Assembly (NCBI RefSeq): GCF_000763905.1
Contig: NZ_JRKN01000007.1
Span: 62,001 to 126,000, forward strand
Direction: 5' to 3'
DNA from: Paracoccus halophilus
GTDB lineage: Bacteria > Pseudomonadota > Alphaproteobacteria > Rhodobacterales > Rhodobacteraceae
DNA: 64,000 bases
Shown one piece after another: positions 1 through 64,000 of this stretch (position 1 is its first letter; each line of letters starts with the position of its first letter). Below the pieces are notes generated by a model. It saw only the letters and a program-made list of their open reading frames with translations. It made no database searches and was not told the origin of the DNA. The translations under genes were made by a program, and so were the position numbers.

Positions 1-1766
1 TGCGGCAGGGGCCGGCCCACATGCTCGGGATAGACCGACAGCTTGTCGGGCGCGGTCATATGCAGATAGCGGATGCCCAGCCCGGCCAGGCGGTCGCGCC
101 GCGCGGTCAGCAGATCGGCCCAGTCCCGCGCATGCTTGTCGGTGAAGTGATCGTCCTGGGTATAGTAACGATGCACATTGTTCGAGCCGGTCCAGAGGAA
201 CAGCCAGCCATCCCTGCCGGACAGGACACCGTTCTCGATCCGGCCCCGTTCGGGCATGTTCAGCAATGGCAGATTGGGGTTGGCGCGCGCCAGAATGCTG
301 CGTACCGCAGCGGCGTTGAAGGGCACGCCCAGCCGGTCGAACAGCGGCTTCAGCGCGGCCTCGTTGCCGATATAATCGTCATAGGCAATTTCGATGCAGC
401 GATCCGGATGCGCGGCGGCGAACTTGCGGAACAGCTGGTCGGCGCGGGCATATTCATGCTCGTTCGCGACCTCGCCCGAGGCACGGTTGGCGGCGATCAC
501 CCGGCCCGTGTCGCGGGTGTTGAAGATCAGCAATGCCCGCGGAAAGCGCAGGCGCAGATAGTTGCAATAGGCGACGAATTCCGGGCGCGGCATCAGCCGG
601 GTCTCGGTGCAGCCGATGATATGACTGTCCTTGGGCGGGCGCAGGACATGATCGACGAAACCGGCCGAGAGCTTGTCGGCAAAGGCCCTGGCCTGAATTT
701 CCGGCGCACCGAACCAGGCAGAGCCGGGACCCGCCGCGCCGTCCTTCTGCCGCTGTGCCTTGTCCAGCCCGGCAGCAAGCTGCGCCACACCGACGAGCAC
801 GCCGCCATTGCCGCCCCGGATGCAGATGCCGGGCACGGTGTTCAGCGCCTCTTGCACGATGCCGGCGCCGGCATGCGGATAGCTGATGATGAAAGCCTGC
901 TCGAACGGGCCGGTGGGCTTGTCCGGCGCCCGGGCGGCCGCAGCGGGGGATGCCTTTGTGGCGGGCCTGGGCGCGGGCTTGGCTGCGGGTTTTGCGGCTG
1001 GCCGGCGGTTCGGCAGGCCGGTCAGCTTGCAAAAGGCGTTGTAATTTGGGTTGAACAGGTTGTTGAGCCGTTCGGTCGTCTCGGGCGAAAGCGGATAGGT
1101 CGCGTTCTTGTCCTGATGGCTGTATTTCCGTTCCCCGAACCTTTCGTCACGGATCGGATCGACGCCGATATGGCGAAAGATCCGCTCCATGGTCTGCTGC
1201 GGGTCCTGCGACAGGCTTTCGTTCTCGACCGCAAGGAAACGGTCGCCGAACACGGTCCGGTAATTATGGGCCTTGCGGAAATACAGGCTGAAATTCAGGC
1301 ACTGCATCAGATACATGTCGATCTGGTGGATCTGGCTGACCGCGGCTTCCAGATCGCGGGAAAAGAACTCTTCCGGCGAAATGCTCCTGAGTGCCTCGAT
1401 CTTGTTGATCTTGCGCAGGTGATTGAAATGCGACAGCGCGCGGTCGATCGGGTCGCGGGCCATCATGATCACGCGGGCGTCCGGATTATAGTCGTGAATG
1501 CGGCGCGGGATCACCGGCTCGTTGGCCATGTCGAAATAGGTCGGGCTGGCATCGAGATAATGCTGGTCCGGGGGCAAGTGGCTGAAATGCGCGTGATACC
1601 AGTCCGGCCCCTTGGTGTCGAAAAGCGAGAAGTAATGGATTTCCTTTTGCGTGCCGGCATGGATTTCCGGGTGCAGCGACAGGAACTCGTGCAGGATGGT
1701 CGTGCCGCCCTTCATCGTGCCGACAATGAAGATATCAGGCCTGTTCACGGTCTGGTGGTCTTTCAT
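1..1766 (-). CDS. Sulfotransferase / sulfotransferase-like / SGNH-type fusion protein (3' end outside window)
   Basis: The frame is open from the ATG at 1766 to the window edge, giving 588 codons with no stop. A purine-rich GGGAAAG precedes the ATG, and the upstream gene ends 32 bases away, so the two are probably co-transcribed. Residues 10-250 are a PAPS-dependent sulfotransferase: the 5'-phosphosulfate loop VGTMKGGTT is at 15-23 and a 3'-phosphate motif (MMARDPIDRALSHF) at about 101-114. An Ala/Pro/Lys linker (about 262-292) leads to a second, weaker sulfotransferase-like domain (about 298-500) whose loop reads SYPHAGAG. From about 520 a third domain begins (NGVLSGRDGWLFLW, then TAPDKLSVYPEH), resembling the start of AlgX/AlgJ SGNH-hydrolase-like acetyltransferase domains. 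Likely role, by inference: sulfation and perhaps acylation of a surface glycan. The third domain is incomplete, so its catalytic residues cannot be judged. Confidence 0.75.
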   Translation of the reverse strand, partial: MKDHQTVNRPDIFIVGTMKGGTTILHEFLSLHPEIHAGTQKEIHYFSLFDTKGPDWYHAHFSHLPPDQHYLDASPTYFDMANEPVIPRRIHDYNPDARVIMMARDPIDRALSHFNHLRKINKIEALRSISPEEFFSRDLEAAVSQIHQIDMYLMQCLNFSLYFRKAHNYRTVFGDRFLAVENESLSQDPQQTMERIFRHIGVDPIRDERFGERKYSHQDKNATYPLSPETTERLNNLFNPNYNAFCKLTGLPNRRPAAKPAAKPAPRPATKASPAAAARAPDKPTGPFEQAFIISYPHAGAGIVQEALNTVPGICIRGGNGGVLVGVAQLAAGLDKAQRQKDGAAGPGSAWFGAPEIQARAFADKLSAGFVDHVLRPPKDSHIIGCTETRLMPRPEFVAYCNYLRLRFPRALLIFNTRDTGRVIAANRASGEVANEHEYARADQLFRKFAAAHPDRCIEIAYDDYIGNEAALKPLFDRLGVPFNAAAVRSILARANPNLPLLNMPERGRIENGVLSGRDGWLFLWTGSNNVHRYYTQDDHFTDKHARDWADLLTARRDRLAGLGIRYLHMTAPDKLSVYPEHVGRPLP

Positions 1767-1798
1767 CTCGAGTCTTTCCCTTTTTCAGCGGGCAGAGG

Positions 1799-4700
1799 TC
1801 ATGCCCGGCGGCGGGTTGGTTTCAATCCGAACTGGTTCTCGAGTTCCGTGATCGCGGCGGCCGCGCGGCGATCGCGCTCGGCATCCGTGCCGATCAGATC
1901 GCGCGCCTTGCCCTGCATGCGGATGATCTCGTCCAGTTGCTTTTCATTGAAGTTCGAGATGGTGACGCTGGACTGGTGCCGGCGGTGAAGGTTTTTTGAC
2001 AGGGCCGAATAGGCGATGTCGCCCCGCGCCATCAGGTTCAGATAGACTGCCCAGTCGCCGGCGAAGCGCAGCCCCTCGATTTCGGCGCGATGCTGCTGGA
2101 ACACCTCGCGCAGCGCATCGGCGCGCATGACCACGGCCGAGGCGTTCAGGATGGTGTTTTTCAGAAACAGCGCCTGTTCGATCTCGGCGCGGCCGGAATT
2201 GACATAGTTCCGGTCCCATTTTCCGGGCGCGACGGCGTTCGTGTAATAACGGTAATCGCCGGCCAGCGGATTGCCCTTTTCGTCGATCTGGGCGGATTCG
2301 CAATAAGACAGAACCACGCCCGGCGCCTCGAAGCCGCGCATGACGGTGGACAGGAAATCCGGCGCGGCCAGATCGTCGGCCTCGGCGATCCAGATATAGT
2401 CGCCGCGGGCCAGTTCCAGACCCTTTTGCCATTGCCGGAAGACATTGCCGGAATTGGTCTCGTTGCGGATCACGCGGACCGGCGCCTGGCTGGCGGCGGC
2501 GAATTCCGCGATGATTTCCGGGCTGCGATCGGTCGAGCAATCGTCCAGCACGATGATCTCGAGAATCGGCATGTCCTGGGCGGCGACGCTTTCCAGCCGC
2601 TCGCGGATGTAATCCTGGTAATTGTAGCTGGGCACGATGACCGAGATGCGCGGCACCGGCCGGCCGCCAAAACTGAGCAGGTCCAGCGCATATTCGGTAA
2701 AGCCGGTATCTTCGGCGATGTGGCGGCTGGCGCGGGCGACCATCGCATCGCGTTCGGCGCCGCCCTGCAGCAGGTCCAGCGCGGCCCGCGCCATTTCGTC
2801 GGGGTTTTCGGCCGCCACCGCGCGGGCAAGGCCCCGGTCGGCCAGATCCGCCGCGCCGGTGACGCCGGCGAACATCACCACCGGCAGGCTGGCCGCCATC
2901 GCCTCGAGCACGACCGAAGGATAGGGATCCTCGCGCGAGGTCAGCAGGAACAGGTCCGAGGCGGCATAGAAGCGGGCGGGGTCCGGCCTGCGGCCCGGCA
3001 GGTGGATATGCGCGGCCACGCCAAGCTCTTTGGCCAGCGCCTGCACCCTGGGCAGTTCGTCGCGATCGGCATGGCCGATCCAGATCGCCTCGGCCGGCAG
3101 GCCGGCAGCGAGCATCGCCGCCACGGCGCGCACGAACAGATCGACCCCCTTGCGATGGTCGATATAGCCGGCGCCCAGGATCAGCGGCGCATCGGTCGCG
3201 ATGCCGAATTCGGCGCGCAGCGCGGCGCGGTCGGCATCATTGCGCGGCGCGGGGGAAAGATACAGGCCCTGCGGCCGGATCCCGGCCTGCGGCAGCGCGC
3301 TGCCCAATGTCTCCTGAAACTGGTCGCGGACGATGCGGGCCGGGAATATCGTCGGCACGCCGGCCTCGGCCAGATCGCGCATCTGCCGGCGAAGGTTCAA
3401 CTGACTGTAGACCGAGCGCATTTCATGGACCAGCGCGACGGGGCTGTAGCCGGCCTCTTGCAGCAGCGGGACCGCGCTTCCCGAAACGGTGGTGTTGGCG
3501 ATCGCGACTTCCAGATGCTCGTTGCGCAGCCCGCGCAGCATGCGCAGCGCCTCGTCGCGACGGGTCGCGGGATCGGGCAGTTCCACGACCTGTGCGACCT
3601 CGGCGTAATCCTTGACCAGCTCGCCGCCCTGCAGCAGGACGACCTTGACCAACAGCCCCGCCTGCCGATAGGCGCGCGCCAGGTTGAGCAGCAGGAACTG
3701 CGCGCCATGCGGATGCGCGTCATGGCCGATCAGCGTGACATGTTTCGGCGCCGCGCGCGGATCCAGCGCGTCGCGCGTGGTTTCCAGCCAAGCATAGCCA
3801 AAGCGGGTATCCGGTTCGAGATGGGCGCCTTCGGCCCATTCGTTCCAGGCGTTGCAGAAGATGATGCGCTCGTCCCGGGTGGGGGCGTCCGCCAGCGTCC
3901 GGGTCATGGCATTGTTCAGCCATGTCGCATATTCGCCGGGCGTATTGTTGAGGAAGATCGCGCCGCCCTTCTTGCGCCGCGCGCTGTTGTCCCAGGCCGG
4001 GCAGACCGAGCGGATCAGCCGGTAATCGGGGCGCGGATAGTCGCGGCTGCGATCGACATAGGAATTCCAGTCATAGATGATGCCGTTGAATTCCGGGTCC
4101 AGCCCCTCGACGCGGTCGGTCAGCACGGTGGGCGAGGCATTGTTGGGCGGGAATTCGATCGCGGCGTCGAAATCATAGGTCTTGGGGTCGGCAAGCTCGA
4201 AGGACTGGGTATAGGCCAGATAGATCTCGCCCACGCCGTTCTCGCGGCACCACTCGCGCCAGCGCCCGGCGGTGGCGGCGGGATCGGGCAGCAGGCTGGG
4301 GCGATAGACCAGCACCAGCGGCCTGCCGTCGATCCGGATATAGCGCGGATCGCGCAGATAGGGGGCGAGCGCCGCGATAAAGGCCAGATCGTCCTCGGGC
4401 GAATGGTCCTGGGCGATCAGGATTTCGGCATCCTTGCCGTCCCAGCGGCGCGACCAGTTCTCGTTCGCCCAGCAGATGCAGAAGGGGAAATCCAGTTCGG
4501 CATGCGCGAGCCAGTTCTCGACCGGCTTTTCCAGCAGCCGCTTGCCGGCGAACCAGTACCAGTAAAAGCAGAAGCCGCCCAGGCCATAAAGTTTCGCCAG
4601 TTCGATCTGGCGTTTCTGCGCCTCGATATCGGTCAGGTCGTAATAGCCGATATCCAGCGGCTCATGCGGCTGGTAATGGCCGGGGAACATGGGCTGCGTG

Positions 4701-6766
4701 ACCCGTACATTGGTCCATTCGGTAAAGCCCTTGCCCCACCATTCGTCATTTTCGGGAATGGTGTGGAACTGCGGCAGGTAAAAGGCGATCACCCGGGCCT
4801 TGGGGTCGGTCAGTTCGGTCTGGATGCGGCGCGGCACGAAATGATCCGCCGTGTCAACCGCGACCATGCCGCCGGGCGAATCCGCGGCTGCGGGCGCGGC
4901 CTCGGACTGGAAGCGGGCCGCCGACTGGCCGGGTTTTGCCGGGGCCGGCGCGGGTTTTTCGAAGGGCGCCACCTGAACCGCCAGCCAGTGCTGGTAAAGT
5001 GCCGTCGAGCCGAACAGCCGGCGGCCGGCGGATGAGGAAAATATCCGGTTCTTCCACTGCACGCGCCGGTTGGTCGGGATCGGCAGCCGGCGCCAGACCC
5101 CCAGGGCGATCCCGGCCGCGATACGGCGCAGAAGCCGGAGGATCCCGCGCAGCGCAGTGCTGAGCGCGCGCATCGGCCGCGTCACCCGCCACGAGGTGCT
5201 GGCATAGACCGCGCGCAGCATGTTCGAGAGATTCTCGATCTCGGCCAGACGGTCCTGAACGCCGCGCGCGTAATGGCCGGCCTCGATCCGTGACGCGTCC
5301 AGAGCCTGTGACAGACGGCCGGCCTCGATCCGTGACGCGTCCAGAGCCTGTGACAGACGGCCGGCCTCGATCCGTGACGCGTCCAGAGCCTGTGACAGCC
5401 GGGCGGCCTCGTCCTGTTTCTGGCGCAATTCCTCCTGGGCCTTCTGCAGCGCGCTTGCCGATTTTTGCGCCCTGTGCTGCAGGTCCTTCAGCCGCGCCCG
5501 GTCCTGTCGGTAAACCTCGCGGTCGCGCTCATAGGCGGTCTGCACTTCGATGCGCGCGGCCTCGGTCTGCGCGCGGGCGTTCTCGGCCCGGCTCAGCCGG
5601 TCGATCGAGGCGCCGAGCTGGCGCTGCTTTTCCTCAAGTTGCGAGCGCAGATCATTGATATAAAGTTCGTTTTTCTTGTTCAGGTCCAAGACGACATCAT
5701 GCAGTTTCCAGATGCCTTCCAGACCATGCGAAAGCTCGGTATTGCGGCGCGCCAATTCGTCGCTGGTCAGCTTGTGCAGGGCGATATCGGCGCTGACACT
5801 GGCCAGTTCATGGCGCGTGTCGCGGATCGCGGGCAGGGTCAGTTCGACCAGCTCGTCGAACCGTTCGGCAATGGCATCCATCTGGGCCATGGCCGTCGCG
5901 TCCTGCGGATCTTTGGCGAATGCCGCGCAGGCGTCAAAGCCGCGCAGCGCCAGCCCGTTCGTGTAGCTTGTCCGCGCCAGATCCTCGGCGGTCCATCTGT
6001 TGTGACGGGCATCCTTGACGATGGCCTTTTTGACATCGGCGGCGATCTTTCCCAGATCATTCGGCCAATTCAGCCCCAGATCCGCGGCCATGCGGCCGAA
6101 GGTGTCGCGCCAGTCATCGAACAGGCTGTCATATGAGGTGAAGCTGCGCTTGCAGCCGCGGCTGTCGCGTTCGGCGTCGATCAGATGGCGCAACCACAGC
6201 ATGATCCCCTCGCGCATGCTGATTCCGTCGCGGGCAAGAAGCGAGCCGGCGACCTCCAGCGGGTTGCGATAGGGAATGACGACCAGCGGCTCGATCCTTT
6301 CGGCCTCCAGCGCGCGCAGGATCGGCGGCAGCAGGCGGCAGCTGCGCGGCTCTTTCAGCACCATCAGCGGCGCGTCGCCCTGTTCCTCGCGGAGAAAACC
6401 GCGCAGGTCCGAAATATAGCGCGCGACCAGATCCTGCGGCGCCGCGCCAAGGTCCAGCCGCGACCATTCGTTCCAGTCGCTGCCCAGATCCTGCAGCAGT
6501 TCGGAATTGCGGTTGTTCAGCCAGACCGGCTCCCAATGCCCGTATTCGTTATCTTTTGTGGCGCCGATCAGATCCGCAGGCAGCCTGGCGCCGGCCAGGC
6601 CGATCAACTGGGTGACGACACTGGTGCCCGAACGGTGCATTCCCAGGACCAGCAGGCATTGACGAACTGCTTGGGCTTTTTTCGCGGCTTTGGCGGGTTT
6701 GTTCGGCAATGTCGTTCTCGCGATCTGTGACGGGTGTTTGCTAATCGCTATGGCCGACTCGCGCAA
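1799..6766 (-). CDS. Giant multidomain glycan enzyme: sulfotransferase, coiled coil, WbsX-like, GT4, GT2
   Basis: The protein has 1655 residues. Residues about 35-330 are a sulfotransferase-family domain with P-loop-like GMHRSGTS at 42-49. Residues about 340-515 are a Glu/Gln/Arg-rich coiled coil that includes three exact copies of a 14-residue unit. After a basic linker, a WbsX-type glycosyltransferase domain starts near 659 (VIAFYLPQFHTIPEND, WWGKGFTEWTNV). A GT-B group 1 (GT4) domain follows from about 1017 (LILGAGYIDHRKGVDLFV, then SREDPYPSVVLEAMA). A GT-A family 2 domain ends the protein from about 1374 (SVIVPSYNYQDYI; metal-binding AEADD near 1462). No signal peptide is present, so it should act at the cytoplasmic face of the membrane. 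It probably builds and modifies a surface polysaccharide together with the downstream sulfotransferase fusion. The acceptor is unknown, and which domains are active cannot be told from sequence alone. Confidence 0.85.
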   Translation of the reverse strand: MRESAIAISKHPSQIARTTLPNKPAKAAKKAQAVRQCLLVLGMHRSGTSVVTQLIGLAGARLPADLIGATKDNEYGHWEPVWLNNRNSELLQDLGSDWNEWSRLDLGAAPQDLVARYISDLRGFLREEQGDAPLMVLKEPRSCRLLPPILRALEAERIEPLVVIPYRNPLEVAGSLLARDGISMREGIMLWLRHLIDAERDSRGCKRSFTSYDSLFDDWRDTFGRMAADLGLNWPNDLGKIAADVKKAIVKDARHNRWTAEDLARTSYTNGLALRGFDACAAFAKDPQDATAMAQMDAIAERFDELVELTLPAIRDTRHELASVSADIALHKLTSDELARRNTELSHGLEGIWKLHDVVLDLNKKNELYINDLRSQLEEKQRQLGASIDRLSRAENARAQTEAARIEVQTAYERDREVYRQDRARLKDLQHRAQKSASALQKAQEELRQKQDEAARLSQALDASRIEAGRLSQALDASRIEAGRLSQALDASRIEAGHYARGVQDRLAEIENLSNMLRAVYASTSWRVTRPMRALSTALRGILRLLRRIAAGIALGVWRRLPIPTNRRVQWKNRIFSSSAGRRLFGSTALYQHWLAVQVAPFEKPAPAPAKPGQSAARFQSEAAPAAADSPGGMVAVDTADHFVPRRIQTELTDPKARVIAFYLPQFHTIPENDEWWGKGFTEWTNVRVTQPMFPGHYQPHEPLDIGYYDLTDIEAQKRQIELAKLYGLGGFCFYWYWFAGKRLLEKPVENWLAHAELDFPFCICWANENWSRRWDGKDAEILIAQDHSPEDDLAFIAALAPYLRDPRYIRIDGRPLVLVYRPSLLPDPAATAGRWREWCRENGVGEIYLAYTQSFELADPKTYDFDAAIEFPPNNASPTVLTDRVEGLDPEFNGIIYDWNSYVDRSRDYPRPDYRLIRSVCPAWDNSARRKKGGAIFLNNTPGEYATWLNNAMTRTLADAPTRDERIIFCNAWNEWAEGAHLEPDTRFGYAWLETTRDALDPRAAPKHVTLIGHDAHPHGAQFLLLNLARAYRQAGLLVKVVLLQGGELVKDYAEVAQVVELPDPATRRDEALRMLRGLRNEHLEVAIANTTVSGSAVPLLQEAGYSPVALVHEMRSVYSQLNLRRQMRDLAEAGVPTIFPARIVRDQFQETLGSALPQAGIRPQGLYLSPAPRNDADRAALRAEFGIATDAPLILGAGYIDHRKGVDLFVRAVAAMLAAGLPAEAIWIGHADRDELPRVQALAKELGVAAHIHLPGRRPDPARFYAASDLFLLTSREDPYPSVVLEAMAASLPVVMFAGVTGAADLADRGLARAVAAENPDEMARAALDLLQGGAERDAMVARASRHIAEDTGFTEYALDLLSFGGRPVPRISVIVPSYNYQDYIRERLESVAAQDMPILEIIVLDDCSTDRSPEIIAEFAAASQAPVRVIRNETNSGNVFRQWQKGLELARGDYIWIAEADDLAAPDFLSTVMRGFEAPGVVLSYCESAQIDEKGNPLAGDYRYYTNAVAPGKWDRNYVNSGRAEIEQALFLKNTILNASAVVMRADALREVFQQHRAEIEGLRFAGDWAVYLNLMARGDIAYSALSKNLHRRHQSSVTISNFNEKQLDEIIRMQGKARDLIGTDAERDRRAAAAITELENQFGLKPTRRRA
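5275..5400 (-). repeat. Three tandem copies of a 42-bp unit inside the coiled-coil coding region
   Basis: The 42-base unit occupies 5275-5316, 5317-5358 and 5359-5400; the copies are identical except for one base near the end of the third. Because 42 is a multiple of three the frame is kept, and each copy encodes LSQALDASRIEAGR within the coiled coil (protein residues about 456-498). Near-perfect identity at the DNA level implies recent duplication and possible copy-number change by slippage. Confidence 0.95.
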
Positions 6767-6795
6767 CCCGGGATGAGGGAAGATCCGGCCCCGGA

Positions 6796-7842
6796 TCAGG
6801 CATCGGGATCGCGGTAGTCATGGGTCTTGCCCCGCCAGTCGCGGATCAGCCATCGCCCCGGCGCGACCTGCTGTGCGTGGCCCGGATCCAGCGGCACCTT
6901 GCCATGCCCGCCGGGCAGGTCCAGCACATATTGCGGCAGGCAGGTGCCCGAGATGCGTCCGCGCAGGCGCGCCATGATCTCCTGCCCCTCGGTGATCGAG
7001 GTGCGGAAATGGCCGGTGCCGCGCGCCAGGTCGCAGTGATGCAGGTAATAGGGTTTGACGCGGTTGCGGATCAGCGCGCGAAACAGATCGGCCAGCGTGT
7101 CGGCATCGGCATTGACGCCGCGCAGCAGCACCGTCTGCGACAGGAGCGGGATGCCGGCATCGGCCAGCCGGGCAAGGGCGGCGCAGGCATCCGGCGTCAA
7201 CTCATTCGCGTGGTTGCTATGCAGCACGAGCCAGACCGTCAGCCGCGCCGGACGCAGCGCCGCCAGCATGGCCGGGTCGATGCGGCCGGGGGCGACCACC
7301 GGGATGCGGGTATGGATGCGCACCAGATCGACATGGGCGATCCCGTCCAGCCGCGCCATGACCGCCGCGATGCGGCGCGCGGACAGCACCAGCGGATCGC
7401 CGCCGGTCAGGATCACCTCGCGGATGGCCGGGGTCGCGGCGATATGGGCCAGCGCGGCATCTATCTCGCGCGCGGGCAGGGTGCCCTCATCGCCGACCAC
7501 CTCGCGGCGGAAACAGAAGCGGCAATAGACCTCGCAACTGCGGGTGATGTGCAGGATCGCCCGGTCGGGATAGCGATGGGTCAGGCCGGGGACGGGGCTG
7601 TGCGCCTCGTCGCCGATGGGATCGGCCAGTTCCTCGGGGCGGGTGATCAGCTCGCGCGGGTCGGGCACGAATTGCGCGGCGACGGGATCGGCCGGGCCGT
7701 CCGTCTGCACGGCGGCCCGCATGGCGGGCGTCATGCGGATGCGGAATCCGGCCGCGACCTGCTCGAGCCGCGCGGCATCGCCCGAGGGCGCAAGGCCGGC
7801 GGCGATCATCTGCGATACGGTGGTCAGGGGGCGTTCGGGCAC
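6796..7842 (-). CDS. KamA-family radical SAM protein (lysine 2,3-aminomutase-like / EpmB-like)
   Basis: 348 residues starting with GTG at 7842; GAGG lies five bases upstream and no in-frame ATG is better placed. The radical SAM cluster motif CEVYCRFCFRRE (CxxxCxxC) sits near residue 105, followed by a GGDP motif (ILTGGDPLVLS) typical of the family. At about 350 residues it lacks the long extensions of catabolic clostridial lysine 2,3-aminomutases, which makes it closer to EpmB, the enzyme that converts lysine to beta-lysine for elongation factor P. Neither efp nor the ligase epmA is visible in the window, so the substrate assignment is by family only. It ends 29 bases before the giant glycosyltransferase gene, so read-through into that gene is possible. 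Confidence 0.8.
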   Translation of the reverse strand: MPERPLTTVSQMIAAGLAPSGDAARLEQVAAGFRIRMTPAMRAAVQTDGPADPVAAQFVPDPRELITRPEELADPIGDEAHSPVPGLTHRYPDRAILHITRSCEVYCRFCFRREVVGDEGTLPAREIDAALAHIAATPAIREVILTGGDPLVLSARRIAAVMARLDGIAHVDLVRIHTRIPVVAPGRIDPAMLAALRPARLTVWLVLHSNHANELTPDACAALARLADAGIPLLSQTVLLRGVNADADTLADLFRALIRNRVKPYYLHHCDLARGTGHFRTSITEGQEIMARLRGRISGTCLPQYVLDLPGGHGKVPLDPGHAQQVAPGRWLIRDWRGKTHDYRDPDA

Positions 7843-7858
7843 GCGGGCCTCATCGGGG

Positions 7859-7901
7859 TTGCAAGGGCGGGCGTTTAACCCGGGGCTGCCCGCCCTTGCA
7901 A
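7859..7901 (-). terminator. Intrinsic terminator after the dpp operon
   Basis: A perfect 14-bp inverted repeat (7859-7872 with 7888-7901, sequence TTGCAAGGGCGGGC and its complement) encloses a 15-base loop. It lies just past the stop of the last ABC-transporter gene and immediately before the KamA-like start. No long U run follows, as is common in this GC-rich group. Confidence 0.7.
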
Positions 7902-7907
7902 GGCTGC

Positions 7908-8753
7908 TTAGCCGCCGGCAGCCGCGCGCATTGCCTGCCGGCGGGCGACGCGGGCGCGGATCGCGTCCAGATCGGTGACCGGCGTGGCGGCGAAAAGCTC
8001 GCGCGTATAGGGGTGCTGCGGATCGGCAAAGACCGCCTCGCGGCTGCCCTGTTCGACCGCCTCGCCCTGGTTCATCACCAGCACGTCATCGGCGATATAA
8101 CGCACCACCGACAGATCGTGGCTGATGAAGACATAGGCCAGGTTGAACTCTTCCTGCAGATCCGCCAGCAGGTTCAGCACCTGCGCCTGCACCGACAGGT
8201 CCAGCGCCGAGACCGGCTCGTCCAGCACCAGCAGCGTCGGGTTCAGCATCAGCGCCCGCGCAATCGCGATCCGCTGCCGCTGCCCGCCGGAAAACATGTG
8301 CGGATAGCGGTTGAAATGCTCGGCCGGCAGCCCGACCTTGACCAGCATTTCGCGCGCGCGGTCGCGCCGTTCCGGGGCGGGCGTGTCGGTGTTCAGAAAC
8401 AAGGGCTCCATCAGCACATCGCCGATCTTCTGGCGCGGATTCAGGCTGCCGTAAGGGTTCTGGAACACTATCTGCACCTTGGAGCGCATTTCGCGCGTGG
8501 GGCGGGTCTTGCCGATATCGACGGGCTTGCCCTCGATCAGCAGCTCGCCCCCCGTTGCCTGGTCGATCAGCGCCACGATCCGCGCCAGAGTGGACTTGCC
8601 CGAGCCGGATTCGCCCACGATGGCCAGCGTCTTGCCGCGCTCGACCGCGAAACTGATCCCCTTGACCGCATGCACCGTTTTCGCCGGGCGCATCAGCGAG
8701 CCCGCGATGTGATAGTCGCGGATCAGGTTCCTGCCTTCGACGACCACGCTCAT
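7908..8753 (-). CDS. dppF: Dipeptide/oligopeptide ABC transporter, second ATPase (DppF-like)
   Basis: 281-residue cytoplasmic ATPase of the peptide/nickel importer family. Walker A is GESGSGKST, the ABC signature FSGGQRQRIAIARAL, and Walker B LLVLDEPVSALD. The C-terminal extension (ELFAATPVTDLDAIRAR) is typical of oligopeptide transporter ATPases. Its ATG overlaps the stop of the preceding ATPase gene by four bases, implying translational coupling. With its partner it forms the hetero-ATPase pair driving uptake of short peptides brought by the periplasmic binding protein at the start of the operon. Substrate is assigned by family and operon order only. Confidence 0.9.
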   Translation of the reverse strand: MSVVVEGRNLIRDYHIAGSLMRPAKTVHAVKGISFAVERGKTLAIVGESGSGKSTLARIVALIDQATGGELLIEGKPVDIGKTRPTREMRSKVQIVFQNPYGSLNPRQKIGDVLMEPLFLNTDTPAPERRDRAREMLVKVGLPAEHFNRYPHMFSGGQRQRIAIARALMLNPTLLVLDEPVSALDLSVQAQVLNLLADLQEEFNLAYVFISHDLSVVRYIADDVLVMNQGEAVEQGSREAVFADPQHPYTRELFAATPVTDLDAIRARVARRQAMRAAAGG

Positions 8754-9589
8754 GGCTGTGCCTCGTGTTCAAGGAAGCTGGCCACGGTGGACAGCCGGTC
8801 GCCGGTCGCGTTTTCCGGCAGGGCTGACAGCAGCGCGCGGGTATAGGGGTTCTGCGGGTTCTCGAACAGGCTCAGCACATCGGCCTCTTCCATCTTCTTG
8901 CCTTTGTACTGGACCTGCACGCGGTCGGCGGTTTCGGCCACCACGCCCATGTCATGGGTGATCAGGATCAGTGCCATGCCGGTTTCCTGCTGCAATTCCA
9001 TCAGCAGATCGAGGATCTGCTTCTGGATGGTCACGTCCAGCGCCGTTGTCGGCTCATCCGCGATCAGCAGGCGCGGATTGGTGGCGATGGCCATGGCGAT
9101 CATCACCCGCTGCGACTGCCCGCCCGACATCTGGTGCGGATAGGATTTCAGCTTGCCCTCGGGGTCTGGCAGGCCGACCTGTTCGAACAGGTCGATGGCG
9201 CGGGCGCGGGCGGCCTTGCGCGACAGGCCCGCGTTCAGGCGCAGCACCTCCTCGATCTGATAGCCCGCCGTGAAGGAGGGGTTCAGCGAGGCGATGGGTT
9301 CCTGAAAGATCATCGTGATCTCGCGCCCGATGATCTGGCGACGCTGGCGCGGGGTCATCGACAGCAGGTCGCGGCCGTCGAACGTCATCTCGTCGGCGGT
9401 GACGGTCGCGGTATCGGGCAAAAGCCCCATGGCCGCCAGCATCGAGACCGACTTGCCCGAGCCCGATTCGCCCACGATGGCCAGCACCTCGCCCTTGTCG
9501 ACATGGACGTCGATGCCGTCCACGGCGGTGAAACTGCCGGTCGAGGTGCCGAAGCGGACGGTGAGATTGCGGATTGTCAGCAAGGCCAT
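8750..9589 (-). CDS. dppD: Dipeptide/oligopeptide ABC transporter, first ATPase (DppD-like)
   Basis: 279 residues. Walker A is [12 protein letters not shown], the signature [15 protein letters not shown], and Walker [13 protein letters not shown], all as expected for DppD/OppD. The start is an ATG four bases beyond the permease stop. The end shows the family's C-terminal region ([16 protein letters not shown]). It acts with the downstream ATPase at the cytoplasmic face of the permease. Confidence 0.9.
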
Positions 9590-9593
9590 GGTC

Positions 9594-10496
9594 TCAGCTC
9601 CGCTTCAGTTTCGGGTCGAGCGCGTCGCGCAGCCCGTCGCCCATCAGGTTGATCGCGAGGACCGAGGTCAGGATCGCGAGACCCGGGAAGGTCACCACCC
9701 ACCAGGCTCGCAGGATGAATTCGCGCGCCTCGGCCAGCATGGTGCCCCATTCGGGCGTCGGCGGCTGCGCGCCCATGCCCAGAAAGCCGAGCGCCGCCGA
9801 ATCCAGCACCGCGCTGGAAAAGCTGAGCGTCGCCTGCACGATCAGGGGCGCCAGACAGTTGGGCAGGATGGTCCGGAACATCAGCCGCAGGTTCGAGGCC
9901 CCGGCCACGCGCGCGGCGGCGACATATTCGCGGGCCTTTTCGCCCATCACCGCGGCGCGGGCCAGGCGGGCGAAATGCGGCTGATAGACGATGGCGATGG
10001 CGATCATCGCATTGGTCAGCCCCGGTCCCAGAACCGCGACCAGAACCAGCGCCAGCAGCAGCGAGGGAAAGGCCAGGATCACGTCCATCACCCGCATGAT
10101 GACGCTGTCGACCCAGCCGCCGTAAAAGCCGGCGATCAGCCCGATCACCACACCGCCGGTCAGCGCGATGGCGACGACGACGATGCCGATGAACAGCGAA
10201 TATTGCGATCCATGGATCAGCCGCGACAGCATGTCCCGGCCGACCGCATCGGTGCCCAGCAAAAATTCCGCGCGCCCGCCCTCGGCCCAGACGGGCGGCA
10301 CCAGAAGCGCGTCGCGATATTGCTGCGTCGGGTCATGCGGCGCCAGCAACGAGGCGAAGACGGCGGTCAGGACCAGCAGGACAAAGACCGCAAGCCCAAG
10401 CACCGCGCCACGGTTCTGGCTGAAATAGAACCAGAATTCCCTGAGCAGCTGGCGGCGGATGGCCGCGTCCGAGGTGGTAAGATTGCTGTCGGTCAT
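9594..10496 (-). CDS. dppC: Dipeptide/oligopeptide ABC transporter permease (DppC-like)
   Basis: 300-residue inner-membrane permease. The start is the ATG at 10496, which overlaps the stop of the upstream permease as ATGA; a longer frame reaches 10634 but runs back into that gene. The N-terminal cytoplasmic segment (RQLLREFWFYFSQN) leads into the first membrane helix, and the EAA-type loop (AREYVAAARVAGASNLRLMF) needed for docking the ATPases is present. Five or more hydrophobic segments are visible. The C-terminus (MGDGLRDALDPKLKRS) is the classical end of DppC/OppC proteins. Confidence 0.9.
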   Translation of the reverse strand: MTDSNLTTSDAAIRRQLLREFWFYFSQNRGAVLGLAVFVLLVLTAVFASLLAPHDPTQQYRDALLVPPVWAEGGRAEFLLGTDAVGRDMLSRLIHGSQYSLFIGIVVVAIALTGGVVIGLIAGFYGGWVDSVIMRVMDVILAFPSLLLALVLVAVLGPGLTNAMIAIAIVYQPHFARLARAAVMGEKAREYVAAARVAGASNLRLMFRTILPNCLAPLIVQATLSFSSAVLDSAALGFLGMGAQPPTPEWGTMLAEAREFILRAWWVVTFPGLAILTSVLAINLMGDGLRDALDPKLKRS

Positions 10497-11500
10497 TGGT
10501 GCCGGATCCTTGGGTTGATGAGACCATAGGTCAGGTCCACGATCAGGTTCACGATCATCACGATGCCGGCGATCAGCAGCAGGCCGCTTTGCACCACCGG
10601 GTAATCGCGGCGCGAGATCGAATCGATCATCCACTTGCCGATGCCGGGCCAGGAAAAGATCGTCTCGGTCAGGATGGCGCCGGCCATCAGCACGCCGATC
10701 TGCAAGCCGATGGTGGTGATCACCGGGATCATCGCGTTGCGCAGCGCATGCACGCCGATCACGCGGGCGGGCGGCAGGCCCTTGGCGCGGGCGGTGCGGA
10801 CGTAATCCTCGCCCATGACCTCAAGCATGGCGGAACGGGTCTGGCGCGCGATCACCGCCAAGGGGATCGTGTCCAGCACGATCGAGGGCAGGATCAGGTG
10901 GCTGACGGCCGAGGCGAAGGCGCCATCCTGCCCCGACAGCAGGCTGTCGATCAGCATGAAGCCGGTGACCGGCGGAAAGTAATACATCAGCGAAATGCGC
11001 CCCGAAACGGGCGTCCAGCCCAGGATGCCGGAGAACAGGATGATCAGCAAAAGCCCCCACCAGAAGATCGGCATGGAAAAACCGATCAGCGCGCCGGTCA
11101 TGGAGATCTGGTCGAACCAGCTGCCGCGTTTGATCGCGGCGATGACGCCCACCGGAACGCCGACGAAAGCCGCGATCAGGATGGCGACCAGCCCCAGTTC
11201 CACCGTGGCCGGAAACAGCGCCAGGAATTCGTCCAGCACCGGCCGCTTGGTGACCAGCGAATTGCCCAGATCGCCCTGCAGCAGATCGCCCAGATAGCCA
11301 AGATATTGTTGCCAGACCGGCTTGTCATAGCCGAGCTGCGCCGCGATCTGGGCATAGCGCTCGGGCGACACGCCGCGCTCGCCCGCCATCAGCAGCACCG
11401 GATCGCCGGGCAGCAGCCGGATGAAGCCAAAGGCCACCAGCGTGATCCCGAGCAGCGTCGGGACGAGATAGAGTAGTTTCGAAAGAATGAACCTGATCAT
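10493..11500 (-). CDS. dppB: Dipeptide/oligopeptide ABC transporter permease (DppB-like)
   Basis: 335-residue membrane permease. The N-terminus (ILSKLLYLVPTLLGITLVAF) is the diagnostic first helix of DppB/OppB, and the EAA-like motif (EDYVRTARAKGLPPARVIG) is near residue 230. The C-terminus (VDLTYGLINPRIRHQ) fits the family exactly. It pairs with the next permease to form the channel. The gene lies 71 bases after the binding-protein gene; a stable hairpin in that gap probably makes expression lower than that of the binding protein. Confidence 0.92.
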   Translation of the reverse strand: MIRFILSKLLYLVPTLLGITLVAFGFIRLLPGDPVLLMAGERGVSPERYAQIAAQLGYDKPVWQQYLGYLGDLLQGDLGNSLVTKRPVLDEFLALFPATVELGLVAILIAAFVGVPVGVIAAIKRGSWFDQISMTGALIGFSMPIFWWGLLLIILFSGILGWTPVSGRISLMYYFPPVTGFMLIDSLLSGQDGAFASAVSHLILPSIVLDTIPLAVIARQTRSAMLEVMGEDYVRTARAKGLPPARVIGVHALRNAMIPVITTIGLQIGVLMAGAILTETIFSWPGIGKWMIDSISRRDYPVVQSGLLLIAGIVMIVNLIVDLTYGLINPRIRHQ

Positions 11501-11518
11501 CGAATCCTATGCCTCAAA

Positions 11519-11547
11519 GGCCGTGCGAAAGGAAATTCCGCACGGCC
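11519..11547 (-). promoter_or_regulatory. Hairpin between binding-protein and permease genes
   Basis: A perfect 9-bp stem (11519-11527 GGCCGTGCG pairs with 11539-11547) has an 11-base loop and lies in the short gap between dppA and dppB. On the transcript it is followed by only a short U stretch. Such a structure after a binding-protein gene commonly stabilises the upstream mRNA end and lets only part of transcription through. That function is inference; the stem itself is seen directly. Confidence 0.55.
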
Positions 11548-11571
11548 GCAAGCGTTTCTGCCCGATCGAAA

Positions 11572-13176
11572 CTATTCGGTCAGGTCGACGGATTCGAAGG
11601 TGTAATCGCCCAGCGGCGACTGCACGAAGCCGGTGACGTTCCTGGCCATCGGCACATATTGCGTCGAATGCGCCAGCGTGGCCCAGGGCGCCTGATCCTT
11701 GAAGATGACCTGCGCCTGTTCATAAAGGCTGGTGCGTTCCGCCGGGTCCGAGGTCGCCTTGGCCCTGGCCAGCAGGTCCGAAAACTCCTCGTTGCACCAG
11801 AAGGCGCGGTTGGCGCCGCCCGGCGCCGCCGAGGCGCAGCTCAGCAGTACCGACAGGAAGTTGTCCGGGTCGCCATTGTCGCCCGTCCAGCCCAGGATGA
11901 CGGCGCCCTCGCGGCCCTCTTCCATCGACTTTTTCAGGTATTCGCCCCATTCGTAGCTGACGATCTTGACCTTGACGCCGACCTTGTCGAAATCGGCCTG
12001 GATCATCTCGGCGGCGCGGCGCGCATTGGGCATGTAGGGGCGCTGCACCGGCATCGCCCAGACCTCCATGCTGAGATCGGTGACGCCGGCATCTTCCAGC
12101 ATCTTCTTCGCGGCTTCGGGATCGTAGGCATCGTCCTCAACCGCGTCGTTATAGGACCACATGGTTGGCGGGATCGGGTTCTTGGCGACCTCGGCGCTGC
12201 CCTGATAGACGGCCTCGATCATCGCCTGCTTGTCCATCGCCATGTTCAGCGCCTTGCGGACCTGCGGATTGTCGAAGGGGGCGACGGTGGTGTTATAGGC
12301 CAGATAGCCGACGTTCAGGCCGGGCTGCTCGTCCAGTTTCAGGTTCGGATCGGCGCGGATGTCGTCCAGATCGGCGGGCGCGGGATAGGGCATCAGGTGG
12401 CATTCGCCGGCCTTGAGCTTTTGCAGCCGCACCGAGGCGTCGGGCGTGATCGCGAATACCAGATCGTCGATCTTGGGCGCTTCGCCCCAGTAATCGGCGT
12501 TCTTCTGGTAACGGATCACCGCGTCCTTCTGATAGGCCACGAACCGGAACGGGCCGGTGCCGATGGGCGCGTTGTTCAGATCCTCGCGGGTGCCGGCGGC
12601 CTCCAGCGTATCGGCATATTCCTTGGACAGGATCGACACGAAGGGCATGGCGACATTGGCGAGGAACGGCGCCTCGGGCTGGTTCAGGGTGAACTTGACG
12701 GTATTGTCGTCGATCTTCTCGATGGATTTGATCAGCTTGTCCATTTCCATCGACGAGTAATATTCATAGGTGATCCCGGCCAGGTACTGGTTCCAGGGAT
12801 GGTCGGCATTGGCCTGACGCTCAAAGGTGAAGATCACGTCATCGGCGTTGAAATCGCGGCTGGGCGTGAACTTGTCATTCGCGTGGAACTTGACCCCCTG
12901 ACGCAGCTTGAAGGTATATTCCAGGCCGTCCTCGGACACCTCCCAGCTTTCCGCCAGGGCGGGCTCGATTTCGGTCGTGCCGGGCTTGAACTGCACCAGA
13001 CGATTGTAGACGGCATGGCCCGATGCGTCGAAGGTGGTGCCGGCGGTATAGGGCGCGGGGTCGAAGCCCTCGGGCGAGCCCTCCGAGCAATAGACGAAGG
13101 TCTTTGCATGCAGCGGCGCCGCAGCCATCACGGCCAGCGCGGATGCGGCCAGCATCCGGGGTGAAAAAATCGACAT
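11572..13176 (-). CDS. dppA: Periplasmic dipeptide-binding protein (DppA-like, SBP family 5)
   Basis: 534 residues. The ATG at 13176 is chosen because GGGAGG sits at ideal spacing upstream (GGGAGGTAATATG) and it opens a signal peptide (basic start, hydrophobic SALAVMAAAPLHA, cleavage after AHA-like site). Mature protein starts KTFVYCSEGSPEGFDP, a hallmark of dipeptide-binding proteins. Other family landmarks include the early Tyr/Asn region (HAVYNRLVQF) and EPALAESWEVSEDGL. It delivers peptides to the permease/ATPase genes that follow on the same strand. An imperfect inverted repeat at 13227-13249 lies upstream in the divergent gap with cmk and could be an operator. Confidence 0.92.
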   Translation of the reverse strand: MSIFSPRMLAASALAVMAAAPLHAKTFVYCSEGSPEGFDPAPYTAGTTFDASGHAVYNRLVQFKPGTTEIEPALAESWEVSEDGLEYTFKLRQGVKFHANDKFTPSRDFNADDVIFTFERQANADHPWNQYLAGITYEYYSSMEMDKLIKSIEKIDDNTVKFTLNQPEAPFLANVAMPFVSILSKEYADTLEAAGTREDLNNAPIGTGPFRFVAYQKDAVIRYQKNADYWGEAPKIDDLVFAITPDASVRLQKLKAGECHLMPYPAPADLDDIRADPNLKLDEQPGLNVGYLAYNTTVAPFDNPQVRKALNMAMDKQAMIEAVYQGSAEVAKNPIPPTMWSYNDAVEDDAYDPEAAKKMLEDAGVTDLSMEVWAMPVQRPYMPNARRAAEMIQADFDKVGVKVKIVSYEWGEYLKKSMEEGREGAVILGWTGDNGDPDNFLSVLLSCASAAPGGANRAFWCNEEFSDLLARAKATSDPAERTSLYEQAQVIFKDQAPWATLAHSTQYVPMARNVTGFVQSPLGDYTFESVDLTE

Positions 13177-13424
13177 ATTACCTCCCATGTCTAGATTTAT
13201 TATCATGCCTGATGCAAACCAATCCGGGCGCAAGGTCAAGCCTTGTGCCGCAAAGAATAGCAGATCCGCCCGCATGACGCGACGAAATGACGAAGACGCG
13301 GCGCGGTTTTCGGCGAATTGTCGGCGATCATCGCGGCGCGGGTGCTGGACCTTTGGCGCCGGCGGGTGCAATGAAAGGGAACAGATCAGGGACGGCCCGG
13401 TCCCGCCCAACCCCCGAGGAAGCC

Positions 13425-14009
13425 ATGCCCTTCACCATCGCCATCGACGGACCGGCCGCCTCGGGCAAGGGAACCATCGCGCGATCGCTGGCCCGGCATT
13501 TCGGTTTTCACCATTTGGATACCGGGCTGCTTTACCGTGCGATCGGCGCCATGGGCGGCGATCCGGTCGCGGCGGCGCGGTCGCTGACGCCCGCGGATCT
13601 GGCCCGTGACGATCTGCGCACGGCCGAGGCCGGGCAGGCCGCCAGCCGCGTCGCCGCCATCCCCGAGGTGCGCGCCCTGCTGGTCGATTTCCAGCGCGGC
13701 TTTGCCCGGCAGGATCCGGGCGCGGTGCTGGACGGGCGCGATATCGGCACGGTGATCTGCCCCGATGCCCAGCTGAAGCTTTACGTGACCGCCTGCGACG
13801 AGGTGCGCGCCCAAAGGCGGGCGGCCGAGCTTGGGGTGGATGCCGGCGATCTGCTGGCCGAATTGCGCGAACGCGATGCCCGCGATGCGGCGCGCAGCGC
13901 CTCGCCGATGCGGCCGGCGGACGATGCGCTGATCTTCGATACCAGCGACATGACCATAGACGAGGCCGTGGCGCTGGCCGTCGCGCGCGCCAGGGAGGCA
14001 GGCGCATGA
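13425..14009 (+). CDS. cmk: Cytidylate kinase
   Basis: 194 residues, start ATG at 13425 preceded by CGAGGAAGCC. Phosphorylates CMP and dCMP to the diphosphates in pyrimidine salvage. The P-loop [16 protein letters not shown] opens the protein; the CMP-binding/lid features [13 protein letters not shown] and RAQRRAAEL are present, and the C-terminus carries [11 protein letters not shown] as in the family. Although a little short of the usual 210-230 residues it looks complete. It sits in the conserved alphaproteobacterial order with rpsA and ihfB; its stop overlaps the next start (ATGA). Confidence 0.93.
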
Positions 14010-15040
14010 GCTTTTCCCTGACCCATCTGCAGGTTCCCGTCATCCAGGCTCCGATGGCCGGCATCGCCACGCCCGCGCTTGCGGCGGCGGTCAGCCGGGC
14101 AGGGGGGCTGGGTTCCTTGGGGCTGGGTTCCTCGCATGCCGATCAGGCGGCCGCGATGATGGCGGAAACGGCGGCGCTGCTGGGTTCGGCGCGCTATGGC
14201 GTCAACCTGTTCTGCCATCGCCCGGCAACCGCCGATCCCGCGCGCGAGGCGGCATGGCTGGATTACCTGCGCGCCGAATTTCACCGCGCGGGGGCCGAGC
14301 CGCCGGCGGCGCTGCACGAGACCTATCGCAGCCTTCTGGTCGATGACGCCATGCTGCGCGCGGTGATCGCGGCCCGGCCCGCGATGATCAGCTTTCACTT
14401 CGGCCTGCCCGATGCCGCGCGCCTCGCCGCGTTGCGCGGGACCGGCGCGCTGCTGGCCGCGACGGCGACCTCGCGCGCCGAGGCGCAGGCGATCCGCGCT
14501 GCCGGGCTGGATGCGATCATCGTGCAGGGCCATGAGGCGGGCGGCCATCGCGGCATCTTCGATCCCGACGGGCCGGATGAATGCCTGTCCACCGCCGAAT
14601 TGCAGGCGGCGCTTGCGGATATCGGCCTGCCGCTGATCGCGGCGGGCGGCATCATGGACGGGGCGGATGCGGCGCGCCACCTGCGCGCGGGCGCCGTGGC
14701 GGTGCAGATGGGCACGGCCTTTGTCGCATGCCCGGAATCGGCGGCCAGCGATCTTTATCGCGCGCGGCTGACGCAGGCGCGGCCGGTGATGACGCGGGCG
14801 ATCTCGGGACGCCCGGCGCGGGGGCTGGAAAACCGGCTAACCGCGCTGGCCGGGGCGGCGGATGCGCCGGCGCTGCCCGATTATCCCATCGCCTATGACG
14901 CGGCCAGGGCACTGCACCGGGCCGCCGGCGGGACCGATTACGCCCCGTTCTGGGCCGGCACCGGCGCGGCGCGGGTCCGCCCCATGCCGGCGGCCGATCT
15001 GGTCGCGCTGCTGGGGCGCGAAATCGCCGCCGCCAGCTAG
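14006..15040 (+). CDS. Nitronate monooxygenase (2-nitropropane dioxygenase family)
   Basis: 344 residues, starting within the cmk stop (ATGA overlap). FMN-dependent TIM-barrel enzyme oxidising alkyl nitronates, including the toxin propionate-3-nitronate. Landmarks are the N-terminal [19 protein letters not shown], the Gly-rich GGLGSLGLG, the catalytic-region [10 protein letters not shown] and the phosphate-binding [15 protein letters not shown] followed by [11 protein letters not shown]. It is inserted between cmk and rpsA, probably sharing the cmk promoter. The natural substrate is not clear from sequence. Confidence 0.88.
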
Positions 15041-15243
15041 CGTTTTCCGGGCGCCGGCGCTTGCCAGAACGCCTTCGGGGCGCTATACGGCGCGGGTCAG
15101 GACAAGCGATGGGGCCAGAACGGGCCGCTTCAGGACAGGGTCGGGCGTCGCGCCGCGACCCTTGTACTTGTTCCGATGGCTACAAAAAGACCGGCGGAGC
15201 CAACCGTCAGGCCGGAAAACAATGTAAAGGAAACTGGATATAT

Positions 15244-16923
15244 ATGTGCGCTAAAGCGACCATGGAGGAGTTCGAGGCCCTCCTGAACGAAAGCCTCAGC
15301 ATTGACACCCCCGACGAGGGTTCGGTCGTCAAGGGCCGCGTCATCGCCATCGAGGCGGGCCAGGCCATCATCGATGTCGGCTACAAGATGGAAGGCCGCG
15401 TCGATCTCAAGGAATTCGCCAATCCCGGCGAGGATGCCAAGCTGGCCGTCGGCGATGAGGTCGAGGTCTATCTGGACCGCGTCGAGAACGCCCGCGGCGA
15501 GGCCTCGATCTCGCGCGAGAAGGCCCGCCGTGAAGAGGCCTGGGACCGCCTGGAGAAAGCCTATGCCGCCGAAGAGCGCGTCGAAGGCGCCATCTTCGGC
15601 CGCGTCAAGGGCGGCTTCACCGTCGATCTGGGCGGCGCCGTGGCCTTCCTGCCCGGCTCTCAGGTCGATGTCCGCCCGGTGCGCGATGCCGGCCCGCTGA
15701 TGGGTCTCAAGCAGCCGTTCCAGATCCTGAAGATGGACCGCCGCCGCGGCAATATCGTCGTCTCGCGCCGCGCCATCCTGGAAGAGAGCCGCGCCGAGCA
15801 GCGCGCCGAAGTCATCGCCAACCTGACCGAAGGCCAGACTGCTGATGGCGTGGTCAAGAACATCACCGAATACGGCGCCTTCGTCGATCTGGGCGGTGTT
15901 GACGGGTTGCTGCACGTCACCGACATGGCCTGGCGCCGCGTCAACCACCCGTCCGAGATCCTGTCGATCGGCGAGACCGTCAAGGTCCAGGTCGTCAAGA
16001 TCAACAAGGAAACCCACCGCATCAGCCTGGGCATGAAGCAGCTTCTGGCCGATCCGTGGGATACGGTCTCGGAAAAATTCCCGCTGGGTTCGGTCCATGC
16101 CGGCCGGGTGACCAACATCACCGATTACGGCGCCTTTGTCGAACTGGAAGCCGGCGTCGAGGGTCTGGTCCATGTCAGCGAAATGAGCTGGACCAAGAAG
16201 AACGTCCATCCCGGCAAGATCGTCTCGACCAGCCAGGAAGTCGACGTCATGGTGCTGGAAATCGACGAGGCCAAGCGCCGCGTTTCGCTGGGTCTCAAGC
16301 AGACCATGCGCAACCCGTGGGAGGTCTTTGCCGAAACCCATCCCGCCGGCACCGTCATCGAGGGCGAGGTCAAGAACATCACCGAATTCGGTCTGTTCGT
16401 CGGTCTGGAAGGCGATATCGACGGCATGGTTCACCTGTCGGACATCAGCTGGGATGCCCGCGGCGAGGACGCCATCCAGGACTTCCGCAAGGGCGATGTC
16501 GTCAAGGCGGTCGTGCAGGAGGTCGATATCGACAAGGAGCGCATCTCGCTGTCGATCAAGGCGCTTGAAAACGAGGCCATGGCCGAGGCGGTCGAGGGCG
16601 TCAAGCGCGGCTCGGTCATCACCGTCGCGGTCACCGCGATCGAGGATGGCGGCATCGAGGTCGAATATAACGGCATGAAGAGCTTCATCCGCCGTTCGGA
16701 TCTGGCCCGCGACCGTCAGGACCAGCGCCCCGAGCGTTTCCAGGTCGGCGACAATGTCGATGTGCGCGTGACCAATATCGACACCAAGACGCGCCGTCTG
16801 GGCCTGTCGATCAAGGCCCGCGAGATCGCCGAGGAAAAGGATGCGATCGAACAGTATGGCAGCTCGGACTCGGGCGCCTCGCTGGGCGATATCCTGGGTG
16901 CGGCGCTGAAAAGCAAGAACTGA
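15244..16923 (+). CDS. rpsA: 30S ribosomal protein S1
   Basis: 559 residues. The start is the ATG at 15244 (MCAKATMEEFEALLNES), the usual alphaproteobacterial N-terminus, with AAAGGAA about a dozen bases upstream; the frame stays open further upstream but that part shows no S1 character. Six S1 RNA-binding repeats are visible, several with the NITEYGAFVDL / NITDYGAFVEL / NITEFGLFVGL core. S1 binds mRNA leaders and loads them on the 30S subunit. The 200-base leader upstream may carry autogenous regulation, as known for rpsA in other bacteria, but no defined structure was recognised. Confidence 0.97.
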   Translation: MCAKATMEEFEALLNESLSIDTPDEGSVVKGRVIAIEAGQAIIDVGYKMEGRVDLKEFANPGEDAKLAVGDEVEVYLDRVENARGEASISREKARREEAWDRLEKAYAAEERVEGAIFGRVKGGFTVDLGGAVAFLPGSQVDVRPVRDAGPLMGLKQPFQILKMDRRRGNIVVSRRAILEESRAEQRAEVIANLTEGQTADGVVKNITEYGAFVDLGGVDGLLHVTDMAWRRVNHPSEILSIGETVKVQVVKINKETHRISLGMKQLLADPWDTVSEKFPLGSVHAGRVTNITDYGAFVELEAGVEGLVHVSEMSWTKKNVHPGKIVSTSQEVDVMVLEIDEAKRRVSLGLKQTMRNPWEVFAETHPAGTVIEGEVKNITEFGLFVGLEGDIDGMVHLSDISWDARGEDAIQDFRKGDVVKAVVQEVDIDKERISLSIKALENEAMAEAVEGVKRGSVITVAVTAIEDGGIEVEYNGMKSFIRRSDLARDRQDQRPERFQVGDNVDVRVTNIDTKTRRLGLSIKAREIAEEKDAIEQYGSSDSGASLGDILGAALKSKN

Positions 16924-16940
16924 CACCCGTTGACGCGATC

Positions 16941-16967
16941 GACGCCCCCGGCTGGTCCGGGGGCGTC
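16941..16967 (+). terminator. Terminator after rpsA
   Basis: A perfect 11-bp stem (16941-16951, GACGCCCCCGG, pairs with 16957-16967) and a 5-base loop lie 17 bases past the rpsA stop. A short T-containing stretch (TGACTTTC) follows. Confidence 0.8.
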
Positions 16968-17111
16968 TGACTTTCAGCTGCCAAAACCGGACGGTTCGAA
17001 AAAATCGGGCAACCATTTCCGCGGTAAGGCGTTCTGCCATTGATCGCCGCGTACCCATGCATAAGATCGCCGTGGCGGTGTCCTTGTTGGAGCCCATATT
17101 CAGGAAGTGCC

Positions 17112-17399
17112 ATGATCCGGTCCGAATTGATTCAAAAAATCTCGGAAGAGAACCCCCATCTCTTTCAACGTGATGTCGAGCGCATCGTGAACACGGTATT
17201 CGAAGAGATCATCGACGCCATGTCCCGTGGCGACCGGGTCGAGCTGCGCGGTTTCGGCGCATTCTCGGTCAAGAAACGCGACGCGCGCCAGGGCCGCAAC
17301 CCCCGCACCGGCGAGGCGGTCAGCGTCGAGGAAAAGCATGTTCCCTTTTTCAAGACCGGCAAGCTCCTGCGTGACCGGTTGAACGGCGGCGCCGAATAG
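17112..17399 (+). CDS. ihfB: Integration host factor subunit beta
   Basis: 95 residues from the ATG at 17112 with AGGAAG just upstream. Nucleoid protein of the HU/IHF family that sharply bends DNA as a heterodimer with IhfA. Family landmarks are the N-terminal [16 protein letters not shown], the [17 protein letters not shown] core and the DNA-intercalating arm with [20 protein letters not shown]. It follows the rpsA terminator, the common order in alphaproteobacteria (cmk-rpsA-ihfB), and probably has its own promoter in the 144-base gap. Confidence 0.95.
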
Positions 17400-17436
17400 G
17401 CCAGATTGGCCGCGAAGATTTCAACGGGGTGAACTT

Positions 17437-17838
17437 ATGCGCGCGATCCGGCTCGTTTTCATTGTCATTCTGGCCATCGTGCTGATTCTGGTGGCAACCG
17501 CGAACCGGGCGCCGATCACCATCGGCCTGCTGCCGCAGAACATTGCCGAATTTACCGGCCGTGACTGGGCGCTGACCATGCCCGGCTTCCTGGCGCTGTT
17601 CCTCGCGATGGTTTTCGGCGTTCTGGTCGGCCTGGTCTGGGAATGGCTGCGCGAGGCCCATCTGCGCGCTGAATCGAAAACCCGCGCGCATCACCTCGCC
17701 CGGCTCGAGCGCGAGATGGGCGATCTGCGCCGCACCCATGCCGCCTCAAAGGACGAGGTGCTGGCGATCCTTGACGATACCCCGGCGCGCAAGCCGGCGA
17801 CCCCGGCCACGGGGGGCGCATTGCCCGCGCCACGCTAG
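17437..17838 (+). CDS. LapA-domain (DUF1049) membrane protein
   Basis: 133 residues with two membrane helices (RLVFIVILAIVLILVATA at 5-22 and PGFLALFLAMVFGVLVGLVW near 49-68) and a charged cytoplasmic tail with coiled-coil character (AHHLARLEREMGDLRR). This is the lipopolysaccharide assembly protein A (LapA/YciS) domain family; in Escherichia coli LapA works with LapB in controlling LPS synthesis. No lapB is adjacent here, so the role is by family only. It lies between ihfB and trpF on the same strand, three bases before trpF. Confidence 0.8.
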   Translation: MRAIRLVFIVILAIVLILVATANRAPITIGLLPQNIAEFTGRDWALTMPGFLALFLAMVFGVLVGLVWEWLREAHLRAESKTRAHHLARLEREMGDLRRTHAASKDEVLAILDDTPARKPATPATGGALPAPR

Positions 17839-17841
17839 GCC

Positions 17842-18489
17842 ATGCCCGTCTCTGTCAAGATCTGCGGCCTGACCGAGCCGGCAGGGCTTGGTGCCGCGGT
17901 CGATGCCGGCGCGCGCTATGTCGGCTTTGTCTTCTTTCCGAAATCCCCGCGCCATATCGCGCCGGATCGCGCGGCCGATCTGGCCGCCCGGGTGCCGCTG
18001 GGCGTGGCCAAGGTGGGGCTGTTCGTGAACCCCGACGATGCGCTGCTGGGCGATGTCCTCTCCGGGGTGCCGCTGGACATGATCCAGTTGCATGGCAGTG
18101 AAGCGCCCGCGCGCGTGGCCGAGGTCAAGGCGCTGACCGGCCTGCCGGTGATCAAGGCGGTCGGCATGGCGGAGCCGCGCGATCTGGATGCGCTTTGGGA
18201 TTACGGGCTGGCGGCGGACATGCTGCTGATCGACGCCAAGCCGCCGCCGGACGCGGAGCTGCCCGGCGGCAACGGGCTGGCCTTTGACTGGCGGCTGCTG
18301 GCGGGGCGGCAGATGCTCAAGCCATGGCTGCTCGCCGGCGGCCTGACCCCCGACAATGTGACCGAGGCGCTGCGCCTGACCCGCGCGCCGGGCGTCGATG
18401 TCTCATCGGGGGTGGAAAGCGCGCCGGGCATCAAGGATCCCGGGCGCATCCGCGACTTCATCGCCCGCGCCACGGCACCGATCCTGTGA
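17842..18489 (+). CDS. trpF: Phosphoribosylanthranilate isomerase
   Basis: 215 residues. Catalyses the Amadori rearrangement of phosphoribosylanthranilate in tryptophan synthesis. The start [14 protein letters not shown] carries the catalytic Cys; other landmarks are [14 protein letters not shown], the catalytic-Asp region MLLIDAK, and the phosphate-binding [14 protein letters not shown] with [14 protein letters not shown] near the end. It is followed by a GNAT gene in GTGA overlap and then trpB, so trpF-GNAT-trpB form one transcription unit. Confidence 0.96.
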
Positions 18490-18938
18490 ACCGGGGCGTC
18501 GAATTCCGTCACGCCACCCGCGCCGATCTGCCCGCCATCGTGGCGCTGCTGGCCGATGACCGGCTGGGCAGAACCCGCGAAAGCACGGATCTCGCCCCCT
18601 ATCTGGCCGCGTTCGAGGCCATGCAGGGCGAAGCCGCCAACCATCTTGTCGTCGGCACCATCGGCGCCGATATCGTCGCCTGCTACCAGATCAGCTTTAT
18701 CTCGGGCCTGTCGCTCGCCGCCACCCGCCGCGCCCAGATCGAGGGCGTCCGCGTCGCCGCCTCGCATCGCGGTCGGCGCATTGGCGAGGCCCTGATCCGC
18801 GACGCCGAGGCCCGTGCCCGCGCCGCCGGCTGCGGGCTTTTGCAGTTCACCAGCAATCGCAGCCGCCAGGACGCGCATCGTTTCTATGACCGGCTCGGCT
18901 TTACCCCTTCGCATATCGGATATAAGAAACCCCTTTGA
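18486..18938 (+). CDS. GNAT family N-acetyltransferase
   Basis: 150 residues starting with GTG at 18486, overlapping the trpF stop as GTGA. The protein begins [17 protein letters not shown] (beta 1 / alpha 1 of the GNAT fold). The acetyl-CoA pyrophosphate loop appears as [16 protein letters not shown] and the C-terminal [17 protein letters not shown] is the usual final strand. Acceptor unknown. Its position inserted between trpF and trpB is conserved in many Rhodobacteraceae to my knowledge, but no functional link to tryptophan is evident. Confidence 0.85.
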
Positions 18939-18989
18939 CGGGCGTCATCGGCGCCCGCATACCCACGTCCCGACCGCGCGAGGAGAGCC

Positions 18990-20222
<1,233 letters not shown>

Positions 20223-20236
20223 GCGGCGAAAGCCGC
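20223..20236. terminator. Small GAAA-tetraloop hairpin between trpB and the convergent dsbA-like gene
   Basis: GCGGC at 20223-20227, loop GAAA, GCCGC at 20232-20236, directly after the trpB stop in a 27-base convergent gap. The stem is short, so terminator function is only plausible. Confidence 0.35.
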
Positions 20237-20249
20237 GCCCCGGCGCGCG

Positions 20250-20870
20250 CTATCGCGTGGCGCGCGCCTCGGCCACCAGCTCGGCCAGCTGTTCCCGGGA
20301 CATATAGCCGAACTGGGCGCGGTTCCCGGCGATGAAGCTGGGCGTGCCGACCAGTCCGATATCATCGGCCAGCGCCAGCGAATCCTCGATCTGCCGGGTG
20401 ATGCGCGGCGATTGCATGTCCCGCTCGAGCCTCGGGACATCCAGACCGACCTTTCGCGCGACCCGCAGGACCGAGGCCTTTTCGGCCTTGCCGCGCATCG
20501 ACATCAGCGCCCGGTGAAAGACCTCGTACTTGCCCTGCTCCCTGGCTGCCAGCGCCGCCATGGCGGCATAGCGCGAGCCCTCGCCGAAAACCGGGATCTC
20601 GTGCATCACCATCCTGATGCCGGGGTCGGATTGCAGCAGCGCGCGGACCTCGGGCATGGTCTTGCGGCAAAAGCCGCAATTGTAATCGGTGAATTCGACC
20701 AGCACGACATCGCCCTGCGGATTGCCCATGACGGGCGCCTCGGGGTCGTTGAAGACGGCATTCTTGATCGCGGCGATCTCTTCGTTGCTCAACTCCTGCG
20801 CGGCGGCGGGCAAGGCGAGCGGCGCGGCAAACAGCAGGATCAGGGCGAGGGCGGCGAAAGCGCGGCGCAT
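20250..20870 (-). CDS. Periplasmic DsbA-family thiol oxidoreductase
   Basis: 206 residues. ATG at 20870 is preferred over one at 20885 because AAAGGA is correctly spaced (AAAGGAACCGCCATG). A signal peptide (MRRAFAALALILLFAAPLALPAAAQ) sends it to the periplasm. The thioredoxin-fold active site is CGFC in FTDYNCGFCRKTMPEV, the helical insertion is present, and the cis-Pro loop reads GLVGTPSFIAG. It resembles the DsbA/ScsC-like group that oxidises or isomerises disulfides of exported proteins. It is alone on the minus strand, convergent with trpB. Confidence 0.88.
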   Translation of the reverse strand: MRRAFAALALILLFAAPLALPAAAQELSNEEIAAIKNAVFNDPEAPVMGNPQGDVVLVEFTDYNCGFCRKTMPEVRALLQSDPGIRMVMHEIPVFGEGSRYAAMAALAAREQGKYEVFHRALMSMRGKAEKASVLRVARKVGLDVPRLERDMQSPRITRQIEDSLALADDIGLVGTPSFIAGNRAQFGYMSREQLAELVAEARATR

Positions 20871-21633
20871 GGCGGTTCCTTTCATCTGGCCCCATGCAAG
20901 CCATCAGCCGGCGCCACGGTCAAGCGCCGGCTGATGACAATGACGTGCGCCCGGTATCCGCCATGTGACGGATGATTCCCTTGTGCGTTTGGACATGTCT
21001 CGGGAATGGGACGCGATGACACCTGCCTTACCCTTGCCCCTCCGACCGAGCACAGCCGGAAGCGCTGATCTCAGACATGCAACGCTGCCCGAAAGATCCG
21101 CTGACGCTCGGTTATCTTTCTGGCGACGGCGGATGACCGCGCAGCGGCGCCACGCTGTTCGACGATGCCTCGCTACGGCGGCTGCGGCTCCGGGCCGGTC
21201 GAACGGCGCCTGATCTGGGAATACCTGCTGCCGTCCGGGGGCGAACGGGCAGCGGATACCTACCTGACCTTTCTGGCCGATCCATTTGAAATCGTTGGAG
21301 GCGAGATCTGTAACGCCGTCTCTACGGGATATCCTCTGGCCGCGCAGGAGGGGGAAAGGCTGGCGATGCGCCATTGCGTCCGGAGCCTGTCGCGCGAACT
21401 GGGCAAGATCGGCCGGCTGGCCGACTGCGCGAAATTCGGGCACTGGCAGGAGGTGCTGCTGCCTTCGACGCCCGGTCGGGTGCCTGAGCGCCCGTCCTCG
21501 GCTCGCGTCCTTCGCCCGTCCGATGACCCGCTTCGGTCGCGACAGCGCGCCGGGTGTTGAACCCGCGCGCGGGCATTTGCTAAGCAGTCGCCAAACGAAA
21601 ACAACGCTCGGCAGGGCATCGAAAGGGCAGTGC
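20871..21633. other. 763-bp stretch without a recognisable gene
   Basis: A plus-strand frame (21165-21560, 131 codons) contains a segment IWEYLLPSGGERAADTYL with a natural-looking composition, but it has no ribosome binding site, ends in low-complexity Arg/Pro sequence and matches no family I know. A second frame at 20965-21213 is no better. The stretch may hold a decayed gene. No hairpin or RNA gene was recognised. Confidence 0.4.
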
Positions 21634-22140
21634 ATGACAGATCGAAAACCGAAACTGCGGATCGCCGTCGCGCTGGCCTCGGTGCTGCTTGTGCTGGCGG
21701 GCTGCGGCTTGGCGCAGCGGCGCTCGGCCCAGGATTGCATGGAGCGGGCGATGTATTTCGAATCCAACCGCTCCAGCAGGGACGGCATGGTGGCGGTGGG
21801 CAGCGTGGTCATGAACCGGGTCGAATCCGGCCAGTTTCCCAATTCGGTCTGCGGCGTCGTCGGGCAAAAGGGACAGTTCGCCCGGGGCATCATGTCGCGC
21901 GAGATGAATCCCCGCTCCATGCCGCTGATCCGCGACACCGCGCGATCGGTTCTGCGCGGAGAGCGCCATCCCCTGATCGGCAACGCGATGTTCTTTCACA
22001 CCGCAGGCTACCGGTTTTCCTATGACAACATGCATTACGTCCTGGTGACCGGCGGCAATGCCTTTTACGAGAAACGCAAAAGCCATCTGGTGACCCGGCC
22101 GGTTCCGCCGCCGCCGATCGAGGGGATCACCCGCCGCTAG
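21634..22140 (+). CDS. Cell wall hydrolase, SleB type, lipoprotein
   Basis: 168 residues from ATG at 21634 (AAAGGGCAGTGC upstream). A lipoprotein signal ends in the lipobox VLAGC (Cys at about 25), so it is probably anchored in the outer membrane. The rest is the short hydrolase_2 (SleB-like) domain: CMERAMYFESNRSSRDGMVA with the conserved catalytic Glu, VVMNRVESGQFPNSVCGVV, then DTARSVLRGERHP and FFHTAGYRFSY. Such alphaproteobacterial homologues are thought to be muramidase-like enzymes acting on peptidoglycan. It stands alone, with no obvious operon partner. Confidence 0.85.
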   Translation: MTDRKPKLRIAVALASVLLVLAGCGLAQRRSAQDCMERAMYFESNRSSRDGMVAVGSVVMNRVESGQFPNSVCGVVGQKGQFARGIMSREMNPRSMPLIRDTARSVLRGERHPLIGNAMFFHTAGYRFSYDNMHYVLVTGGNAFYEKRKSHLVTRPVPPPPIEGITRR

Positions 22141-22259
22141 GCGGGCAGGGATATTCCCCCGGGGCCGGGCTTGCGGCTGCTTGCGCTTGTCCGGCGATGG
22201 TGCCATTTTGCCCGCGAATTCGGGCCGCTGCGGCGCCTTTGCAACAGATCTGACGAGGC

Positions 22260-23372
22260 ATGATGCGTATAGCCGCCGTTACCCTTCGCCGCGCGACTGG
22301 CGCTCCGATCAAGACGAATACCGGGAACTACATGTTCACCGAGGCCGTCTACCGAAACCTCGATGCCCAGGTCGAATGGGTGGGGTTTCGCTTCACGCCC
22401 GAGGCGGTGAACGAGAAATTCGATGCCGTCATCGTTCCGGCGGCGAACTGGCTGAACGCCAACAGCGATTTCGCGGATCTCGCCCGCCGGATCGAGCAGC
22501 TGACCATTCCGGTGACCTGCGTCGGGCTGGGCACGCAGGCGCCGTCGCTGGACAGTCTTGAGGTGGATATTTCACCCTCGGCGCTGGATCTGGCGCGGGT
22601 GCTGTCGCACAAGAACGCTTCGATCTCGCTGCGCGGCGAATTCACCCGCGCGGTGCTGGCACGGCACGGGATCACCAATACCGTGGTGACCGGCTGCCCG
22701 TCGCTTTACATGGATGTCGCGGCGCGCAGCGATGACGGCGCAAATGGCGGCATCGTGCTGCAGGGAACCCGCTATGTCATGGCGCGGCCGGTCCTGCGGC
22801 GAAAGCTCTTGGACAACGACATCTTCCGCATCGCGGGACGCGGCAATTACGACATCGTCTACCAGTCCGAAAAGCTGGAGATCGCCTATCTGGACGGCAC
22901 CGGCCGCGAGGGCTGGGAGCAGGCCGCACATGACAGCGGCCTGCCGCAGCTTTACGGTTTCGACAGCGCCCCGGCGATGCGCGACTATCTTGAGCTGCGC
23001 GGCCGCGTGTTCACCAATATCGACAGCTGGTCGGATTATCTGAAAACGAAAACCGCAGTTGTCGGCAGCCGGTTGCATGGCGCGATCCTGGCGCTGAACT
23101 CGGGCGTTCCGGCGCTGCTTCTGCCCCATGATTCCCGGACCCGGGAACTGATCGACTTCGCCGGCATTCCGACCGCCGATCCCGACACGGTTCTGGATGT
23201 CCGTAATGCCCGCGTCACGCTGCCCGGGAACCTGGCCGAAATGGTGCGGGCCTATCGTGACAGGCGCGCCCGGAACAAGCGGATCTATCAGGATTTCCTG
23301 GCCGCGAACGGGCTTGCGTTCCGCGACAGCCGGCCAGAGCATGACCGGGCCGGATTGCTGGCCGTCTCATAG
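22260..23372 (+). CDS. Polysaccharide pyruvyl transferase family protein
   Basis: 370 residues. The N-terminal half carries NTGNYMFTEAVYRNL and the D-A-V-I-V segment common to this fold. The C-terminal half has FTNIDSWSDYLKTKTAVVGS, then RLHGAILALNSGVPALLLPHD and RTRELIDFAGIP, the characteristic GSRLHG..A...G.P signature of CsaB/WcaK-type enzymes. These transfer pyruvate from phosphoenolpyruvate as a ketal on sugars, using a GT-B-like fold in the cytoplasm. With the sulfotransferase/glycosyltransferase genes at the left end it fits synthesis of an acidic surface glycan. It could instead be a member with another acceptor; the sugar is unknown. Confidence 0.85.
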   Translation: MMRIAAVTLRRATGAPIKTNTGNYMFTEAVYRNLDAQVEWVGFRFTPEAVNEKFDAVIVPAANWLNANSDFADLARRIEQLTIPVTCVGLGTQAPSLDSLEVDISPSALDLARVLSHKNASISLRGEFTRAVLARHGITNTVVTGCPSLYMDVAARSDDGANGGIVLQGTRYVMARPVLRRKLLDNDIFRIAGRGNYDIVYQSEKLEIAYLDGTGREGWEQAAHDSGLPQLYGFDSAPAMRDYLELRGRVFTNIDSWSDYLKTKTAVVGSRLHGAILALNSGVPALLLPHDSRTRELIDFAGIPTADPDTVLDVRNARVTLPGNLAEMVRAYRDRRARNKRIYQDFLAANGLAFRDSRPEHDRAGLLAVS

Positions 23373-23490
23373 CCGTTTTCGGCCCAGGGCAGCCTGTCGC
23401 TCGGCGGATTTCCGGCATTGCCGGATATGGGCCGTCTGGCGAAATCGTGTCATTCGTGTAGCCTTGTGGATGTAGCAAGGAGCCGTGGCC

Positions 23491-25038
23491 ATGTCCCGAA
23501 AGAATGCCCGTTACGTCATCGTGCCCGACGACAATGTCTTTAACGACAGCATGGAAACATCCAGCTTCCGGCTGTTCCGCGCCATGCATTCCCGGCTGTT
23601 CAGAAAGCCCGGCGCCGCGCTGATGTCCAGCGTGGCCCATGGCGCGGGGACGGGCACGGCGCCGGTGATCCGGCCGCGGCTGCGCGTGATGGAGACCGAG
23701 GCCGGGCGCATCCGGCTGATCGATTCCATCGGCGAGAACGAGGCCTCTCTGGTCAGCATGACCCCGGATCAGGCGCGCGAATTGCAGCGCGCCTATCCCG
23801 GCCTGCGGGTCCGGCGCGAATTGCTGCTCTATCCGCTGCGCTATGGCCAGATGAACATCATCCGCAAACAGGCCAAGCCGGCGGCCTTTCGCTCGGCCAA
23901 GGAACTGTCGCTGCGCTGCGTGGACGCGGTCACCGGCAAGCCGGTTGCCGGGGCCTCGGTCGTGGTGGTGCTGGACAGCCGGCGCGGCTTTGGCATCTCG
24001 GATGTCGAGACCGACAATGACGGAGGTTTCAGCACGCCGTTGCCGGCGGGACAGAAACGGATCGACGCGGTGATCTGCCAGCCTCTGGCCGGCTACTGGC
24101 CGGCCGGGGCCGAGGCGATCCCGGTCGAGGACGAGGGACCGACCGAGGTGAACCTGTCGCTGGTCCCGATCGCCGGGGATTTTCAGGACGGGCTGGACCG
24201 GATGCTGGCCCCGGCGCAGCCTGCCGACGGGCAGGGGGTCAGGGTCGCGATCATCGATACCGGCGTCGATCCCGCCGCCGGCTTGAACCTGGGACGCGGG
24301 CTGAACACCACCGGGACCGAGCCCGCCGATGAATGGTTCGACAATGGCGCCGGGCATGGCACCCATGTCGCGGGCATCGTCGCCCGGATCGCGCCGGCGG
24401 TGACGCTGCATTCCTATCGCGTTTTCGAGGCCGGGCAGGACGGCGCCGCCGAATTCGCCATCGCCCGCGCCATCCGCCAGGCGATCGAGGATGGCTGCGA
24501 CATCATCAACATGAGCCTGGGCCAGGCCTCCGAGCCGGTGGCGATTTCGCGCGAGGTGCGGCGGGCGCGGGCGATGGGCGTGGTGTGCATCGCGGCCACT
24601 GGAAACGACTATATGGCGCGCGTTTCGTATCCGGCGCGGTCGGGCGTGGTGGTGGCCGTCTCGGCCGGCGGCGTGCTGGACACATGGCCCGAGGGCGCGA
24701 TCACCGCGCGCAACATCGCCGAGGATCCGGCGCCTGTCGGGGATAGCTTTTTCGCCAGGTTCAGCAATATCGGGCCCGAAGTGGACTTTATCGGACCCGG
24801 CGTTGGTATTATATCTTGGGTCAGCAAGGACTCGAAAGGGGTGATGGATGGCACCTCGATGGCCTGTCCGGCCGTGGCCGGGCTTGTTTCGCGGCTGCTG
24901 TCCCGAAATCCCGATATCCTGTCGGCCGAGCGGAACCAGCAGCGCTCGGACGACATTATCAAGATGGCGAATAGCCATGCTGTTCCGATCGGCTTCGGCG
25001 CGGAATACGAAGGCGCCGGGCTGATCGATCAAGGGTGA
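23491..25038 (+). CDS. Subtilisin-like serine protease (S8) with propeptide-like and Ig-like N-terminal domains, predicted cytoplasmic
   Basis: 515 residues. ATG at 23491 is chosen because AAGGAG lies eight bases upstream; a GTG at 23485 would be too close. No signal peptide or membrane helix is present. Residues about 60-118 look like an I9-type propeptide (strand, helix SMTPDQARELQRAYPGL, strand VRRELLLYPL). Residues about 138-190 look like a carboxypeptidase-regulatory/Ig-like module (GKPVAGASVVVV, VETDNDGGFSTPLPAG). The catalytic domain follows with Asp256 (VAIIDTGVD), His289 (GHGTHVAG), oxyanion Asn372 (AATGND) and Ser456 (DGTSMACP). All three triad residues are intact. It directly precedes the small protein and nuclease genes and is probably co-transcribed with them. 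Target unknown; a role in activating or releasing the nuclease is inference. Confidence 0.9.
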   Translation: MSRKNARYVIVPDDNVFNDSMETSSFRLFRAMHSRLFRKPGAALMSSVAHGAGTGTAPVIRPRLRVMETEAGRIRLIDSIGENEASLVSMTPDQARELQRAYPGLRVRRELLLYPLRYGQMNIIRKQAKPAAFRSAKELSLRCVDAVTGKPVAGASVVVVLDSRRGFGISDVETDNDGGFSTPLPAGQKRIDAVICQPLAGYWPAGAEAIPVEDEGPTEVNLSLVPIAGDFQDGLDRMLAPAQPADGQGVRVAIIDTGVDPAAGLNLGRGLNTTGTEPADEWFDNGAGHGTHVAGIVARIAPAVTLHSYRVFEAGQDGAAEFAIARAIRQAIEDGCDIINMSLGQASEPVAISREVRRARAMGVVCIAATGNDYMARVSYPARSGVVVAVSAGGVLDTWPEGAITARNIAEDPAPVGDSFFARFSNIGPEVDFIGPGVGIISWVSKDSKGVMDGTSMACPAVAGLVSRLLSRNPDILSAERNQQRSDDIIKMANSHAVPIGFGAEYEGAGLIDQG

Positions 25039-25043
25039 TGGGA

Positions 25044-25298
25044 ATGAAAACGCAAAGCAAATCGACCGAGAACTGCATATTGGTCTATTCCGACGACCGC
25101 GATCCCAGCCGCTCGGAAACGGCCGAATTGCTGGACCATCTGAAGCCGCTTCCCGCCGAAGAGGTCGTGCCCGGCACGATCCGGGTCAAGGGCAGTGTCA
25201 AAGAGGTGCGCGAGTGCATCGGCGATCTTGCCGACTGGCAGGTCTCGAAGGAAAAGATCTTCAAGCTCAACCCGCCGCACAAGGCGCAGCTGCGCTGA
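25044..25298 (+). CDS. 84-residue protein, possible I9-type inhibitor/propeptide acting in trans
   Basis: Start at ATG 25044 (MKTQSKS) with AAGGG eight bases upstream; ATG 25038 and GTG 25035 in the same frame overlap the protease stop. No signal peptide. Predicted order by eye is strand (CILVYSDD), helix (SRSETAELLDHLKP), strand (GTIRVKGS), helix (VKEVRECIGDLAD), strand (WQVSKEKIFKLN). This is the topology of subtilisin propeptide / I9 inhibitors, and the helix-strand end resembles that of such propeptides. No sequence family was recognised with certainty. Sitting between a subtilase and a nuclease, it may keep the protease inactive in trans or tether the nuclease; both are inference. Confidence 0.65.
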   Translation: MKTQSKSTENCILVYSDDRDPSRSETAELLDHLKPLPAEEVVPGTIRVKGSVKEVRECIGDLADWQVSKEKIFKLNPPHKAQLR

Positions 25299-25342
25299 GG
25301 CGGCGCGGCTTCGGCCCGGCCGACACGCCGCAGGCCCTGCGG

Positions 25343-26227
25343 GTGACCGAGGCGCTGCGGCCGCTGCAGGATTATGACGACCGCCGGGGCTATGATCCCG
25401 GCTTTGTCCTGCCCGACACCCCCTTGCCCCTGCCGGGAGCGGGCCGTTGGGCCGATGATCTGGCGCCGCTGACGCCCGAGGCACGCCGCCCGGGCCAGGA
25501 TGTCAGCGAATTGCGCTATACGCATTTCTCGGTCCGGATGTCGCAGTCGCGGGGCCTGCCGCTGTTCAGCGCCTGCAATATCGACGGCGCGCAATCGGAT
25601 CGCGAGGTGCCGCGCGATGACACATGGCGGCGCGATCCGCGGATCGATGCCCGTTTCCAGAACCTGCGCGAAGGCTATGGCGACGAGCGTCGGGGCCTGT
25701 TCAGCCGCGGCCACATGACCCGGCGCGAGGATCCCAACTGGGGCGATGCCGATACCGCGCGGCGCGCCAATGCCGATACGTTCCACATCACCAATGTCGC
25801 GCCGCAGCGTCAGGGCTTCAACGGCGGCATCTGGCTGCAGCTGGAAGATTACGTCATCGACAATGCCGACCGCGCCAATCTGAAGGTGAGCGTGATCACC
25901 GGCCCGTTCCTGACCCCCGAGGACCCGGTTTACTACAACCGCCCGATCCCGGTGGCCTTCTGGAAAATCCTGGCATTCGTCCATGCCGGCACGGGCGAGC
26001 TGACGACCATCGGCTACCGCCGCTCGCAGATGGACTACCTGCCGCGCCCCTCGGGCGGGCGCTTCGTCTTTGGCGATTTTCAGGACAGTCAGGTGCCGAT
26101 CAGCGCCATCGCGCAGGAAAGCGGGCTGGACCTGACACCCTATGCCGATCTGGACGTGATGGCCGCGGCCGCCCCGGAAATGGAGATCAGGCTCAGCAGC
26201 GTTTCGGATTTCTATCTGCGGCGCTGA
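25343..26227 (+). CDS. DNA/RNA non-specific endonuclease (NUC family), predicted cytoplasmic
   Basis: 294 residues if translation begins at GTG 25343. The frame is open further upstream, and a coupled CTG at 25295 overlapping the previous stop is also possible, so the exact start is uncertain. The beta-beta-alpha-metal nuclease core is intact: general-base His124 in SRGHMTRRED, then Asn151 in HITNVAPQRQGFN and the magnesium-ligand Asn160, followed by WLQLEDYV and ITGPFL. The unusual N-terminal 60 residues (DYDDRRGYDPGFVLPDT) precede the family's LRYTHFSVRMS strand. Unlike most bacterial NucA-type nucleases there is no secretion signal. Such an enzyme loose in the cytoplasm would destroy host nucleic acid, so it must be restrained. 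It is the last gene of the protease-small protein-nuclease cassette. Confidence 0.88.
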   Translation: MTEALRPLQDYDDRRGYDPGFVLPDTPLPLPGAGRWADDLAPLTPEARRPGQDVSELRYTHFSVRMSQSRGLPLFSACNIDGAQSDREVPRDDTWRRDPRIDARFQNLREGYGDERRGLFSRGHMTRREDPNWGDADTARRANADTFHITNVAPQRQGFNGGIWLQLEDYVIDNADRANLKVSVITGPFLTPEDPVYYNRPIPVAFWKILAFVHAGTGELTTIGYRRSQMDYLPRPSGGRFVFGDFQDSQVPISAIAQESGLDLTPYADLDVMAAAAPEMEIRLSSVSDFYLRR

Positions 26228-26269
26228 GCGCCGGGGCGCCATAAGCGGGGCAGGGCGCGCGCAGCAAAA

Positions 26270-26296
26270 CGGGCGGCCCGGATATCGGGCCGCCCG
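26270..26296. terminator. Bidirectional terminator between nuclease and TonB receptor genes
   Basis: A perfect 11-bp stem (26270-26280, CGGGCGGCCCG, with 26286-26296) and 5-base loop GATAT sit in the gap between two convergent genes, so it can serve both. Confidence 0.75.
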
Positions 26297-26321
26297 GTGA
26301 TCATCGGTCGGGTCGTTGCGC

Positions 26322-28607
26322 CTAGAAGGTCTTGTTCAGCGACATGTAGAAAGCGCGGCCCGGCTCGTTATAGGTATTGGCGCCGGTACCCGAATCGGTG
26401 CGCAGGATGGTCTTGTCGAACAGGTTGGTGACCCCGCCCGACAGGCGCACGGTGTCGGTGACGTTCCAGACCGTGCCAAGGTTGAACAGCGTGTAGCCGC
26501 CACGCTTGGTGGTTTCCTCGAATTCCGAGCCGGTGGTCGAGTTGATGCTGGCCGCGTCGATCTCGCCGTAATGGGTGGCCGACAGGGTGACCGTCACGTC
26601 GTTCGTCGCATACCAGTCGAAGGCGGCGTTGACGGTGTAATCCGGCACCAGGCTCAGCGGCTGGCCGTCATCCTTTTCGGATTTGATCATCTTGGTGAAG
26701 TTGGCGTTGAACGCGAAACGCTCGCCGATCTGGGTCGAGAAATTGCCCTCGAGCCCCGAGATCGTCGCCTTGCCCTGGTTTTCCCAGCGATACAGGCGGT
26801 TGGTGGTGGCGCCTTCGTTATACTGGTAAAAGCCCGAACCGATACGGTTCTTATAGTCGTTGTGGAAATAGGTCAGGCTGGCATTGATGCCGTTCCGGCC
26901 GGTATAGGCGATACCGATTTCCTTGTTCAGACTGGTTTCGGCCTCCAGATCCTCGTTGCCCAGAACGTAGCAGGGGCCGTCGACCTGCGCGCCGTCGATC
27001 CAGGGACAGCCGTTTCCGCGCGTCACATAGACGAAATTCGGGTTCAGCTGGAACAGGTTCGGCGTCTTGAAGGCGCGGGCGATGCCCACCTTCATCGTCC
27101 ATTCGTCGTTGAACTGATAGGTCGCGTTCAGGCTGGGCGACCAGTTATTGCCGAAATTGTCGTTATAGTCGAAGCGCAGGCCGGGCGTCAGCGTCAGCTT
27201 GTCGTTCCATTCGATATTCGCCTCGGCATAAAGGCCGATGGTGTATTGGTCGGATTCCGGGTCGCGGTCAGCGGAATCCGCGGGCACGCCTGTATCGTCG
27301 ACCAGCGAATCGTCCAGCCCGCCACGGATCGAGATGGCATCATCCATGAACTCGCCACGATATTCCGCGCCAAAGGTCACCCGGCTGTTCTTGGTGCCAA
27401 GCTGCATCGGCAGGATCCATTCGGTCTTGGCCGTGACGTTGTCCAGTTCAATGGTGCCGAACTTGGTGGCGTCGTTCTCGCCATCGCCATCGGTATCGAC
27501 GCAATAGGTGATATTGTCTTCACCGCCGCCGGCGGTTCCCGAGCAAAGGCGGGTATTGCGGGTGTTTTCCCACTGGAGATAGCTGTTCGATTCGCCGAAA
27601 TCATATTCGCCGCGATGGGTCACCGACAGCGCACGGCGATAGGTCCGGTTGGTTTCCTCATCGAGCAGGTTGGGGGCATTCTCGTCACTGCTCGACGGGG
27701 TATCCTGTATCCTGCCGTTGCGCGAATCGCCGGCATAGATATTGCCCTGGCGCGAGAAATTTCCTTCGAAATCGATGACATGGCCCGGCGCGACGTCCCA
27801 GCTCAGCAGGCCGCCGATATCCTTGTTGCGCACGCCTTCGGAGCCGGCCAGCGGGTCGAGATCCACCAGTTCCCCATCTTCATCGTAATAGGGCTCGGGG
27901 TCGGGGTTGATGTCGGTCGCGTCGCGATCCGTCTTGTTGATATTGCCGAACAGACGGAAGCTGAGGGTTTCCGAGATCGGCCCGCCAATCAGGAAGTTCA
28001 GCCGGCGGGTATCCCCCTCCTTGCTGCTTTCGGGATATTCCAGATGCATGCCGATCTGTCCCGAAAAGGTCTCGGGACGCTTGGTGATGATATTGACCAC
28101 ACCGCCCGAGGCGCCCGAACCATAGCGCGCCGCCGCCGGGCCGCGGATGACCTCGATCCGCTCGATCATTTCCGCCGGCACCCAGTTCGAATCGCCGCGC
28201 GTGTCACGCTCGCCGCCGCGGCTCATCTTGACCGAGTTGCGCGACATCACCGGCTTGCCGTCGATCAGGATCAGCGTGTTTTCCGGGCCCATGCCGCGAA
28301 TGTCGATCTGGCGCTGGTTGCCACGCTGGCCGGTCGCGGTGGCGCCGGTCAGGTTCACACCCGGCATCTTGCGGACGATTTCCGAGATATCGTTGGTAAC
28401 CGGCTGTTTTTCTATGTCTTCCTCGGTGATCTGGGACACGCCCAGAGACTGCTTGACCTGTTCTTCCGCAGTCAGGACGACCTGTTCCAGCACGACGACG
28501 TCATCATCGCTTTCGACGCTGTCCTGAGCCCAGACCGCTGTCGAAGATCCGGCCAGAAGCAGGCTCAGCGCCGTGGATGATATGATTCTTTGTCTGAGTG
28601 AGCGCAT
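26322..28607 (-). CDS. TonB-dependent siderophore receptor (FepA-like)
   Basis: 761 residues. ATG at 28607 is preferred, with AAGGGG six bases upstream; a GTG one codon earlier is less well placed. A signal peptide (SSTALSLLLAGSSTAVWAQ) is followed by a TonB-box-like DVVVLEQVVLTAEE. The plug domain shows MPGVNLTG, IDIRGMGPENTLILIDGKPV and RIEVIRGPAAARYGSGASGGVVNIITKR. The beta-barrel includes AFKTPNLFQLNPNF and ends in the outer-membrane signature MSLNKTF (terminal Phe). The ordering resembles the FepA/catecholate receptor subgroup. No cytoplasmic uptake ABC genes are nearby. Iron-dependent control is expected; a weak operator-like site lies upstream. Confidence 0.92.
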   Translation of the reverse strand: MRSLRQRIISSTALSLLLAGSSTAVWAQDSVESDDDVVVLEQVVLTAEEQVKQSLGVSQITEEDIEKQPVTNDISEIVRKMPGVNLTGATATGQRGNQRQIDIRGMGPENTLILIDGKPVMSRNSVKMSRGGERDTRGDSNWVPAEMIERIEVIRGPAAARYGSGASGGVVNIITKRPETFSGQIGMHLEYPESSKEGDTRRLNFLIGGPISETLSFRLFGNINKTDRDATDINPDPEPYYDEDGELVDLDPLAGSEGVRNKDIGGLLSWDVAPGHVIDFEGNFSRQGNIYAGDSRNGRIQDTPSSSDENAPNLLDEETNRTYRRALSVTHRGEYDFGESNSYLQWENTRNTRLCSGTAGGGEDNITYCVDTDGDGENDATKFGTIELDNVTAKTEWILPMQLGTKNSRVTFGAEYRGEFMDDAISIRGGLDDSLVDDTGVPADSADRDPESDQYTIGLYAEANIEWNDKLTLTPGLRFDYNDNFGNNWSPSLNATYQFNDEWTMKVGIARAFKTPNLFQLNPNFVYVTRGNGCPWIDGAQVDGPCYVLGNEDLEAETSLNKEIGIAYTGRNGINASLTYFHNDYKNRIGSGFYQYNEGATTNRLYRWENQGKATISGLEGNFSTQIGERFAFNANFTKMIKSEKDDGQPLSLVPDYTVNAAFDWYATNDVTVTLSATHYGEIDAASINSTTGSEFEETTKRGGYTLFNLGTVWNVTDTVRLSGGVTNLFDKTILRTDSGTGANTYNEPGRAFYMSLNKTF

Positions 28608-28665
28608 CACCAGCCCCTTATTGTGACGAAATTGTAAAGGCTGGCTGGTGGCTCGCGCGCTGACG

Positions 28666-28685
28666 TTTAGTAAACATTCTCAAAA
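28666..28685. promoter_or_regulatory. Possible iron-responsive operator upstream of the TonB receptor
   Basis: TTTAGTAAACATTCTCAAAA resembles the alphaproteobacterial Irr/ICE-type motif TTTAGAA-N3-TTCTAAA but with one extra spacer base and two mismatches. It lies about 60 bases upstream of the receptor start in an AT-richer gap, the right place for a promoter element. Assignment is tentative. Confidence 0.25.
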
Positions 28686-28897
28686 AGGGATAGTGGTTCC
28701 CGCGGCCCGGCGCTGTCATGCATGGGAAAAGTTGCGAATTGAGCACAGATCGCGGAAACCGCGTTTGTGACACACCTTGCCCGGCGGGATGGAGCCGCCT
28801 CGATTCCGGCCTGAGCAGGCGGTTTTTTCCGCGCCTTGCATTCTGCCACGGCCGCGACAGGCTTGCCGCGCTTCTTCGGGGCGGCTAAGCGCCGGTC

Positions 28898-30109
28898 ATG
28901 GAAGCGGTGGACATTGTCATTCTGGGCGCCGGCGCGGCGGGGTTGTTCTGTGCGGGATCGATCCTCGGCGAAGGCGGCGGGGCGGCCCGCGTTCTGGTTC
29001 TGGATCACGCCCGGGCGCCGGGCGAAAAGATCCGGATTTCGGGCGGCGGGCGGTGCAATTTCACCAACCTCGCGACCGAGCGGGATCGGTTCCTGTCGCG
29101 GAACCCGCGCTTCTGCGCCTCGGCGCTGGCGGGGTTCCGGGCGACCGATTTCGTCGCCATGGTCGATCGCGCGGGCATCGCCTGGCACGAAAAGACACTT
29201 GGCCAGCTGTTTTGCGACGGCAGCGCGCGGCAGATCATCGACATGTTGCTGCACCGCATGCGCGGGGCCGAGTTGCGGCTGGAAACGGCGGTGCAGGGGG
29301 TTTCGCGTCAGGGCGACCGCTTCATCGTCGCCACTTCGGCGGGGCCCATTTCGGCCCGGCATGTGGTGGTCGCGACGGGCGGCAAATCGATTCCGAAAAT
29401 GGGGGCGACCGGCATCGGTTACGAGATCGCCCGCAGCTTCGGCCTCGACCTGGTCGAGCCACGCGCCGGGCTCGTGCCGCTGACATTCGCGCAGCAGGAT
29501 CTGGACCTGTGCCGCCCGCTGGCCGGCCTGTCGGTCATCGCCGAGGTCAGCCATGGCGCGGGCAAGCGCCGCGCCAGCTTTCGCGACGGTCTGCTGTTCA
29601 CCCATCGCGGCCTCTCGGGTCCCGCCATCCTGCAGATCTCCAGCTATTGGCAACCGGGCGAGATGATCACCGCGGATCTGGTCCCCGGCGTCGATATCGC
29701 CGCGGCGCTGCGCGACCAGCGCGGGCAGGGCGGACGGATCTCGCCCGCGGTCGCATTGACCCGCTGGCTGCCCGCGCGACTGGCCGATGCGATTGCGGCA
29801 GTAACCGGATTGCAGGGCGCCCGGCTGGCCGATCAGGGCAACGCGGCGCTAGACCGGCTGGGCGCGCGGATCAATCGCTGGGCGTTGCGCCCGGTCGGTT
29901 CAGAGGGGTGGCGCACGGCCGAGGTAACGCTGGGCGGTCTGGATACGGCGATGCTGCATTCGCACAGCATGGAGGTCAGATCCGTGCCCGGGCTCTATTT
30001 CATAGGCGAGGTCGTGGATGTGACCGGCTGGCTCGGCGGCTATAATTTCCAATGGGCATGGGCCTCGGCCCATGCCGCGGCGCGCGCCATTGTCGCGCCG
30101 CCGGCCTAG
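28898..30109 (+). CDS. HI0933/YhiN-family FAD-dependent oxidoreductase
   Basis: 403 residues. The N-terminus VDIVILGAGAAGLFCAGSIL is the FAD-binding Rossmann motif; RISGGGRCNFTNL is the family-defining signature; ARHVVVATGGKSIPKMGATG is the second dinucleotide motif, and the end GEVVDVTGWLGGYNFQWAW is diagnostic for the HI0933-like (BaiN/YhiN) group. Members are soluble flavoproteins of mostly unknown substrate. It is divergent from the TonB receptor with a 290-base gap containing little but the promoter regions. Confidence 0.9.
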   Translation: MEAVDIVILGAGAAGLFCAGSILGEGGGAARVLVLDHARAPGEKIRISGGGRCNFTNLATERDRFLSRNPRFCASALAGFRATDFVAMVDRAGIAWHEKTLGQLFCDGSARQIIDMLLHRMRGAELRLETAVQGVSRQGDRFIVATSAGPISARHVVVATGGKSIPKMGATGIGYEIARSFGLDLVEPRAGLVPLTFAQQDLDLCRPLAGLSVIAEVSHGAGKRRASFRDGLLFTHRGLSGPAILQISSYWQPGEMITADLVPGVDIAAALRDQRGQGGRISPAVALTRWLPARLADAIAAVTGLQGARLADQGNAALDRLGARINRWALRPVGSEGWRTAEVTLGGLDTAMLHSHSMEVRSVPGLYFIGEVVDVTGWLGGYNFQWAWASAHAAARAIVAPPA

Positions 30110-30174
30110 GCGGTGTCATCAACTGAGCCAAATGCTTGCAGCGGCGAACTTGCGAGGTTCCTCGCTTGACGCCT

Positions 30175-30195
30175 GGGGCTGTAACCAGCAGCCCC
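30175..30195. terminator. Hairpin between convergent flavoprotein and MFS genes
   Basis: GGGGCTG (30175-30181) and CAGCCCC (30189-30195) form a 7-bp stem with a 7-base loop, followed on the plus strand by CGTTTC. It lies in the 158-base convergent gap. Weak T tract, so function is plausible only. Confidence 0.4.
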
Positions 30196-30267
30196 CGTTT
30201 CAACATCATCCCCCTGCGGGATGACCGCATTCATGACCACCAGAGCAACACGAGTCCATTGCAGCAT

Positions 30268-31491
30268 CTAGTCCTTCACCCCCTGTGGTGCGGGCTGCGG
30301 GGCGCGCAGCTTGTGCAGCGCCGCCATCAGCACAACGGGCAGAAGTGCCGCGATGACCAGAAGGTTCGCGCCCGCCCAGCCATAGCGCGTCACGATCACC
30401 CCCGGCAGAAAGGCTCCGATCATAGCGAAGACGCCGATCGCAAGGTCGTTGACAGCTTGAGCCGGCAGCGAATGCCCGGGCGCCACGCTTTTCGCGACAA
30501 GGTACGAGCCGCCGACATAGGTCATGTTCCAGCCCAGCCCCAGCGTGATCAGACAGACCTGAAGCACGGAAACTGACATCGGATTGAGAAAGGCGATGGC
30601 AGAGGTCGCCAGCAGAATGACACCGCCCGCAAGTGCGACGCTGAATGCCCCGACCTGCGCGATGATCCGCCCCATGACCAGAGACGGCAGGAACATCGCC
30701 AGAACATGCCACTGAATCGCAACAGAGATATCTTCGTAGAGACAGCCCAGTTGCTCCATCGTCAGCGACGAGGCGATCATCAACAGGTTCATCGCGCCAT
30801 AGCCGATGGCGGCAAAGCCCGCGCCGATCAGGATTCGCGGCTGACGGAGAAGCTCGGCAAGCTCGCGGCGTCCGAACCCGGCTGGTGCCCTGGCGAAAAC
30901 CGGCAGCCTGGTCGAAACCAGAAGGCAGAAGGTCACCGCGCCAAGGGCGAGGATGCTCAGATAGGCCGAGGCGAAAAGATCCGCCGAAAAGATCGCCTGC
31001 CGCGACAGCACGGGGCCGATGATCGCGGCGAATGTGCCGCCGAAGACCACCAGTGACATCGCCGAGGCGCTGCGCTCGGGGCGGGCGACCTCAAGCGCGG
31101 CGAAGCGATAGAAGTTCGCGTTCGCCAGCATCACCCCCAGGGCAAGATGGGCAAGGCACAACAGGATCGGGTCCGAGCGCAGGACCGCGAAATAGCCAAG
31201 AAGCCCGCCTATCATGCCGCAGGTGGCAGCCGCCAGAAAGACCGGCTTGCGACCATGGCGGCTCATCAGCCGTGCCGAAGGATATGTGGCCAGAAGCAGC
31301 GCCAGAAACTGCAGGCCATAGGGCACCGTTGCCATCGCCCCGGTCCAGCCGACATGGCCGGCCACAAGTGCCGAGGCGGTCACCGAAATCACCGCCGCAG
31401 AAATCCCCAGGCCATTGCAAAGCGCCAGCTTGACAACAGAGGCAAAGCTCTGCTGCCCGGGTGGGGTGGCTTCGGTGATTGCGTCAGGCAT
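30268..31491 (-). CDS. MFS transporter (probable exporter)
   Basis: 407 residues from ATG 31491, overlapping the stop of the upstream PLP-enzyme gene by eight bases. About twelve hydrophobic segments; the loop 2-3 MFS motif reads YPSARLMSRHGRKPVFLAAA. The two halves are separated by a hydrophilic stretch (STRLPVFARAPAGFGRRELAELL). It belongs to the drug/metabolite efflux-type MFS by general look. As the last gene of an operon with a serine-acetyltransferase-like and a cysteine-synthase-like enzyme, export (or uptake) of an amino-acid-like product is the best guess. Confidence 0.82.
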   Translation of the reverse strand: MPDAITEATPPGQQSFASVVKLALCNGLGISAAVISVTASALVAGHVGWTGAMATVPYGLQFLALLLATYPSARLMSRHGRKPVFLAAATCGMIGGLLGYFAVLRSDPILLCLAHLALGVMLANANFYRFAALEVARPERSASAMSLVVFGGTFAAIIGPVLSRQAIFSADLFASAYLSILALGAVTFCLLVSTRLPVFARAPAGFGRRELAELLRQPRILIGAGFAAIGYGAMNLLMIASSLTMEQLGCLYEDISVAIQWHVLAMFLPSLVMGRIIAQVGAFSVALAGGVILLATSAIAFLNPMSVSVLQVCLITLGLGWNMTYVGGSYLVAKSVAPGHSLPAQAVNDLAIGVFAMIGAFLPGVIVTRYGWAGANLLVIAALLPVVLMAALHKLRAPQPAPQGVKD

Positions 31492-32401
31492 GTGCCGGCT
31501 CCTTGCTGTCGATGGGCGCGGCGGGACAGCCGCAGGGCAGATAGGCCTCGCCACTGTCATAGGCGAGGGTCAGGATCAGGGCGTCGGGATGGGACGCGGC
31601 CAGCCGATCTGCGCAGGCATAGTTCGCGCCGCTGGTCATGCCGGGCAGAAAACCGATCTCGGTGGCCATGCTCGCCTGCCCGGCGCGGGCGCTTGCGCCG
31701 TCGATCTGGTGGATACCGTCGACCAGCGCCAGATCGAGGAACGGCGGGCGCACGCCGACCGCGAAGCCCTCAAGCGGATGGTCGCAGAAACTGTTCGTCG
31801 CCAGATCGCAGCCTTCGGGCATGACCAACTGGCACGAGACATTGTCGAACGCCCGTTTCAGGACGGTCGCAATTCCCTGAAAGCTCGCACCCGTCCCCGC
31901 GCCAAGCACGAGGATAAGGGGTTGGTCCTTCTGCAAAAGCGGGCGAATCTGGGCCGCGATCTCGGGGCCCGTCTCGACCAGATGCGCGGCCAGATTGGCC
32001 TGGTTCGAGAACTGATCGGTGAAGAAATACCGCTCGGGCTGTTCCTCGACCAGTTTCAGCACCACCTCTTTCGGGCTCATCCCGGCGCGCAGAAGGTCGT
32101 CATGGATGACACGCGCGCCATAGCGCTCGCACAACGCCCGCTTGATCCGCGAGAACGACAGCCCGATCACCAGATCGACGCCGATGCCATGCTGCGCTGC
32201 CTCGAAGGCCAGCCCGACCCCAAGGTTGCCGCCCGATTTTTCCAGGATGCGCCGAGGCCCGCCGGGGCTGAGATCCCCGTTCGCAATGGCCTGGCGGATA
32301 ATATGGCGCGAGGCGCGAGCCTTGTGGCTGGATCCCGGCTGCAGCGCCTCCATCTTGACGAGGATATTGCCCTTGCGGCGGAGCGGCGTTTCAACCTGCA
32401 T
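31484..32401 (-). CDS. Cysteine-synthase-like PLP enzyme (beta-replacing family)
   Basis: 305 residues from ATG 32401, overlapping the end of the acetyltransferase-like gene by 11 bases. It has the fold-type II layout of CysK/CysM. The PLP lysine is Lys27 in QPGSSHKARA. The substrate (asparagine) loop at about 56-61 reads SGGNLG instead of the canonical TSGNTG. The phosphate loop is GAGTGASFQG, and the C-terminal Ser region is AYDSGEAYLPCG with a vicinal Cys-Gly-Cys after it. The altered loop suggests a product other than plain cysteine, perhaps a beta-substituted alanine made from an O-acetylserine-like donor. This is inference; diaminopropionate or cysteine synthesis cannot be told apart here. 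Confidence 0.75.
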   Translation of the reverse strand: MQVETPLRRKGNILVKMEALQPGSSHKARASRHIIRQAIANGDLSPGGPRRILEKSGGNLGVGLAFEAAQHGIGVDLVIGLSFSRIKRALCERYGARVIHDDLLRAGMSPKEVVLKLVEEQPERYFFTDQFSNQANLAAHLVETGPEIAAQIRPLLQKDQPLILVLGAGTGASFQGIATVLKRAFDNVSCQLVMPEGCDLATNSFCDHPLEGFAVGVRPPFLDLALVDGIHQIDGASARAGQASMATEIGFLPGMTSGANYACADRLAASHPDALILTLAYDSGEAYLPCGCPAAPIDSKEPAHA

Positions 32402-33068
32402 GGCGTGTCTCCTCGACAAAGCCGGAGATGGCAGATTCGGCAGGATGCACCGCCCTGACCCGCGCACCGGCGGGCGTGTCGCAGGTGACGACAGCATGGG
32501 GACCGATAAAGGCATCGTCGCCGACATGCACATTCCCCAGGATCCGCGCGAATGAGCCGATCTGGACCCGGTCCCCGATTGTTGGATGCCGCTTGATGTC
32601 CGGATTGCCCGAAATCCCGCGCGCCCCCAGCAATACGCCGTTCAGCACATAGCAATCGCTGCCGATCTCGCAGGTCGCCCCGATCACCGTATTGGTGCCA
32701 TGATCGACGACGAAGCGGGGGCCAAGCCTTGCTCCGGGATGAATCTCGACCCCGGTCAGCGCCCGGCTGTAATGACCGATCGACATGGCCTGCCTCCGCA
32801 TCTCGATAGAGCTCTGATGCCAGTGCCAATAGGCCAGCCGGTAGCAGAGTGTCGCGACATACGGGGAGTGCTGCACAAGCGCGAAACGCGGCTCTCCCAT
32901 CAGCGCGGGATCACGCCCGACATAGGCAAGAAGGTCCTCGGCTGCGGCCGCGATGACCTTGTCATAGCCTTTGCTCGGAAAATCCCGCTGCTGAACCCCG
33001 GCGGTCGCGGCCCGATCGAGGGGGAAGAGCTCTCCGACGAACTCGTGAATGCGGTCCTCAAGAAGCAT
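32391..33068 (-). CDS. Serine O-acetyltransferase-like protein (CysE-type left-handed beta helix)
   Basis: 225 residues. The N-terminal helical region is followed by hexapeptide repeats: TGVEIHPGARLGPRFVVDHG, NTVIGATCEIGSDCYVLNGV, DRVQIGSFARILGNVHVG. The DHG and VIGATCEIG segments match the catalytic and acetyl-CoA region of CysE (DHxxGxVIGET). The C-terminal tail differs from housekeeping CysE. Together with the overlapping cysteine-synthase-like gene it should make an O-acetylated amino acid and use it directly. The start is the ATG at 33068, 119-134 bases from the divergent MocR regulator gene, which probably controls this operon. Confidence 0.82.
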   Translation of the reverse strand: MLLEDRIHEFVGELFPLDRAATAGVQQRDFPSKGYDKVIAAAAEDLLAYVGRDPALMGEPRFALVQHSPYVATLCYRLAYWHWHQSSIEMRRQAMSIGHYSRALTGVEIHPGARLGPRFVVDHGTNTVIGATCEIGSDCYVLNGVLLGARGISGNPDIKRHPTIGDRVQIGSFARILGNVHVGDDAFIGPHAVVTCDTPAGARVRAVHPAESAISGFVEETRHAG

Positions 33069-33151
33069 GAAGTTTCCTAACTTTTACAAAAATGACAGAA
33101 AAAAGATCGTTCAAGCGGCTTTTCGGGGACATTTAGTCTTTCGAAAATTGT

Positions 33152-33183
33152 CTGGGTCAACCAGTATATTGTCGTCAAGACGA
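33152..33183. promoter_or_regulatory. Dyad elements in the divergent MocR/acetyltransferase promoter
   Basis: Two short inverted repeats lie in the AT-rich 134-base divergent gap: CTGG-GTCAA-CCAG (33152-33164) and TCGTC-AA-GACGA (33172-33183), the second just upstream of the MocR start. They are candidate operator half-sites for the adjacent regulator. Confidence 0.35.
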
Positions 33184-33202
33184 TTCATTGGCGGAAGATT
33201 GC

Positions 33203-34522
33203 ATGTGGTCGCCAATCCTCGAAACGGGAATCCCGAAGCCGGCCGCCATCGTCCGGGCCTTGCGCCGTGCCATAGAGAACGGTGATCTTCTGGCCGGCGC
33301 GCGCCTGCCGCCGCATCGCGAGCTTGCGCATGCACTGGGCGTGAACCTGTCGACCGTCACCCGTGCGATGAACGATGCGCGACGGGAAGGCCTTGTGGCG
33401 GCCGAGGTCGGGCGCGGCACGTTCGTGATGCCGACAAGCGATGCCGCGACGATCTTTGCCCAGACGATCAGCCGACAGGAACTGACCGATCTGTCCTCGA
33501 TCTCGCCCCCGCCACTTGGCGAGGAACTGATCCGGGGGGTCATGCGCGATGTCGTGGCCGATGAGCCTGACATCATCGGCTATCCCCGGATGCATCACCT
33601 GAGCGCCGGTTTCGATGCGGTCGTCGACTGGTTTCGCTGGCGCAACATGACGGTGTCCCGCGATCAGGTTGCCCTGACCGCCGGGGCGCAGGCCGCCCTT
33701 CACGCCGTGCTCTCTTGCGCGATGCAACCCGGCGAAAAGCTGCTGGTCGAGGAGTTCACCTTTCCGGGCGTGAAATCCATCGCAAAGGTGCTTGGCCTCA
33801 GGCTGCATGGCGTCGCCTGCGACGCCCAAGGGCTTCTGCCCGAGGCGCTGGAGCAGGCAATCGGCGCGACCCAGGCCAGGGCCATCGTCGCGGTTCCGAA
33901 CATGCAGAACCCGACCGGATCGACGATGCTCTCGGCGCGCCGCCAGGAGATTGCCCGTGTGCTTGACCGCCATCGCCTTTTGCTGATCGAGGACGATGTC
34001 TATGGCAGCCTTGCCGACATGCCGCCGCTGGCCGCCGAGGTCACGGGCGATCATGTCGTCCTGAGCAGCCTCTCGAAGACCGTCGCGCCCGCCCTTCGCT
34101 TCGGGTTCATCGCGGGATCGCATCCGGTCGTTCAGCAGCTGCGCGAGGATGTCAGTCTTTCAAATTGGCCGATTGCCATGGTGAGCCTTCTGACAGCAAG
34201 CAGGCTGATCCTCTCGGGTGAGGCGATGCGGCTTGCCAGGAAGCAGAATGCGGTGCTGCAAGAACGCTGGCAAATCGCGCGGTCGGTTTTTCCGATGAAG
34301 CAAAGGCCCGCGACGCATATCTGGCTGAAGGTCGCGAATGCCAGGGATTTTGTCGAGACCGCCCGGTCGAGCGGAGTGCTGGTCATCCCAGGCCCCTATT
34401 TCGCTACATCGCCGCATCGGTCCGAATTCATCCGCGCCTCGCTTTGCGGCGTGACCGAACCCACCGCACTGCGTGAAGGGCTGGCGGTTCTGTCCCGATT
34501 GGGCGCGCAGATTGCGGTGTAG
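33203..34522 (+). CDS. MocR-family (GntR/aminotransferase) transcriptional regulator
   Basis: 439 residues from ATG 33203 (GGAAG upstream; a TTG at 33188 is also in frame). The N-terminal winged helix-turn-helix of GntR type (LPPHRELAHALGVNLSTVTRAM, then GLVAAEVGRGTFV) is joined to a fold-type I aminotransferase-like domain with PNMQNPTGS, LIEDDVYGSL and the PLP-lysine motif SSLSKTVAPALRFGF. MocR proteins sense PLP-bound amino acids or related compounds and often control a divergent neighbour. Here the neighbour is the acetyltransferase / PLP enzyme / MFS operon, so the effector may be its substrate or product. Confidence 0.92.
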   Translation: MWSPILETGIPKPAAIVRALRRAIENGDLLAGARLPPHRELAHALGVNLSTVTRAMNDARREGLVAAEVGRGTFVMPTSDAATIFAQTISRQELTDLSSISPPPLGEELIRGVMRDVVADEPDIIGYPRMHHLSAGFDAVVDWFRWRNMTVSRDQVALTAGAQAALHAVLSCAMQPGEKLLVEEFTFPGVKSIAKVLGLRLHGVACDAQGLLPEALEQAIGATQARAIVAVPNMQNPTGSTMLSARRQEIARVLDRHRLLLIEDDVYGSLADMPPLAAEVTGDHVVLSSLSKTVAPALRFGFIAGSHPVVQQLREDVSLSNWPIAMVSLLTASRLILSGEAMRLARKQNAVLQERWQIARSVFPMKQRPATHIWLKVANARDFVETARSSGVLVIPGPYFATSPHRSEFIRASLCGVTEPTALREGLAVLSRLGAQIAV

Positions 34523-34704
34523 GTTCGGGAAGCTGCCGGGGCAGAGTTTGGGCAGTACGATGCGGGCATGGCCGCTGTCAGAGCGAGAAGCTATGCCGCT
34601 TGGGTTAATTGTCCCAACCTGACTTAACCCTCAAACGACCTGTCCGCAGCCGTTTTCCGGGGGTGACCGTAGATAACCCGTCCTTGGCGTTGCGGAACAA
34701 TGGT

Positions 34705-35685
34705 TCACGTTTTCCGAATATGGGTACGGGTTCGATCGAGACGTGTTAGAGTAAGGCGACATGTGATATCTCCTCCAGCGCACCAGCATTCCAGTTGCAT
34801 TTTCTGTTTGATCTGGACACGCCTTGCCGCAGCCTGATGCGCCCTTCGCCAAAGTGGCCATGCGATGATTTGAGCTGGCTGGATCTGCCGCTGTGCCATA
34901 CGGTCGGCGATCCGGCCATGCCACGAGCGTGTTTCGTTGTGACCGAGACCGAGTTCGTTTTCTGCGCTCTCGAAACTCTGTCCTCGACCGCCCGTCGATG
35001 CCCTTCAACCTGCGCCAGGGTTTCCATGGACGTGCCCTGCGGAGATCAGCCGGAAAAGAAAGCGAGCCCACCATCGGCAATGTGGCGGCGGATCAGCAAG
35101 CCCCGTGTCCAGAGGCCCGTGAAATGCGCGCCAAGATCACAGGCATCGAGATCTGCCAGCTCCGGACAGACCCAGTCATGGAGCCGCTCTCCCGTCGTGC
35201 CGAGGCCAGCCGACAGGCGACGCCAGGTCGCGGCGGGCAGGCCTTCGGCGATTTCCTTTGCTGTTCCTGCGACAGCGAATGGTTTCCCCAGGGAGTTGAA
35301 GGCATGCTTGGCACTGAGACCGGGAACATATCCCTTTCCGGCACGATGCAGGGCCATTCCGATGTCCCCGGCACCATGAACACGATCGGCAGCCACCCAG
35401 GCGGACGGAATACCCTCTGCCAGCGCCCGCCCGATCATGGTGCGGGCAATCGCGGGCCTGGTTGCAAAGCCGACCTTCTGCGGCACATGGGTCTTGCGGC
35501 GCCGTTCGGGATCATCCGCCCGGACCTTCGGCAGATAGAGGGCCCGGCCGATGACGACATGGCCATGGCGTGAGACATGGGAAGCGAAGACCCCGATCCG
35601 GCAATTGGTGATCCTACCCGCCGAACCGGTGTACTGTCGTACCACACCACAGCAGGCATGGCCCTGTTTCAGAAAGCCGTTCGCC
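34705..35685 (-). pseudogene. Decayed IS701-family transposase
   Basis: Read on the minus strand, 35685-35046 gives GFLKQG...VVRQYTGSAGRITNC, IGVFASHVSRHGHVVIGRAL and TGLWTRGLLIRRHIADGGLAFF, characteristic of IS701-type DDE transposases. The reading then hits a stop and resumes in other frames: METLAQVEGHRRAVEDRVS (34746-35027) and AQRQIQPAQIIAWPLWRRAH (34705-34899), which are the expected C-terminal segments. The N-terminal third is missing; the frame breaks at its junction with an IS1182 fragment near 35690. No terminal inverted repeats were found. Non-functional. Confidence 0.8.
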
Positions 35686-35696
35686 GGGCAAATGAT

Positions 35697-36363
35697 TCAC
35701 TGGATTCTTTGCTTAACCGGTTCACCATCAATCACCAGCACCGCATCAGGATCCGCCAGCGCTTCCAGCGCATAGTCGCGGAAGATGTCATGCAAGACAT
35801 CGGCATCGTTCCTATCCGACTTGTCGATCACAGCAATGAAGGGAATGATGCCACGCTTCTCGACCAGCCATCCGAGATTCTCGGCGTTACCGTAGGTGGT
35901 GTCCGCAGCCAGCCAGTCCGGACGGATCTCGAACCGCTTTTCCCTCCTTTCCCGCATTGTGCGCGAAGCGCCGACTTCGGCCCAGCGGATCGCCCGCGTC
36001 GCCTCGACATCCATGAAGACCGAACTCTTGGCGTCGATCAGGTAATTGGTGGTATAGGCAAAATGTGGGCGGCTCTCTTCGGCTCGGGTCCACTGTGCGG
36101 CCGGATAAGATCTGGCCACGAACTTCGGCTGGACCGGAGATGCAGCCCCGAACGCCGATCACCAGCATCCGGATGATGAGTTCGAGACCGATGGAGGGGC
36201 GGCCAAGATGAATGAAAAAGGGCCGCAGCACGTCCCGCAGGCCCTCACCGTCCAGGAATAGATCGATCTGGTCAGGCCGCCGACGGAGGGTGAGCTCTTG
36301 CTGTCTTTCTTCGGGCGCAATGCGGCCGAATATGGCATGAGTGCGGCAGGGTTGCTGGTCCAT
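35697..36363 (-). pseudogene. Decayed IS1182-family transposase fragment
   Basis: On the minus strand, 36363-36200 encodes the N-terminal FFIHLGRPSIGLELIIRMLV typical of IS1182 transposases. After a frameshift and an internal deletion, 36119-35697 encodes FAYTTNYLIDAKSSVFMDVE, ATRAIRWAEVGASRTM, DWLAADTTYGNAENLGWLVE. The C-terminal half is absent. It abuts the IS701 remnant, so one element probably inserted into or recombined with the other before both decayed. Confidence 0.8.
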
Positions 36364-37413
36364 GGACTGTCAGCGGGCCAACAGGACGGGGCAAGCCCGG
36401 GCGGGGCTTCGATCCGGCTTGCGGATCAGGACCTGGGCGCGCTTTCGTATCTGCTTCGGCAGACACCCGAAGCGTTGCAAGCCTTGACGCTTACGCACGC
36501 ATTTCCGTCGCTGGCTCAAATGGATACCGGCGAAGATGTGACGGATGGCCGGCCGCGGATCAACTGATGTCCGTTGTATCTGCTGGAGGACGGGGCAGGG
36601 GGCGGAGATCATCATCTACGACTGGATTGGGCTCTGGCGCCGATCACCATGTGTCGCTCGTACGACCGCCCGCTGAACGAACGCTGCCAATGCTGCTATC
36701 GCTTCTATACGCAGGGTTTTCGCGCTATGGGGACAACTTGCGCTGATCTGTCCGCACTGTCTGGTGCCGCTGGGTGCGGCGCACGGCTTTGATTTCGTGA
36801 GCAATCATCATGTTCTTGACTGGAAACGAAACAAGGTGTTGCCGTGTTTCTGGCGACGGCTGAACCGCTACGGACGCGCTTTTCTCATGGCACATAAAAG
36901 CGCCCGCGCCAGAGCAAGACGCAACGCCTGTGCCAGGAACTCCGAGCGATCCTCGACATAGTGCTCCGTGCGAAACCCCCAAGCAGGATACGGCCCGTCG
37001 ATCTGCTCCGCAACGCCCATTTCCCGGCACCGGTAAAGCTGCGCGAGGCCGAGCGACAGTGCGGTACTGGAGGACTGCTTTGAGGAACTGAGATTCGGTC
37101 CGGCTGCCGCGGCACGCAAGGGCAGAATTCGGTCGAGGCTTACGACGACATGCAGTTCCATCTGCTCAGCATGACCAGACTAACAGTATTTCAATAGTCG
37201 CAGCAGGCGGCGAACCTATGGGAACGCGCCCAGGAATTGCTGCACGGCGAATCTCATGATTGGTCTCTCATTAAAGCGATGGAATCCGTGATAATCGGAA
37301 TTATGTAACAACTTGACTTGCCCATGAAAGCCGGCATGCCGACAATTGCACCGCAAGCCAGCCTCGCATAGTTATTCGGTCATGTCAGACAATATCCAGG
37401 GAAAGGAATAGCC
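36364..37413. other. 1.05-kb stretch without a recognisable gene
   Basis: Short frames occur on both strands (for example 36298-36567 plus, 36868-37161 minus, the latter with AEQIDGPYPAWGFRTEHYVE), but none has a good ribosome binding site or a family resemblance I can name. Composition is patchy and less GC-rich near 37160-37380. Taken with the adjoining transposase remains it looks like old mobile-element debris. The last 50 bases hold the start region of the thioredoxin-like gene. Confidence 0.5.
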
Positions 37414-37965
37414 ATGGCCGTTCGTCCGCCGGTTTGCGAGTTTGGTGCCGCGGCGCCCGATTTCAGGCTGCCCGATCCCGATGGCCGCATGTACAGCCTT
37501 GACGATATCGCCGGGCCGCGCGGTACGCTGGTCATGTTCATCTGCAATCACTGTCCCTATGTTCAGGCGGTGATCGACCGCATCCAGCGCGACGCGGCCG
37601 ATCTGCAAAAGCTGGGAATCGGCGTCGTCGCGATCTCGGCCAATGATGTCGCGGAATATCCGCAGGACGCCCCCGCGCAGATGAAGGCCGAGGCAGCAAG
37701 GCACGGGTTCAGCTTTCCCTATCTCTATGACGAAAGCCAGCAGGTCGCGCGCGCCTATGGCGCCGAATGCACGCCGGATTTCTTTGGCTACAATGCCGAT
37801 CGGGAATTGCAATATCGCGGCCGTCTGGACGCCTCGGGCCGCAGCCCCGGCGCCCCGGATGCGCGGCGCGAACTTTATGAGGCGATGGTGCAGATCGCCG
37901 AAACCGGGCAGGGTCCGCGTGAACAGGTTCCCTCGATGGGCTGTTCGATCAAATGGAAGGCCTGA
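37414..37965 (+). CDS. Thioredoxin-fold protein (AhpC/TSA-like redoxin)
   Basis: 183 residues with AAAGGAATAGCC before the ATG. The N-terminus (FGAAAPDFRLPDPDGRMYSL) is peroxiredoxin/redoxin-like; the active site is FICNHCPYVQAVI, a CxxC motif (CNHC) found in a thioredoxin subfamily annotated as redoxin proteins. The cis-Pro region is GAECTPDFFGYN. No signal peptide, so cytoplasmic. The gph-like gene starts directly at its stop. Likely a thiol reductase or peroxidase; substrate unknown. Confidence 0.82.
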   Translation: MAVRPPVCEFGAAAPDFRLPDPDGRMYSLDDIAGPRGTLVMFICNHCPYVQAVIDRIQRDAADLQKLGIGVVAISANDVAEYPQDAPAQMKAEAARHGFSFPYLYDESQQVARAYGAECTPDFFGYNADRELQYRGRLDASGRSPGAPDARRELYEAMVQIAETGQGPREQVPSMGCSIKWKA

Positions 37966-38646
37966 ATGAATACCTGTCTTGCGCCCTGCCCCGTCGTTTT
38001 CGATCTTGACGGCACGCTGATCGACAGCGCGCCCGATATCCATGCCAGCGCCAATGCCGTGCTGCGCATGAATAGCGCCGGCCCCCTGACGCTGGATCAG
38101 ATCCGCAGCTTTGTCGGCGGCGGCGTGGACATGCTCTGGCGGCGCATCATCGCGGCGACGGGCCTGCCGGCCGAGTCGCATCGCGACCTCGTGGCATCCT
38201 TCATGACGCGCTATCACGACGCCACCGCGCTGACGCGGCTTTACCCGAATGCGATCGAGGCCCTGGGCGTCCTGGCCGATCGCGGTTATCCGCTGGGGAT
38301 CTGCACCAACAAGCCGATGGGTCCGACGCGCGCGGTTCTGGATCATTTCGGTATCACGGGGCTGTTCGCAACCGTGATCGGCGGCGATTCCCTGCCGCAG
38401 AAAAAGCCCGATCCGGCCCCCTTGCGCACGGCCTTTGCCGCCCTGGGCGCCGATCCGGCGCGGCCGCGCGGCATTTTCGTCGGCGACAGCGAATTCGACG
38501 CGGAAACGGCCAGCAATCTCGGCGTGCCGATGCTGCTTTATCTGCAAGGCTACCGCAGGAGCCCGGCCGAGGCTCTTGCGCATCGCGCTGCTTTCGACGA
38601 TTTTCGTCAATTGCCGCTGCTGGTCGAGGAAGCCGCCGCCATCTGA
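37966..38646 (+). CDS. gph: Phosphoglycolate phosphatase (HAD family)
   Basis: 226 residues starting immediately after the previous stop. HAD motif I FDLDGTLIDSAPDIHASAN with the nucleophile Asp, motif II GICTNKPM, motif III Lys in LPQKKPDPAPL and motif IV FVGDSEFDAETASNLG are all present, with the alpha-helical cap (FVGGGVDMLWRRII) typical of Gph/CbbZ. It hydrolyses 2-phosphoglycolate arising from DNA repair or Rubisco oxygenation. Related HAD phosphatases cannot be fully excluded. Confidence 0.88.
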   Translation: MNTCLAPCPVVFDLDGTLIDSAPDIHASANAVLRMNSAGPLTLDQIRSFVGGGVDMLWRRIIAATGLPAESHRDLVASFMTRYHDATALTRLYPNAIEALGVLADRGYPLGICTNKPMGPTRAVLDHFGITGLFATVIGGDSLPQKKPDPAPLRTAFAALGADPARPRGIFVGDSEFDAETASNLGVPMLLYLQGYRRSPAEALAHRAAFDDFRQLPLLVEEAAAI

Positions 38647-38737
38647 CGGCACGCCTGCCCCGCCTGACAGCGCGCCGAAACGGGGCAGCCGGTCGCCAGC
38701 GGCGTCGTCCCATTGCCCGAATGCCCAAGGAGTTGCC

Positions 38738-39166
38738 ATGGACCTGCGCCAACTGACCCCGGAACTTGCCGTATCGTCGCAGATTTCGCCGGCCGAGCTG
38801 CCGGCCCTCGCCGAAGCCGGTTTCAAGGTGCTGATCAACAATCGCCCCGATGATGAGGTCGGCTCCGAGGAAAGCCATGAAACCATGCGCAGCGCGGCCG
38901 AGGCGGCCGGTCTCAGATATTTCTTCATCCCCTTCATCCCCGGCCGCATCACCCCCGAGATGATCTCGGCCCAGGCCGAGGCATTGGCCGGCCCCGGCGC
39001 GAAAGTGGCCTATTGCCGTTCGGGCAACCGTTCGGCGGTGCTCTGGGCGCTGACTCGCGCGGGGCAGGAACCCGCCGACAGCCTGCTGGGGACCGCCGCA
39101 CAGGCCGGGTACGACCTTTCCGGGCTGCGGCCGATGATCGAATCGCTGGCCAGCCGCGAGGGCTGA
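38738..39166 (+). CDS. TIGR01244-family sulfur transferase/phosphatase-like protein (DUF442)
   Basis: 142 residues from ATG 38738 with AAGGAG six bases upstream. The N-terminus LTPELAVSSQISPAELPAL and ICN-like region VLINNRPDDEVGSEES are typical of the family; the active-site loop is YCRSGNRSAVLWALTRAGQ with the catalytic Cys-x5-Arg, shared by dual-specificity phosphatases and rhodanese-like sulfur transferases. In related bacteria this domain accompanies persulfide dioxygenases. A truncated relative appears in the sulfur locus at 60177-60884. Confidence 0.85.
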   Translation: MDLRQLTPELAVSSQISPAELPALAEAGFKVLINNRPDDEVGSEESHETMRSAAEAAGLRYFFIPFIPGRITPEMISAQAEALAGPGAKVAYCRSGNRSAVLWALTRAGQEPADSLLGTAAQAGYDLSGLRPMIESLASREG

Positions 39167-39270
39167 ACCGAAGACGGCACGGAACCCACGATGCTTTCGG
39201 GCGTTTTTCAGGCGAATGCCCGGAAACCGGACGATATCCTGCTCCGGCGGGCCAAGGTTAAGGAAACGTC

Positions 39271-39345
39271 ATGAACTCGATCATCTATCTCGTCGGCCTT
39301 GTGGTCATCGTGCTGTTCATCCTGGGCATGCTGGGGCTGCGCTAG
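39271..39345 (+). CDS. 24-residue single-span membrane peptide
   Basis: ATG at 39271 with AAGGAA six bases upstream opens a 24-codon frame (MNSIIYLVGLVVIVLFILGM then LGLR) ending in TAG at 39345. It is almost wholly one hydrophobic helix with a short polar start and a basic end, so it should insert in the inner membrane. I recall near-identical short proteins in other Rhodobacteraceae, which supports a real gene. Function unknown. Confidence 0.65.
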   Translation: MNSIIYLVGLVVIVLFILGMLGLR

Positions 39346-39424
39346 CCTGCCCCAAGATTGATGCTGGCGTTTCGGCCGGCTCTGCGTTACCCGGGGCGCG
39401 ACTTCTGATAAAGGCCCGCCCCAT

Positions 39425-41245
<1,821 letters not shown>

Positions 41246-41321
41246 TTTTTTTGATTTACCGGGCTTCCGCATTGACTGAACTCTGGTAAAGTCGTCCTTA
41301 GGTAAGCCTGGGGAGCGGACG

Positions 41322-41954
41322 ATGGAAGGCCGGGGTAATGTTTACCAGAACCTGATCTTTGCCGCCCAGAAGGTTCTGGAGGAAACCGGGAAATTGCCCG
41401 CCACCCCGCAGGCGCTGGCCGAGGCAAGCGGGGTCGGCGAAGAGGATGTGGAGAACATCTTTGGCAGCACCGACGAGTTGCTCGAAGGGTTGCTTTATCA
41501 TTCGGTCACGCTCCTCAACGATGCCGTCCGGCAGGGCGTGATCGACGCCGATACCGCGGATCCGCTGGAACAGATGCGCGCCATCGGGCATGCCTATCTG
41601 ACCTGGGCGGATCGGAACCCCAGCCTGTTCCGGCTGGTTGTCACCGGCCTGAACGGCGAGGTCAAACCGGACAGCACGCTTTATCGCTTTACCACATCGA
41701 TGCGCGATCTCTACCACCGCAAGCTGGCCGAGATGCAGCGGCTCGGCAAGCTTTCCGCCACGGCGGATATCGAGATATGCGTGATGATGCTGCATTGCCT
41801 GGTCAAGGGCGGGAACATGATGTTCCTGACCCGCGACACCGATCCATGGTTCGCGGATGACAGCCGCCCGACGCCGGTGCTCGCCGAACTGATATTCTCG
41901 GAATTCCTGAAAAACCTCGCCGGCGCGCGGAATCCGGAAGCCGTGCCGGGCTGA
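41322..41954 (+). CDS. TetR-family transcriptional regulator
   Basis: 210 residues with GGGGAG before the ATG. The N-terminal helix-turn-helix region is short and degenerate for the family (IFAAQKVLEETGKLPATPQA, then LAEASGVGEEDVENIFGSTD), followed by an all-helical C-terminal ligand domain with RAIGHAYLTWADRNPSLFRL, typical of TetR proteins with a WHG-type C-terminal domain. The ligand and target are unknown. It faces the ferredoxin gene convergently, so no obvious divergent target is adjacent. Confidence 0.82.
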   Translation: MEGRGNVYQNLIFAAQKVLEETGKLPATPQALAEASGVGEEDVENIFGSTDELLEGLLYHSVTLLNDAVRQGVIDADTADPLEQMRAIGHAYLTWADRNPSLFRLVVTGLNGEVKPDSTLYRFTTSMRDLYHRKLAEMQRLGKLSATADIEICVMMLHCLVKGGNMMFLTRDTDPWFADDSRPTPVLAELIFSEFLKNLAGARNPEAVPG

Positions 41955-41975
41955 AGGGCGGCAATCGCCCGCTGG

Positions 41976-42317
<342 letters not shown>

Positions 42318-42366
42318 TCAACATGCAAATAAGTGATCGGGACAGGCGTGAAAAGCCCCGGCCGCA

Positions 42367-43254
42367 TCAGGACCGTCGTTCGGCGCGCAGCGCCTGCAGA
42401 TTGGACAGCAGGATGATCGCGCCGCCAAGGAAGACCCAGATATCAATCAGCTCGGCATAGACAAGATAACCGACCAGCGCCGCCAGCGGCACGCGCAGGA
42501 AATCCACCGGCATGACGATCGAGGCATCCAGACGCCGCAGGGCCTGCGCCATGCAGTAATGCGCGCTCAGCGCCCCTGCCCCGGCCACGACCATCCAGGG
42601 GATGTCCGAAACATGCACCGGACGCCAGTCGGTCAGTGCCGCGATCAGCCCCAGCGGAAGCTGGATCAGGATCATCCAGGCGACGATGGCGCCGGGCGAG
42701 TTTTCCCGCGTCAGCCGCTTGACCAGCACCAGCGACAAGCCGTAGCCCATCGCCGCCAGCAGCACCAGGCCGGCGGCCGGATCGACGATCCCGATCCCGG
42801 GCCGCACGATCACCAGAACGCCGATGAACCCGCCCAGCGTCGCCAGCAGGCGCGCCCGCGTCAGCCGCTCGCCCAGAAGCGCCCAGGCAAAGAAGGCGAC
42901 CCAGATCGGCATGGTGAATTCCAGCGCGAAGACCGAGGCCAGCGGCAGCACCACCACACCGATGGTCCAGAAATACTGGGCGGTGAAATGAACGGCGTTG
43001 CGCAGGACATGCATCCGGAACTGGCGAAGGTGCCGGATCTCGGGCCAGAGCCGGCGGATGAACAGCGCGATGACGAACAGCCCGACCAGCGCGCGAAAGA
43101 ACAGCACCTGCCTGATCGACAGGGCCGCCGCCAGTTCCCGCGAACCGACGGACATGGCGATGAACGAGCTCATGCTGAGCGCCATCCAGCCCAGACCAAG
43201 CCATAGCTCGCGCCTCGAGACCGCGTCTGTTGCGGGAATGCCCGGATTGCTCAT
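42367..43254 (-). CDS. EamA/DMT-family transporter
   Basis: 295 residues from ATG 43254 with AGGAG eight bases upstream. Ten hydrophobic segments in two EamA repeats: the first includes ALSMSSFIAMSVGSREL and RALVGLFVIALF, with the repeat signature LPLASVFALEFTMPIWVAFF near residue 100; the second ends in VFLGGAIILLSNLQ. This subgroup (RarD/SAM-transporter-like) exports or imports small metabolites; the substrate is not predictable. Confidence 0.85.
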   Translation of the reverse strand: MSNPGIPATDAVSRRELWLGLGWMALSMSSFIAMSVGSRELAAALSIRQVLFFRALVGLFVIALFIRRLWPEIRHLRQFRMHVLRNAVHFTAQYFWTIGVVVLPLASVFALEFTMPIWVAFFAWALLGERLTRARLLATLGGFIGVLVIVRPGIGIVDPAAGLVLLAAMGYGLSLVLVKRLTRENSPGAIVAWMILIQLPLGLIAALTDWRPVHVSDIPWMVVAGAGALSAHYCMAQALRRLDASIVMPVDFLRVPLAALVGYLVYAELIDIWVFLGGAIILLSNLQALRAERRS

Positions 43255-43390
43255 GTCATGCTCCTGCCGAAAGACCAGCATGGAGCTATAGCCTCGCGAC
43301 AGGGAAACGCAATCGCAAACGGCCCGCTTTCGGCGATGAGGCATGCCCGACAAGGCCCGCGCAGGGCCGCCGGCAGAGCCCCCTGCCCGC

Positions 43391-44740
43391 CTAAACCTTG
43401 CGCAACGCCAGCACGGCGTTCAGCCCGCCAAAGGCGAATGCGTTGGACAGCACCGCCCCGACCCGCGCCTCGCGCGCCTCGTTGGGCACGACATCCAGCG
43501 CACATTCGGGATCGGGTTCCTCATAGCCGATGGTGGGCGCGATCACGCCATCGCGCAGCGCCATGATACAGGCCAGCAGCTCGACCGCGCCGGTGCCGCC
43601 GATCAGATGCCCGTGCATCGACTTGGTCGAGGATATCATCAGCTGGTCGGCATGGTGGCCGAAAGCATGCGCCACCGCCGCGCATTCCGTCTTGTCATTG
43701 GCCGCCGTGCCGGTGCCATGGGCGTTGATATAGCCAACCTCCTCGGGGCGCATATGCGCATCCTGCATGGCGCCGGTGATGGTGCGCTGCGCCCCGATGG
43801 CCGAGGGCATGACGATGTCCTGCGCATCGGCGGACATGGAAAAGCCCACCACCTCGGCCAGGATATCGGCGCCGCGCGCCGCGGCATGTTCCCAGTCCTC
43901 GAAGATGAAGACGCCGGCGCCCTCGCCCTGCACCATGCCGTTGCGGGTGGCCGAAAACGGCCGGCAGGCATCCTTGGACATGACGCGCAGCCCTTCCCAG
44001 GCCTTGACGCCGCCAAAGCACAGCATCGCCTCGGAGCCGCCCGTCAGCATCACCGTCGCCGCGCCCGAGCGCACCATGTTGAACGCCATGCCCATCGCAT
44101 GGTTGGAACTGGCGCAGGCCGTGGCCACCGTGAAGCTGGGCCCCAGAAGCCCGTATTCCAGGCTGACATGCGATGTCGCGGCATTGTTCATCAGCCGGGG
44201 CACGACAAAGGGATGGACGCGGTTCTTGCCCTCTTCATAGACGGTGCGGTAGTTTTCGTCCCAGGTGTTCATGCCGCCGGCGGCGGTGCCCAGGACCACG
44301 CCGGAACGCAGGCCCAGCTCGCCCTCGAAGACCAGCCCCGACTGTTCGACCGCCTCGCGCGCGGCCAGCAGGGTGAACTGCGTGAACTTGTCGTAAAGGA
44401 CGATCTGCTGGCGGTTGAAATAGGTCTCCGGCTCCCAGTCGCGGACCTGACCGCCGATCCTGACCATCAGCCGGTCGACATCGCGGAAATCAAGCGGCCC
44501 GATGCCGCAGCGCCCTTCGCGCATGGCCTCCAGCGTCGAGGGTACGTCGCGCCCCAGGGCGTTGATCGTGCCCATGCCGGTGATCGCGACCCGGCGCATG
44601 CCATTGGCATGCCGCCCCATGATAACGCGGCCCAGCATGGTGCGCGCGGCCTTGGTCGCGCTTTTCATCTTGCCCTTGACCTTGCCCGGTTTGCGCGCGG
44701 ATTTTGCGGGCTTCTCGCCCTTGGTCTTCTTGGCGTTCAT
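43391..44740 (-). CDS. Beta-ketoacyl-ACP synthase (FabF/KAS II-like) with basic N-terminal extension
   Basis: 449 residues; ATG 44740 overlaps the ACP stop as ATGA. The first 47 residues are Lys/Ala-rich and absent from normal FabF, whose start would correspond to MRRVAITGMGTINALG. The catalytic triad is Cys209 (VATACASSNHA), His341 (NAHGTGTAANDK) and His376 (STKSMHGHLIGG). It condenses malonyl-ACP with acyl chains. Being coupled to its own ACP and downstream of lpxD suggests a dedicated role in making a fatty acid for lipid A rather than housekeeping synthesis. That is inference from context. Confidence 0.88.
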   Translation of the reverse strand: MNAKKTKGEKPAKSARKPGKVKGKMKSATKAARTMLGRVIMGRHANGMRRVAITGMGTINALGRDVPSTLEAMREGRCGIGPLDFRDVDRLMVRIGGQVRDWEPETYFNRQQIVLYDKFTQFTLLAAREAVEQSGLVFEGELGLRSGVVLGTAAGGMNTWDENYRTVYEEGKNRVHPFVVPRLMNNAATSHVSLEYGLLGPSFTVATACASSNHAMGMAFNMVRSGAATVMLTGGSEAMLCFGGVKAWEGLRVMSKDACRPFSATRNGMVQGEGAGVFIFEDWEHAAARGADILAEVVGFSMSADAQDIVMPSAIGAQRTITGAMQDAHMRPEEVGYINAHGTGTAANDKTECAAVAHAFGHHADQLMISSTKSMHGHLIGGTGAVELLACIMALRDGVIAPTIGYEEPDPECALDVVPNEAREARVGAVLSNAFAFGGLNAVLALRKV

Positions 44741-44997
44741 GCCTTTTCTGCTACCAGCTTCTCGACGGCCGCGACAATCGCGCCAAGGCTCGATATGTCG
44801 AAATCCGATTGCTCGGGCTCATTGGCGTTGAAGGGCACCGAGATGTCGAACTCTTCCTCGATGGCAAAGATCGATTCGACCAGCCCAAGGCTGTCGATGC
44901 CGATATCCTGAGGCGACATGTCGAGCTTCAGCTCGGATGGGTCCAGCATCGCCTGATCGGCAATGATCTGGATGATGCGGTCGCGATAGTCACTCAT
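44737..44997 (-). CDS. Acyl carrier protein (specialised)
   Basis: 86 residues. The phosphopantetheine serine is Ser36 in DIGIDSLGLVESIFAIEEEF. Acidic four-helix protein, but with the longer loop PFNANEPEQSDFDISSLG than housekeeping AcpP. Translationally coupled to the beta-ketoacyl synthase gene and 43 bases after lpxD. It probably carries the acyl chain made by the adjacent synthase for transfer by LpxD-type enzymes. Confidence 0.88.
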   Translation of the reverse strand: MSDYRDRIIQIIADQAMLDPSELKLDMSPQDIGIDSLGLVESIFAIEEEFDISVPFNANEPEQSDFDISSLGAIVAAVEKLVAEKA

Positions 44998-45040
44998 CTG
45001 GGTCTCCGTTCAGCCATGCCGGGAACTCGCATGGCAGGGT

Positions 45041-46135
45041 TCAATCCCGGCCGTCCTTTTGCATCAGCTTCTTAACAGTTTCGCGAAGCTCTGCCACCTG
45101 CGCATATAGCCGCGGCAGGCGGCGGATGTTCTTTTGCGCCTCGATATGGGTGTCCATCTTCAGCGCCGGGCTGCCCAGCAGCACACGGCCGGCCGCGGCA
45201 TTGGTAAAGATCTTGGTGGCGCCGCCGGCGATCACATCGTCGCCGACGAAGATATTGTCGGACACGCCGCATTGCCCGCCCAGCACCACCCGGTCACCGA
45301 TCCGGGCCGAGCCGGCAATGCCGACCTGGCCGCAGAGCAGGCAATCCTCGCCGACCACGACATTGTGGCCAAGGTGCACGAGATTGTCGATCTTGGTGCC
45401 TCGCCCGACGCGGGTGGCGCGGATGGTGCCGCGGTCGATGGTGGCATTGGCGCCGATTTCGACATCGTCGCCGATCTCGACTCCGCCCAGCGAATGAATG
45501 CGCGTCCAGTGTTGCGCGCGAATATCGCCGCGTTCTCCAAGGGTTTCGCGAATTTCCTCGACCCCGGATTTCTCGGGCGTGACAAAGGAAAACCCGTCGC
45601 TGCCGATCACCGCGCCGGAATGCACGATCACCCGGTCGCCAAGGCTCACACCATGGGCGATGCGGGCGCCGGCATGGATCAGCGCGTCGCCGCCGATCCG
45701 CGTCTCGGCGCCGATCGAGACATGCGAGCCGATCCGCGCCTTGGCGCCGATCCGCACCTTCGCGCCGATCACGGCAAAGGGGCCGATGGCGGCATCCGCC
45801 GCGATCTCGGCGCTTGGGTCGATGATGGCGCTGGCATGAATGCCGGGGGCGATCCCGGGGCCGGGATCGAAGCTGCGCGTCAGCCCGGCCATGGCCAGCC
45901 GCGGGCGCGGCACAAGGATCGCGGCCTTCAGGCCCAGGGCTTCGGGATCCGCATCCTCGGCCAGCAGCGCCATGCCGCCCGGTGCCAGCCGTCCGGCATA
46001 GGCCGGAGAGGTCGCCAGCGCGATCTGACCGGGGCCTGCCTGTCCCGCCTCGGCCGCGCCGGTGACGATCAGGCTGCCATCGCCCCAGATGCGGGCATTC
46101 AGGGCTCGGGCCAGGTCGGCAATGGTCAGAGTCAT
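45041..46135 (-). CDS. lpxD: UDP-3-O-(3-hydroxyacyl)glucosamine N-acyltransferase
   Basis: 364 residues. N-terminal uridine-binding domain (TLTIADLARALNARIWGDGS) followed by a long hexapeptide-repeat beta helix (IGAKVRIGAKARIGSHVSIG and similar). The catalytic-base His region is NLVHLGHNVVVGED, followed by CGQVGIAGSARIGDRVVLGG. It adds the N-linked 3-hydroxyacyl chain in lipid A synthesis from acyl-ACP. The usual neighbours lpxA, fabZ and bamA are not here; instead it is followed by its own ACP and ketosynthase. Confidence 0.95.
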   Translation of the reverse strand: MTLTIADLARALNARIWGDGSLIVTGAAEAGQAGPGQIALATSPAYAGRLAPGGMALLAEDADPEALGLKAAILVPRPRLAMAGLTRSFDPGPGIAPGIHASAIIDPSAEIAADAAIGPFAVIGAKVRIGAKARIGSHVSIGAETRIGGDALIHAGARIAHGVSLGDRVIVHSGAVIGSDGFSFVTPEKSGVEEIRETLGERGDIRAQHWTRIHSLGGVEIGDDVEIGANATIDRGTIRATRVGRGTKIDNLVHLGHNVVVGEDCLLCGQVGIAGSARIGDRVVLGGQCGVSDNIFVGDDVIAGGATKIFTNAAAGRVLLGSPALKMDTHIEAQKNIRRLPRLYAQVAELRETVKKLMQKDGRD

Positions 46136-46161
46136 GCGGCTCCCCTTCTGTCGGGGATCAT

Positions 46162-47823
46162 CTATTCATCCGTGGCGGCAGAATCCAGTGCGGCCTTGCG
46201 CAAGGCGGCCGCAATCTTCGCGTCGCGGCCATAGATGTCGCGAAAGCGGCGAATGGCGCCCGTCTCGTCGGGGAATGCGGTGAAATAGACCAGATGGACC
46301 GGCACCTGCGGGCGCAGGTTCAGATAGGTTTCCCGACCCGATTTCAGCGCCCTGGAAAACAGCGCTTGGGGGTTGTCCGCCTGCGGCCGCAACAGTTCAT
46401 AAGCCAGATCAAAGGGCCGGCCGATGCGGATGCAGCCATGCGAATAGGCGCGCACGGTCTGGTTGAACAGACCCTTGGTCGGCGTGTCGTGCAGATAGAT
46501 GTTCCAGGGATTGGGGAACATGAACTTGACCAGTCCAAGCGCATTGTCATCGCTGGGTTTCTGGCGCATGCGATAGGGGAAGTTCGCAGCCGTGTACTTG
46601 CGGAAATCGATCCGGTTGCGGGGCACGACCCGGCCTGCCCTGTCAACGACGTCCAGATGGCCGACGGCATTGCGGTTCGCCCGCAGGCGCGGCAGATATT
46701 CCTTGACGGTGATCGAGCGCGGCACGTTCCAGCTGGGATTGACCACCATATAGGCCATGTTCTCGCTGAATTCGGGCGTCTCAAGATCGGGATCGGCCTT
46801 GCCGATCACCGTGCGCGTGCTGAAGATTTCGGCACCGCCCTCGAATATCCGCGCCTGGTATTCGGGCAGGTTCACCCAGACATGGCGGGCGTTCAGGTCA
46901 TGTCCCCGCATCCAGCGCATCCGTTCCAGCGCAACAAGAATTCCATCCGCCTCGGGGCCGGCATCGCCATTGAGCCGCGCCACGGTGCGCGGACCCGCGA
47001 CGCCGTCCGCCGTCAGGCCGGCCGAGCGCTGAAAATCCATTACGGCCCTGGTCAGCGGCGCGTCAAAGCTGCGCTCGCTGGCCATCGGCGGCGCCGAATG
47101 GCCAAGCAAGGCCAGCCGCTGCCGCAAGGCCGCAATGGCCTCACCGCTGTCCCCTTCGCGCCACAGGCCCGGGGGCACCATGGGCGCATCCATGGGCGCG
47201 ATCGGGGTAACCTGCCCGGCAAGCGCCCGGCGCAGGGCCTCGTAGCGCGGGTCCGTCATCGGCAGGCCCGCCAGCACCGCGGCCGGATCGGCGCTTTGGG
47301 CGAACTGGCGCATCACGTCGCCGGTCGCGGGGCGCAGCACCTCGCGCTTGATGCCGCCGTCCATCTTGCGCGGGTTCAGGATGCCGCCGGTGATATCGTG
47401 GCTCCAGCGGGCGAAGATGCGGGCAAACAGCAATTCCCGCGCCAGATCGTCGGAACCGGCGCGGTCGCTGCGGCGCAGTTCGGCCTGGCGATAGCGCGCG
47501 GCCGGCAGCCCGTGCGAGGCCGCCTGCCTCACCGCCCCGATCAGCGCCGCGCGACGGGCGGCGCCCTCGCCCCCCAGAAAGATCGGCTGCAATCCGTTGG
47601 AGCCGTAGAAATCGGCCAGATCCGGCGCGCCCGCCACGGCGCGCGCCAACGCCATTTCCCGCTCCGAGAACGCCAGCCTAGGGGCGGGAAGCGCGGCAAT
47701 CGACAGATTGTCAAACGCCTGTGCCGCGCCTGCCTGGGGCCAGCCAAGCATGAGCAGCGCAACAACCCATGCGCGAATCGTCCGTTCCCGCCGCACGCCG
47801 GATTTCATTGCTTCCACCGTCAC
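46162..47823 (-). CDS. L,D-transpeptidase of the YcbB (LdtD) type
   Basis: 553 residues with an N-terminal signal region (RAWVVALLMLGWPQAGAAQA). A peptidoglycan-binding helical domain (DSGEAIAALRQRLALLGHSA, then VMDFQRSAGLTADGVAGPRT) precedes the YkuD catalytic domain: VVNPSWNVPRSITVKEYLPR, IYLHDTPTKGLFN and the nucleophile Cys464 in YSHGCIRIG. It forms 3-3 cross-links or links proteins to peptidoglycan in the periplasm. The stop is 26 bases from lpxD, so co-transcription is possible. Divergent from a DUF882 gene, as in the E. coli ycbB-ycbK pair. Confidence 0.93.
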   Translation of the reverse strand: MTVEAMKSGVRRERTIRAWVVALLMLGWPQAGAAQAFDNLSIAALPAPRLAFSEREMALARAVAGAPDLADFYGSNGLQPIFLGGEGAARRAALIGAVRQAASHGLPAARYRQAELRRSDRAGSDDLARELLFARIFARWSHDITGGILNPRKMDGGIKREVLRPATGDVMRQFAQSADPAAVLAGLPMTDPRYEALRRALAGQVTPIAPMDAPMVPPGLWREGDSGEAIAALRQRLALLGHSAPPMASERSFDAPLTRAVMDFQRSAGLTADGVAGPRTVARLNGDAGPEADGILVALERMRWMRGHDLNARHVWVNLPEYQARIFEGGAEIFSTRTVIGKADPDLETPEFSENMAYMVVNPSWNVPRSITVKEYLPRLRANRNAVGHLDVVDRAGRVVPRNRIDFRKYTAANFPYRMRQKPSDDNALGLVKFMFPNPWNIYLHDTPTKGLFNQTVRAYSHGCIRIGRPFDLAYELLRPQADNPQALFSRALKSGRETYLNLRPQVPVHLVYFTAFPDETGAIRRFRDIYGRDAKIAAALRKAALDSAATDE

Positions 47824-48099
47824 TCTTTACCTTCGCCACATGTTTCGACCAGCAATCGCGCGATTATGATGGCTGGCCCGGAAAACGATCATCATGCCGA
47901 CATATAACCTTGGGTTGCGCTCCGAATCATCGGTCCTTTCGGCAAATTTTCGCCGATAATGGCAAAACTTTGCCGCAGTTGGAACGAAAAGCTTCCATCC
48001 ATCCATGCACTGGTGACATATTCTTAATCAGTTCCGGATAAACCGGTTCAGGTCGCGCAAACGGGCGACATAACAACGAAGCAGGACAGGCGATCTGAC

Positions 48100-48660
48100 A
48101 TGACGTTTGAAACGATCTCGCGTCGGGGCATCCTCGGTGTCTTCGCGGCGACGACGGTGACGGCTGCGCCGGTTATGGCCAATGCCTTCGGATTTCTGCG
48201 GGGCGCGGGCGATATTCGCCGCATCCGCATGTATTCGGGCCGGACCGGGGAAAGCATCGACACGGTTTACTGGGTCGATGGCAAGTATATTCGCGACGCT
48301 CTCAAGGAAATCAATGTCTTCATGCGTGACTGGCGCACCGGTCAGGCGATCGGCATCGATCCGCGCGCAGTCGATGTTGCCGCAGCCTCGCATCGGCTGC
48401 TGCAGACCAATGAACCCTATATGATGCTGTCGGGCTATCGCTCGCCCAAGACCAACGCCATGCTGCGCCGCCAGTCCTCGGGCGTGGCGCGCAACTCGCT
48501 GCATATGGTGGGCAAGGCCGCTGACCTGCGGCTCAAGTCGCGCTCGGTCTCGCAAATGTACAAGGCGGCGGCCGCTTGCAAGGGCGGCGGCGTGGGAAAA
48601 TACTCGCGCTCGAACTTCGTTCACATGGATTGCGGACCGATTCGCTACTGGGGCGCCTGA
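48100..48660 (+). CDS. DUF882 (YcbK-like, M15-type) Tat-exported protein
   Basis: 186 residues with a twin-arginine signal (TISRRGILGVFAATTVTAAP). The domain shows LSGYRSPKTNAMLRRQSSGVA, NSLHMVGKAADLRL and SNFVHMDCGPIRYWG, giving the His-x6-Asp and His zinc ligands of M15-type peptidases. It probably trims peptidoglycan peptides. It is transcribed divergently from the L,D-transpeptidase across a 276-base gap that must hold both promoters. Confidence 0.9.
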   Translation: MTFETISRRGILGVFAATTVTAAPVMANAFGFLRGAGDIRRIRMYSGRTGESIDTVYWVDGKYIRDALKEINVFMRDWRTGQAIGIDPRAVDVAAASHRLLQTNEPYMMLSGYRSPKTNAMLRRQSSGVARNSLHMVGKAADLRLKSRSVSQMYKAAAACKGGGVGKYSRSNFVHMDCGPIRYWGA

Positions 48661-48695
48661 CAGGCAGCCCTTCCCGGACCGCCGATCACGCAAAG

Positions 48696-48715
48696 ACCGC
48701 CCCTCGCAGGGCGGT
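48696..48715. terminator. Terminator between convergent DUF882 and SseB genes
   Basis: ACCGCCC (48696-48702) and GGGCGGT (48709-48715) form a 7-bp stem with a 6-base loop, followed by TATGGTTTTC on the plus strand, about 35 bases after the DUF882 stop. Confidence 0.55.
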
Positions 48716-48751
48716 TATGGTTTTCAGACGACTCGGGCCGCCACCATGTCC

Positions 48752-49504
48752 TCAGCGCAGGCGCGGCGGCGCATTCGGATCGCGAGGCGCGGGCTCTGCC
48801 GGCGCTGTCAGGGCGGGAACTTCCAGAATCAGGGCGCTGGCCGGCAAATCGCGGGTCGAAAACCCGATATCGATGCCACCCGGCACCTGTGGCAGAAAGG
48901 CCAGCAATTCGGCAAAGGCCTTGGCGACCGCGCCCTCATGGGCCGGGTCGACGCCGCGCAGGATCAGCGCGTGATTGCTGCATCCGTCAGGCCATTCGGC
49001 CAGGACCAGCCCGGCGCGCTCGACCAGCCCGGCCATGTCGCCAAGCCGCTGTGCAACCGGCTCCGCGAGAAGCATGACGGCCTCCGGCCGTGGCGCAGAA
49101 AGGCTGCGGGCGGCTTCGGTCCCGGTCTGACTTGGCCGCGCGGCTAGTGCCTCGACCAGCCAGCGCAGCATGCCGGCATCCAGCAGCAATTGCGATACAT
49201 GCCCGGGATTGACCAGAAGCCCCTGCCCTTCGCGGGCCAGTTCCGCCGCCAGAACGCGGCCCGGCAGCGCCAGATGGGCGACCGGCCCGCCAATGAAGCC
49301 CGCCAGCCGTTCCTCGCGGTCGCAGGCCAGGGCGAATTTCCCCTCGGGCAGGTCAAAGCTCTGCAATTCGACCTGATTGCCGGTCGGCTCGCCCGTCAAT
49401 GCGGCAAACAGTTCGGTATCCGCAAGGCGGGACAGGATGCGCGCGCGGGCGGCGGCATCGGCCTCGTGAAATGGCGGGTGGCAGATCTCATCCAGCGGGG
49501 TCAT
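48752..49504 (-). CDS. SseB-domain protein
   Basis: 250 residues from ATG 49504 (a second ATG two codons earlier at 49510 is equally possible). The N-terminal half has the SseB N-terminal pattern (ALTGEPTGNQVELQSFDLPE, FALACDREERLAGFIGG, VLAAELAREGQGLLVNPGHV); the C-terminal half (ALILRGVDPAHEGAVAKAF) corresponds to the SseB C-terminal domain. SseB enhances serine sensitivity in E. coli when overexpressed; the biochemical role is unknown. It overlaps the end of the uracil-DNA glycosylase gene. Confidence 0.8.
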   Translation of the reverse strand: MTPLDEICHPPFHEADAAARARILSRLADTELFAALTGEPTGNQVELQSFDLPEGKFALACDREERLAGFIGGPVAHLALPGRVLAAELAREGQGLLVNPGHVSQLLLDAGMLRWLVEALAARPSQTGTEAARSLSAPRPEAVMLLAEPVAQRLGDMAGLVERAGLVLAEWPDGCSNHALILRGVDPAHEGAVAKAFAELLAFLPQVPGGIDIGFSTRDLPASALILEVPALTAPAEPAPRDPNAPPRLR

Positions 49505-50093
49505 CGGCATCTTTCAGTTGGGCGGCGATCGCGGCGCGCAATGCCGGCAGAAGTTCGGCCTCGAACCAGGGATTGCGTCGCAACCAGCCGGTATTTCGCC
49601 ATGACGGATGAGGCAAGGGAAAGATGTGTGGCGCATGATCGCGCCAGGCCGCCACCGTGGCCGTGACGCCGGCTTTTGCCGCGGCGCCCAGATGCCAGCG
49701 CTGCGCATGACCGCCGACAAGCAGCAGCAGCCGCGGTGTCAGGCGCTCCATCACCTGCTGACGCCAGGTCTGCGCACAGATCGCAGGCGGCGGAAGATCC
49801 GCCCCCTTCGTGTCGTAACCGGGAAAGCAAAAGGCCATTGGCACGATGGCGATACGCCCGGTGTCATAGAACTCGGCCTCGCTGAGCCCCATCCATTGGC
49901 GCAACCGGTCGCCGGATCTGTCGGCAAAGGGGCGGCCGGCCAGATGCACGCGCAGCCCCGGCGCCTGGCCGGCGACCAGAATCGGCGCGCCGGGACGGAA
50001 CCAGACCACGGGACGGGGCTGGTGATGCGTCGCGCTGGCCGCGAAACGCGGAGCACACAGCCGGCAATTGTGAATCTCGCGCTTCAGGTTCAT
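49488..50093 (-). CDS. Uracil-DNA glycosylase family protein
   Basis: 201 residues from ATG 50093. Motif A is LVAGQAPGLRVHLAGRPFAD (GxAPG type) and the C-terminal motif FPLPHPSWRNTGWLRRNPWF carries the catalytic-loop His and the Asn-containing segment. Cys residues in NCRLCAPRF near the N-terminus recall the 4Fe-4S families 4/5, though the full four-Cys set is not certain. It removes uracil or related damaged bases from DNA. The frame extends further upstream to 50165 without family character. Overlaps sseB-like by 17-23 bases. Confidence 0.85.
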   Translation of the reverse strand: MNLKREIHNCRLCAPRFAASATHHQPRPVVWFRPGAPILVAGQAPGLRVHLAGRPFADRSGDRLRQWMGLSEAEFYDTGRIAIVPMAFCFPGYDTKGADLPPPAICAQTWRQQVMERLTPRLLLLVGGHAQRWHLGAAAKAGVTATVAAWRDHAPHIFPLPHPSWRNTGWLRRNPWFEAELLPALRAAIAAQLKDADDPAG

Positions 50094-50286
50094 AGGATCC
50101 AGATAGGCGCGGTGACGCGTACCGAAAAGGACATTATTCACAATATATAAAGCATTCCGCGGCAATGCTGGACAGCATCACGGGCGGCGCATAATGTGCC
50201 GCAGCCCGGGAAAGGCGGTGCCGCCGACAGGTTTGATATGAATATTTTCCAGCGATCCGCATGAGCAGGCGGCTCAGGACAGGCAG

Positions 50287-50940
50287 ATGATTGAATTCGA
50301 CGATGTCTCCAAATCCTTCTGGACCGGCACGCAGCGCAAGGTCATCCTGGAGCGCGCGTCGTTTCGCATCGAACTGGGGCGCTCGATGGGGATCCTGGCC
50401 CCGAACGGCACCGGAAAGACCACGATCATCAACATGATGTGCGGGCTGGAAAAACCCGATGAGGGGGTGATCCGTACGGACTGCCGGGTGTCTTTTCCGC
50501 TGGGTTTCATGGGCGGGATCAGCGCGACGCTCAGCGCCAATGAAAACGCCCGGTTCATCGCCCGCGTCTATGGGCTCGACCCCGATTATGTCGAAGCCTT
50601 CTGCCGCTGGCTGACCAGTATCGACGAATATTTCGATATGCCGGTCGGAACCTACAGCGCGGGGATGCGATCGCGATTTACCTTTTCGCTGATGCTGGCG
50701 CTGGAATTCGACGTCTATCTGATCGACGAAGGCATGCCGACCACGACCGATCCGGAATTCAACCGCAAGGCCGGTTCCGTCCTCTACGACAGGCTGAAGA
50801 CGGCCACCGTCGTCGTCGTTTCGCATCAGGCCCAGACCATCGAGCGATTCTGCAATAGTGCTGCCGTATTGCGGGATGGCAAACTATATCAGTTTGAAAC
50901 CCTCGAAGAGGCGAAGCAATATTATGACTACACCGCCTAA
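50287..50940 (+). CDS. kpsT: Capsule polysaccharide export ATPase (KpsT/BexA/CtrD)
   Basis: 217 residues. Walker A LAPNGTGKTTIINMMCG, an S-rich signature GTYSAGMRSRFTFSLMLALE (the SAGMRSR form is typical of capsule ATPases) and Walker B YLIDEGMPTT. With a KpsM permease it powers ABC-2 export of group 2/3-type capsular polysaccharide. No kpsM is next to it in the window. The downstream kpsE start lies inside its last codons (17-base overlap). A 193-base upstream gap contains the likely promoter. Confidence 0.92.
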   Translation: MIEFDDVSKSFWTGTQRKVILERASFRIELGRSMGILAPNGTGKTTIINMMCGLEKPDEGVIRTDCRVSFPLGFMGGISATLSANENARFIARVYGLDPDYVEAFCRWLTSIDEYFDMPVGTYSAGMRSRFTFSLMLALEFDVYLIDEGMPTTTDPEFNRKAGSVLYDRLKTATVVVVSHQAQTIERFCNSAAVLRDGKLYQFETLEEAKQYYDYTA

Positions 50941-52666
50941 GGCCCGCGCCTATCGCATCAAGCGCGAGGAATCGGTGCTGGCAGCCGGCCGCGGGGATTC
51001 CAGCGCGGTCGAAACGGCACGAAAGGTCCAGATCAGCGTGCAAAAGCGCAATAACGAGCAATCGGCGGAGGATAGCCGGCAGCCCTTTGCCGCCGCTGCC
51101 GGCGAAGACGGTTTCGGCGACATGCGCTTTCCACAGGCCGCGAAACCGGCGCCCGATGCCGGGACCGACAAGGGCGGAGACATGGCCGAACGTATTGCCG
51201 CCGTCCGGGCGGAAAACCTGACCGATCGCCAGCTGCGCCTGGCCAGGCGCATCGCCGCCATGCACGAGATCGACGTGGCATCGGATCATGAGGCGGTGAT
51301 TGCCCTGCGCGATCGCGGGATCGATCCGTTTCACCGCGCCTCGGTCGGTAAGATCCTGTCCGCCGAGGCTGCGCGCGCACAGGGCCAACCCCAGGCCGGA
51401 ATGCCCGTGCCCGCGCGCCGTGACGCGGGTCCTGCCCGGCGCCCGCAGGGCACCGAAATCGTGCCGGTGGCGCCCGGCACGACCAGACTTCCCTCGCGCG
51501 AGGCGTTGACCGAGGACAAGCGCGCCGCCGAAATCATCCGCATCCAGCAGGATATTGCCCGGCGTCGCCGCCGCAAGCTGATCATGCTTGGCGCCCGGCT
51601 GGCGGTTTTCGTCGGCATTCCGACCATATTGGCGGCATGGTATTTCTTTTTCATGGCGACGCCGCTTTACGCCACCGTGTCGCAGTTTCAGATCCAGCAG
51701 GCCGAAAAGGCAAGCACGGGCGGCCTCGGCGGGCTGTTCAGCGGCACGCAGCTGGCGACCAATCCCGATTCGGTCTCGGTCCAGAGCTATCTGACCTCGC
51801 GCGATGCGATGCTGCGCCTGGACGGGGAATTGGGCTTCAAGCGCGCCTTTCAGGATCCCGGGGTCGATCCGCTGTTGCGGCTGGCGGCGGATGCCAGCAA
51901 TGAGGAAGCCTACAAGCTTTACAAGAACTCGGTAAAGATCGGCTACGACCCGACCGAAGGCGTGGTGAACATGGAAGTGATCGCCCCCGATCCACAGCTT
52001 TCGCAGCAATTCTCGCTCGCGCTGATCAAATATGCCGAGGGGCAGGTCGATCAGATGACCGCCCGCCTGCGCGAGGATCAGATGCAAGGCGCCGTCGAAA
52101 GCTATCAGGATGCCGAGGCCAAGGTGCTGGCCGCCCAGAACCGCGTTCAGGAACTGCAGCAAAAGCTGGGGGTTCTGGACCCGGTGGCCGAGGGCAGCGT
52201 CATCATGGGCCATATCGCCGAGCTCGAGACCCAGCTCTCGGGCAAGCTGCTTGAGCTTGGCCAGCTCGAAGCGAATGCGCGTCCCAACCAGAGCCGGGTG
52301 GCGGGCGTCAAGGGCGATATCGGCCGGTTGCAGGAAATGCTCGCCGATACCCGCCGCCAATTGACCGAAGGCAACGAGATCCGCGGCTCTCTGGCGGCCA
52401 TTTCGGGCGAGATCCGGATCGCTGAATCCGACCTGCTCACACGGCAGGAACTTCTGGCGGCCGCCGCCGCCCAGATGGAGACGGCCCGGATCGAGGCCAA
52501 CAAGCAGGTCCGCTATCTGTCGCTTTCGGTGGCGCCGGTGGCGCCCGACGAAGCGACCTATCCCAAGGCTTTCCAGAATACGATCGTGGCGTTTCTGATC
52601 TTTTCCGGCATCTATCTGATGCTGTCGCTGACCGCCTCGATCCTGCGCGAACAGGTGTCCTCATGA
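50924..52666 (+). CDS. kpsE: Capsule export inner-membrane/periplasmic adaptor (KpsE/BexC/CtrB)
   Basis: 580 residues from ATG 50924. Unusually, about 220 hydrophilic residues precede the first membrane helix (ARLAVFVGIPTILAAWYFFF). Then comes the PCP-type domain (TPLYATVSQFQIQQAEKAS, LFSGTQLATNPDSVSVQSYL), a long periplasmic coiled coil (VQELQQKLG ... ELETQLSGKLLELGQLEANA) and a second helix near 555-575 (IVAFLIFSGIYLMLSLTASI). It links the KpsMT exporter to the outer-membrane KpsD. The cytoplasmic extension is poorly conserved-looking and rich in Ala/Pro/Arg. Start codon of kdsA overlaps its stop. Confidence 0.9.
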   Translation: MTTPPKARAYRIKREESVLAAGRGDSSAVETARKVQISVQKRNNEQSAEDSRQPFAAAAGEDGFGDMRFPQAAKPAPDAGTDKGGDMAERIAAVRAENLTDRQLRLARRIAAMHEIDVASDHEAVIALRDRGIDPFHRASVGKILSAEAARAQGQPQAGMPVPARRDAGPARRPQGTEIVPVAPGTTRLPSREALTEDKRAAEIIRIQQDIARRRRRKLIMLGARLAVFVGIPTILAAWYFFFMATPLYATVSQFQIQQAEKASTGGLGGLFSGTQLATNPDSVSVQSYLTSRDAMLRLDGELGFKRAFQDPGVDPLLRLAADASNEEAYKLYKNSVKIGYDPTEGVVNMEVIAPDPQLSQQFSLALIKYAEGQVDQMTARLREDQMQGAVESYQDAEAKVLAAQNRVQELQQKLGVLDPVAEGSVIMGHIAELETQLSGKLLELGQLEANARPNQSRVAGVKGDIGRLQEMLADTRRQLTEGNEIRGSLAAISGEIRIAESDLLTRQELLAAAAAQMETARIEANKQVRYLSLSVAPVAPDEATYPKAFQNTIVAFLIFSGIYLMLSLTASILREQVSS

Positions 52667-53496
52667 AACATGTCCAGACCGGAAACGTCACTTTTGGCAA
52701 TGACCTGCCCCTGGTGGTGATTGCCGGCCCGTGCCAGCTCGAAACGCTGGATCACGCGCTGATGATCGCTGAAACCCTGGCCGAGGCCTGCGAAAGGGTC
52801 GGTGCGGGCTATGTCTTCAAGGCCAGTTACGACAAGGCCAACCGGACCTCGCTGACCGGCCGTCGGGGCATCGGGATCGACGAGGGGCTGCACATGCTGG
52901 ACGAGCTGCGCGGCCGTGTCGGCTGCCCGGTCCTGACCGATATCCACGATATCGAACAGGCTCGCGCTGCCGGTGCGGTCGCGGACATCATTCAGATACC
53001 GGCCTTTCTGTCACGCCAGACGGATCTTCTGCTGGCGGCCGGCGAAACCGGCGCCACGGTGAACATCAAGAAAGGGCAGTTCCTGGCGCCCTGGGATATG
53101 CCGAACGTCGCCGAGAAAGTCGCCTCGACCGGAAACGAACGCATCCTGCTGACCGAGCGCGGGGCGAGTTTCGGCTATAATACACTGGTCGCGGATATGC
53201 GCAGCCTGCCGATCATGGCGCGTACCGGCTGGCCCGTGATCATGGATGCCACGCATTCCGTGCAGCAACCGGGCGGCAAGGGCGGCTCATCCGGCGGGCA
53301 GCGGGAGTTCGCGCCGGTGATGGCCCGCGCCGCGGTATCCCTGGGTGTGGCCGGCGTGTTCATCGAGACCCATCAGGATCCGGACAATGCGCCGTCAGAC
53401 GGCCCGAACATGATCCTGCTTGACCGCATGCCCGATCTGATCGCCTCGCTGATGCGCTTTGACGCGTTGGCGAAATCCGATCCGGTGATGGGCTAG
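52663..53496 (+). CDS. kdsA: 3-deoxy-8-phosphooctulonate synthase (Kdo-8-P synthase)
   Basis: 277 residues. TIM-barrel enzyme condensing phosphoenolpyruvate and arabinose-5-phosphate to Kdo-8-phosphate. Landmarks: VVIAGPCQLETLDHALMIAE, FKASYDKANRTS, PVLTDIHDIEQA, IPAFLSRQTDLL, KKGQFLAPWDM, and MDATHSVQQPGG, ending with the family's THQDPDNAPSDGPNM. It makes Kdo for LPS core and for the poly-Kdo linker of group 2 capsules, which explains its coupling to kpsT-kpsE. The stop codon TAG is part of the CTAG flanking the IS5-family insertion. Confidence 0.97.
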   Translation: MKHVQTGNVTFGNDLPLVVIAGPCQLETLDHALMIAETLAEACERVGAGYVFKASYDKANRTSLTGRRGIGIDEGLHMLDELRGRVGCPVLTDIHDIEQARAAGAVADIIQIPAFLSRQTDLLLAAGETGATVNIKKGQFLAPWDMPNVAEKVASTGNERILLTERGASFGYNTLVADMRSLPIMARTGWPVIMDATHSVQQPGGKGGSSGGQREFAPVMARAAVSLGVAGVFIETHQDPDNAPSDGPNMILLDRMPDLIASLMRFDALAKSDPVMG

Positions 53497-54331
53497 AGCG
53501 CGTCTTCATCTGAGGATTTTCTTGTCGCCCGAGTTCTGATTCAAGACCGAAAACGGAGGCGAACCTCAGCAGACGGACACGTACCGACGGGCGTGGGAAC
53601 GGATCGGGCCGCTGTTGCCCGGTAAGGCCGGTGACCGGGGCCGCAGTGGTGCCGGCAATCGGCTGTTCATCGATGCGGTGCTGTGGCTGGTGCGCGGCGC
53701 CGCGCCCGGGCGCGACCTGCCGCTGAAACTCGGACATTGGGAAACGGTCTCTACCCGGCCCCGCCGCTGGTCCGTGCGGCAGTATGGGAGCGCCTTTTCA
53801 ATTGGTTGATCGTCGATCCCGACTTCGAATACATGCTGATTGACGCGACCATATCGAAGGTTCATGCCGATGCCACCTCGCAAAGGGGGGGCTCGAAGCT
53901 CACGCCATCGGTCGGCCTCGCGATGGGCTGTCGGCCAATATCCATGCCGCGGTCGATGCGCCCGGTCTGCCGCCCCGGGTCACGATCACACCGGGCCATT
54001 GGGGCGACAGCCCGCAGGCCGAAGGGCTGATCTGGCCTTGCCGATATCGGACATGTCATCGCCGACGCCGCCCATGACAGCGAGGCTCTGCACGATTTCA
54101 TCGCCGATGACCCACGCACCACCACCCAAATCAAGCGCAACCGCAGCCGTGCCGGAAACAGGCCGCTCGACCGGCTGCTCTACAAGGAGCGCCATCTGGT
54201 GGAGTGCTTCTTCAACAGTCTCAAACGCTTCCGCCGCATCGCCCTGCGCAGCGAGAAAACCGTCGCGTCATTCAAGGCCTCCGTCGATCTTGCCTGCGCA
54301 ATGGCGTGGACAAACTAAAGGAAGACGCCCT
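53497..54331 (+). mobile_element. IS5-family element (IS427-like), 835 bp, decayed
   Basis: Ends are imperfect inverted repeats: AGCGCGTCTTCATCTGAG at the left and AGGGCGTCTTCCTTTAG read inward from the right. CTAG at 53493-53496 and 54332-54335 flanks both ends, matching the YTAR target duplication known for IS5. The interior encodes a DDE transposase broken into several frames. It inserted exactly at the end of kdsA without harming the protein, and cut the gene on its other side. Confidence 0.85.
53566..54318 (+). pseudogene. IS5/IS427-type transposase, multiply frameshifted
   Basis: The plus strand gives successive pieces in different frames: WERIGPLLPGKAGDRG, NRLFIDAVLWLVRGAAPGRD; then VWERLFNWLIVDPDFEYMLI with the first catalytic Asp in DATISKVH; then AIGRSRDGLSANIHAAVDA; then DAAHDSEALHDFIADDP; and finally HLVECFFNSLKRFRRIALRS with the catalytic Glu. 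IS427-type elements normally use one programmed frameshift between two frames, but at least three breaks are seen here, so the transposase is very likely dead. Confidence 0.8.
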
Positions 54332-54572
54332 CTAGGACGGCTGTCGCGGCGCCGATGACAAAGCCCGAAACGATCAGCCAAACTGCGGTCGATTCAAAGC
54401 GCGCAAAGACCAGAACGGGCGGGTCCAGAACAAAGACCAGCAGCACCGCGAAGAAGATCGGGCTGGCCAGATAGCCGGGCGCGAGACTCGTGCCCAATAG
54501 CACCAGAGTCACGTCAGCATCGGCGGCGGCATGATCGCCATCGTCTGCGCTGCAGGGCAACGAGGACTGCAA
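54315..54572 (-). pseudogene. Truncated membrane-protein remnant, 3' end replaced by the IS
   Basis: An 85-codon minus-strand frame has two hydrophobic helices (ASPIFFAVLLVFVLDPPVLV and TAVWLIVSGFVIGAATAVLE). Its last few codons and stop lie inside the IS5-family element, so the original C-terminus has been removed. It could be the first part of a transporter of the TauE/SafE or LysE kind, but too little is left to name it. The start is uncertain; a GTG about 28 codons into the frame is another option. Confidence 0.45.
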
Positions 54573-54669
54573 GGATGTGTTCGATAGAGAAGGCTATCTG
54601 CCGGAACATGAGGGGCAGAAAAGTAACCGATCTGATCTGGCCGTGGCGGTGCCCCTGTGCCAGACTGGG

Positions 54670-55488
54670 ATGATGACAACGGATGTCGCCAAACCGCCAG
54701 ATCTCGACCCCGCGGATATCGCCTATGTCCTCGATCCCGCGCGGCCGATCCTGACCCATGGAAGGGTGATCGAAACCGGGCGGGCGCTGCGGTCGCACAA
54801 CCATCCGCGCGGCCAGCTTTTATGGGCGATGCGCGGCGTTCTGCGGGTGGTCAGCAACGCCTGCATCTGGCTGGTGCCGCCCAGCCATGCCGTCTGGATC
54901 CCCCCAGGGATGGAGCATCAGGTCACCATCGAATCCGAGGCCGAGCTTCTGAACATCTATGTCGATCCCTCGATCACGGTGCGCAAGCCGACGCGTCCGA
55001 TGCCCTGCTGCGCGGTGCTGCTCCTGACGCCGCTGGCGCGCGAGATGATCCGCAGGCTTGGCGAAAGCGATACCTCGGCCCCTTTCGACGACCGGCTGTT
55101 GCGCTTCTGCGCCGTGCTGCTGGACGAGCTGGAACAGCTGGCCGAGGCGCCGCTCAACCTGCCCGGCGGGCAGGACGAGCGGCTGAGCCGCGTCACGCGC
55201 CAGCTGATCCGCCACCCCGACGATCCGCGCCAGCTGACTGAGCTGAGCCGGGACGCTGGCGCCAGTCCCCGCACGCTCGAGCGGCTTTTCAGGGCCGAGA
55301 CCGGGCTCAGCTTCCGGCAATGGCGGTCGAAACTGCGCCTGCTCAGCGCGATCGAGGCGCTGAACCGCGGCGACAGCAGCACGACCATCGCCTTTTCCAT
55401 GGGCTACAGCAGCCCAAGCGCCTTTATCGCCGCCTTCCGCGAGGCTTTCGGGACGACCCCGCAACGATTTCTGCGCAACGGATCGTGA
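54670..55488 (+). CDS. AraC-family transcriptional regulator
   Basis: 272 residues from the ATG pair at 54670/54673; the frame continues upstream without family character. N-terminal cupin sensing domain (SHNHPRGQLLWAMRGVLRVV, WLVPPSHAVWIPPGMEHQVT) and a C-terminal double helix-turn-helix (LTELSRDAGASPRTLERLFR, FSMGYSSPSAFIAAFREAFG, TTPQRFLR). This layout (cupin with WIPPGxxHxV) is common in regulators of efflux transporters. The divergent gene across the 97-base gap is the IS-truncated membrane protein, a likely former target. Confidence 0.9.
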   Translation: MMTTDVAKPPDLDPADIAYVLDPARPILTHGRVIETGRALRSHNHPRGQLLWAMRGVLRVVSNACIWLVPPSHAVWIPPGMEHQVTIESEAELLNIYVDPSITVRKPTRPMPCCAVLLLTPLAREMIRRLGESDTSAPFDDRLLRFCAVLLDELEQLAEAPLNLPGGQDERLSRVTRQLIRHPDDPRQLTELSRDAGASPRTLERLFRAETGLSFRQWRSKLRLLSAIEALNRGDSSTTIAFSMGYSSPSAFIAAFREAFGTTPQRFLRNGS

Positions 55489-55494
55489 ATCCGG

Positions 55495-55914
55495 TCACGA
55501 CGAGACGGGCGCTTTCGCCCCGCCGCCACCGGGGACCGGCTTGATGTCGAACAGCGCAGTGCCGTCCAGACAGTCGAGGGCGCCGACGACGAGGGTATTC
55601 CCCTCGACCGCGATCAACGGCACCCGTGACAGCGCCACGGGATTGGGACGGTGCGGCGAGCGCATGGCGAAAACCCCACGCTCGACACCGTCATGCGGGC
55701 TGACGGAGCGCAGGACATCACGCGGCGCGCGGTCGAACCAGTAGAGCAGGTCCAGTTCCGCTGATGCCAGCGCATGAAGCCCTTCGGCATATTCGGGCAG
55801 GATTTCCAACCGTGCCTCTGCCTCGACCCGTCCGGGGCCGCTGGGGCAGTCCGCCAGCGTCTTCCATGGGGTGCGGATCTGGCCAATGGGCTGCAAAAGG
55901 ATGGGCTTGCTCAT
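55495..55914 (-). CDS. trmO: tRNA (N6-threonylcarbamoyladenosine37-N6)-methyltransferase TrmO
   Basis: 139 residues of the TrmO/TsaA/VirR beta-barrel SAM methyltransferase family. Motifs: IGQIRTPWKTLADCPSGPG at the start, EGLHALASAELDLLYWFDRA, and the signature RSPHRPNPVALSRVPLIAVE, then LDCLDGTALFDIKP. It methylates t6A37 in tRNA-Thr. Its ATG overlaps the DUF5368 stop (4 bases), placing it at the end of the sulfide-oxidation operon, an unexpected neighbour for a tRNA enzyme. Confidence 0.9.
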   Translation of the reverse strand: MSKPILLQPIGQIRTPWKTLADCPSGPGRVEAEARLEILPEYAEGLHALASAELDLLYWFDRAPRDVLRSVSPHDGVERGVFAMRSPHRPNPVALSRVPLIAVEGNTLVVGALDCLDGTALFDIKPVPGGGGAKAPVSS

Positions 55915-56267
55915 GGCTTTGCCGCCCCGCCGCGCAGCAGGGATTGCACGGTATAGACAAGGATCGCCGCGCCCACGGCCCCGATGGCGGCCACCGCCAG
56001 CAGCACGATCACGTCGATCGGCCCGCCGATGTCGCGAAAGCCCGAACTGGTCATCACCTGGACGAACAGCACCGCCGCGATGGCGCCGAATGGCATCGCG
56101 ACCTGCGCCCAGAGAAACTTGCGCCAGGACACGGCCCGGTCGCGGATCAGCACATGGAGATAGGCGACCGTCACCAGCACCGCGGCCGCCACCATGATCC
56201 AGAACAGCCCGCGCCCGAAGATTTCCTCGAACACCGCGATCAGCGTGGTGAATGTCAGATCCTGCAT
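55911..56267 (-). CDS. DUF5368 membrane protein
   Basis: 118 residues with three membrane helices (FWIMVAAAVLVTVAYLHVLI, FGAIAAVLFVQVM, VIVLLAVAAIGAVGAAILVY). The N-terminus (DLTFTTLIAVFEEIFGRGLF) matches the DUF5368 family, which in Rhodobacteraceae accompanies sulfide:quinone-reductase-like genes. Twelve bases separate it from the sqr-like stop. It may anchor or couple the exported flavoprotein to the membrane; this is inference. Confidence 0.75.
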   Translation of the reverse strand: MQDLTFTTLIAVFEEIFGRGLFWIMVAAAVLVTVAYLHVLIRDRAVSWRKFLWAQVAMPFGAIAAVLFVQVMTSSGFRDIGGPIDVIVLLAVAAIGAVGAAILVYTVQSLLRGGAAKP

Positions 56268-56279
56268 CGTTTCCTCCCT

Positions 56280-57617
56280 TCAGGCCCTGCCGCGCAGCAT
56301 GGCGTTATAGGTCGCCTTCAGCGCGATCTCTTTCATCAGCCAGGACACCCACAACTCCTCCAGCGGAGCGATGAGGCCCGGGAATGACGGCACGAGGTTG
56401 TTGTGATAATCGAACTCGACCAGCATCGCGCGGCCGACCCGGGTGATCATCGGGCAGGAGGTATAGCCGTCATAGATGGCGGTCCCTTCCTTGCCCTGAA
56501 TGGCGGCGACCAGATGATCCTCGACCACCGGCACCTGCCATTTCACGCTGGCCGCCGTCTTGCCCTTGGGCACGCCCGCCACATCGCCTAGCGCGAAGAT
56601 CTCGGGGTGGCGCAGATGGCGGAGCGTCTTCATGTCGCATTCGACCCAGCCCTGATCGGTCCATCTGTCGGCCCAGGACAGGCCCGACTGCCGGATCACC
56701 TCGGGCGCGCGCTGCGGCGGGATCACGTGAAGATAGTCGTAATCCATGTCCGTGGTGGAGGTCACCGCCGCGCCGGTCACCGGATCGGTGGTCGCGCTGG
56801 AGAATGTCGCCCGTTTCGCGCCCGGGTCGATGGCCGTCAGCGTCTGGCCATGATGCGTCGCGATCTGGCGGGCGCCGAACAGCATCCGGACCTTTTCCGA
56901 AACGATCGGCACGGAAAACAGCGCCTGCTGCGGACAGGCATAGCGGATCTCGTATTTGCCGCGTGCCCCGCCCCGGCTGGCGATGTCGTCGATCAGGAAA
57001 GTGTGCTTCAGCGGTGCGCCGGCGCATTTCATCTCGGTCGCGGGGCGGGTGAAGATGCCGACGCCGCCCTCTTCGGTGAACCTGCGGGCGGCGGTCCAGG
57101 TTTTCGCGGCATGGTCCGGCCCGGCATAAAGCGCGCCGATGCCGTTCTGCCCCACGAGATCGAGCGAGAAACCCTCGATCGCGTCATGGTCCAGCACCAG
57201 CCCCGGCGCCACCACCAGGAAATCATAGTCCAGCCGCTGGCCGCCCTCGGTCGCGACGGTCTTTGCCAGCGGGTCGATGGCGGCGGCCCTTTCCGCGATC
57301 AGCGTGACGCCTTTCGGTAGCCAGTCGCCGGTCCCGCTGACCACGTAATCCGCCGGTTTCAGCCCGGCCGCGACCAGCGACAGCCCCGGCTGATAGAGAT
57401 GCTCGCGGCGCGGGTCGATCAGCGTGATGCTTGCGCCCTCCAGCCGCGCGACCAGCCGGTTTGCCAGCGCCGTTCCCGCCGCGCCGGCGCCGATGATCAC
57501 GATCCGCGCCCGTGTCGCCAGCTTGGCCGCCCGCGCCCCATCGCCAAGGCTCAGCGCCAGCGCCCCGAGCGCGCCCAGCCCCAGAAGCCCCCGCCTCGTG
57601 CTGTGAAATCCCGTCAT
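56280..57617 (-). CDS. sqr: Sulfide:quinone oxidoreductase-type flavoprotein, Tat-exported
   Basis: 445 residues with a twin-arginine signal (FHSTRRGLLGLGALGALALS). FAD-binding motif IVIIGAGAAGTALANRL at about 39-55. Candidate redox cysteines are Cys198 (EMKCAGAPLKH) and Cys388 (GYTSCPMI), with Cys228 in YACPQQALF between them; the second FAD motif is IFALGDVAGVPKGKTAASV. The C-terminal amphipathic region ends KATYNAMLRGRA. Such enzymes oxidise sulfide to sulfane sulfur and reduce quinone at the periplasmic face. A flavocytochrome c-like role (FccB) is an alternative, but no cytochrome partner gene is present. It is in an operon with DsrE and DUF5368 genes. Confidence 0.82.
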   Translation of the reverse strand: MTGFHSTRRGLLGLGALGALALSLGDGARAAKLATRARIVIIGAGAAGTALANRLVARLEGASITLIDPRREHLYQPGLSLVAAGLKPADYVVSGTGDWLPKGVTLIAERAAAIDPLAKTVATEGGQRLDYDFLVVAPGLVLDHDAIEGFSLDLVGQNGIGALYAGPDHAAKTWTAARRFTEEGGVGIFTRPATEMKCAGAPLKHTFLIDDIASRGGARGKYEIRYACPQQALFSVPIVSEKVRMLFGARQIATHHGQTLTAIDPGAKRATFSSATTDPVTGAAVTSTTDMDYDYLHVIPPQRAPEVIRQSGLSWADRWTDQGWVECDMKTLRHLRHPEIFALGDVAGVPKGKTAASVKWQVPVVEDHLVAAIQGKEGTAIYDGYTSCPMITRVGRAMLVEFDYHNNLVPSFPGLIAPLEELWVSWLMKEIALKATYNAMLRGRA

Positions 57618-57637
57618 CCTGCCTGCCTCCCTTTCCT

Positions 57638-57772
57638 TCAGAACCGGCCGGGCGGCGGAAATCCTCCGCCCCGCCCAGCCGTACGCGTAATGATCTTTGC
57701 CATGGCCTCCAGCAGCCTGTCGGCGGGCATTTCGCGGGCCTTCAGGACATTGCGTTGCGGAGCATTGCCCAT
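57638..57772 (-). CDS. 44-residue protein between DsrE and SQR genes
   Basis: ATG at 57772, preceded by AGGGACAGG, opens a 44-codon frame ending in TGA at 57638, 20 bases before the SQR start. The sequence starts MGNAPQRNVLKAREMPADRL with an amphipathic helix and ends in a Gly/Pro tail (RGGGFPPPGRF). No signal or membrane helix. It fills what would otherwise be a 186-base gap in the operon. No family was recognised; it may be a small sulfur-relay partner or just a spacer. Confidence 0.4.
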   Translation of the reverse strand: MGNAPQRNVLKAREMPADRLLEAMAKIITRTAGRGGGFPPPGRF

Positions 57773-57803
57773 GGTGCCTGTCCCTGGTTTCGGAAAAATG
57801 CGC

Positions 57804-58175
57804 TCAGGTGATCTGCAACGAGCCCTTGGCCGCCATCATCAGGTCGACGACCTCGAGCGCGGTGATGATCTCGTAATCCGGCACCATCTGCCCGGGGTCG
57901 AAGCCGTTATGGATCATGCAGGATTTGCAGATCCCGATCCGGCCGCCGCCTTCGAGAAACTTGGTCAGCAGATCCGGCACCGGCTCGAACGGCTGGCCGA
58001 CATCCATGCCGGCGGTCGCGTCGGGCTGGCCAAGCTCGACCGCATCGACCATCAGAAGAACCATCGCGCCATGCCCCTTCTGCAGCGCGTTCAGCGCCAT
58101 GGTAAAGGCCACGGTGACCTTGGCGGGGTTGGCGCGACCATCGAACAGGGTCGCAACGAAATCAGCGGATTGCAT
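57804..58175 (-). CDS. DsrE/DsrF-like cytoplasmic sulfur-relay protein
   Basis: 123 residues from ATG 58175 (AGGAGAGACCC upstream). DsrE fold: strand FVATLFDGRANPAKVTVAFT, then GHGAMVLLMVDAVELG, and the candidate persulfide-carrying Cys pair in GGRIGICKSCMIHNGFDPG. No export signal. First gene of the operon leading to sqr, so it may receive sulfane sulfur. Its promoter shares a 179-base divergent gap with the Crp/Fnr regulator. Confidence 0.82.
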   Translation of the reverse strand: MQSADFVATLFDGRANPAKVTVAFTMALNALQKGHGAMVLLMVDAVELGQPDATAGMDVGQPFEPVPDLLTKFLEGGGRIGICKSCMIHNGFDPGQMVPDYEIITALEVVDLMMAAKGSLQIT

Positions 58176-58354
58176 GGGTCTCTCCTGCGTTTGGGACCGT
58201 TCCCTCCGATCTGGATACGGGGCGGGCCATGCGGAATACCGCCGATCTGACATGATATGTCGCCAAGCCGCCAGCTCATGGCCCGACCCGGCCAGATCGT
58301 CCCTGCCCATTCCCTGCGGTTCCGGTTAGCATCGCTGCGGAACAGGGAGCGCGT

Positions 58355-59017
58355 ATGACCGACTGGACGGCATATTTCACAGAGCTGGATCAGCTGCCCG
58401 CGCCGATGCGCGCGACGCTTTTGCGCGACAGCCGGCGGCTGAAATTCCCGGCGGGGACGCGGCTGTTCGGCCCGGGGCAACCCGCCGGATATCTGCTCTT
58501 GCTGATCTCGGGCAGGATCAGGGTCACGCAGATGTCGGAAACCGGGCGCGAGGTCGTGCTGTATCGCGTCGGCGCGGGCGAAAGCTGCGTGCTGACCTCG
58601 GCCTGCATGCTGGCCTATGACGATCTGGCGGCCGAGGGCGTCGCGGAAACCGCGCTCCAGGCCATCGGCATTCCCCGTGCCACCTTTGACGAGATGATGG
58701 CCCTGTCCGCCGAATTCCGGGGCTTTGTCATGCGGGCCTGGTCGCGGCGGGTGACCGATCTGCTGTCGCTGATCGACGATATCGCCTTTCAGCGCATCGA
58801 CCTGCGGCTTGCGGCGCGGCTTCTGGCGATGGTCGAGGGCGATACCGTTCGCGCCACGCATCAGCAGCTTGCCACCGAGCTTGGCTCGGCGCGCGAGGTG
58901 ATCAGCCGCGCCCTGTCCGAATTCCAGCGCCGGGGCTGGATCGAGCAGGCACGCGGCGAGCTGCGGCTGATCGACCGGCCCGCGCTCGAAAACCTGACCC
59001 AAGGGGCCGAACGGTAA
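58355..59017 (+). CDS. Crp/Fnr-family transcriptional regulator
   Basis: 220 residues. N-terminal cyclic-nucleotide-like beta barrel (FPAGTRLFGPGQPAGYLLLL, SGRIRVTQMSETGREVVLYR) and C-terminal winged helix (THQQLATELGSAREVISRAL, EFQRRGWIEQARGELRL). It lacks the N-terminal iron-sulfur cysteines of Fnr but has Cys78 and Cys84 in GESCVLTSACMLAYDD at the barrel end. It lies between the divergent sulfur operons, so control of both is likely; a thiol-based sulfide/persulfide switch on the Cys pair is a hypothesis. Confidence 0.9.
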   Translation: MTDWTAYFTELDQLPAPMRATLLRDSRRLKFPAGTRLFGPGQPAGYLLLLISGRIRVTQMSETGREVVLYRVGAGESCVLTSACMLAYDDLAAEGVAETALQAIGIPRATFDEMMALSAEFRGFVMRAWSRRVTDLLSLIDDIAFQRIDLRLAARLLAMVEGDTVRATHQQLATELGSAREVISRALSEFQRRGWIEQARGELRLIDRPALENLTQGAER

Positions 59018-59084
59018 CCAAGTCACTGACCGGAGGCGGCGCATCCGGCATCCAGGATGGCGCAACCTGTTCCGGAGATGTCCC

Positions 59085-59297
59085 ATGTCCAGAAATCTTG
59101 GCCAGACCGATCGCATCCTGCGGCTGGTCGCCGGTCTCATCATCGCGGCTGTCGCCTGGCTTTATGGCGGCGGCTGGCCGATCCTCGGCCCCGTCCTGTG
59201 GCTGGTGGCGGCGGTGCTCGTGCTGACCGCCGGTTTCGCGACCTGCCCGGCCTATCGGCTGCTCGGCCTGTCCAGCTGCCCGCTGAAAAAGCAATGA
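59085..59297 (+). CDS. DUF2892 (YgaP transmembrane-domain-like) protein
   Basis: 70 residues: a short N-terminal motif (RNLGQTDRILRLVAGLII) and two membrane helices, then Cys residues in TCPAYRLLGLSSCPLKK. This matches DUF2892, the domain that forms the membrane anchor of the rhodanese YgaP. As a stand-alone protein just upstream of the YeeE genes it may be part of sulfane-sulfur import. Stop overlaps the next start (ATGA). Confidence 0.85.
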   Translation: MSRNLGQTDRILRLVAGLIIAAVAWLYGGGWPILGPVLWLVAAVLVLTAGFATCPAYRLLGLSSCPLKKQ

Positions 59298-59725
59298 GCA
59301 CCGGCTTCACGCCCCTGGCGTCCTTGGCCGGCGGCATGCTGATCGGGCTGGCCGCCGTCCTGCTGATGGCGTTGCACGGCCGCATCCTCGGCGCGACCGG
59401 GATCCTGGCGGGGCTGATGCGCAGCGATGACGCGCGCGACCGGTCGCTGCGGGCGGCGCTGCTTCTGGGCATGGTGCTGGCGCCGGGGCTGGTGCTGCTT
59501 GTGACCGGCGACTGGCCCGCGCTGGAGGTGCCGGTGCCCATGACCGCCCTCATCGGCGGCGGGCTGCTGGTCGGCATCGGCGCGGGCTTTGGCGGCGGCT
59601 GCACCTCGGGGCACGGGGTCTGCGGCAATGCGCGCTTCTCGCGCCGCTCGATCACCGCGACGCTCAGCTTCTTGATCGCGGCCTTTGCCACCGTCCATGT
59701 CACCCGCCACCTGATCGGAGGCTGA
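59294..59725 (+). CDS. YeeE/YedE-type sulfur transporter, first half
   Basis: 143 residues from ATG 59294, four membrane helices. The signature GIGAGFGGGCTSGHGVCGNA carries the conserved Cys of the YeeE (TsuA) thiosulfate channel; the N-terminal LASLAGGMLIGLAAVLLMAL and HGRILGATGILAG are also typical. The family is often split in two genes, as here with the next gene. Expected to import thiosulfate or related sulfur species. Confidence 0.88.
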   Translation: MSTGFTPLASLAGGMLIGLAAVLLMALHGRILGATGILAGLMRSDDARDRSLRAALLLGMVLAPGLVLLVTGDWPALEVPVPMTALIGGGLLVGIGAGFGGGCTSGHGVCGNARFSRRSITATLSFLIAAFATVHVTRHLIGG

Positions 59726-59726
59726 G

Positions 59727-60161
59727 ATGCGCCTGTTCTCCGCCCTGCTCATCGGCCTGATCTTCGGCACCGGGATTGCGGTCTCGGGCATGATCAACCC
59801 GGCCAAGGTGCTGAATTTCTTCGATCTCGCCGGCAGCTGGGACCCCAGCCTTGCCCTTGTCATGGCCGGCGCGCTGGCGGTCGCCATGCCCGGCTATCGC
59901 TTGGTTCTCGCCCGCAGGGCGCCGCGATTCGCGCCCGAATTCCAGCTGCCCGACACCCGGCTGATCGACCTCAGGCTGGTCGCCGGATCGGCGCTTTTCG
60001 GCATCGGCTGGGGCATCGCGGGCTTCTGCCCCGGCGGCGCGCTGCCGGCGCTTGGCAGCCTGCGCCCCGAGGCCCTGATCTTCGTCGCGGCCCTGACCCT
60101 TGGCCTGCTGATCGCGCGCGGGCTGAAGGCCCTCGCCGCCCGTTCCCCGCAATCCGCCTGA
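59727..60161 (+). CDS. YeeE/YedE-type sulfur transporter, second half (DUF6691)
   Basis: 144 residues, starting two bases after the previous stop. Four helices; motifs FGTGIAVSGMINPAKVLNFF and IGWGIAGFCPGGALPALGSL, the latter with the second conserved Cys. It completes the split transporter. The tight spacing with the first half implies equal expression. Confidence 0.88.
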   Translation: MRLFSALLIGLIFGTGIAVSGMINPAKVLNFFDLAGSWDPSLALVMAGALAVAMPGYRLVLARRAPRFAPEFQLPDTRLIDLRLVAGSALFGIGWGIAGFCPGGALPALGSLRPEALIFVAALTLGLLIARGLKALAARSPQSA

Positions 60162-60176
60162 ACGCACGAGGAGCCC

Positions 60177-60884
60177 ATGCCCTGCAAAGCCGATCCGAAC
60201 GTGAAGCCCGAGGTCAGCGCCTTTCCCGATCCCGCGACCAGCACGATTTCCTATGTGGTCAGGGATCCCGCCTCGGACGCCTGCGCGATCATCGATTCCG
60301 TCATGGATATCGACTATGCCGCCGGCCGCATCGGCCATGAAAGCGCCGATGCAATCATCGCCTATGTGCGCGAACGGGGGCTGCATGTCGAATGGCTGAT
60401 CGAGACCCATGTCCATGCCGACCATCTGTCGGCCGCGCCCTATATCCAGGCCGCGCCTGGTGGCAGGATCGGCATCGGCAGGAACATCACCGTGGTGCAG
60501 GAAACCTTTGGCAAGGTGTTCAACGAGAGCACCGAATTCCAGCGCGACGGCAGCCACCACCTCCTGGTCCGCAACCGCCCGGAGGGAGAAGAACGCGGCC
60601 AGCCCAGTTTCGCCGAAATTGCCAAGGCTGCCCGCGCGGCAGGATCGGAGGTCGTGCATATGCCCCCCGCAGGACCGGCCGATCTTGCGCCTCGGGCCCC
60701 GGCCATGGCCTGGGCCCTGCGAACCGCGTCAGGGCCGGTCCTGGCCTGCTGCCGGTCCGGCGCCCGATCCTCGACGCCGCGCACCGCAGCCACGGCATCC
60801 TTGCCTTGTCTCAGGACCAGGCCGGCGCCCGAAGTGGCGCGCGACCTGCCATTGCCGAAAGTGGCCCCATGCGCCTTTCCCTGA
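60177..60884 (+). CDS. Chimeric protein: N-terminal half of a persulfide-dioxygenase-type metallo-hydrolase fused to a DUF442 remnant
   Basis: 235 codons. Residues 1-125 are a metallo-beta-lactamase-fold enzyme of the ETHE1/Blh type: DPATSTISYVVRDPASDACA, zinc motif ETHVHADHLSAAPY (HxHxDH) and GKVFNESTEFQRDGS. At about residue 125 it switches, still in frame, to a TIGR01244/DUF442 domain: RNRPEGEERGQPSFAEIAKA, then GPVLACCRSGARSS with the Cys-x5-Arg loop. After that loop the frame is shifted and the rest is nonsense. The second and third zinc-ligand regions are missing, so it should not work as a dioxygenase. The best explanation is a deletion that joined two adjacent genes, followed by a frameshift. 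Confidence 0.75.
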   Translation: MPCKADPNVKPEVSAFPDPATSTISYVVRDPASDACAIIDSVMDIDYAAGRIGHESADAIIAYVRERGLHVEWLIETHVHADHLSAAPYIQAAPGGRIGIGRNITVVQETFGKVFNESTEFQRDGSHHLLVRNRPEGEERGQPSFAEIAKAARAAGSEVVHMPPAGPADLAPRAPAMAWALRTASGPVLACCRSGARSSTPRTAATASLPCLRTRPAPEVARDLPLPKVAPCAFP

Positions 60885-62737
60885 CCCGCCATCTGCCCAT
60901 CCTCGACTGGGGGCGGCGCTATTCGAAATCGGATCTGTCTTCCGACCTGACAGCGGCGGTGATCGTCACCATCATGCTGGTGCCGCAGTCGCTGGCCTAT
61001 GCGATGCTGGCCGGACTGCCCCCCGAAGCCGGGATCTATGCCTCCATCCTGCCCATCGTGCTTTACGCGATCTTCGGCACCAGCCGGGCGCTGGCCGTCG
61101 GGCCGGTCGCCGTCGTTTCACTGATGACCGCATCCGCACTGGGCCAGGTGGCCGAAAGCGGCACTGCGGGTTACGCCGTGGCCGCGCTGACGCTGGCGCT
61201 CTTGTCGGGGGCGATGCTGATCGGGCTGGGCCTCTTGCGCTTCGGCTTTCTGGCGAATTTCCTCTCTCATCCGGTGATCGCGGGCTTCATCATCGCCTCG
61301 GGTCTGCTGATCGCCGCCGGACAGGCCCGCCATATCTTCGGCATTGCCGGCGGCGGTGACACGCTGCCGGAAATCCTGCATCGGCTCTGGCAGCATCTGG
61401 GCGGAACGAACTGGCAAACGCTGGCGATCGGTGCGGCCTCGACCGCCTTTCTGGTCTGGCTGCGCAAGGGGATGAAGCCCGCGATGAAGCGGCTCGGCGC
61501 AACCGACAGGCTGGCCACGCTGCTGACCCGTGCCGGGCCGGTCTTTGCGATTGTCGCGACGACGGTGACCGTCCGGGCTTTTGGTCTGCATGAACAGGGC
61601 GTCGCCATCGTCGGCACGATCCCGCAGGGCCTGCCGCCTTTGACCCTGCCCGACCTGTCGCCCGGTCTGATCGGGACGCTTGCCCTGCCCGCCGCGCTGA
61701 TCTCGATCATCGGTTTTGTCGAAAGCGTTTCGGTCGCGCAGACTCTTGCCGCAAAAAAGCGACAGCGCATCGACCCGGATCAGGAACTGATCGGCCTTGG
61801 TGCCGCCAATATCGGCGCGGCCTTTTCCGGCGGCTTTCCGGTGACGGGCGGCTTCGCGCGTTCGGTGGTGAATTACGACGCCGGCGCCGCCACCCCGGCT
61901 GCAGGTGCCTTCACCGCAATCGGGCTGGCGCTGGCCGCGCTGACATTGACGCCGCTTCTCTATTTCCTGCCCCAGGCCACGCTGGCCGCGACGATCATTG
62001 TGGCCGTCCTCAGCCTTGTGGACCCTGCGATCCTGCGCCGCACCTGGGCCTATTCGCGGCGCGATTTCGCAAGCGTGATGGCAACCATCCTGTCCACCCT
62101 CATCTTCGGGGTCGAGGCGGGAGTCTCGACCGGCGTCGCCCTGTCGCTTCTTTTGCATGTGCTCAACACTGCCCGCCCGCATGTGGCCGAAGTGGGCCTG
62201 GTTCCCGGCAGCCAGCACTTTCGCAACGTGCTGCGCCATCAGGTCGAAACCCTGCCGGGCATCCTCATGCTGCGGATCGACGAAAGCCTCTATTTCGCCA
62301 ATGCCCGCGCGATCGAGACGCTGGTGCTGGATCGTCTGGCCGCGGACCCCGCCATCCGCGATGTGGTGCTGATGTGCTCGGCGGTGAATGTGATCGACTT
62401 CTCGGCGCTGGAATCCCTTGAGGCCCTGGCCACGGAGCTGGCCGCGCAAAAGGTGCGCCTGCATCTTTCCGAGGTGAAAGGCCCGGTGATGGACCGGCTC
62501 AAGACCACGCATTTCCTGCAGCATCTGATCGGCGAGGTCTTTCTGTCGCAATACGACGCCTGGAAGGCCCTGGCCGCCCCTGCCCCCCTTGCGCCGGCCG
62601 GATGGGCGCACCAGCCCGTCATCTGCGCAACCCCCGGCACCCCATCCATTGTCATCAACGAAAAGGAACGAACCCATGAAAAAGACCCTTCTTGCCGCAG
62701 CCCTGGCTCTGACCGCCGCAGGCGCGGCTCAGGCTGA
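60869..62737 (+). CDS. SulP-family anion transporter with STAS domain
   Basis: 622 residues from ATG 60869, overlapping the end of the chimeric gene. About a dozen membrane helices; the SulP signature is IVTIMLVPQSLAYAMLAGLP near residue 33, and the transport core shows GGFPVTGGFARSVVNYDAGA. The C-terminal STAS domain has LMLRIDESLYFANARAIETL and VNVIDFSALESLEALA. It carries sulfate or related anions (or bicarbonate). Its last about 45 residues are Pro/Arg-rich and the final 62 bases overlap the signal-peptide codons of the next gene, which suggests the original stop was lost. Confidence 0.88.
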   Translation: MRLSLTRHLPILDWGRRYSKSDLSSDLTAAVIVTIMLVPQSLAYAMLAGLPPEAGIYASILPIVLYAIFGTSRALAVGPVAVVSLMTASALGQVAESGTAGYAVAALTLALLSGAMLIGLGLLRFGFLANFLSHPVIAGFIIASGLLIAAGQARHIFGIAGGGDTLPEILHRLWQHLGGTNWQTLAIGAASTAFLVWLRKGMKPAMKRLGATDRLATLLTRAGPVFAIVATTVTVRAFGLHEQGVAIVGTIPQGLPPLTLPDLSPGLIGTLALPAALISIIGFVESVSVAQTLAAKKRQRIDPDQELIGLGAANIGAAFSGGFPVTGGFARSVVNYDAGAATPAAGAFTAIGLALAALTLTPLLYFLPQATLAATIIVAVLSLVDPAILRRTWAYSRRDFASVMATILSTLIFGVEAGVSTGVALSLLLHVLNTARPHVAEVGLVPGSQHFRNVLRHQVETLPGILMLRIDESLYFANARAIETLVLDRLAADPAIRDVVLMCSAVNVIDFSALESLEALATELAAQKVRLHLSEVKGPVMDRLKTTHFLQHLIGEVFLSQYDAWKALAAPAPLAPAGWAHQPVICATPGTPSIVINEKERTHEKDPSCRSPGSDRRRRGSG

Positions 62738-63110
62738 CGGACCGCGCAAACTGGTGACCATCCTGACGGCAGCCGAGGCCCAGACACAGCTCATGGCCAT
62801 GGTTCTGACGATGAATGCTGTGGCGCAGGGGGCCGAGGCGAAAATCCTGCTATGTGGCCCCGCCGGTGATATCGCGCTGAAAGCGGCGCCGGAAACCGCG
62901 ACGGCAGGCCAGCCTCCGAAAGGCGCAAGTCCTCAGGGCCTTCTGAAGACGATGATCGCAGAGCATGGCGTGCAGGCGCAGGTTTGCGCGATCTATCTGC
63001 CCGGTATGGGTGCCGGCCCGGAGGTTCTGATCGACGGCGTGACCGCTGCTGCGCCCGACGCCATGGCCAAGGAACTGATCGCGGACGACACGACGGTCAT
63101 AAGCTTCTGA
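62676..63110 (+). CDS. Periplasmic DsrE-family protein
   Basis: 144 residues from ATG 62676 (AAAGGAACG upstream). Signal peptide KKTLLAAALALTAAGAAQA. The DsrE-like fold follows: LVTILTAAEAQTQLMAMVLT, KILLCGPAGDIALK with Cys60 and AQVCAIYLPG with Cys104. The secreted location is unusual for DsrE proteins, which normally relay sulfur in the cytoplasm. It lies 14 bases before a secreted rhodanese, so both may pass sulfane sulfur in the periplasm. Confidence 0.78.
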   Translation: MKKTLLAAALALTAAGAAQADGPRKLVTILTAAEAQTQLMAMVLTMNAVAQGAEAKILLCGPAGDIALKAAPETATAGQPPKGASPQGLLKTMIAEHGVQAQVCAIYLPGMGAGPEVLIDGVTAAAPDAMAKELIADDTTVISF

Positions 63111-63124
63111 TCGGGAATCCGGAC

Positions 63125-63697
63125 ATGAAAAAAATCCTGCGCGCCCTTGCTCTTGCCAGCATGCTGCCATGTGCCGCCCTGGCCCAGCAGGGCGACACCT
63201 ACCGCGAAACGAAACTGGGGCTCTATGCCAGCGCGACAGAGGCCCATGCCATGATGGAGGCCGATCCGCGCGCCATCCTGATCGATGTCCGCGACCCGTC
63301 CGAGCTGATGTTCACCGGCGCCGCCGAAGGGCTGGATATCCATGTGCCCTGGATGGTGCTCGACCGCTCGGCGTTCGACGCGGACAAGGGGACCTGGCCG
63401 ATGAAGCGCAACCCTGGGTTCGAGGCAGCGGTCAAGGCCCGTCTCGATGCCCTTGGCGTTACAGCCGGGGACACGATCATCGTGATGTGCCGATCAGGCT
63501 CCTCGCGCAGCGCGCCTGCGGCAGACGTGATCAATGCGATGGGCTATGCCAAGGTCTGGTCCGTCACCGATGGCTTTGAGGGCAGCACGCTCAAGGAAGG
63601 CGGCTCGAAGGGCGTGCGCGCGGTGGACGGCTGGCGCAACTCCGGCCTTCCATGGGGCTACAAGGTCGAGACCGGCATCGCCTGGACGCAGGAGTAA
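63125..63697 (+). CDS. Periplasmic rhodanese-like sulfurtransferase
   Basis: 190 residues with a signal peptide (KKILRALALASMLPCAALAQ). Single rhodanese domain: ILIDVRDPSELMFTGAAEGL, IHVPWMV, catalytic Cys122 in IVMCRSGSSRSAPAADVI, and KVWSVTDGFEGSTLKEGGSK. The CRSGSSRS loop is the standard rhodanese active site. It probably takes sulfur from thiosulfate or from the neighbouring DsrE protein in the periplasm. Confidence 0.88.
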   Translation: MKKILRALALASMLPCAALAQQGDTYRETKLGLYASATEAHAMMEADPRAILIDVRDPSELMFTGAAEGLDIHVPWMVLDRSAFDADKGTWPMKRNPGFEAAVKARLDALGVTAGDTIIVMCRSGSSRSAPAADVINAMGYAKVWSVTDGFEGSTLKEGGSKGVRAVDGWRNSGLPWGYKVETGIAWTQE

Positions 63698-63780
63698 GTC
63701 AGCTTCCCCCGTCGCATGATCATGCTGCGGCGCTGCGCCATCACGGAGATCGGCGCCGAAGCACCCTCTGGAACCGGGTT

Positions 63781-64000
63781 TCAAGCGCCGACCGTATCCC
63801 GCCGCACCGCCCGAAACAGCTCGGCCATCTGCCGGAAGGCCGCCGCATGCGGCGAGCCTGGGCGCCAGGCCAGCACCACCTGCCGCGGGCAGGCGCCGGG
63901 CAACGGCAGAAGCGCGACATCATGCCCCCGCGTCGCCCCCGCATCCACCGCCAGATCCGGCAAAAGCGTGATGCCAAGCCCTTCTTCGACCATCGAGACC
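63781..64000 (-). CDS. LysR-family regulator, C-terminal part (5' end outside window)
   Basis: 73 codons are visible, open to the window edge. The end of the substrate-binding domain is recognisable: EEGLGITLLPDLAVDAGATR, then LPGACPRQVVLAWRPGSPHA and FRQMAELFRAVRR. This is the usual C-terminus of the OxyR/CbbR-like LysR group. It converges on the rhodanese gene. The DNA-binding part is not in the window, so its target cannot be judged. Confidence 0.75.
   Translation of the reverse strand, partial: VSMVEEGLGITLLPDLAVDAGATRGHDVALLPLPGACPRQVVLAWRPGSPHAAAFRQMAELFRAVRRDTVGA

Follow-up and report, generated by a model that had tools for sequence, protein, structure and literature searches.

Gene layout and reading frames

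The window, that is, the whole analysed stretch of 64,000 nucleotides from Paracoccus halophilus, carries at 23491-26227 three genes, all on the plus strand, which encode an S8 subtilase, a small partner protein and a NUC (Endonuclease_NS) nuclease, as recognized from open reading frames and Pfam matches (Table 1); in this, the earlier sequence-only reading of the locus was right. It had also described both pairs of neighbouring genes as overlapping or abutting. This holds for the subtilase and the partner, whose alternative start, ATG 25038, overlaps the subtilase stop codon and gives a product of 86 aa, but not for the partner and the nuclease, whose junction in the window has no ATG.

Table 1. 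Features of the three-gene locus (positions in the window)
Feature	Position	Strand	Details
S8 subtilase	23491..25038	+	515 aa, ATG 23491, stop 25036-25038; no signal peptide seen; Peptidase_S8 E=1.7e-29
Propeptide-like N-terminal segment of the subtilase	23491..23844	+	residues 1-118; AF2 order, alignments
Beta-sandwich (CarboxypepD_reg-like / Ig-like) module	23914..24162	+	residues 142-224 of S8
S8 catalytic domain	24229..24933	+	residues 247-481
Partner protein	25044..25298	+	84 aa, stop 25296-25298; predicted b-a-b-b-a-b fold
Small-gene stop / NUC start junction	25296..25300	+	TGAGG in the window
NUC (Endonuclease_NS) nuclease	25343..26227	+	294 aa from GTG 25343; Endonuclease_NS E=2e-40

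At 10 of the 12 Paracoccus loci with NUC the stop codon of the small gene overlaps the NUC start within TGATG, and at one of the 12 (L253) NUC has a separate ATG. The window NUC frame continues from the end of the small gene and is open from further upstream of GTG 25343, the first usual start downstream of the junction; relative to the other Paracoccus loci its ATG has been lost. The frame is open and constrained, with dN/dS of 0.19-0.35 against the 11 other copies, and all three genes are under purifying selection, the median dN/dS across the Paracoccus loci being 0.24 for S8, 0.29 for the small gene (150 of 153 pairs) and 0.23 for NUC (66 pairs).

The three encoded proteins

The subtilase has the triad Asp256, His289, Ser456 in place, and this triad together with a subtilisin fold (Pfam, AF2 model) makes it a member of the Peptidase_S8 family; its modelled catalytic domain resembles subtilisins (1mpt, Z 24.9, rmsd 2.9, 218 aligned). 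The full-length AF2 model has a mean pLDDT of 56 and is poor except in some of the catalytic core. Its N-terminal segment was modelled, mostly at pLDDT under 60, as E6-12 H25-34 E72-79 E86-90 H92-101 E105-109, and the motif L-V-x-M-T-P is conserved in its alignments; this bears out, at low confidence, the earlier view that the protease has a propeptide-like segment of its own, in the same E-H-E-E-H-E order as the small protein. The beta-sandwich module has seven strands in the AF2 model and matches CarboxypepD_reg in Pfam at E=2.2e-6 and 28.4 bits, short of the curated cut-off of 32.3.

The nuclease motifs, SRGHM at residue 121 and NVAPQ at 151 (NVAPQ...FN), are intact, as had been stated for them and for the S8 triad. 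Its best solved relatives are EXOG (E=3.8e-6), followed by NucA-type and EndoG nucleases. In some relatives of the window NUC a trypsin domain is fused to the nuclease, and some are partnered with CHAT plus SIR2/pYEATS or with EAD5-trypsin.

Subtilase and NUC families are often secreted. A Kyte-Doolittle scan of the cassette proteins found no strongly hydrophobic N-terminus or segment, in agreement with the earlier remark that no signal peptide is visible. Export of the protease and the nuclease as a weapon, by a signal-peptide-free route, would suit the generally known habits of both families; it is countered by the lack of a hydrophobic N-terminus, as well as by the lack of a secretion-specific family among the best 25 of 73 Pfam families found in the flanks, and is judged highly improbable.

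The small protein, modelled by AF2 at a mean pLDDT of 73 (about 80 in the core), shows the order E-H-E-E-H-E, i.e., a predicted propeptide-like fold order. The sequence-only reading had called it similar to I9 (Inhibitor I9, Pfam PF05922); a propeptide-like order is borne out, but the sequence searches give no support for I9 membership: in a Pfam search none of 27 small proteins matched the I9 model at E<=10, the six families matched not including I9, and in a PDB sequence search three sequences at E<=10 were matched, none of them an I9 protein. Foldseek gave no match at E≤0.001. The suggested comparison with I9 and propeptide structures, made with the model of predicted b-a-b-b-a-b order, gave Z 5.8-6.1 for propeptides and POIA1 against up to 7.5 for unrelated folds; the propeptide and POIA1 scores are level with those of many further ferredoxin-like proteins, and the search matched ferredoxin-like folds in general. 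That propeptides do not stand out among the structural matches is no evidence against a relationship with I9. POIA1, a stand-alone I9 inhibitor, resembles the small protein in the b-a-b-b-a-b order predicted for the latter (1itp, Z 6.0, rmsd 3.8, 67 aligned), whereas the small protein has no sequence match to such inhibitors and its Z is not above that of unrelated ferredoxin-like folds; yeast PBI2 is another stand-alone I9 inhibitor. Alignment of the small-protein profile with the S8 N-terminal segment by hhalign was not significant (probability 2%, P 0.025, 25 columns), the control with the S8 beta-module giving P 0.51.

Distribution of the cassette and its neighbours

Of 125 Paracoccus genomes, 18, among them that of the window, contain S8 relatives at E<=1e-40, and the small protein, counted with a profile built partly from these same loci, is found in the same 18 genomes, directly downstream of S8 in every one. 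NUC follows the pair at 12 of the 18 loci, and at six the pair stands alone; the conserved co-occurrence that the earlier reading called for is thereby found. Since the small gene lies beside S8 at all 18 loci, including the six without NUC, the small protein is taken to be a companion of the protease and not of the nuclease. An antitoxin role, in which the small protein binds the nuclease until the protease removes it, would fit the tightly packed order protease-small-nuclease. This role is very unlikely: confident small genes adjoin S8 also at 16 of the 31 loci described below, where NUC is missing, and Rhizobium leguminosarum GLR17 has a NUC gene with a space before it too short for a small gene.

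The cassette DNA of the window matches all 17 other Paracoccus loci, over S8 and the small gene only in the six without NUC. Its upstream flank matches none of the 17, and its downstream flank two, in a receptor gene only. The 18 loci fall into eight contexts when one shared flank protein is taken to unite them, or 11 when two are; some loci share flanks, so not each of them represents a separate move. The neighbourhood of these genes in Paracoccus is not due to chance, and the results support a real, conserved cassette of operon-like packing located in several genomic contexts.

Beyond Paracoccus the S8-small pair is also found in rhizobia, Hyphomonadaceae, Variovorax and a planctomycete. In a genome-collection scan, with a profile made without the six loci recovered (one of them from the same strain as a query sequence), the small gene adjoins S8 in 6/6 and NUC is nearby in 0/6. 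The assessable S8-small loci number 31, i.e., 18 from Paracoccus, L007–L011, L027, L189–L194 and L265; L004 and L005 (same species or plasmid as counted Paracoccus loci), L006 (identical in strain to L193) and L025 and L261 (short contig stretches) were excluded, and for L010 and L265 the small gene is recognized from weak profile matches (E 0.003 each) and position. A nuclease lies directly downstream at 15 of the 31 loci, in three architectures: NUC alone, a trypsin-NUC fusion (L007 and L009) and a trypsin-Endonuclease I fusion. At 16 loci there is no adjoining NUC, other nuclease families having been outside the systematic search, and the pair therefore does not need NUC. In Variovorax L193 an HNH_2 protein is encoded about 1.9 kb past the small gene and separated from it by other genes; it is excluded from the nuclease-neighbour count. 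All confident small genes found adjoin an S8, and the S8 relatives G420, G876 and G947 have no small gene. Two further small-protein matches, G592 and G456, are probably due to chance, with no S8 match in the stretch examined; one lies in a long other frame and one contains a stop.

The pair and the nuclease might be independent of each other, the protease serving protein turnover and the nuclease acting alone, e.g., on incoming DNA. The six Paracoccus pairs without NUC speak for this, as does GLR17, which has the closest plasmid NUC and no S8-small pair. Against it, all 12 close Paracoccus NUC copies found are directly downstream of the pair, and stop and start codons overlap at 10 of these loci. 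In addition, on the NUC tree (33 of 40 sequences, seven duplicates or fragments, L226, L233–L237 and L255, being excluded) the S8-small label needs two changes, and 0/200 bootstrap trees do with one; going by this tree, there would have been two gains of the association, or a single gain followed by a loss, and the association is seen again with Endonuclease I. Independence is thus considered unlikely.

According to another explanation, the pair combines a general protease and a foldase/inhibitor dedicated to it, matures whichever proenzyme adjoins it and has no part in immunity. It draws on three Rhizobium loci at which a tyrosinase (Pfam Tyrosinase + DUF7868) adjoins the pair, upstream in L189 and downstream in L190 and L011, the copy in L011 being short, and on the lack of any sign of a defence island. 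Among the 103 of 137 predicted flanking proteins sampled (three nearest per side), PADLOC (E≤1e-10) marks at most four, namely mad3 in two, TniQ in one and HTH_VI in one, as raw counts, which give no sign of the nearness to known defence genes that the earlier reading had proposed to check. The PADLOC 'subtilase' match of S8 itself was set aside, as it spans the generic catalytic domain. In phages the small protein has no match and NUC has 23–24% matches in three records only; viral-contig scans with A5 and A2 gave remote S8 matches, and in the scan with A7 none was confirmed. What opposes a general maturation protease is that nucleases in three architectures neighbour 15 of the 31 loci, that relatives of NUC belong to predicted conflict systems described in PMC7159879, and that an intracellular broad nuclease would be odd as a metabolic enzyme; a general protease is accordingly given a low probability.

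Relation to known systems and proposed function

A NucA-peptidase conflict system ('System 3') was predicted by Kaur et al. (2020, eLife; PMC7159879), in whose account Endonuclease_NS is coupled to serine peptidases, mostly in alphaproteobacteria; S8 domains flank NucA in some polypeptides, a proteolytic cascade is proposed, and the counter-invader role is itself a prediction. The window nuclease belongs to the same Endonuclease_NS family. The window trio differs in that it has no trypsin domain, its sole peptidase being Peptidase_S8 (L007 and L009 do have trypsin-NUC), and in that a gene of its own encodes the S8, which includes a propeptide-like and an Ig-like module; nor does the 84-residue partner figure in the passages of that paper that describe System 3. 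As the trio lacks trypsin, it is called a variant, not a member, of System 3.

Protease-gated nucleases were demonstrated experimentally by Tuck et al. (2025, Science; PMC12799240) for canu (CanABC) and HamM/Avs1. As outlined there, canu comprises a protease with an Ig-like fold, a middle-gene product that complexes the protease, and a protease-activated nuclease, a three-part logic equal to the one proposed for the window trio. Caspase or trypsin proteases act there with an MBL-fold nuclease bearing gating loops, in contrast to the subtilase and Endonuclease_NS found here. For the partner gene, the closest parallel is ASP of Aeromonas sobria, a subtilase with the chaperone/inhibitor gene ORF2 just downstream (PMC5638518), the ORF2 C-terminus sitting at the ASP active site (PDB 3wqb). 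The direct downstream position is shared (18/18 in Paracoccus, 6/6 in the genome scan), and Foldseek weakly matches the small protein to 3wqb_B (E=0.15, rank 14); ASP, as presented in that source, is secreted and propeptide-deficient, whereas the window S8 begins with a propeptide-like segment, shows no signal peptide and is linked to a nuclease. The earlier statement that no system of this exact composition has been described holds for the literature searched, but a NucA-trypsin relative with some S8 was predicted in 2020 (PMC7159879) and gated nucleases of another fold were demonstrated in 2025 (PMC12799240).

The locus is best read as a movable three-gene effector cassette that varies the protease-nuclease conflict systems (NucA-trypsin, canu) by using a subtilase and its putative inhibitor; we consider this about as likely as not. 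It has the look of a device for self-destruction or defence, whose protease is kept in check and controls the nuclease once it is free; an inhibitory action of the small protein, control of the nuclease by proteolysis, a trigger and a role in defence are proposed. Points against this reading are the pair loci with no adjoining NUC, the tyrosinase neighbours, the lack of a defence island sign, the missing sequence link between the small protein and I9, the absence of a sensor gene from the trio, the S8 relatives with no small gene and the lost ATG of the window NUC. The subtilase, taken to be cytoplasmic, would have its folding and activity controlled by the propeptide-like segment at its N-terminus and, in trans, by the 84-residue partner, a chaperone/inhibitor dedicated to this protease in the manner of ORF2 and ASP. 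Stress, for example phage infection, may lead to the partner being removed or outcompeted, which would render the protease active; proteolysis would then free or switch on the downstream EndoG/EXOG-type nuclease, which would destroy nucleic acid in the cell. The overall interpretation offered earlier is supported in part: the conserved cassette, the proteins with no visible signal peptide, the propeptide-like order and the recurrent coupling to nucleases are borne out, I9 membership and a defence island are not, and of the two enzymes that the small protein had been proposed to restrain, the protease is the likelier.

More tentatively, the S8-small pair might be a transferable protease switch, gated by its inhibitor and combined in turn with several killing nucleases (NUC, trypsin-NUC, trypsin-Endonuclease I), one that would be new to bacterial immunity in its protease class, a subtilase, and in its regulatory layer, a dedicated propeptide-like inhibitor acting in trans. 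Such a switch would be a bacterial counterpart to the way in which a caspase and its inhibitor govern an EndoG-like or CAD-like nuclease.

That bacterial immunity makes use of nucleases gated by proteases has been proven recently (PMC12799240), the proteases there being trypsin and caspase. If the proposal is true, the cassette would add subtilases and a stand-alone propeptide-like inhibitor to this theme, with a predicted order of control in which the partner restrains the protease and the protease controls the nuclease. It would also provide a candidate function for the scattered pair of an S8 and a hypothetical small protein, from Paracoccus to a planctomycete.

The three genes and their association in Paracoccus

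The three plus-strand genes described in the sequence-only reading were found at 23491–26227 and encode a 515-aa S8 subtilase whose triad (Asp256, His289, Ser456) is intact, an 84-aa small protein unmatched in Pfam, NCBIfam and PADLOC at E≤1, and a nuclease of the Endonuclease_NS (NUC) family (E=2e-40). Among solved structures, EXOG comes closest to this nuclease, followed by NucA-type and EndoG nucleases. That reading also held that signal peptides are absent, and indeed a strongly hydrophobic N-terminus was seen in none of the three proteins. Median pairwise dN/dS values of 0.24 for S8 (153 pairs), 0.29 for the small gene (150 of 153 pairs) and 0.23 for NUC (66 pairs) show purifying selection on all three genes.

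Of 125 Paracoccus genomes, 18 carry S8 (E≤1e-40), and exactly these 18 also carry the small protein, whose profile itself includes many of these copies; a close NUC (about 70–80% identical) is present in 12, while in another 11 genomes all NUC matches are weaker (E 1e-53 to 1e-11). The small gene directly follows S8 in 18/18 loci, and in 12 of them NUC comes next. This neighbourhood is more than chance, and the conserved co-occurrence proposed as a check was recovered. In G720 the S8 gene has an internal gap, and in a second copy in G254 (L261, G254:C456) it is split into two frames; the small gene is kept in both.

The NUC ATG overlaps the small-gene stop as TGATG in 10 of the 12 Paracoccus NUC loci, and in L253 NUC has a separate ATG. 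The window junction reads TGAGG, so that the window NUC either must start elsewhere or is poorly translated; the first usual start past TGAGG is GTG 25343.

Genomic setting and distribution of the pair

The window cassette DNA matches all 17 other Paracoccus loci, over the S8–small part only in the six without NUC. The 6-kb upstream flank of the window matches none of the 17, and downstream only a TonB-receptor gene matches, in two loci, where it lies about 2 kb from the pair. Grouping the 18 loci by a single flank protein in common gives 8 contexts; requiring two gives 11. The cassette moves between genomic sites; flank proteins are common to several loci, and therefore some of the 18 share a site by descent, including the five with an AidB-like protein beside NUC. 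AidB_N is matched by five flank proteins, most likely the protein common to these five loci (Table). The commonest flank families, among the 25 of 73 Pfam families listed, are ordinary metabolic and transport genes. PADLOC marks no more than four of the 103 proteins in the flanks, which gives no sign of the enrichment near known defence genes that was proposed as a check.

The subtilase is rare in wider samples: 4/385 genomes across the class (E≤1e-50) and 6/292 across the order (E≤1e-40). In 248 genomes of the family, one small-protein sequence used as query matched the window alone; diverged copies would escape such a query. Scanning a genome collection with the S8 N-terminal region from rhizobia and Variovorax yielded six loci: two from Rhizobium and one each from Hyphomonadaceae, Hyphomicrobiaceae, Variovorax (a strain that is also a query row) and Planctomycetaceae. 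The small gene lies directly downstream of S8 in all six, as judged with a profile built without them, and NUC was found in the stretches of none. The two genes are also paired in plasmid relatives and in G599, G254 and G936; the small gene is absent beside the S8 relatives of G420, G876 and G947. The core of the cassette is the pair of S8 and small protein. Gene tables miss or shorten some small-protein genes (Table).

Coordinates of features in individual loci (L-numbers)
Feature	Position	Remark
Flank protein common to five loci	L238:9023-10654; L239:3991-5619; L240:9092-10744; L242:4573-6225; L243:8905-10557	Adjoins cassette, convergent with NUC; shared-flank grouping
S8 + small + trypsin-like–Endonuclease I fusion	L265:5615-9634	G936; pair coupled to different nuclease family
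Tyrosinase (with DUF7868) beside pair	L190:10808-12397; L011:6843-7391; L189:6506-8029	Rhizobium
S8 with internal gap	L254:7577-8929	G720
Small-protein genes missed or shortened	L006:6307-6570; L010:6253-6534	Variovorax WDL1 plasmid; Cupriavidus EM10 plasmid
GLR17 NUC with neighbours	L012:1456-6918	R. leguminosarum plasmid
Trypsin–NUC fusions adjoining EAD5–trypsin proteins	L013:3437-6858; L014:4978-9642	
CHAT protein (1157 aa) and second S8 protease	L007:74-4759	Agrobacterium Ti plasmid; divergent beside S8–small–trypsin–NUC genes

Nucleases joined to the pair

Of the 31 S8–small loci that could be assessed, each counted once, 15 have a nuclease directly downstream of the pair: 12 Paracoccus loci with NUC alone, two loci with a trypsin–NUC fusion (an Agrobacterium Ti plasmid; Rhizobium CIAT894), and G936, from another genus of the window's family, where trypsin is fused to Endonuclease I. 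NUC is absent beside the pair in the other 16, where other nuclease families were covered only in part.

The Paracoccus cassette NUCs group together (support 98/98) in a tree built from 33 NUC domains, and their sister (100/99) is the R. leguminosarum GLR17 NUC. Among plasmid relatives this NUC is the closest to that of the window (55.9%); its gene has neighbours for a CHAT and a SIR2/pYEATS protein. The likely ATG of this gene, 5987, is upstream of the annotated start at 6151. The trypsin–NUCs of the rhizobial S8–small loci cluster (100/100) with others whose neighbours are EAD5–trypsin proteins in place of the pair. Two changes of the S8–small label are required on the tree, one sufficing in 0/200 bootstrap trees: the association arose twice, or arose once and was lost. 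The nuclease is a shared module.

Fold of the small protein and proposed working

The small protein is predicted to fold as β-α-β-β-α-β (AlphaFold2 on 7 sequences; mean pLDDT 73, about 80 in the core). This predicted element order is propeptide-like, and structural matches include propeptides and POIA1, a stand-alone I9 inhibitor (3whi, Z 6.1; 1itp, Z 6.0; 3cnq_P, Z 5.9; 8gkp, Z 5.8), although unrelated ferredoxin-like folds match with Z up to 7.5. Foldseek gives a weak match to the ASP chaperone ORF2 (3wqb_B, E 0.15). The N-terminal segment of S8 has the same element order in a low-confidence model. Pfam and PDB sequence searches found no I9 relation, nor has the small protein a significant sequence relation to that segment; 'propeptide-like' therefore describes predicted fold order and context, not family membership.

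ORF2 folds and restrains the Aeromonas sobria subtilase ASP (PMC5638518). Since the small gene accompanies the protease gene whether or not a nuclease is present, its product would most likely act on the protease likewise. The pair is joined to three nuclease architectures, and protease gating of nucleases has been demonstrated in canu, HamMAB and an Avs system (PMC12799240), so control of the nuclease is the likeliest role of the protease. Nucleic acid would then be destroyed in a cell that is infected or damaged. Inhibition and release, like activation of the nuclease and a role in defence, are inferred.

The view that no system of this exact composition had been described needs qualification. 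The S8–small–NUC trio was not found in the literature searched, mostly without subscription papers, which does not prove its absence, but a related NucA–peptidase conflict system, mostly alphaproteobacterial, was predicted in 2020 (Kaur et al., PMC7159879; also cited in PMC8195603). Its core is NucA and trypsin, and some of its polypeptides contain S8 domains. The trypsin–NUC fusions adjoining EAD5–trypsin proteins fit this prediction. The window trio, by contrast, lacks trypsin and has its own separate subtilase and 84-aa partner; it is therefore not counted as a member of that system but is a variant of it.

In three Rhizobium loci the pair is adjoined by a tyrosinase (Table). Since tyrosinases are often proenzymes, the S8–small pair may mature proenzymes more generally.
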